Shown here piece by piece: positions 1-23,646 of a stretch of DNA of 23,646 bases. The notes under the pieces were generated by a model. The model ran no database searches and was not told the DNA's origin. It was given only the letters and a program-made list of their open reading frames with translations. This DNA is from a virus: positions 1 to 23,646 of the IMG/VR virus record IMGVR_UViG_3300046467_001607. One strand, 5' to 3'. The number at the start of each line of letters is the position of its first letter. Positions within the stretch are counted from its first letter, which is position 1. A program made the position numbers and the translations under genes.

Positions 1-306
1 GACGAGGAGGATATTATTATCAACAGCCATGATATATCTTCTTGGTATGGTAGAAAAATTCAAAAACGGAAATTATTCAAACAAATTAAATTGTCGGTCG
101 AAAATGGGGCGCGGGGGCCTTCCATTATATTAACTGGTGATAATTTTTTGACTCGAAAGGACAGGTCTATTTTCCTTGATTTTTTTTCTGATTATACCAA
201 ATGTGCAATTGTATGGGAAAAAGAGTTAGAGAAGATGCATCAAGTAGGTTATGAGCGCCCGACGGTATCCGAAGGGTTTGATGATTTTACTTACCATATT
301 TCATAA
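1..306 (+). CDS. P-loop (AAA_33 / polynucleotide-kinase-like) kinase, C-terminal part
   Basis: The frame is open from base 1 and stops at TAA 304-306, so only about 101 C-terminal residues are present and the start lies outside the window. The visible part has a hydrophobic strand followed by GDNFLTRKDR, then a strand ending in VWEKE and the segment YERPTVSEGFDDF. This order resembles the end of small P-loop kinases of the polynucleotide-kinase type, where DNT-N-L-..-R is followed by a strand and an R-x-RPTV..GFD lid segment. The Walker A motif would lie upstream and cannot be checked. The internal TTG at 91 is unlikely to be the real start because the frame is open before it. The substrate (RNA or DNA 5' end, or nucleotide) cannot be told. 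Confidence 0.5.
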   Translation, partial: DEEDIIINSHDISSWYGRKIQKRKLFKQIKLSVENGARGPSIILTGDNFLTRKDRSIFLDFFSDYTKCAIVWEKELEKMHQVGYERPTVSEGFDDFTYHIS

Positions 307-326
307 ATACTAATATGGGAGAATTT

Positions 327-581
327 ATGGACTTTACTGTATTAGAGTTTGTTTTGTCTAGTATGGTTTTAATAGCTTCTGGTTTTAGTTATAACCGGGG
401 ACATAATGAAGGCGTTGGAACTGGAATGGACGCCACTTTGGAAATTATGGTAAAGGAAGGATTACTTTCTCGGTTTGTTACCGAAGATGGTGACCTTGAT
501 ATTTGTTCTGCGGGCGTTATGAATAATATTTGCCCGAAGTGTGGATTTCATGAAGGGGATAATTGTGTCGAACATTCCTAA
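327..581 (+). CDS. small membrane-anchored protein with C-terminal CxxC
   Basis: The product has 84 residues and is not recognised as a family member. Residues about 3-19 (from FTVLEF) form a single hydrophobic segment, followed by a hydrophilic tail ending with an ICPKCG pair and further Cys and His residues. I chose ATG 327 because GGGAG lies five bases before it. The upstream in-frame ATG at 315 overlaps that ribosome site and has none of its own. The 3' end overlaps the next gene by 17 bases, so the two are probably translated together. It may be an early accessory protein held at the inner membrane. No function is claimed. Confidence 0.6.
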   Translation: MDFTVLEFVLSSMVLIASGFSYNRGHNEGVGTGMDATLEIMVKEGLLSRFVTEDGDLDICSAGVMNNICPKCGFHEGDNCVEHS

Positions 582-894
582 AGCTCGCGATTATAATGCC
601 ATGGGTGCGTGTCTCCGGACTGCCGGATACATGAAAGACCGACGGGCGCCGCGTGGAGGTTCTCGTAATAATCATCGGGAATATTTGGAAGAAGCGTTGG
701 AAGAATTTGTTTGTGATTTTTGTGGCAAGCCTTCGGGCAATGTTCGGAGGGTGGCTCTTGATTCTGGGTATGATAGGCTCCTTTCGGCTGAGGCTCCGCT
801 GTGGGGCTGTCAGGACTGCTCTGTCAAGAAGGAGGAGACGAGGCTAGGGAGCCGTTCTCAGAAGGCTTCTAACGGCTTATTGGGGTCTACATAG
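565..894 (+). CDS. small four-cysteine zinc-ribbon-like protein
   Basis: The product has 109 residues. It contains CDFC (Cys50, Cys53) and CQDC (Cys82, Cys85), a spacing typical of a structural zinc site, in a basic context (DRRAPRGGSRNNHR). I chose the GTG at 565 because AAGGGG stands six bases before it. The in-frame ATG at 550 lacks a ribosome site. The gene overlaps the preceding small membrane gene. The C-terminal tail after Cys85 is polar and probably disordered. It could be a host-takeover or nucleic-acid-binding protein, but no family is recognised. Confidence 0.6.
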   Translation: MSNIPKARDYNAMGACLRTAGYMKDRRAPRGGSRNNHREYLEEALEEFVCDFCGKPSGNVRRVALDSGYDRLLSAEAPLWGCQDCSVKKEETRLGSRSQKASNGLLGST

Positions 895-955
895 TCTGTG
901 TCTAGTATAGGACAAGAAAAGCCCGGAGAGAGCATCCTCCGCCGCGTCAAAAGCT

Positions 956-1025
956 CTTTAAAATCAAACACTTAGAAAAAAGATGTGGATTTTTAAAAAC
1001 CCTTTTAAAATCAAGCACTTGGAGA
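956..1025 (+). repeat. imperfect direct repeat in the promoter region
   Basis: The intergenic stretch 895-1241 holds no gene that I can support. Within it, AAAATCAAACACTT (from 960) recurs as AAAATCAAGCACTT (from 1007), about 47 bases apart, with related flanks (CTTT before, AGA or GGAGA after). The repeat lies just upstream of the first promoter and could be a protein-binding site. No binding factor is known. Confidence 0.4.
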
Positions 1026-1047
1026 GCAAGTTTTTTTGTCTGATCCC

Positions 1048-1075
1048 TTGACTTTTCCGGGTTGTGTATTATGAT
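1048..1075 (+). promoter_or_regulatory. sigma70-type promoter P1
   Basis: TTGACT (1048-1053) and TATGAT (1070-1075) are separated by 16 bases, with C before TTGAC. The predicted start is near 1082. It reads towards the winged-helix gene at 1242 and lies upstream of a second promoter. Confidence 0.65.
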
Positions 1076-1140
1076 CTATATATGAATTTATTGGTAAGAG
1101 AGGATCGCCCTGTGCCCGGGAAAAAATCTTCAGTTTGGGG

Positions 1141-1169
1141 TTGACATGACCTCCTGCATGGGGTATGAT
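1141..1169 (+). promoter_or_regulatory. sigma70-type promoter P2, near consensus
   Basis: A perfect TTGACA (1141-1146) is followed after 17 bases by TATGAT (1164-1169). This is the best host-type promoter in the window. Predicted start is near 1176, which gives a leader of about 65 bases for the 1242 gene. Confidence 0.8.
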
Positions 1170-1180
1170 CTGTTTAATAT

Positions 1181-1221
1181 GGTAAATCTACTTGCGGGGA
1201 GTTCCTGCATAGTATATTACC
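1181..1221 (+). promoter_or_regulatory. structured 5' leader hairpin
   Basis: GGTAA (1181-1185) pairs with TTACC (1217-1221). ACT (1190-1192) pairs with AGT (1211-1213), and TGCGGG (1193-1198) pairs with CCTGCA (1204-1209, one G-U) around a five-base loop. The hairpin begins a few bases after the predicted P2 start and ends before the GAGGT ribosome site (1228-1232), so it may protect the 5' end of the mRNA rather than block translation. Confidence 0.55.
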
Positions 1222-1241
1222 AAAAGTGAGGTAATGAACAA

Positions 1242-1529
1242 ATGGCGAAGGCCAAGCAATTTGAGAAGGTTCTGGAAGTGCTCCGGGATGCGTCTCCGGA
1301 GTCGGTGAGCAAGGAAGACCTTGCTGCCAAGTTGGGGTCAGATGTGTCGTTTTATCGCATCTCGACCTATATCTGGGAGGTCAAGAACAAGGCTGGCGTC
1401 CCGGTTGAGGCCATCAAGGATGGTCGCAAGGTCGTTGGTTTCCGCGTAGCGGATGTGCCTGCGGTCCCGGCTCCGGCAACGGAGACTTCGGTGGCCACCG
1501 AAGAGGCGGCCGATGCTGCAACAGCGTAA
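1242..1529 (+). CDS. small winged-helix DNA-binding protein
   Basis: The product has 95 residues. The first about 68 look like a compact helix-turn-helix with a wing: a helical start, SKEDLAAKLG, then RISTYIWEVKNKAGVPVEAI and a beta wing DGRKVVGFRV. This resembles the C-terminal DNA-binding domain of OmpR-type regulators without a receiver domain. The tail is Ala/Pro/Glu-rich and acidic. GAGGT precedes ATG 1242 by nine bases. The gene stands alone between two strong promoters with a structured leader and tandem terminator hairpins, and its codons are much richer in G and C than those of its neighbours. I infer a highly expressed DNA-binding protein, perhaps a regulator or nucleoid-like factor. 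The operator and targets are unknown. Confidence 0.65.
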   Translation: MAKAKQFEKVLEVLRDASPESVSKEDLAAKLGSDVSFYRISTYIWEVKNKAGVPVEAIKDGRKVVGFRVADVPAVPAPATETSVATEEAADAATA

Positions 1530-1580
1530 TTTTTACGCTGCCTTTTGAGGGGGAGGGTGACTTTTGTTGCCCTCCTTTTT
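1522..1580 (+). terminator. tandem hairpins with rho-independent terminator
   Basis: CAGCGTAA (1522-1529) pairs perfectly with TTACGCTG (1533-1540) around a three-base loop, and its left arm contains the stop codon of the winged-helix gene. A second hairpin, GGAGGG (1552-1557) with CCCTCC (1570-1575), is followed by five T (1576-1580). The second one has the form of an intrinsic terminator. The first may protect the 3' end. Confidence 0.8.
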
Positions 1581-1636
1581 CTATATCTAAGGAATGATTG
1601 CCCTGATGACGGACGCTCAGGAGCAAGGAGAAAGAT

Positions 1637-1822
1637 GTGGCTGGAATTATATTTTTTATGTGTGTTGGATTAGTAATTATGATACCCTTTAGTAAGAGCG
1701 CCCGAAAATTTTTTGGAAGTTTGGTTTCTGTAGCCGGAATAGCCGCCCTTGGTTGGATATTTCTTTTTGGGGTTGTTATTGCTTGTAGTGTTTTTATTGA
1801 ATGTCTTGGTGGTAATTGTTGA
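1637..1822 (+). CDS. small two-span membrane protein
   Basis: The product has 61 residues, almost all hydrophobic. One membrane span lies at about residues 3-18 and another at about 29-52, joined by a short basic loop (SKSARK). The end carries three Cys (CSVFIECLGGNC). AAGGAG (1625-1630) stands six bases before the GTG start at 1637. ATG 1635 is in another frame. Size and topology resemble a small holin or an inner-membrane accessory protein, but it is far from the wall hydrolase gene. Function is unassigned. Confidence 0.6.
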   Translation: MAGIIFFMCVGLVIMIPFSKSARKFFGSLVSVAGIAALGWIFLFGVVIACSVFIECLGGNC

Positions 1823-1831
1823 TAGTTTTGT

Positions 1832-1907
1832 GGGCCCCTAGCTCAATCTGGTAAAGCATCGCGTTACCATCGCGAGGGTGTGGGTTCGACTCCCACCTCA
1901 TGCTCCA
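1832..1907 (+). tRNA. tRNA-like gene, anticodon ACC as read, acceptor strands do not pair
   Basis: The body is well formed. The D arm is GCT/AGC, the anticodon stem TCGCG/CGCGA is perfect around TTACCAT, the T stem GTGGG/CCCAC is perfect around TTCGACT, and CCA is encoded at 1905-1907. As folded, the anticodon is ACC (Gly GGU), unusual because A at position 34 is rare for Gly. The acceptor stem fails: 5' GGGCCCC (1832-1838) cannot pair with 3' CTCATGC (1897-1903). A shifted pairing using 1828-1834 gives only six pairs, three of them G-U, and leaves extra C residues. The 5' strand is instead a perfect complement of GGGGCCC at 2541-2547. It may be a recombinant or decayed tRNA. Confidence 0.5.
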
Positions 1908-1932
1908 TTTTTTAAATAAAAATCTCAAATCT

Positions 1933-1940
1933 TATAAATA
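1933..1940 (+). promoter_or_regulatory. T4-type late promoter (TATAAATA)
   Basis: This is an exact match to the late-promoter octamer recognised by the gp55 sigma factor with gp33 and the sliding clamp in T4. The predicted RNA start (about 1946-1948) lies inside the left arm of the hairpin that covers the HNH gene start, so a late transcript would lack that arm. Confidence 0.6.
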
Positions 1941-1979
1941 TCTTAAACCAGGTGAACTACTGTCAGGAGGTTTAAGATG
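1939..1979 (+). promoter_or_regulatory. hairpin hiding the ribosome site and ATG of the HNH gene
   Basis: Bases 1939-1949 pair with 1969-1979: CTTAAACC (1942-1949) with GGTTTAAG (1969-1976), extended by T-A, A-T and a T-G pair through the start codon, giving 11 pairs. The strong AGGAGG (1965-1970) is partly inside the right arm and ATG 1977-1979 is fully inside it. Read-through RNA from upstream should therefore be poorly translated. Confidence 0.7.
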
Positions 1980-2396
1980 AAAGGAAATTGTAAATCCTGC
2001 GATTCGGAAATCACGTTTTCCCCTGCCCACAAAAAGGTATTTTGTAACAACAAATGTCAACAAAGATCCCAACATAATATATACATTAGGGAGTGGAAGG
2101 AGGGGATTCGTGTCGGAACGAAATCGGCCGGCGCGGCGATGAGCGCACATGTTCGTCGCTATCTTCATGAGAAGTATCAATCTGAGTGTGTTAAATGTGG
2201 TTGGGGAGAAATCAATCCAACCACAGGCAAGACTCCATTAGAGATTGACCATATGGACGGAGATTCAGAAAACAATCGCGAACAAAATCTAAGATTGCTT
2301 TGTCCGAACTGCCATTCATTGACATCTACATGGAAGGCTTTGAATAAGGGTAAAGGATCTAAGAAACGTTTGCGTTATCATGGTTTGGGCAGATAG
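1977..2396 (+). CDS. HNH homing endonuclease, free-standing, in the tRNA cluster
   Basis: The product has 139 residues. An N-terminal four-cysteine zinc site (CKSC, CNNKC) is followed by a basic region and then an HNH nuclease core: CVKCGW, LEIDHMDGDSENN (general-base His), ENLRLL-like REQNLRLLCPNCHS with the second CxxC and final His, and a basic tail. HNH endonucleases of this type nick or cut DNA at a defined site and spread their own gene by gene conversion. In T4-like phages such genes often sit between structural or tRNA genes. The ribosome site AGGAGG is strong but enclosed in a hairpin with a late promoter. The 3' end overlaps the first ten bases of the tRNA-Lys gene, a tight insertion. 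The target site is unknown, with adjacent tRNA genes as candidates. Confidence 0.85.
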   Translation: MKGNCKSCDSEITFSPAHKKVFCNNKCQQRSQHNIYIREWKEGIRVGTKSAGAAMSAHVRRYLHEKYQSECVKCGWGEINPTTGKTPLEIDHMDGDSENNREQNLRLLCPNCHSLTSTWKALNKGKGSKKRLRYHGLGR

Positions 2397-2462
2397 TTCA
2401 ATTGGTAGAACGGGACACTTTTAATGTCTAGGTTCCGGGTTCGAGTCCCGGTCTGCTCTCCA
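2387..2462 (+). tRNA. tRNA-Lys (anticodon TTT)
   Basis: The cloverleaf is sound: acceptor GGGCAGA/TCTGCTC (one G-U), D stem GTTC/GAAC, anticodon stem GGACA/TGTCT (one G-U) with loop CTTTTAA, T stem CCGGG/CCCGG with TTCGAGT, discriminator T and encoded CCA (2460-2462). It reads AAA and AAG, which suits an AT-rich phage. Its 5' end overlaps the last codons and stop of the HNH gene. It is the only clearly intact tRNA here. Confidence 0.92.
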
Positions 2463-2474
2463 CCATTTTTTATT

Positions 2475-2551
2475 GCCGACTTAGATCAGATGGTTAGAGT
2501 ACTTCATTTGTAACGAGGATGTCATCGGTTCAAATCCGAGGGGGCCCACCA
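2475..2551 (+). tRNA. tRNA-Thr-like gene (anticodon TGT), acceptor strands do not pair
   Basis: The 5' part GCCGACTTAG and loop TTTGTAA are typical of tRNA-Thr(UGU), and CCA is encoded (2549-2551). T arm: TCGG/CCGA around TTCAAAT. The acceptor is broken: 5' GCCGACT (2475-2481) against 3' GGGGCCC (2541-2547) gives only about three pairs. The D stem (GATC/GAGT) and anticodon stem (CTTCA/CGAGG) each carry a mismatch. The 5' strand (TGCCGAC from 2474) pairs instead with GTTGGCA at 2640-2646, and the 3' strand pairs perfectly with 1832-1838. It is likely a chimeric or decayed tRNA. A working molecule would need repair or an unusual partner. Confidence 0.5.
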
Positions 2552-2566
2552 ATTCAAACAAGAGAG

Positions 2567-2695
2567 TATAGGATAAATGGCAGTAGCACGTTCGATTCGT
2601 GTGTAACTTGGAAAGTTGGGTGGGTTCGATTCCCTTTATGTTGGCATCCAAAAGAACGCCGGTTCGCTGGAAAGGTTCAATTCCTTTCTCCTATA
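2567..2695 (+). other. cluster of tRNA fragments (several T-arm-like hairpins)
   Basis: Several T-arm-like hairpins lie in about 130 bases: CACG/CGTG around TTCGATT (2587-2601), GGG/CCC around TTCGATT (2622-2634), CCGG/CTGG around TTCG (2659-2670) and AAAGG/CCTTT around TTCAATT (2671-2687). A 3' acceptor strand with CCA, GTTGGCATCCA, ends at 2650. TATAGGA (2567-2573) is a perfect complement of TCCTATA (2689-2695), bracketing the region like an oversized acceptor stem. No standard cloverleaf of 72-90 bases can be drawn. I read this as remnants of two or more tRNA genes. An unusual structured RNA is the alternative. Confidence 0.45.
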
Positions 2696-2744
2696 GTCTT
2701 TTTGTTATATATAATACAGTAGAAGATTTTTTTACCACCATCAA

Positions 2745-2772
2745 GACAAACTGTGGGAGACAAACTGTGGGA
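2745..2772 (+). repeat. 14-base tandem duplication over a translation start
   Basis: GACAAACTGTGGGA occurs twice in direct succession (2745-2758 and 2759-2772). The first copy supplies the GGGAG ribosome site (2755-2759) for the GTG start in the second copy (2767). Confidence 0.85.
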
Positions 2773-3048
2773 AGATTAGAAGAAAAGGCGCGCCGCCACG
2801 CCGAAGCGAAAGCCCGAGCTGAGAAGTATAAGCAGCCTAAGAATCCTAAAGGAATGCGCGAAAAAATTAAGCGCGGGCTTATAAGTATTGATGAGGCCTT
2901 AGAGGTTTTGTCTAACTCTGGAAAGGTAACTTCAGAAAAGTTTACCAACTGGCTTCACCAGAAAAAGAAAAATAAATTCAAGGCTAAAACAGCAAAGCCG
3001 AATTCGGGGAAAAAGACTAAAAAGAAAGGTAAGAATGCCAATCTATGA
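2767..3048 (+). CDS. small very basic protein of unknown function
   Basis: The product has 93 residues and is rich in Lys, Arg and Ala: an N-terminal charged helix (GRLEEKARRHAEAKARAEK), a middle segment (IKRGLISIDEALEVLSNSG) that looks like a small helical bundle, and a lysine-rich tail. I start it at GTG 2767, seven bases after GGGAG. The frame is open further upstream to 2599, but that part overlaps tRNA fragments and lacks a ribosome site. The 3' end overlaps the next gene by 14 bases. The charge suggests nucleic-acid binding. No family is recognised. Confidence 0.6.
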   Translation: MGRLEEKARRHAEAKARAEKYKQPKNPKGMREKIKRGLISIDEALEVLSNSGKVTSEKFTNWLHQKKKNKFKAKTAKPNSGKKTKKKGKNANL

Positions 3049-3247
3049 ATATGAATGTAAATATTGCCAGCATACATTTGAGGCAATTCAAGGCATTAAA
3101 GAAAAACAAAAACGAAAATGCCCAGAGTGCGGCCGCAGAAATGCGCTAAATAAGTTAATGAGTGTAACCAATTTTGCACTCCAGGGTGCAGGGTGGGCAA
3201 AAGATGGATATTCTAAAGTTATCAATGATCATAAAAAGGAGATATAA
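3035..3247 (+). CDS. FmdB-family zinc-ribbon protein (copy 1)
   Basis: The product has 70 residues. It opens with MPIYEYECKYC, has its second pair as CPECG (Cys8, Cys11, Cys29, Cys32), and ends with the family-typical F-LQGAGWAKDGYSK. This matches the FmdB/CxxC zinc-ribbon family, small proteins of uncertain role first linked to regulation of formamidase and amidase genes. The C-terminal G-GW..DGY segment is well kept. The start overlaps the upstream gene, with AAAGG a few bases before, suggesting coupled translation. A second member lies at 3877. Confidence 0.8.
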   Translation: MPIYEYECKYCQHTFEAIQGIKEKQKRKCPECGRRNALNKLMSVTNFALQGAGWAKDGYSKVINDHKKEI

Positions 3248-3249
3248 CG

Positions 3250-3654
3250 GTGGGCGAAGTAAATATTGAGGATATTGACGATTCTCCGGATGAGGTAGTA
3301 GAATTTGTTACTGCTCCTGAGGGAAAAATTCCTGATGATGGGAAAAATTCTGAAGAAGAAACTGTAAGTTTGTGGGACGCATTAGGCGATGAAACTAATG
3401 ATGTCAATACTATGATTTGGCATGTCGACCTTTCTTTTCCTGTAGGAGACTTGGGTGATGTTCGGGAAGTATTTTCTTCCACGAATAAGGTAAAGGCAAT
3501 TGATAGGGCCTTTAGCATAATTTCTTCTCCGGATGTAAAAGTGCCTTGTGAGTTTGATGTATCTCAGTATACCACGAAGATTGAGGCTATTAAGGCATTT
3601 TTTGCTGGTGTCGAAGAAAGAAATCTTTTCATTGCACTTGTTCCCTTGATTTAG
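3250..3654 (+). CDS. acidic protein of unknown function
   Basis: The product has 134 residues. The first about 50 are strongly acidic (NIEDIDDSPDEVVEF, EEET) and probably flexible. The rest looks folded, alternating strands and helices (IWHVDLSFPVG, KVKAIDRAFSII, KIEAIKAFFAGVEE). GTG start 3250 is supported by AAGGAG eight bases before, and no ATG is near. It follows the first FmdB-like gene in the same run. Not recognised. The acidity could suit a DNA-mimic or partner-binding protein, but that is only a guess. Confidence 0.6.
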   Translation: MGEVNIEDIDDSPDEVVEFVTAPEGKIPDDGKNSEEETVSLWDALGDETNDVNTMIWHVDLSFPVGDLGDVREVFSSTNKVKAIDRAFSIISSPDVKVPCEFDVSQYTTKIEAIKAFFAGVEERNLFIALVPLI

Positions 3655-3658
3655 TTAG

Positions 3659-3874
3659 ATGCCAGCAATAAAAACATTGCAGACAGATCTAGAACAATCT
3701 TGCTATGAGGCTTTGGACGCAGGACTAATTGGTAGCGCAATTGTAGACCATATGATTCGTGAAAATTCTTTTCAGTATCGAAAAACTGTATTTGGAAATG
3801 ATTTGCGAAAAACTGCTAATGAAGTTTATACGAGTATTTCAAAACTTTTATCAGATGGATATTCAAGCGTGTAA
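3659..3874 (+). CDS. small helical protein of unknown function
   Basis: The product has 71 residues and is mainly helical by eye, with no cysteine pair, signal or membrane span apart from one buried Cys. The start ATG 3659 follows the previous stop by two bases and has no clear ribosome site, so translation is probably coupled. The gene sits directly before the second FmdB-like gene. Not recognised. Confidence 0.55.
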   Translation: MPAIKTLQTDLEQSCYEALDAGLIGSAIVDHMIRENSFQYRKTVFGNDLRKTANEVYTSISKLLSDGYSSV

Positions 3875-3876
3875 CT

Positions 3877-4158
3877 ATGCCACTCTACGATTATGAGTGT
3901 AAGAAATGTGAAACTTTTTTCGATGAAATTATAAAAGTAGATAACCGTTTGATTCCCACAAAAAAGCCTTGTCCTAATTGTGGTTCTAGGCGAGTCGAGT
4001 TGGTTTTTTTGGCAATAAATATTGGCGATTCGGTTAGGCTTGGTATTACAAAACCAAGTAGCGAATTTAACGATGTGTTGACAAAGATTAGTGATAATAA
4101 TCCTCGCAGCGAGTTACATAAAAAACTCTCGCAAGGCCGGAGGAAGCGCGGACTTTAG
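3877..4158 (+). CDS. FmdB-family zinc-ribbon protein (copy 2)
   Basis: The product has 93 residues, opening MPLYDYECKKC with second pair CPNCG (Cys8, Cys11, Cys32, Cys35). After the ribbon it differs from the copy at 3035. The GW..DGY segment is replaced by VFLAINIGDSVRLGITKPS and a basic tail (QGRRKRGL). The two copies therefore share only the zinc ribbon and are old paralogues or separate gains. Placement directly before a RecB-type nuclease and the basic tail suggest DNA- or protein-binding. The reaction or partner is unknown. Confidence 0.75.
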   Translation: MPLYDYECKKCETFFDEIIKVDNRLIPTKKPCPNCGSRRVELVFLAINIGDSVRLGITKPSSEFNDVLTKISDNNPRSELHKKLSQGRRKRGL

Positions 4159-4160
4159 TA

Positions 4161-4832
4161 ATGTTTATTCATAATGCTTCTATTGAAATTCCCAATTTTG
4201 AATTGAAAATTACCCACGAAAATGGGACTCGTTTCTATTTGACAGAAAATGGAAACAAATATCCGTCTATTACCTCTGTTCTTTCGGCTAACCCCGAAAA
4301 ACGAAAAGGTTTACAACAATGGAGGAAGAGAGTCGGGCATGAAGAGGCGACCAAGATTTCCGGTCGTGCTGCTCGGCGAGGAACTGCTGTTCATAAAATG
4401 TGTGAGGATTATTTGAATAATGAGGAAGATTATTCAAATGGAGCCATGCCAGATTCTTTGCAGATGTTTAATTCTTTGAAGCCTATTTTGGACGAAAATT
4501 TGAATAACATTCATACCCAAGAAGCTATGTTGTATTCGGATTATTTGGGCGTGGCGGGGCGCGTTGATTGCATTGCCGAGTGGAATGGTGTTCCTGCTGT
4601 TATTGATTTTAAAACATCAAGCAAACCTAAAAGGTTAGAATGGGTTAATGATTATTTTATGCAATGTTCTGCGTATGCCGCCATGTATTTTGAGAGAACT
4701 GATATTGCAATTAAAGATATTGTAGTGGCAGTTATGGTAGATAATAACAAACCTCAAATTTTTACAGAGAAGGTTAGTAAATGGTTACCGACATTAAAGA
4801 GAGCAATTGATGAATTTAACATCGGCTATTGA
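4161..4832 (+). CDS. PD-(D/E)XK exonuclease, RecB/Cas4/MGME1-like
   Basis: The product has 223 residues. The N-terminal part NGNKYPSITSVLS is typical of the MGME1-like phage group. Nuclease motifs appear in order: RGTAVHKMCEDY (His78), QEAMLYS (Glu121), GRVDCIAEW (Asp136), VIDFKTS (Asp149, Lys151) and the QxxxY-type QCSAYA at 168-173. Proteins of this family degrade single-stranded or flapped DNA ends with metal ions. In this phage it could act in recombination or host DNA breakdown. All catalytic residues are visible, so it should be active. The 3' end overlaps a small membrane gene by 23 bases. Confidence 0.85.
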   Translation: MFIHNASIEIPNFELKITHENGTRFYLTENGNKYPSITSVLSANPEKRKGLQQWRKRVGHEEATKISGRAARRGTAVHKMCEDYLNNEEDYSNGAMPDSLQMFNSLKPILDENLNNIHTQEAMLYSDYLGVAGRVDCIAEWNGVPAVIDFKTSSKPKRLEWVNDYFMQCSAYAAMYFERTDIAIKDIVVAVMVDNNKPQIFTEKVSKWLPTLKRAIDEFNIGY

Positions 4833-4923
4833 AATTATAAAGAAAGTGTTCCAAGATACTATGATTAGGGTTTTGTTTGGAATTATGGCTATTTCAATTA
4901 TAATTAAATGGATAATGACATGA
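4810..4923 (+). CDS. tiny single-span membrane protein (37 aa), possible lysis partner
   Basis: ATG 4810 opens a 37-residue frame ending at TGA 4921-4923. The N-terminal half is amphipathic (IEIIKKVFQD) and residues about 19-34 form one membrane span (IRVLFGIMAISIIIKW). It starts inside the nuclease gene with AGAGAG a few bases before the ATG. Its stop overlaps the ATG (4920) of the wall hydrolase as ATGA, the usual coupling signal. Position directly before an anchored hydrolase fits a pinholin-like or antiholin-like role, but this is inferred from order and topology only. Confidence 0.5.
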   Translation: MNLTSAIEIIKKVFQDTMIRVLFGIMAISIIIKWIMT

Positions 4924-5528
4924 ACAAAATTTCGACGTTAGGCATATATGCTGTAGGATCTTTGCTAGGGGTTGTTGTCGGATATGGAGCAGGATGGTTT
5001 GTTGGTGCCTCAAATAAGACTATCCTTCATAGTCATTTTCATTACATGTTTAGTTCGCCTAAACCTTATAGGAAATCTTTCGATTCGCAAAATTTTGTCG
5101 ATGTAAAAAAGGTTATGCCTATACAGCCTCTCAAGATTGATGTTGTTGCCGGTGAGTATGAATGTATGGCGAAGACAATTTATTTTGAAGCTGGTAATCA
5201 GTCTTATGAGGGTAAGTTGGCTGTAGGTGTGGTTGTAATGAATCGAGTTCAGAACAAAAAATATCCTAATTCTGTGTGTGGTGTTATTAAACAATACAAA
5301 CAATTTTCTTGGTATTGGGACGGAAAATCGAACGATCCAGTTAAAAATGATCCTGTGTGGGACGAATCACTACAGGCCGCCGAAGAGATTTTGTATAACC
5401 ATGATGCAGTTTCAGTTTTTTTGGACGATTCTGGTGTCCAATTTTATCATGCAGATTATGTAAACCCTTGGTGGGCAAGTAAAAAAACAAGGGTGGCCAA
5501 AATTGATAACCATATTTTTTATAGGTAA
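4920..5528 (+). CDS. SleB-type cell wall hydrolase with N-terminal signal-anchor (endolysin)
   Basis: The product has 202 residues from ATG 4920 (ATG 4908 would add four). I prefer 4920 because it overlaps the preceding stop as ATGA, but neither start has a strong ribosome site. Residues about 4-30 form a glycine-rich, weakly hydrophobic segment, as in signal-anchor-release endolysins. Then a linker, then the Hydrolase_2/SleB domain: ECMAKTIYFEA (catalytic Glu expected in YFEA), EGKLAVGVVVMNRV, YPNSVCGV, QFSWYWDGKS, FYHADYVNPWW and the ending NHIFYR. SleB-type enzymes cut peptidoglycan glycan strands. It is probably the main endolysin. The gp5 proteins here show no lysozyme domain. Confidence 0.85.
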   Translation: MNKISTLGIYAVGSLLGVVVGYGAGWFVGASNKTILHSHFHYMFSSPKPYRKSFDSQNFVDVKKVMPIQPLKIDVVAGEYECMAKTIYFEAGNQSYEGKLAVGVVVMNRVQNKKYPNSVCGVIKQYKQFSWYWDGKSNDPVKNDPVWDESLQAAEEILYNHDAVSVFLDDSGVQFYHADYVNPWWASKKTRVAKIDNHIFYR

Positions 5529-5533
5529 TAATC

Positions 5534-5755
5534 ATGGATGACCTATTAAATAAGAAATATTTTTCTAAACGGGTTGAAAATTTAGTAACCGATAAACCAA
5601 TGCCTTATATGGATGCGATTATTATGTGTTCGGTTGCATTGGGATTAGAAATTGAAATAGCAGCCAAGTTGGTAAATAAAAACATCAAAGAAAAATTAGA
5701 AGCTGAGGCGCAAGACTTGAATTTGATGCAAAGGTCTGCTAAACTCCCCATATGA
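5534..5755 (+). CDS. 33: gp33-like late transcription coactivator
   Basis: The product has 73 residues. The pattern YMDAIIMCSVALGLEIEIAA, then IKEKLEAEAQDLNLMQ and the ending RSAKLPI, matches short gp33 homologues of T4-like phages as I know them. In T4, gp33 links the sliding clamp to RNA polymerase and, with gp55, drives transcription from TATAAATA promoters. Three such promoters occur in this window, which supports the call. T4 gp33 is longer (112 residues), and short forms are usual in distant relatives. The stop overlaps the ATG of the next gene (ATGA). Confidence 0.65.
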   Translation: MDDLLNKKYFSKRVENLVTDKPMPYMDAIIMCSVALGLEIEIAAKLVNKNIKEKLEAEAQDLNLMQRSAKLPI

Positions 5756-6834
5756 CAACAAATCATAGTTTGCGTGACCTGCGCGGAAGAGATGATAAGC
5801 CATTCTCTTCTCTTGATGTCCCGAAGTATGCCCCCTATCGAGATGGTAAGGGGCAGCTTGACGTTGGCATGAAACCTATTGACTTAACTTATGACGATGG
5901 GCCCGAAGATGTTATTTTTGACATTGACAAGTTCTGGCCTTATTACATGAATAAAAAACATTGGCTTTTTGATAATTGCCGAGATATGGTATACCAAGAC
6001 ATCAATAAGAAAAAGGTTGTTAAAACTCATCGCGAATTAGCATCGTGGAATTATATTTCTATTGTGGATATTGAACATAGGTTTGGTCGTGGTGTTAAAA
6101 ATCCTAATTGGAAGGATTGGATGCGTATACAGAAATGTCTTAGTTCCGATGCTTATTTTGAGGAAATAGAACGTAAAGAAACACCGGACACAATTACGCA
6201 CAAGTATCGTAATTTTTTTGGTGGCCCTTTTTTTGATATATGGAGGCTTAATGGAAACAAATATGGCTTAGAAGAATTGGCACGCATAGTCCAAGAAGAC
6301 TTGTGCATTCTTCGTCGTAGAGATGATGGTTGGAATCTTCGGGCTGCTGCTGTTTGTTTTCCTTCTTATTGGTCACTCAAAGAAAAGATGGGCAAGCCTT
6401 TGAATATTATTCATGGTCCTGTTCCTCAACTTACCCCTGATATAAATGAAGTGATTACTGCAAAACTGGATGCTTTGGAAACAAATAAGCCAGTTGAACG
6501 ATTTAATTGGACGTTGACTGATGACATGGAATTACATCAACCCAGCCATGTTAGAAAATCTTCTATCGAGACTGACTTGCATAAGATTTTTGTTCGGGTT
6601 GAACGGCAGACAATGACGAGGCTTCGGACTGGAGATATTCTTTTTACCATCAGAACTTATTTGAATAGCCTGGGTATGATTCTTCAAGGTCGGGAATTGT
6701 CTACTGGTCTGCATGATTCAATTTTGAACACTAGCCCAGAAGTGTTGAAATACCGCGGCATTGACCGATTTGGTGATGCTATTTTGAATAGAATAAATTA
6801 TGTATATGGAGCCACATTCGATGAAAGCGATTGA
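5752..6834 (+). CDS. DUF3445 protein, haem-dependent oxidative N-demethylase (HDOD) alpha-subunit family
   Basis: The product has 360 residues. After an N-terminal extension, it follows the DUF3445 pattern: FDIDKFWPYYMNKK, the IVQEDLCIL segment (about 179-187), VCFPSYWSLKEKMGKPL (201-217), IHGPVP (220-225), RFNW (250-253), VRVERQTMTRL (281-291) and ILFTIRTY (296-303). The founding member is the haem-binding subunit of a bacterial oxidative demethylase acting on small methylamines, working with flavin and ferredoxin-type subunits. No such partners are visible here. It overlaps gp33 and gp59, so it is made with replication and late-expression genes. It may be an auxiliary metabolic gene or a repurposed fold. 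Substrate and haem binding are unproven. Confidence 0.75.
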   Translation: MTTNHSLRDLRGRDDKPFSSLDVPKYAPYRDGKGQLDVGMKPIDLTYDDGPEDVIFDIDKFWPYYMNKKHWLFDNCRDMVYQDINKKKVVKTHRELASWNYISIVDIEHRFGRGVKNPNWKDWMRIQKCLSSDAYFEEIERKETPDTITHKYRNFFGGPFFDIWRLNGNKYGLEELARIVQEDLCILRRRDDGWNLRAAAVCFPSYWSLKEKMGKPLNIIHGPVPQLTPDINEVITAKLDALETNKPVERFNWTLTDDMELHQPSHVRKSSIETDLHKIFVRVERQTMTRLRTGDILFTIRTYLNSLGMILQGRELSTGLHDSILNTSPEVLKYRGIDRFGDAILNRINYVYGATFDESD

Positions 6835-7462
6835 GGCATATCAGACTTATCTTGCAGTCAAGCAACATTTTTCGGACAATTCATACGATTACTTTAAGTA
6901 TAATGGAAAGATTCGGTTGAACGAATCTATTTTCCATACTCGAAAAGATAGGTTCTTTTATGAAAAGTTGGCTCGCAAGTTTGATGGGAAACCTGAAGAC
7001 TTGCGGAATTATTTTGCCTGTAATTTGCGCGAGAATCCTAAGACATGGATTCGTGAATTGGTCGGCGCCCGGGCCGAAGAAATATATGCCAACTGGAAGG
7101 CCTATCAAGAGTCGTTGACATATAATCTTTTGCAAGACGTAGCCAAAGTTGAAGAAGCACATCCGGAAGGAGACCTTTCGTCTCTGTTTATATGTAACGG
7201 CGGTCAGCATCCAACCCTATTAAATTTGTATACCAATTCTGTAATAGCTATTGAAACTTTGATAGCATTTGATATACTTATGGAGTGTTTTGAGCGATGG
7301 AATAAAGAAATTGACGACACTATTATTTGGCCCGACATATATCTTTCATGCCAAAGGTATCGTCCCTTTGTGACATTTGATTCAGAAGCAATTAATGTGA
7401 AATTTCGCCAGGCATTAAAGAAGGTGTATGCACCAAGAAGGGGAGATTATGAAGAATGTTAG
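6821..7462 (+). CDS. 59: gp59-like loader of the replicative helicase
   Basis: The product has 213 residues from ATG 6821 (T4 gp59 has 217). I chose this ATG because GGAG (6808-6811) precedes it. An upstream in-frame ATG at 6800 lacks a site. The start YQTYLAVKQHFSDNSYDYFKYNGKIR followed by RKDRFFYEKLARKF matches the N-terminal domain of T4 gp59. The rest is helical with a C-terminal RYRPFVTFDSEAINVKFRQ. gp59 binds forked DNA and gp32 and loads the gp41 helicase. Its gene lies just before gp32 here, as expected for functional partners. Confidence 0.85.
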   Translation: MKAIEAYQTYLAVKQHFSDNSYDYFKYNGKIRLNESIFHTRKDRFFYEKLARKFDGKPEDLRNYFACNLRENPKTWIRELVGARAEEIYANWKAYQESLTYNLLQDVAKVEEAHPEGDLSSLFICNGGQHPTLLNLYTNSVIAIETLIAFDILMECFERWNKEIDDTIIWPDIYLSCQRYRPFVTFDSEAINVKFRQALKKVYAPRRGDYEEC

Positions 7463-7644
7463 AAAATGTTCGATTAGCCTGGAAAGATAATGCTCAATTG
7501 AGAAAAGAAAATAAAGAATTGAAGAAGTTAATTGCCAAGGCAACAACTGAAATTGAATTGGCCCATAAGATGATGAGGGAATATACCGAAATGATAACTT
7601 CCCTTATAGGGACTGTTGAAAAAAAGTTTGGTGATAGTGAATAA
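7456..7644 (+). CDS. short coiled-coil protein
   Basis: The product has 62 residues with heptad-like Leu/Ile spacing across LRKENKELKKLIAKATTEIE and onward, so probably one long coiled coil. GGGGAG lies about ten bases before ATG 7456, and the gene overlaps the end of gp59 by seven bases. It lies between gp59 and gp32 but is not recognised. A replication partner is possible. Confidence 0.6.
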   Translation: MLENVRLAWKDNAQLRKENKELKKLIAKATTEIELAHKMMREYTEMITSLIGTVEKKFGDSE

Positions 7645-7736
7645 ATCGTGCTATATATTATTGATACTGTGTAAAATGTGCATAGTTACAATACGATAAC
7701 CCAATACGACGAAACATAAAATGAGGTATAAATTAC
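7645..7736 (+). promoter_or_regulatory. gp32 leader with short direct repeats
   Basis: AATACGA occurs at 7690-7696 and 7703-7709 in an A-rich, weakly structured stretch ending in a GAGGT ribosome site before ATG 7737. T4 gp32 represses its own translation by binding an unstructured leader, so this could be an analogous operator. No convincing promoter with correct spacing was found. Confidence 0.3.
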
Positions 7737-8636
7737 ATGTCATTTACAAATTTAAAGAAGTCCAGAAAGAGCAATTTTTCCAATCTAGTAGACGAGATTG
7801 AGAAGTTACACACTACTAACAAGCGTAATAACGGCAATGGAGCGGACGAACGCCTTTGGAAGCTAACTGTTGATAAGGCCGGAAATGGTTCTGCGGTTAT
7901 TCGTTTTCTTCCTGCACCAGAGGGAGAAGATATTCCGTGGATCCGAATTTGGGATCATGGTTTTCAGGGCCCCGGTGGTTGGTATATTGAGAATTCTTTG
8001 ACGACTCTTGGAAAGAAGGATCCGGTTTCAGAACATAATTCAAAGTTGTGGAATTCTGGTGTCGAGTCAAACAAGAATATTGCACGAAAGCAGAAGCGCC
8101 GCCTGTCTCATTATGCTAATATCTATGTTATTGACGATAAGGCAAATCCTGAAAATAATGGAAAGGTTTTCTTGTTTAAGTTTGGTAAGAAGATTTTTGA
8201 TAAGGTCAATGATATTATGAATCCTGAGTTTGATGATGAAACTGCCGTGAACCCTTTTGACCTTTGGGAAGGTACAAACTTCAAGTTGCGGGCCCGACAG
8301 CTCACAGGATTCCGAAATTATGATAAGTCAGAATTTTCTACTCCTGCTCCGTTACTAGAAGATGATGGTGAGATGGAAAAGATTTGGAATCAGGAATATT
8401 CTCTGCAAGAATTTCTTGAGCCTAAGAACTTTAAGTCTTATGACGAGTTAAAGGTTCGTATGGATAAGGTTCTTGAACTGAACTCCCCCGGTAACGAGGA
8501 TCTTCCTTCAGATTTTGATTCCCCCGCGCCCCTGCGACAGTCGATTGATGCACATTCGATGCCGACCGCTGAGGCCGAACCTGAAGTAGAGGATGAAAGT
8601 CTTTCATACTTCAGTAAGCTAGCCGATGAGGCATAG
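7737..8636 (+). CDS. 32: gp32-like single-stranded DNA-binding protein
   Basis: The product has 299 residues (T4: 301). The basic N-terminus (FTNLKKSRKSN) fits the cooperativity region. Core signatures are GNGSAVIRFLPAP (about 50-62), ENSLTTLGKKDPV, ANIYVIDDKANPENNGKVFLFKFGKKIFDK and DLWEGTNFKLRARQLTGFRNYDKSEF. The end is acidic (EAEPEVEDESLSYF), as needed to contact other replication proteins. There is no cysteine at all, so the zinc site of T4 gp32 (three Cys and one His) is absent. It coats ssDNA in replication and recombination. It follows gp59 and ends in a strong terminator. Confidence 0.92.
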   Translation: MSFTNLKKSRKSNFSNLVDEIEKLHTTNKRNNGNGADERLWKLTVDKAGNGSAVIRFLPAPEGEDIPWIRIWDHGFQGPGGWYIENSLTTLGKKDPVSEHNSKLWNSGVESNKNIARKQKRRLSHYANIYVIDDKANPENNGKVFLFKFGKKIFDKVNDIMNPEFDDETAVNPFDLWEGTNFKLRARQLTGFRNYDKSEFSTPAPLLEDDGEMEKIWNQEYSLQEFLEPKNFKSYDELKVRMDKVLELNSPGNEDLPSDFDSPAPLRQSIDAHSMPTAEAEPEVEDESLSYFSKLADEA

Positions 8637-8641
8637 CGCAT

Positions 8642-8713
8642 AGACTTACGGGATTTCCCTGTAGGTCTTTAAACCGGGGAGGAGGGAAGAAATTCTCTCC
8701 TCCCCATTTTTTT
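8642..8713 (+). terminator. tandem hairpins with strong rho-independent terminator after gp32
   Basis: A first hairpin (AGAC at 8642 pairing with GTCT at the far arm, eleven pairs with one bulge) is followed by a second: 8676-8688 pairs with 8693-8705 (13 pairs, one G-U) around a GAAA loop, then A and seven T (8707-8713). The T run overlaps the stop codon of the opposing tape measure gene. Two-hairpin endings also follow the winged-helix gene. Confidence 0.93.
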
Positions 8714-10487
8714 ATGAAGGTTGGTAGCCAGCCGAGCCGCCATGTTTTTCTATTGATGATGTTCTAGGCATTCCTGGTCCTCTTGGAGAAGAACGGGTAC
8801 TCATAGCAGTTGTTTGGCTTGAACTAGATGAGGTGGTTGAATTCCCTCCGGTATTAACAACAATGGCTCCTCCTTGGGAACCTGCATTTCTTCCTGCTGT
8901 GTCTAGTTGTGCATTTTGTAATACTTCTCCGGTATTAGAAAGAATAGTTTCGCTAGCCACCTTTAACATTTTCATGGTGTTTTCGCTTACGTCTAGCGCC
9001 GCAAAGTCTTCAAGGCCTTGTGTAATATTTTTAATACCCATGCCAGCAGCCGCAAGGCCTTCACCGCCTGCTGCTCCTAATCCAGTTATTTGAGCAAGCA
9101 TGTCTAATGGTGATTTTGCAGGCTCTCCTCCGTAAAGTCCGGAAATGGCATCCAGTGCAGATCCAGCAATATTTCCAATGCCGGATATTACGCTTCCTCC
9201 AACTTCAAGTGCAAGAAATCCTGCTAAGGCTGCTGTTACTGCGAGGATTCCTCCAGCTGCGCTCAATAATCCTCCGGCTGGTGCGTTTGCAAGTTCAATA
9301 AATTTATCTATAATAGAAGTGAGCATATCACCCACTGAACCGACCATTGTTTCAACACCTTCAGCCATTAGTTTAAATCCTTCACCAAAGGGTACTGCGG
9401 CATCGCTGAATAAATTCATTGCATATGCGAAGGGAATTAGCGCAACACCCAATGCGCCAATACCTAGGGCGCCTAGGAGTATAAAGGGAGTAGCAAGTCC
9501 CATTAGCCCTGCGACTACAGCAAATGCTGATAATGCTGCTATTGCAATAAAGAAGGTGCCCCATTCTAATCCTGTGAACATTTGCACCGCAAAGGCAAAT
9601 GGTATAAGAGCAACACCCAATAAGCCTATTGCCACGGCACCCATTATCATACTTCCTGCCATCTTACCCATAACAAGAGCAACAACACTAAATCCTATTA
9701 GCGCGACACCCCCAAGAGCGACTTGTTTCCAATCAATCTCAGTAAATTGTTTTAGTCCAAATGCAAATGGTATGAGCGAAACACCTAGTAATGCCATAGC
9801 AAGAATGCCTTTGAAGACTTTTGTATTGCCAAATGCTCCAATGCCTTTTGCAATGCCTGTCAAAAATCCTTGAATTGCTTTTCCTATGCCTTTACCTATT
9901 CCTGCAATTAATCTGCCGGGCCCGATGAGACCCATCATCATACCTCCAGCTCCTCCTTTATCTTCGCCTTTTATGGAATCTTTTATTTGACCGACAGAAG
10001 TTGGAGCCTTTGTCTTTTTTGCCGCTCTTTTTCCTTCTCGTTCTTTCTCAAGTTCTTTTAAGTTACTGGCGGCGTCATAGTCGCGCCCTTTCCTGAAGCC
10101 CATGAACTGGCCGCCCTTATAAAAATCCTTTTCTCCGGTGACATGTTCACCGCCCTCTGCTCCTCCTTTGGGGGCCTTGACTTGCCCTACAATTTTATTT
10201 GCTATATCAAAAACAGCATCGCGGATTTCTAATAGAATGCTTTGTATATTTTGAAGAGGTGAGGTATTTTCTACTATTTCTTCGTCTGTGGCCTTTTTAG
10301 GTTTCTTTCCAAATAATTTGCCAATGCCTTCTACGGCTTTGGCTCCAGCCGGCGAGTGTTTAGATACATCTTCACCGACCCTTTCTGCTAAACCTGTGCC
10401 TGCTGAAGCGGTTATGCCTTTGAGGCCTCCGATAAATGATCTACCGGCAGGGTCAGATTGGCCATTTGTTGGTGTTGGAAGGGGCAT
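8712..10487 (-). CDS. 29: gp29-like tail tape measure protein
   Basis: The product has 591 residues, almost the length of T4 gp29 (590). The N-terminal part is helical and charged. Residues about 187-450 are Gly/Ala-rich and hydrophobic with many helices. A 56-residue unit beginning LLGVSLIPFAF at 233 recurs at 289 (LLGVALIPFAF) and again at 345 (ALGVALIPFAY). The tail is Ser/Thr-rich. Hydrophobic tape measures of contractile phages set tail length and may enter the host membrane. The gene sits directly after the gp26/gp51-like frames, where tape measures usually follow tail chaperones. I base the call on length, composition and position rather than a shared motif. Confidence 0.75.
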   Translation of the reverse strand: MPLPTPTNGQSDPAGRSFIGGLKGITASAGTGLAERVGEDVSKHSPAGAKAVEGIGKLFGKKPKKATDEEIVENTSPLQNIQSILLEIRDAVFDIANKIVGQVKAPKGGAEGGEHVTGEKDFYKGGQFMGFRKGRDYDAASNLKELEKEREGKRAAKKTKAPTSVGQIKDSIKGEDKGGAGGMMMGLIGPGRLIAGIGKGIGKAIQGFLTGIAKGIGAFGNTKVFKGILAMALLGVSLIPFAFGLKQFTEIDWKQVALGGVALIGFSVVALVMGKMAGSMIMGAVAIGLLGVALIPFAFAVQMFTGLEWGTFFIAIAALSAFAVVAGLMGLATPFILLGALGIGALGVALIPFAYAMNLFSDAAVPFGEGFKLMAEGVETMVGSVGDMLTSIIDKFIELANAPAGGLLSAAGGILAVTAALAGFLALEVGGSVISGIGNIAGSALDAISGLYGGEPAKSPLDMLAQITGLGAAGGEGLAAAGMGIKNITQGLEDFAALDVSENTMKMLKVASETILSNTGEVLQNAQLDTAGRNAGSQGGAIVVNTGGNSTTSSSSSQTTAMSTRSSPRGPGMPRTSSIEKHGGSAGYQPS

Positions 10488-10493
10488 TGGTTT

Positions 10494-10700
10494 TTATCTC
10501 TTTATTTTGTTCAGTTGTCTGTTTTCTTGTTCTATTCGTTCATTTTCTTGCTCAATCCATTCTAACAATAATGTGACATAAATTTCTCTTTCCCATGGAA
10601 TCATTTCTTCAAGCTCAGTCAAGCTGTAATTATGATGTTTCATCATTGCAAAGGTGGTTCTGTAATAATTAACTAGCGTTTCATGACTGAGCCCTATCCA
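10494..10700 (-). CDS. gp51-like frame, probably made as a -1 frameshift extension of gp26
   Basis: The frame is open for 68 codons from the slippery heptamer to TAA 10494-10496, and ends seven bases before the tape measure ATG. Read after a -1 slip it begins WIGLSHETLVNYYRTTF and continues KHHNYSLTELEEMIPWER and EIYVTLLLEWIEQENERIEQ, a small helical protein like the gp51-type assembly proteins of T4-like phages. The only in-frame ATGs (10646 and 10643) have no ribosome site and would waste the upstream open part. Expression as a gp26 fusion (242 + 68 = 310 residues) explains both facts. If it is instead made alone, the product is 50 residues from 10646. Confidence 0.65.
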   Translation of the reverse strand, partial: WIGLSHETLVNYYRTTFAMMKHHNYSLTELEEMIPWEREIYVTLLLEWIEQENERIEQENRQLNKIKR

Positions 10701-11425
10701 AAAAAATTCTGCATTCCTTCGATTTCTACTTTATTTTTTCCTTCACATTTATTACAAACAAGGGTTGTTTCATATTTCACTTTTGGCATAGTATCAAAGA
10801 ATTTCTTAATTTCCAAAAATTGGCTTTGTGTTAAATCTTCTAAAAATTTCTTTGTTTCTTCTTTATCTGTGTCCTTCATTTTGTATACAGCATTTTCGTC
10901 GTAAATGGATTCCATGCAGGCTATTACTAAATTCAATACTTCATCGACATCATTGTCGTCTATTTCTTTTATCTCTCCTTCCATTATATCTTCAAGTTCG
11001 GGATATTTCATTATGATGCCAATTTTGTCTGTTATGCCAACCTGTTTTGTGTGGTCTGGATTTTTTGTAACCTTTATTTTATCTACATCAACCGTGAAGT
11101 CAATTGCATTTTCACAATTCTTTTTTCCTTTTTTGCTTTGGCAGGAATAAGTTAGAGTCAATGATTCGCCAATTGATTTTGCTCTTAATTGCAAGAAAAA
11201 ATATTCAAGGTCAAAGGGCGCGAGTTCGTCAACATTAATATCATCCATGCAACAGTTGTTAATGATTTGCCTTAGGGCATTGGCCATTTCTTTTCGGTCT
11301 TTGCCTTCAAGGGCCATTAACAAAACTTTTTCTTCTTTTACTAAAAACGGTCGATATTTAACCTTTTTGTTTGTTGAAGGAATTGTCATTTCAAAAGTAG
11401 GTACGTCAATCTTAGGTAGTGCCAT
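10694..11425 (-). CDS. 26: gp26-like baseplate hub assembly protein
   Basis: The product has 243 residues. It opens MALPKIDVPTFEMTIPSTNKKVKYRPFLVKEEKVLLMALE, the signature of the T4 gp26 baseplate family, followed by an INVDELAPFDLEYFFLQLRA segment and acidic helical regions. Near the end VCNKC suggests half of a zinc site, with SCQS and NCEN earlier as possible partners. GGAGAT precedes ATG 11425. gp26 acts in hub assembly around the tape measure. The last codons, AAT TTT TTT GGA TAG, contain a T_TTT_TTT slippery sequence, making this the likely zero-frame product of a tail-chaperone frameshift pair. Confidence 0.85.
   Translation of the reverse strand: MALPKIDVPTFEMTIPSTNKKVKYRPFLVKEEKVLLMALEGKDRKEMANALRQIINNCCMDDINVDELAPFDLEYFFLQLRAKSIGESLTLTYSCQSKKGKKNCENAIDFTVDVDKIKVTKNPDHTKQVGITDKIGIIMKYPELEDIMEGEIKEIDDNDVDEVLNLVIACMESIYDENAVYKMKDTDKEETKKFLEDLTQSQFLEIKKFFDTMPKVKYETTLVCNKCEGKNKVEIEGMQNFFG
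10700..10719 (-). promoter_or_regulatory. candidate -1 programmed ribosomal frameshift site
   Basis: On the minus strand T_TTT_TTT (10706 down to 10700) is in the correct phase (AAT TTT TTT GGA TAG) two codons before the zero-frame stop. AAGGA (10719-10715) lies eight bases upstream and could act as a stimulating internal ribosome-binding sequence, as in dnaX. No clear downstream pseudoknot was found. Confidence 0.65.
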
Positions 11426-11451
11426 AATTTTTTATCTCCATTATTTACATG

Positions 11452-12141
11452 TTAAATTAAGTTACCAAGAAATTGCCCTGTTTTTTTCACGCCGCTCATT
11501 ATTTGCCCATCAGCTTTGTTCAGTACAGCAACTCCAAAATCGTCTAACGCCCCCCCAATATCAAAGTTTGGATATAATGAATTAATTGCTAAATTATTTC
11601 CAAATGGAAGCATTGGTAGGTCTTGTTGGTGCCATTTACGATATGCAAATGTTACTTGTAGGTTGTGGAATGCGTTGGTGGCTTGCCAGTCTAGGGCAAG
11701 AGGGGCTACTATCATAGGATATGCGTCTATAAATTTACATGCATAAATTACCTTTCCTTGGGGGTCATATTGTTCTATATCAATATCTGATACATATGTG
11801 TCAAAATAGTTTACTTTTCCTGTAAGAGGATTGATAATTTGATTTTGCCAGTCGCGAAATAAATCTAGGGGGAACATGCCATTATTAGTGCAAAGGGTGC
11901 TTATTTGTAGGTCATCATACATTGTATTATACGGAGCCTTACGGATTGGTCCGTGTGTTCTGATTTCGTTAGTGACGAAAGACCTTCCCGGAAGAACTGC
12001 CTGATTGATAAGAAAGGCCAAGGCCTTTGCTTTGCTGTTTTTTAGAACACCCCCAGTAATGAGCATACGGAATTTATTAGGTTCGGCTAGTCCGCCTTGC
12101 TTGTTCATTTCTCCCTTAAATCCGTTTATATTAAATGCCAT
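11452..12141 (-). CDS. 54: gp54/gp19-family tail tube protein, probably the baseplate tube initiator gp54
   Basis: The product has 229 residues. The features of the tube fold are visible: AEPNKFRMLI near the start, LINQAVLPGRSFVTNEIRTHGP, a DLQISTLCTNNGMFPLDLFRDWQNQIINPLTG segment and the closing beta hairpin LQVTFAYRKW. The DWQN..NPLTG piece and the VTFAYR ending resemble T4 gp54 more than the tail tube gp19, and baseplate genes surround it. gp54 caps the baseplate and starts tube polymerisation. Its ATG follows the gp2 stop directly. An exact gp54 versus gp19 assignment needs a profile search. Confidence 0.7.
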   Translation of the reverse strand: MAFNINGFKGEMNKQGGLAEPNKFRMLITGGVLKNSKAKALAFLINQAVLPGRSFVTNEIRTHGPIRKAPYNTMYDDLQISTLCTNNGMFPLDLFRDWQNQIINPLTGKVNYFDTYVSDIDIEQYDPQGKVIYACKFIDAYPMIVAPLALDWQATNAFHNLQVTFAYRKWHQQDLPMLPFGNNLAINSLYPNFDIGGALDDFGVAVLNKADGQIMSGVKKTGQFLGNLI

Positions 12142-12792
12142 TTATTTCATGCCTTTCAGTCGTTTGTCTGCGATAATATTTCGACTGTCTTCCCAAATTT
12201 CTGTTTTTCTTGCTTTCCTAAATTTTTCTAATGGTAAAAATAGAGCAATGTCCCATTCGTCCATATCTACTTGAATCAACCTTGACCTCATGTTTGAAAA
12301 TTTATAGTGTTTCAAGCATGGTTTAAAGTATTTATACCTAGCAAAGGCAGATAGCCGTTCATAGTTAATTTTTCTGAGGTCTAGTTTGCCTTCTTGTGAT
12401 TGTTCTGACTGGTCTGAAGGATCGTCAGTTTCTCTTGTCAGGTCATATAATCTGTCCATAAGAATGGCTCGTAATCGCCAATCTAGGTAATGAAAATTGA
12501 GCCCTAAAAACCCGCCTGTAGTAAGCTCGATTGGAATGACAATAGGAAAAGCATCCCAGTAAGGAAGGCTGTCTTTTCCTTCTGCGTCATAAAAGAAATA
12601 ATACATGTTTCCAAGAAGACGTTTTCGTAAGGAAGTTCGTTTAAGCCTTTCTTCTTTCCATATTTGTCGTGGAGTAGTTCTTGTTCGTCTGGCCTTTTTA
12701 TGATACCATTTTACAGCTTTTCGCGAGGATCTAGGAAGAGTTCCTCTTGCTTCGCCTTCTTCTAGGAGCTTTTGAAAAACCATTCTTGCCAT
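12142..12792 (-). CDS. 2: gp2-like DNA end protector protein
   Basis: The product has 216 residues with a very basic N-terminus (residues 20-60). Then come NMYYFFYDAEGKDSLPYWDAFPIVIPIE, GGFLGLNFHYLDWRLRAILMDRLYDL, FARYKYFKPCLKHYKFSNMRSR and a closing DMDEWDIALFLPLEKFRKA..WEDSR. This order matches the DNA end protector (gp2) of T4-like phages, which guards packaged DNA ends from RecBCD in a new host. In T4, genes 2 and 4 are also neighbours. The start overlaps the end of gp4 by 62 bases. ATG 12783 is an alternative start. Confidence 0.8.
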   Translation of the reverse strand: MARMVFQKLLEEGEARGTLPRSSRKAVKWYHKKARRTRTTPRQIWKEERLKRTSLRKRLLGNMYYFFYDAEGKDSLPYWDAFPIVIPIELTTGGFLGLNFHYLDWRLRAILMDRLYDLTRETDDPSDQSEQSQEGKLDLRKINYERLSAFARYKYFKPCLKHYKFSNMRSRLIQVDMDEWDIALFLPLEKFRKARKTEIWEDSRNIIADKRLKGMK

Positions 12793-13252
12793 ATGAGTAT
12801 TTATCCTGTTTTAGTATTTTTATACCCTTTTCCTTTAGAGTATCTTCTGTCCATATTTGAAATTCCCAACCTCTGTCTTTTGCATAGTTTTCTGCATATT
12901 CCCACTTTGATATATTGGTACCATAGGTCATGACTTCTGTGATGTATCTTCGAGTTCGTCGATTACTTTTCTTTTTTGGAGGTTTGGTTTGGCGTTTGGG
13001 TTTGATTTCGACCAAAACTGTTTTGTTGTCATTATATGTAATTTTAAGGTCGACGAAATAGCGATGATATTTTCCGTCTGATGCGGATTTGTAAGGCACG
13101 ACTACAGATTCGCTAGACCAGGCCTTAATGTTTGGATTATTGTCACACCATTTGAATGTTTGTCGTTCCCATAAAGAACGATAAACAATCTTTGTAGGAT
13201 CGCCGTCGTATTTATCTCTATTTTTTGGACGCCATTTGCCTCTATAACTCAT
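12731..13252 (-). CDS. 4: gp4-like head completion nuclease
   Basis: The product has 173 residues. MSYRGKWRPKNRDKYDGDPTKIVYRSLWER opens it, followed by PYKSASDGKYHRYFVDLK and LVEIKPKRQTKPP, the head completion gp4 (gp50) pattern. A TnsA-like PD-(D/E)XK core is visible: Glu29, Asp68 and Glu82-x-Lys84. The protein finishes filled heads before tail joining. It is somewhat longer than T4 gp4 (150) because of a basic tail. It is the first gene of the minus-strand block, transcribed away from gp48 across a 54-base divergent gap. Confidence 0.88.
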   Translation of the reverse strand: MSYRGKWRPKNRDKYDGDPTKIVYRSLWERQTFKWCDNNPNIKAWSSESVVVPYKSASDGKYHRYFVDLKITYNDNKTVLVEIKPKRQTKPPKKKSNRRTRRYITEVMTYGTNISKWEYAENYAKDRGWEFQIWTEDTLKEKGIKILKQDKYSYGKNGFSKAPRRRRSKRNSS

Positions 13253-13261
13253 GGTAATATG

Positions 13262-13269
13262 TATAAATA
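13262..13269 (+). promoter_or_regulatory. T4-type late promoter before gp48
   Basis: An exact TATAAATA lies in the divergent gap, with its last base 37 bases before the gp48 ATG. A good ribosome site, AGAGGAAT (13294-13301), follows. It should drive the plus-strand baseplate operon late in infection. I saw no comparable element with proper spacing for the opposite strand. Confidence 0.75.
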
Positions 13270-13306
13270 GTTGTGATTGTTTTTTGTATAATAGAGGAAT
13301 ATTTTT

Positions 13307-14491
13307 ATGGGTCAGGAACCAACAAGCCCCACTACAACATCTTCAATTCTTGGTGAATATAATTTCGGATATGATCCTAGCAAAGGGACTAGTTCAGAGC
13401 CTGGACCTTTGACGGGTTTATATAGCAATAAATACAAGCATACATTTTTGCAATATCCATTGGATCTTGAATCGGCCTCAGAAAATCATTGGGTTCGATT
13501 TGATGTTAAAGAGTTAAAAGGGGTGCCTGTTAGTGACATGGAGCCTTCTCGGGGATTTCCTGGAATTACAACTTCGGGAGGCATTCTAGGAAAAGTTGCT
13601 GGAGGTGGGCGCCCAGGATTAGGAGATTTGGTAAGCAATGTAGCAGAAAAGGCAACAACCGCGTTGGTAACAGCGGCTATTGCAGCCCCTTTGAATGCAG
13701 TTAGTTCTGTCGTCAACGAATTTTTGAATGATTTGCCTCCTGCTTTGGGTGGTGTTGGAAAGGCAATTATTGGGGGAGCACTTGGTGCTGGTAAAAGCAC
13801 GACAAAAGAATTGGCGAGCATCATGTTATATGCACCTCATTCTCGACAAGATACCCTCAAATTAAATTGGGCGCAGGCAGAAGTAGGGCAGTTGGGTGCC
13901 GGATTGATGGCCGGAGGAGGTACTATAGGTAGTACCGTGATGAATCAGATAAAGTCGCTGGCAGGTGGCCAGTCTAATCAATCTTTGACATCTTTAATAG
14001 AGCAAGCTCCCGATATTTTACAGGGAGTATTTTCGGGGTTTGTAGGCAAACAGTTAGGACAGAATGAACATTTAGAAAAAGTTACCTTGAGAGCAAAGGG
14101 CAAAGCTCTTAACCCGCATTTGGAAATGTTTTTTTCAAATGTCGATTTCCGAACGTTTACATTTGATTTTAAACTCGCTCCTAGAAATAGCCAAGAAGCC
14201 GAACAGATTCGCCAAATAGTCAAGATGTTTAAATATGCAGGGACTCCTGGTTTAATTGATGGGCGATATGGAAGATTCTTTGCATATCCAAATATATTTG
14301 ATATTACCATGTTTAATGAAGCCCAGACTCATAGAATTTCTAGGTCTTGTTTGTCGAATATTCAAGTCGACCATTCTGGTGCTGGTGTGAATAGTACATT
14401 TTATGATGATTATCCAGTAGAGACTAATCTAAACTTAACCTTTACTGAAATAGACATTCTGCACAAGAAGAAGGTTGACCAAGGATTCTAA
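13307..14491 (+). CDS. 48: gp48-like baseplate tail tube cap
   Basis: The product has 394 residues (T4: 364). The central part is Gly/Ala-rich with likely helices (residues about 90-250). The C-terminal half carries the recognisable pieces: FRTFTFDFKLAPRNSQEAEQIRQIVKMFKYAGTPG, RYGRFFAYPNIFDITMF and a closing LNLTFTEIDILHKKKV. In T4 gp48 the equivalent order is FTWDLTPRS..NIYQYF and a final strand pair. It sits on the hub and, with gp54, forms the platform for the tube. It is the first gene after the late promoter, followed by gp53 after three bases. Confidence 0.8.
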   Translation: MGQEPTSPTTTSSILGEYNFGYDPSKGTSSEPGPLTGLYSNKYKHTFLQYPLDLESASENHWVRFDVKELKGVPVSDMEPSRGFPGITTSGGILGKVAGGGRPGLGDLVSNVAEKATTALVTAAIAAPLNAVSSVVNEFLNDLPPALGGVGKAIIGGALGAGKSTTKELASIMLYAPHSRQDTLKLNWAQAEVGQLGAGLMAGGGTIGSTVMNQIKSLAGGQSNQSLTSLIEQAPDILQGVFSGFVGKQLGQNEHLEKVTLRAKGKALNPHLEMFFSNVDFRTFTFDFKLAPRNSQEAEQIRQIVKMFKYAGTPGLIDGRYGRFFAYPNIFDITMFNEAQTHRISRSCLSNIQVDHSGAGVNSTFYDDYPVETNLNLTFTEIDILHKKKVDQGF

Positions 14492-14494
14492 GAT

Positions 14495-15772
14495 ATGCCT
14501 AAAGATTATTTTCAATTGATTCCGTTACTCACATATGATGTAGACGGAGATGGTACCGAAAAAGCTGCTGTTGATATTCTTAGGAGAGTTAAGACTAGGA
14601 CGGCAACATTGCTCGATGGTGCCATATTTTATAATTATCCAATGCAAGATGGTGACACGGCCGAGATTATTGCAGATAAGTATTATGGATCGGCCAAGTA
14701 TCATTGGATTGTTTTATTAATGAATAATATTCTCGACCATACTTATGATTTTACTTTGAACGATTTTAATTTTGAATCGTATATAAAGGAAAAATATGGA
14801 AGCCTAGAAAGGTCTCAAGGAGTGACACAAACTCTTGATGGTGCAACTGCCGAGATTGCTCCTGAATGGTGGAATTATCAAAAGAGATTTGGGGCAGGAA
14901 CAGGCACAACATATTATGATTCTACCCTTCGGTCAGGAACAATTCCTGCTGGTCATTCGACAGGAATACGCATCAAAGGCTCTAAAGGAGCAAGCCCTTG
15001 GAGTTCAAATATTGATGTTGGTGATGTAATTCGTATTTTTGTTCCTGAAGATTGGTATGACAAGACTGTTACTTCGACTCATGATGGAACTCTTGAAGAA
15101 AATACTGCAACTGACCGAGTTATATTGCAGGCAAATACAGCCACAACGTTAGCCGGGCTTTATTTGGGCGGAACAATCACAATAACAGGAGAGGGAACTG
15201 GAACTACAGGCATTACAGGAAACACAAGAATTATCTCTACCTATGATCCTTCGACCAAAGAGGCAGTTCTTACTGAGGCTTTTTTGCATCTTCCACAGGG
15301 AGGACTTACGGCCGATGCTTGGACTTATTCTCTTTCGTTTGATGCACCGGCAAATTATTCTAAAGTGCCATATACTTTTTCTGCCAAGATAATAGCCAAA
15401 TCAGAAAGAATAGATCCTGATGCCACAGATTCACATAGTCATTTTTATTTCAGCACAGAAATGAACTCTAATACATATCTTCCGTTTACATGGGATAGTA
15501 ATGAGACTATTTCAATAAAGACTGGGATTAATCATTTTGAATTGGATGCATATGATTCGTCTGGCACGACACAGTTGGCTGAAAATGTTTGGATTAGTCA
15601 AGACCAATATGTCAATACTTCTGTGGGGACAATCAGCACAAAAAAGATTGTTTCTAATTATGATTATGAAGCCGAACAAAATGAAAATAAAAGAATTATC
15701 TATCTTTTGCGGAAAGAATATTTAAATGAATTTATAGACGAGTTTGAATCTCTTATCAATATTGGTGAGTAA
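14495..15772 (+). CDS. 53: gp53-like baseplate wedge protein with large insertion
   Basis: The product has 425 residues against 196 in T4. The N-terminal about 110 residues match gp53, including a LysM-like stretch (FYNYPMQDGDTAEIIADKYY, then YHWIVLLMNNI). The C-terminal end (SNYDYEAEQNENKRIIYLLRKEYLNEFIDEFESLI) matches the gp53 end. Between them lie about 270 residues rich in Gly, Thr, Ser and beta patterns, with an SGTTQLAENVWISQD-type repeat-like character, probably one or two added beta-sandwich domains. gp53 joins neighbouring wedges around the hub. The insertion may decorate the baseplate. The gene lies between gp48 and gp27 in an uninterrupted frame. Confidence 0.82.
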   Translation: MPKDYFQLIPLLTYDVDGDGTEKAAVDILRRVKTRTATLLDGAIFYNYPMQDGDTAEIIADKYYGSAKYHWIVLLMNNILDHTYDFTLNDFNFESYIKEKYGSLERSQGVTQTLDGATAEIAPEWWNYQKRFGAGTGTTYYDSTLRSGTIPAGHSTGIRIKGSKGASPWSSNIDVGDVIRIFVPEDWYDKTVTSTHDGTLEENTATDRVILQANTATTLAGLYLGGTITITGEGTGTTGITGNTRIISTYDPSTKEAVLTEAFLHLPQGGLTADAWTYSLSFDAPANYSKVPYTFSAKIIAKSERIDPDATDSHSHFYFSTEMNSNTYLPFTWDSNETISIKTGINHFELDAYDSSGTTQLAENVWISQDQYVNTSVGTISTKKIVSNYDYEAEQNENKRIIYLLRKEYLNEFIDEFESLINIGE

Positions 15773-15775
15773 ATA

Positions 15776-17149
15776 ATGACCAGCCCAGCAGAAGCATTAC
15801 CAGAACCAACAAATCAAGAAGATTTGCTGCTTTCCAGCGGCGACGTAGAAATAAACAAAATAGAACTGTGGTCTTCGCAGCACACAGATCCTTTTGATTT
15901 AAAGGAAATATGGAAAAATATTTCAATTTATGAAGATATTGAAACGAATTATATTCGTGGAGAGATAACGTTGGTTGATTCACAGAATATTTTAATGGAT
16001 GCTCCTATTATTACCAATGAAAAGATTGTGATTGAATTTCAAACATCTGGGCATAAAGAGTTTTATAAACTTGTTGCCGCGGTTACAGAAGTTAGTAACC
16101 AAACAGCAGTTAGACAGGGTATGCAAATTTATGTTCTTTCTTTTATATCTCCTGAATTTGCTAGAAATCAAAAGACTAAATTTTCAAAGGCTTATAATAA
16201 AAGATTGATTTCTGATATGGTCGTTGATATTTACGATAATTACATTAGAGATGTCAGAGGCAAGGAACTTAATGTTGTTCCTACTACAGGTATGTATAGT
16301 CGTGTAGTTCCTACAATGAGCCCTTTTAAGGCTATTAATTGGCTATGTAAATGGGCCCGAGGCGCTCCACATAATGATGGTGGAAGTTTTCTGTTTTTTG
16401 AAAATCAGAATGGTTTTTATTTTGGGTCTATTGAGGCGTTGGTCGATTCATCGACTGGAAGAAAACCTGCAGCAGTTTATAGTAGAAGTAATATCCATGC
16501 ACAAGAGGATAAAAACAAGGATATTAAAACAGGATTTTATACTTTAACTGATGTAATAATTGATACTCCTGATGTAATAAACAATCTTACTCAGGGGTTT
16601 TATTCTTCTAAAATGTTGGTGCATGATCCTGTTTTGAGAACGATAGGCACATCGACATTTGATTATTTTAAGTCTTTTGGTCTTATGGCGCATTTAGAAA
16701 AAGATACGAAAAAGGGAGGTATGGAACAAACTACTTTGCATAATGATACTCGACTAGGATCGTATTCAGATTCGTATGTAATTAATGCGCCTGAGCATTA
16801 TGCGTCTTATGGTTTAGGAACAGAATCATCGACTTCGTATTTGCAAAGAAGGGTTTCACAAATGGCTCAATTGGGCGCAATACAATTAACTATTGTTGTT
16901 GCTGGAGATAGCGACAGAGCGACAGGAGAAGTTGTGGAAATTAAATTGCCTGCTGTAGGAACGTCTACACTAAAGGGGCGTGAAGGAGAGCAGGATAAAT
17001 ACCTTTCAGGCAGATATTTGATTTCTTCTATTCGGCATGAGATTAATGCAGGTACCGACGGGAAAGACAAATATGCCTTGGTGATGAATGTTGTGAAAGA
17101 TGCATATAGTACGCCTTTACCTGAACAACTAATAACTCATTGGACATAA
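15776..17149 (+). CDS. 27: gp27-like baseplate hub protein
   Basis: The product has 457 residues (T4 gp27: 391). The N-terminal half reads as the gp27 ring domain: KEIWKNISIYEDIETNYIRGEITLVDSQNIL, then FKTSGH-like FQTSGHKEFYKLVAAVTEVS and PFKAINWLCKWARG, with the C-terminal QLTIVVAGDSDRATGEVVEIKLP strand set and KYLSGRYLISSIRHE typical of hub proteins. gp27 trimers form the ring that holds the gp5 spike. It starts right after gp53. The separately encoded spike parts follow downstream. Confidence 0.82.
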   Translation: MTSPAEALPEPTNQEDLLLSSGDVEINKIELWSSQHTDPFDLKEIWKNISIYEDIETNYIRGEITLVDSQNILMDAPIITNEKIVIEFQTSGHKEFYKLVAAVTEVSNQTAVRQGMQIYVLSFISPEFARNQKTKFSKAYNKRLISDMVVDIYDNYIRDVRGKELNVVPTTGMYSRVVPTMSPFKAINWLCKWARGAPHNDGGSFLFFENQNGFYFGSIEALVDSSTGRKPAAVYSRSNIHAQEDKNKDIKTGFYTLTDVIIDTPDVINNLTQGFYSSKMLVHDPVLRTIGTSTFDYFKSFGLMAHLEKDTKKGGMEQTTLHNDTRLGSYSDSYVINAPEHYASYGLGTESSTSYLQRRVSQMAQLGAIQLTIVVAGDSDRATGEVVEIKLPAVGTSTLKGREGEQDKYLSGRYLISSIRHEINAGTDGKDKYALVMNVVKDAYSTPLPEQLITHWT

Positions 17150-17160
17150 GGTATATAAAA

Positions 17161-18030
17161 ATGTTATTGACACCAAAAGAATATGATAGTTCAAAAATGT
17201 TTGATAATGAGCAGCAACTCTTAGAAAAGTTGATTATGTACAACCAAGGAAAGAGATACGGGCAGATTGTGTTTGTAGTTGGTGGTGCAGGCAGCGGTAA
17301 AGGGTTTGCTATTTCAAATTTTATGGAGAATGAAAAGTTCAAGATTCGAGATGTTGATGAATGGAAAAAGGCCTTTATCGCATTAGATAGACTTGGTCGC
17401 GTCCGGACGGGCGCAGGTGGTTTGAATCTTAGGAAATCCGAAGATGTAGGAAAAATGCATTCGATTATAAAAGATTTAGGAATCAAAGATAAGACTTTAA
17501 TGAATCTTTTAATGAATGCAAAAAACAGGGCTACATTGCCGAATATCCTTTTTGATATTACGGGAAAGGATGTGTCTGATATTTCTAATATTTTGCCTGA
17601 ATTAGAGGCTGTTGGTTATCAGCCAAAAAATATTCATTTGGCATGGGTCTTGACAAAATATTCAGTTGCAATTGAAAGAAATTTAGACCGAGAGAGAATT
17701 GTTCCTGCTGATATTATGCTGACGACACATGTTGGCGCAGCAACAACCATGAGCCACATCCTCAAGGGTAAAATTCCTAGAGGTGTTAATGGCGGAGTTC
17801 ATGTTATTTTAAACAATAAAGAAAATACCGTTCCTTTTGTTAGTAATGGAAAACCAATTAAAAACCCAACGACTGGAGGTATCATAGTCAAAGATTTTAC
17901 TTATGTTACACTCAAAAGAGAAGGTAAACGATTTTTTAAAGAGAAAGAAATTCAGAAGCAACTTTATCGTTGGATTTCGTCTAATGTTCCAGACGAAGCT
18001 CTAAAGATAATACCGGAGCCTGAACTATAA
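17161..18030 (+). CDS. P-loop kinase-like protein in the baseplate operon
   Basis: The product has 289 residues from ATG 17161, six bases after AAGGT. Walker A is GGAGSGKG (41-48) preceded by strand QIVFVV. A basic/acidic DVDEWKK follows at 64-70, and PNILFDITGKD at 127-137 fits a Walker B strand. Later segments (HLAWVLTKYSVAIERNLDRERIVP) resemble the arginine-bearing lid of zeta-toxin or AAA_33 kinases. No motif points to a particular substrate. It sits between gp27 and the gp5 OB protein. Similar kinase genes are not part of the T4 hub, so a direct structural role is doubtful. It ends exactly where the next gene begins (TAATG overlap). Confidence 0.7.
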   Translation: MLLTPKEYDSSKMFDNEQQLLEKLIMYNQGKRYGQIVFVVGGAGSGKGFAISNFMENEKFKIRDVDEWKKAFIALDRLGRVRTGAGGLNLRKSEDVGKMHSIIKDLGIKDKTLMNLLMNAKNRATLPNILFDITGKDVSDISNILPELEAVGYQPKNIHLAWVLTKYSVAIERNLDRERIVPADIMLTTHVGAATTMSHILKGKIPRGVNGGVHVILNNKENTVPFVSNGKPIKNPTTGGIIVKDFTYVTLKREGKRFFKEKEIQKQLYRWISSNVPDEALKIIPEPEL

Positions 18031-18332
18031 TGAAATCTGGAATGGGAAGAAGTGGGTTTATTTGGTTTGAAGGTGTTGTCGAAGACCGAATGGATCCTCT
18101 CGGGATTGGAAGAATGCGTGTTCGGGTCTATGGTTTTGATAATGAATCCAGGGCTGAGGTTCCAACTGAGCATCTTCCTTGGGCTTATCCTATGCTTCCT
18201 TTGAATAGTTCGCAGGGAGAAGTTCACTCTCCAAAAGAAGGAACCTGGGTTTTTGGATTTTTTCGAGACGGTGAAGATGCACAAGACAGAGTTATTCTAG
18301 GGACTATTAATACAGGGGCATATAATGGCTGA
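18030..18332 (+). CDS. gp5 N-terminal OB-fold domain as a separate protein
   Basis: The product has 100 residues. FIWFEGVVEDRMDPLGIGRMRVRVYGF, then VPTEHLPWAYPMLPL and KEGTWVFGFFRDGEDAQDRVILGTI match the N-terminal OB domain of T4 gp5 (FVGVVEDRMDPLKLGRVRVRV; EKLPWMSV). In T4 this domain is joined to lysozyme and beta-helix parts in one 575-residue chain and binds gp27. Here it ends in a proper stop after the OB fold. The stop overlaps the next gene by eight bases. The beta-helix part appears at 19767. It most likely links hub and spike. Confidence 0.88.
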   Translation: MKSGMGRSGFIWFEGVVEDRMDPLGIGRMRVRVYGFDNESRAEVPTEHLPWAYPMLPLNSSQGEVHSPKEGTWVFGFFRDGEDAQDRVILGTINTGAYNG

Positions 18333-19770
18333 GGCAGAACAAACTGTTGAACAAGCGTTAAATGACCTTTCTGCGGGCGCTACTGAACTTGCTGTGGATG
18401 TGGTTAAAGGCTTAGGTGATGTGGCCGATGCAGCAGGAAACGCACTCGCGGCTGTTACTACTGGTGTGGGTTTGTTTCCAGAACAAAATGCAGTTGATCC
18501 TTCGGCCGTGGTTGCTGCAATGCCCAGTGAACCGGTGTGCCCAAGTCTTCCTGGAATTATATTTCCTGAGTTGCCTGACCTTGAACAGTTGGGAGAAATC
18601 GCAGACGACGCTCTTGAAAAGGTAGGTGATTTGGTCGAGAGATTAAAAAATCCTCCTTCGGCTGGTGACACGACGAAAGAGTTTGCAAGCGGGGTTAGTA
18701 GTGCGGCTGACAAAGCAGCAAAGGCTCTTGGGAAAGTTGCTCTTGATTTAGAAAACCAAATAAAAGACCAGGCGGCGGCCGCATGGGATTCTGCGGTTGG
18801 GCAATTTAATGATTTAGAGGCTGCGTTGGAAGCTGTCAGGTCTGGGGCCATTGACCTTTCTTCATTGGGTGTTGATATTTTAAGTTTGCCGGCAGATGCT
18901 CTTGCAGGAGCTTTTGCTGGATTCAAGAATGCAGCCGAATGTCTAACGGGAGTAGCCGGAGGCGCAGAAGAGGCATTTAACAAGAAGTCGGCAGTGTTAT
19001 CAGAAGGCTTGTCTAAGGGGAGGGGATTAAGTGCAACAGCAGCCGACGAGGCAATAACACAACAATCTGAAGAAACCACAGATGAAAATGGAAACACGAT
19101 TAAAAAACAAAAAACAATTTCCCGAGACGATGCAGCCAAGAGTGTAGCGGGAACTACTAAAAATGCTGTACCGCAAAGCGACAGTCCTCTTGTGACAGAA
19201 AAGGTTATAGTAAAAGAGTCTGATAAGGTCAATAAAATAGGGATAGTTGGTCTGGCTTTACAATTCTATACGAAAAGTGGCCGTAAAATTACGCCAGAAG
19301 AAGAGGCTCGGGCTTTCTCCGGACTTCCTCCTAAATTTTCTCGGCCCCCGTTGCTTTTATCGTCGAAGAGCCTCAAGTCATTTGCAATACCGCCTGCTGA
19401 GGAGGGTGATAGTCTTGATGTTTTACAGGCAAAATTTGATGCGTTCTGGAACGACTTTCAAGGCCCCGATTTTTCAGAAGTTGGAACACCTACCCAGCGG
19501 CGCCAAGAAAAGCTAAGATTGAGTCTTGTTAAAAACTATGAAGATAGAGGTGATCCTGTTCCAGCAAAGTTTTTAACTCCGATTAAGATGACTAAAGTTG
19601 ATATACCCCATTCTTCTTGGTATAAACTGGTTAGTTGGCACGCTGCTTCATATAATTTAGCTAATCCTCCAGGTGAAATTGATAATTCTCAAGTAGGGGG
19701 TAGTGGGTCTAAACCGTTGATTGGCTCTACTGGAAAGTATTATTATTGGTTCAACGGAGAGATTAAATGA
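18325..19770 (+). CDS. alanine-rich protein of unknown function in the gp5 locus
   Basis: The product has 481 residues. The first about 230 are Ala-rich amphipathic helices (VEQALNDLSAGATELAVDVV, AADKAAKALGKVALD and similar). A Thr/Gln/Lys-rich linker follows (about 245-290), then a less repetitive C-terminal part with FWNDFQGPDFSEVGTPTQRR and a closing YYYWFNGEIK. I see no lysozyme active-site pattern, though the gene occupies the position of that domain between the gp5 OB part and the beta-helix. It overlaps both neighbours (8 and 4 bases), so the three are coupled. It may act as a spike chaperone, adaptor or ejected protein. This is inference from context. Confidence 0.6.
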   Translation: MAEAEQTVEQALNDLSAGATELAVDVVKGLGDVADAAGNALAAVTTGVGLFPEQNAVDPSAVVAAMPSEPVCPSLPGIIFPELPDLEQLGEIADDALEKVGDLVERLKNPPSAGDTTKEFASGVSSAADKAAKALGKVALDLENQIKDQAAAAWDSAVGQFNDLEAALEAVRSGAIDLSSLGVDILSLPADALAGAFAGFKNAAECLTGVAGGAEEAFNKKSAVLSEGLSKGRGLSATAADEAITQQSEETTDENGNTIKKQKTISRDDAAKSVAGTTKNAVPQSDSPLVTEKVIVKESDKVNKIGIVGLALQFYTKSGRKITPEEEARAFSGLPPKFSRPPLLLSSKSLKSFAIPPAEEGDSLDVLQAKFDAFWNDFQGPDFSEVGTPTQRRQEKLRLSLVKNYEDRGDPVPAKFLTPIKMTKVDIPHSSWYKLVSWHAASYNLANPPGEIDNSQVGGSGSKPLIGSTGKYYYWFNGEIK

Positions 19771-21113
19771 GAATCCTTACTAAATTATATACATTGTCTT
19801 ATCAACTTCTGATGCCACACACTCGTTTGCCTAGTGTTTTTATGAAGAAAAATGATGATGATATAGACATAGAGCCTGTCGAATTTGTGGGTTCTGATTA
19901 TAGAATCGAAGGAGCTCCAGGATTTACAGATGACCGAGTAAGAAATGATGATGACTATGTTTCCTATGCTCCAAGAAAAGTTGTTCCAGATTTGATGGGC
20001 GGAGGAAACTTAGTTTCAGAAGATTATCCACAAAATGTTGCCCGGGCGCTTGACTTTGAAACAACAGAAGCAAATACTCCAAGACAGGCCCGCGGCGAGA
20101 AATTAGATACATTAACAGAAATTCATGATTCGCAAAGAATTTTTGATGTTGCTGTTGCAACATTTGATGATACTTTAGATACTGCTCCTCCTGAAGGAGA
20201 ACCAGCTGCGTGGGATGGTAAGGCTAATCCAACAACAAAACAACCAGAGAATCCTTTTAATGCCAGGTACCCGTATAATCATGTTCGTGAAACAGAGAGC
20301 GGGCATTTGTTTGAAGCAGATGATACACCAGGAGCAGAGAGAATAAAAGAATCACATCGGGCAGGAACATATTATGAAGTATTTCCTGACGGAAGTAAGG
20401 TTGAAAAAATCGTTCGAGATAATTTTACTGTCATTGTCGGGCATGATAAGGTGAACATTCAGGGTAGCGCAATTGTCACAATCGAAGGGGACTGCAATTT
20501 TTATACCAAAGGAAATTTTACTCAACAAGTAGATGGTGATTATAACCTATTGGTCAAAGGAAAGCACACAGTTCAGGTTGCAGATGATGTGACGCTTGAT
20601 TGTCATTCTGACTATTATCATTATGTCGGAAATCAAATTGATCCTGCAAAGGGCATTGTTGGAAGAGGAAACAAGGGAGGCGAGGCTAAAACTGAGGTTG
20701 CGGGAGATTACCAGTTACATGTCTCAGGTGTGGCTTCTGAGATTTATGGTGACAAAGATTTATACGATAAGAATAAGACAACGACAAAGCATCAAACTCT
20801 GCTTTTTGGGGACGAAAAAAATCAAATCATTGGAGGATTTAAGTTCGACCAGATTGACAACAACCGCACAGAGATTGTTGGAAAAAATTATACAACTCAG
20901 ATTGTCGGTAATAAAAGCCAGGTTATTGAGGGTTTGTATACTTCTACAAGTGCGGCAGAGACTTCTATAAGCGATTCGATTACTTTCACGTCGGCTGCGA
21001 TTAATCTTATGTCGGGTTCTACTACTTTACTGGTAGATTCTGATTCTGTTGACCTTGTTGCAACTGCTTCGGTTACTGTTAATGCGCCTGATATTGACCT
21101 CAATGAATCATGA
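19767..21113 (+). CDS. gp5 C-terminal beta-helix spike as a separate protein
   Basis: The product has 448 residues. After a variable N-terminal part (about 155 residues), the T4 gp5C match begins: NARYPYNHVRETESGHLFEADDTPGAERIKESHRAGTYYEVFPDGSKVEKIVRDN (T4: YPYVHTMETESGHIQEFDDTPGQERYRLVHPTGTYEEV). Then come repeated short strands of the VxGxx type (IVGHDKVNIQGSAIVTIEGDCN, VDGDYNLLVKGKHTVQVADD) that form the trimeric beta-helix needle. The ending is hydrophobic beta-rich. The needle pierces the outer membrane. The start overlaps the previous stop as ATGA. The lysozyme domain normally fused before it is absent. Confidence 0.85.
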   Translation: MRILTKLYTLSYQLLMPHTRLPSVFMKKNDDDIDIEPVEFVGSDYRIEGAPGFTDDRVRNDDDYVSYAPRKVVPDLMGGGNLVSEDYPQNVARALDFETTEANTPRQARGEKLDTLTEIHDSQRIFDVAVATFDDTLDTAPPEGEPAAWDGKANPTTKQPENPFNARYPYNHVRETESGHLFEADDTPGAERIKESHRAGTYYEVFPDGSKVEKIVRDNFTVIVGHDKVNIQGSAIVTIEGDCNFYTKGNFTQQVDGDYNLLVKGKHTVQVADDVTLDCHSDYYHYVGNQIDPAKGIVGRGNKGGEAKTEVAGDYQLHVSGVASEIYGDKDLYDKNKTTTKHQTLLFGDEKNQIIGGFKFDQIDNNRTEIVGKNYTTQIVGNKSQVIEGLYTSTSAAETSISDSITFTSAAINLMSGSTTLLVDSDSVDLVATASVTVNAPDIDLNES

Positions 21114-21120
21114 AAACTCA

Positions 21121-21128
21121 TATAAATA
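21121..21128 (+). promoter_or_regulatory. T4-type late promoter before gp25
   Basis: An exact TATAAATA lies eight bases after the spike gene stop, with its last base 27 bases before the gp25 ATG. It is in one of the few gaps in this operon, so it likely gives extra late expression of the wedge genes gp25 and gp6. Confidence 0.75.
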
Positions 21129-21155
21129 GTTCATAATTACCTGTAGGAAAATGAT

Positions 21156-21566
21156 ATGCCTGCGCCTCAACTCATTGCAAGAAACCAAAAGACTTTCGTA
21201 GATGTGGACCTGGATTTTGACGTTCACCCTAATACGAAAAAATTAAATCTTCTTTATGGGGAAGATGCAGTAGTACGGTCTTTGAAAAATCTGGTAATGA
21301 CAAATCATTATGAACGACCTTTTCATCCAGAAATAGGATGTAATGTCAGGGCAATGTTGTTCGATAATATCATGCCTTCCACGGCCGATAGTATCAATCA
21401 TGCAATTGTTGAAACAATAGAGAATTTTGAGCCCAGAGTTAGATTAACCGACGTTCGTGTTACTGCGAAACCTGACGAACATGGGTATTATGTTACGATA
21501 GAATTTTTTGTAATCAATGCAACCACAGCCAGAAGAATTCAGTTCTTCTTAGAGAGAATACGATAA
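21156..21566 (+). CDS. 25: gp25-like baseplate wedge protein
   Basis: The product has 136 residues (T4: 132). NTKKLNLLYGEDAVVRSLKNLVMTNHYERPFHPEIGCNVRAMLFDNI is the GPW/gp25 family signature, followed by helix IVETIENFEPRVRLTDVRV and strands to the end. gp25 is the small wedge component that, with gp53 and gp6, surrounds the hub and starts sheath assembly. TAGGA precedes ATG 21156. The gp6 gene follows after one base. Confidence 0.93.
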   Translation: MPAPQLIARNQKTFVDVDLDFDVHPNTKKLNLLYGEDAVVRSLKNLVMTNHYERPFHPEIGCNVRAMLFDNIMPSTADSINHAIVETIENFEPRVRLTDVRVTAKPDEHGYYVTIEFFVINATTARRIQFFLERIR

Positions 21567-21567
21567 A

Positions 21568-23505
21568 ATGGCAGCTTCTAATATTAATACCAAAAGATTA
21601 AAAGTTACAGAATTAGATTTTGATCTAATCAAAGAGAGTTTTAAGAACTATCTAAAAGGAAGTGTATCATCAGATGGTTTTGCCTTTACTGATTATGATT
21701 TTGAAGGATCTGGGTTATCGGCTATATTAGATGTTCTGGCTTATAATACACACTATAATGCCTTCTATACTAATATGATTGCAAATGAAATGTTCTTAGA
21801 CACAGCCACTCTGAGAGATTCAGTTGTTTCGATTGCCAAGCAATTGGGATATACTCCTAGGTCAGTAACAGGAGCAAAGGCCACCGTCACGCTTAATTTT
21901 GTAGCCTCTGATTTGATAGACGATTTTAAAAACGCAGATGTTCTTATTCCAAAGGGTTCTAGTTTTTCATCGACTGTTGATGATAAGACTTATGGGTTTG
22001 TAACTACAAAATCATATACAGCCACTCCTGTTGTTAGTGAGGGGACGGATTATCAAGTAACCGATGTTGAAATAACAGAGGGTATATACACATCTGTTCA
22101 ATATGCATTTAATTCTCAAATTAAACAAAATTTTATAATTCCAAATAAAAACGTAGACACCTCGACAATTTTTATTTTTGTCAATGATGTGGCCACTGGT
22201 ACGTCTGGCACAGTCTATGAATTGGCTAAAGATTATACTATCCTGGATAGTTCAAGTGCTGTATTTTTCTTACAAGAAACTTCTGACGAATTGTATGAGA
22301 TTTATTTTGGAGACGGAAACGTAGGAAGAAAGCCTGCCGATGGTAACATCATTGATATTAGTTATGTTGTTTCTAATGGCGAGGCGATTAATGGGGCTTC
22401 TATTTTTCTTTCAGATCCAATTAAATCGCCGGTGACGACTGGAACGACATATTCTCCAACCGTCGCTACCGTAATACGCGCATATGCGGGGGCAAATAGA
22501 GAGTCTGTGGATTCGATTAAATTCTTAGCTCCTAGAAACTATGAATCACAAAATCGCGCAGTAACTACCGATGATTATAAAGTAAGGGTTATTACAGATT
22601 TTCCTCAGACAGATGCAGTTACTTGTTGGGGCGGAGAGGACAATGTTCCTCCTGATTATGGAAAAGTATATGTTTCAATAAAACCAAAGACTGGATATGT
22701 TCTTACCGAGTTGGAAAAAGATGATATTAAAAAAAATATCTTAAAGCCTCGAAATGTTCTCACGATTGATCCTATAATTGTAGATCCAGACTATCTCTAT
22801 TTGGTTTTGAAAAGTACCGTAAAATGGGATAGCCGGTTGACTACCTTGACAGGCGCAACGTTGCGAACTGGGTTGATTGCCGAAATGTTGTCCTGGGGCC
22901 AATCAAACCTTGAGAAATTTGAAACTTATTTCAGATATTCTGCTCTGCTCAGAATAATGGATGATTTTGATCCTGGAATTTTGAACAACCTGACTGTTGT
23001 AAAGGTTAGAAAAGAAATAACTCCTGTGATTGGTTCTGGAGATGAATATATTTTGGGATTTTCTAATCCAATAATGCAACCACATGAGGGGCATCAAGGA
23101 GCAGTAACTAGCACGACATTTCAATATTCAGGACATACAAGCTGTACGCTTTCTGATTTAAATGGTATAATTCAAATTAATGGATTGTCTGCTACAGGGC
23201 AAAATGTGTTAATAGACAGTAGTGCAGGAACAGTAGATTATGAAAATGGAATTGTGATTCTAAGTAATTTCGCTCCTGAGATAGTAGACAATAGCGGTAT
23301 CTTGTCTGTTACTATAACTCCCAGAGTAAATGATATTGTTCCTAAAACAAATCAACTTATAACATTAAGGGATTCTGATATTTCGGTGTCCATGTCTGAT
23401 GATTCTTCGGCTATTCAAGGCACACTCGCTACAACGGCAACTGGAGGGGTAACTTCAGGAACTACTGGAAGTAGTGGAAGTAGCTCAACTTACGGATTGA
23501 TTTAA
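21568..23505 (+). CDS. 6: gp6-like baseplate wedge protein
   Basis: The product has 645 residues (T4: 660). FDLIKESFKNYLKG, then DYDFEGSGLSAILDVLAYNTHYNAFYTNMIANEMFLDTATLRDSVVSIAKQLGYTP is the conserved N-terminal region of gp6, followed by YEIYFGDGNVGRKPADG and APRNYESQNRAVTTDDYKV, characteristic of the gpJ/gp6 wedge fold. Two copies of gp6 per wedge form the inner ring of the baseplate. The C-terminal part has beta-rich segments and a Gly/Ser-rich end (TSGTTGSSGSSSTYGLI). Position after gp25 matches T4-like order. Confidence 0.92.
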   Translation: MAASNINTKRLKVTELDFDLIKESFKNYLKGSVSSDGFAFTDYDFEGSGLSAILDVLAYNTHYNAFYTNMIANEMFLDTATLRDSVVSIAKQLGYTPRSVTGAKATVTLNFVASDLIDDFKNADVLIPKGSSFSSTVDDKTYGFVTTKSYTATPVVSEGTDYQVTDVEITEGIYTSVQYAFNSQIKQNFIIPNKNVDTSTIFIFVNDVATGTSGTVYELAKDYTILDSSSAVFFLQETSDELYEIYFGDGNVGRKPADGNIIDISYVVSNGEAINGASIFLSDPIKSPVTTGTTYSPTVATVIRAYAGANRESVDSIKFLAPRNYESQNRAVTTDDYKVRVITDFPQTDAVTCWGGEDNVPPDYGKVYVSIKPKTGYVLTELEKDDIKKNILKPRNVLTIDPIIVDPDYLYLVLKSTVKWDSRLTTLTGATLRTGLIAEMLSWGQSNLEKFETYFRYSALLRIMDDFDPGILNNLTVVKVRKEITPVIGSGDEYILGFSNPIMQPHEGHQGAVTSTTFQYSGHTSCTLSDLNGIIQINGLSATGQNVLIDSSAGTVDYENGIVILSNFAPEIVDNSGILSVTITPRVNDIVPKTNQLITLRDSDISVSMSDDSSAIQGTLATTATGGVTSGTTGSSGSSSTYGLI

Positions 23506-23509
23506 TTTA

Positions 23510-23646
23510 ATGGCAACTGCGAACAACAAAACTTCTGTTATTCTTGAACAACAGTTTCCTGATTTTATTCGGGAAGAATATGCAACATTTATTGCATTTC
23601 TAAAATCATATTATGAATATTTGGAACTGAGTTATCCTCCTGTCAC
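23510..23646 (+). CDS. virion structural protein, N-terminal part (runs off window)
   Basis: ATG 23510 begins four bases after the gp6 stop and the frame stays open to the window end (about 45 residues). SVILEQQFPDFIREEYATFIAFLKSYYEYLE is a start seen in large structural proteins of T4-like phages such as those encoded after gp6. By position it could replace T4 gp7, but only the N-terminus is visible. There is no strong ribosome site, so coupling to gp6 is likely. Confidence 0.65.
   Translation, partial: MATANNKTSVILEQQFPDFIREEYATFIAFLKSYYEYLELSYPPV

Follow-up and report, generated by a model that had tools for sequence, protein, structure and literature searches.

The window, by which we mean the whole stretch of 23,646 nucleotides analysed, is a 23.6 kb contig of an uncultivated virus whose neighbouring genes are T4-like and encode head closure, DNA end protector, gp54-like tube, tube cap, baseplate wedge subunit and gp5-like hub proteins. 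On the minus strand a gene for a tube-family protein is followed by gp26/gp51 and then by a large ORF without a family match (Table 1). Two further arrangements were observed on the plus strand. At 18030-21113 the gp5-like hub/lysozyme family (phrog_430) is split over two ORFs (N-part 18030-18332, C-part 19767-21113), and an ORF without family match (18325-19770) sits between them with gene overlaps of 8 and 4 nt. At 1977-2462 the first bases of a tRNA-Lys(ttt) gene (2387-2462) lie within an HNH endonuclease ORF (1977-2396).

Table 1. Features of the gp26/gp51 locus in the window.
Feature	Position	Strand	Basis
gp19-fold tail-tube family protein (gp54-like tube initiator), upstream neighbour	11452..12141	-	PF06841 E 7.9e-5 (below curated cut-off); phrog_45 tail tube E 1.2e-31
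gp26 homologue, short tail assembly chaperone (TAC-N; function likely), 243 aa	10694..11425	-	PF12322 T4_baseplate E 2.8e-62; phrog_150 baseplate hub E 6.8e-69
AAGGA, Shine-Dalgarno-like element ending 8 nt 5' of the heptamer; possible stimulator	10715..10719	-	sequence
Slippery heptamer T_TTT_TTT, in phase with gp26	10700..10706	-	sequence; T_TTT_TTY conserved in relatives
gp26 0-frame stop TAG, bypassed by the predicted shift	10694..10696	-	sequence
-1 frame extension, gp51 homologue, predicted C-terminal part of the long chaperone (TAC-NC); junction ...QNFF|WIGLSHETL...	10494..10706	-	phrog_634 baseplate hub assembly catalyst E 3.7e-26
5' arm of predicted stimulatory stem, GGGCTCAGTCA, beginning 5 nt past the heptamer	10684..10694	-	strand fold, clade conservation, synonymous recoding
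3' arm of predicted stimulatory stem, TGACTGAGCTT	10611..10621	-	strand fold, clade conservation, synonymous recoding
Stop TAA of the -1 frame	10494-10496	-	sequence
Large downstream ORF, probable tape measure protein, 591 aa	8712..10487	-	position and composition only

The 3' end of gp26 reads GAA GGA ATG CAG AAT TTT TTT GGA TAG. Direct reading confirmed what the first-pass annotation had reported here: the in-phase T_TTT_TTT near the stop, AAGGA eight bases 5' of it, and a -1 frame open for 68 codons to 10494 with a 310-residue product. Counted from the first slip Phe the -1 frame has 70 codons, 68 of them after the two Phe, and the predicted fusion is made up of 242 + 68 residues; upstream of the heptamer the frame is open for 8 codons only. 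The claim that it has no well-initiated start also held, the first start codon being the ATG at 10646 with none before it. The distance from the end of the -1 frame to the ATG of the next large ORF (10487) had to be corrected from seven bases to 6. This ORF gave no family match in the Pfam and PHROG searches and no clear similarity to the HTVC008M tape measure.

The proposed identities of gp26 and gp51 were borne out by the PF12322, phrog_150 and phrog_634 matches. The phrog_634 (gp51) match of the -1 frame, which reached E 1.2e-28 in the whole-record search, was accompanied by a weak phrog_150 match at positions 237-276 of 282. In T4 gp51 (249 aa) the phrog_150 match spans residues 3-248 (E 2.6e-84) and a phrog_634 match is found as well (E 1.2e-23), while the PHROG profile search with T4 gp26 gave no phrog_634 match. 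Since T4 gp51 matches the gp26 family over its whole length and also matches gp51, it corresponds to the long form, gp26-gp51, in a single frame, and since only one of the two T4 proteins has the gp51 match, T4 has one gene for the short form and another for the long form. T4 g26 and g51 are divergently oriented on opposite strands, therefore T4 itself cannot make the long form by such a shift. The earlier suggestion that gp26 and gp51 are the tail chaperone pair is supported by the T4 gp51 fusion and, with the tape measure named by position, by gene order, but T4 gp51 is the whole long form and not the extension alone.

The AlphaFold2 model of the window gp26 has a pLDDT of 86. Its most probable PDB matches were the HK97 gp13 chaperone entry 2OB9 and the entry 3FGX, both non-significant (E 1.8 and 4.5), and the best match was weak (E 1.8, probability 0.51, TM 0.54 by target); 3FGX is also termed a chaperone elsewhere (PMC9603447). 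Among predicted viral proteins the structure search with this model matched T4-like gp26 and also gp51 proteins, and PDB sequence searches with gp26 and gp51 gave no matches. Because the fold matches fall below significance, we infer a tail assembly chaperone function of the window gp26 and gp26-gp51 as likely; the role is supported by gene order and by T4 gp51 as a natural gp26-gp51 fusion, and weakly by the fold.

In a first scan all 80 IMG/VR relatives had NNT TTT TTY in phase and ahead of the gp26 stop, at a distance of 1 to 8 codons. Together with phage records and additional scans the full set came to 196 loci, comprising 174 with T_TTT_TTY, 20 from Ackermannviridae and one from Vibrio K445 with N_NTT_TTC, and one Menderavirus (L175) with a one-base deletion at the run. 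The conservation that the first-pass annotation had asked for was therefore found: outside the Ackermannviridae/K445 group the in-phase T_TTT_TTY is present at the gp26 end in 174/175 T4-like relatives, and it is likewise seen in S-PM2, HTVC008M, S-CRM01, ACP17, Moby, phiAS5, OLIVR6 and CZ01. GC-rich Acidovorax and Stenotrophomonas phages keep it too; the per-gene chance of NNT TTT in GC-rich phages is 0.013 (ACP17), 0.115 (Moby) and 0.12 (OLIVR6). Given the residues and each gene's own codon usage, NNT TTT would occur by chance in every one of the 52 representatives, taken from 80% clusters, with a probability of about 1e-23, a value which treats the representatives as independent and ignores shared ancestry. 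In a more cautious sample of nine T6 groups, obtained by clustering at 40%, the chance was about 1e-6 over the eight scored. AGG of the AAGGA stretch is present in 48/52 representatives, where selection on AAGGA is not separable because a conserved Gly codon (GGN) forces part of it.

The Ackermannviridae loci (L090, L091, L180-L197) and Vibrio K445 (L089) lack the T6 run and have A_ATT_TTC, G_ATT_TTC, G_GTT_TTC or A_CTT_TTC at the same place, with a gp51-like -1 frame; G_GTT_TTC is also the site of T7 gene 10. K445 has an ATG overlapping the gp26 stop as well. L175, which is nearly identical to Moby, has five T's and not six, so that gp26 is put into the +1 frame and the arrangement is broken; this is possibly a homopolymer sequencing error.

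In order to judge the -1 frame ahead of possible starts, the 18 codons after the slip were considered, i.e. the stretch before the usual first ATG, which is mostly without a start codon. Over this stretch the relatives have 0/882 stops in the -1 frame with pN/pS 0.42, compared with 113/882 stops and pN/pS 1.12 in frame 0 and 99/882 stops and pN/pS 1.50 in the +1 frame. Across relatives the first start codon of the -1 frame often lies 10-34 codons inside it, and early starts are absent or without ribosome sites in most. The ribosome sites of the -1 frame starts are weak (mean 0.06 kcal/mol vs -4.4 for gp26).

These values bear on the possibility that gp51 is an independent gene whose translation begins at an ATG inside the frame (at 10646 or further on) or with ribosomes that re-initiate past the gp26 stop, the T-run being coincidental. 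Database records do annotate gp51 in this way: in 15 gp26 neighbourhoods of phage records it has its own, often late, start or is omitted, and none of the 15 is marked as joined. In S-CRM01, Moby and CZ01 an ATG overlaps or adjoins the gp26 stop, as is also the case in K445, and in the S-PM2 group an ATG lies 5 codons in; re-initiation could occur at the ATGs of S-CRM01, Moby, CZ01 and the S-PM2 group. However, the residues ahead of the first ATG show conservation and purifying selection, in many relatives, the window among them, this stretch holds no start and ribosome sites are weak, and the heptamer is invariant, with T even in the synonymous positions of GC-rich phages. In a tblastn search with the -1 frame, which matched 547 phage records, most among the matches listed aligned from residue 1, the junction. 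An independent start of gp51 was rejected on the pre-ATG selection, the weak or missing starts and the invariant heptamer, and we leave it only a slim chance. These data suggest that most of the starts given for gp51 in the examined records are wrong.

In the 52 representatives folding is stronger than in shuffled sequences only just 3' of the heptamer: windows starting at +0 to +6 have mean z values between -2.0 and -2.3, and z is near 0 elsewhere in the scanned windows. Folding is also stronger than in sequences whose -1 frame was recoded synonymously (mean z -1.9; p < 0.05 in 56%). An RNA stem is predicted 3' of the heptamer in most relatives, and these stems occupy several registers. In one register covariation was seen as G-C/C-G and C-G/G-C swaps at pairs 7-31 and 11-27, counts which lean towards pairing because those groups were picked by pairing. 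The short local hairpin of other clades is absent in the window, HTVC008M, phiAS5 and the L013/L021 groups, and 45-nt folding of the window gave no local hairpin. Longer folding gave an 11-bp long-range stem with 62 nt between its arms (Table 1). It is kept at 10-11 bp in 5/5 clade members, which are not independent, the four nearest relatives keeping 10 pairs. None of 1000 synonymous recodings of the window matched the 11-bp stem, by a metric picked after the stem had been seen.

The stems are also relevant to RNA polymerase slippage on the T-run. The window has seven T's, and since one base added there leads to the same fusion, mRNAs with one extra U would yield it by normal translation. Against this, the run in most relatives consists of just six T's and then a C, which is short for a polymerase to slip on; its phase is in every case the one that tandem tRNA slippage requires, and RNA stems follow it. 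Transcriptional slippage was rejected for these reasons, with a chance slimmer still than that of an independent start. A sequencing or assembly error that split one continuous gene, for which the homopolymer site and the one-base change of L175 might speak, has negligible probability and was rejected, as it is refuted by the same two-frame arrangement shared by more than 170 sequences, finished phage genomes included.

Thus we hold with high confidence that gp26 is the short and gp26-gp51 the long tail assembly chaperone, both made from one mRNA by a -1 frameshift of the lambda G/GT type. As at such loci, the second ORF lies in the -1 frame without initiation of its own and an in-phase slippery site lies near the end of the first. 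At the level of sequence, the conservation of the heptamer, the selection on the -1 frame ahead of its starts and the RNA stems lend strong support to the frameshift and to the gp26/gp51 identities; that slippage occurs at the window heptamer, and its rate, we infer. Most ribosomes would read gp26 and terminate at the TAG at 10694. A minority would be paused by the downstream base-paired stem, and perhaps also by the upstream AAGGA, would slip back one base on U_UUU_UUU with tRNA-Phe in both the P and A sites, and would read on through gp51 to give the 310-residue fusion. If the two parts act as in lambda gpG/gpGT, coating of the tape measure protein encoded by the next gene would fall to the gp26 part and recruitment of tube or hub proteins to the gp51 part.

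Lambda gpG/gpGT resembles the present case in having a -1 frameshift shortly before the first chaperone gene ends and just ahead of the tape measure gene (PMC5009743). Unlike the window phage, lambda is a siphovirus, and no sequence similarity is claimed. Its slippery sequence, G_GGA_AAG, differs from T_TTT_TTT. In systems of the lambda type the short form greatly outnumbers the fusion, and neither occurs in the virion. E/E' of P2, a contractile-tail phage, is similar in having a -1 shift on a T-run (T_TTT_TTG) before the tape measure; the P2 chaperone is much smaller. The TAC locus of Vandenendeviridae/Andersonviridae (phage Adele, PMC12846349) likewise has a conserved -1 shift at a T-rich site (GTTTTT) and a second ORF formerly mis-annotated as a separate gene, as with gp51; the phage families and the slippery sequence are different.

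The first-pass annotation did not know the T4-like pair to be described; it has been. According to the papers citing it, the study of Vladimirov, Gautam & Davidson 2022 (Virology 566:9-15) identified the tail assembly chaperone genes of T4-like phages, which share with the window the short and long chaperone forms. The passage of the PRFect paper (PMC10885494) drawing on it states that in some T4-like phages the short gene and the fused long gene are separate, and in the 2025 Adele paper (PMC12846349) it is the source given for poly-T slippery sites in the TAC-N genes of T4-like phages. A 2016 review describes T4 as the exception to G-T frameshifting (PMC5009743). The profile matches of T4 gp26 and gp51 agree with genes 26 and 51 being the T4-like chaperone genes; in T4 the two forms are separate, divergently oriented genes, whereas in the window the long form would arise by frameshift. 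Since those genes were identified by Vladimirov et al. 2022, a study cited for poly-T signals, the principle of the T4-like chaperone frameshift is, as far as these citations go, already known and not a new mechanism. What may be new are the predicted stimulatory stems, the part most likely unreported, and the mis-started annotations of gp51.

On balance we lean, if only slightly, to the view that gp26/gp51 frameshifting is ancestral in T4-like phages. It would have been kept by a fixed U_UUU_UUY and fast-turnover RNA stems (in several non-homologous registers, with a long-range stem inside the gp51 coding region in the window clade) and lost in T4 on duplication into separate short and long genes, the Ackermannviridae having switched to T7-like N_NTT_TTC sites. 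The frameshift would account genetically for the long chaperone form in numerous phages of environmental importance, the 547 records with a gp51-like frame, and the slippery sites and stems of the relatives offer a graded natural set for frameshift studies.
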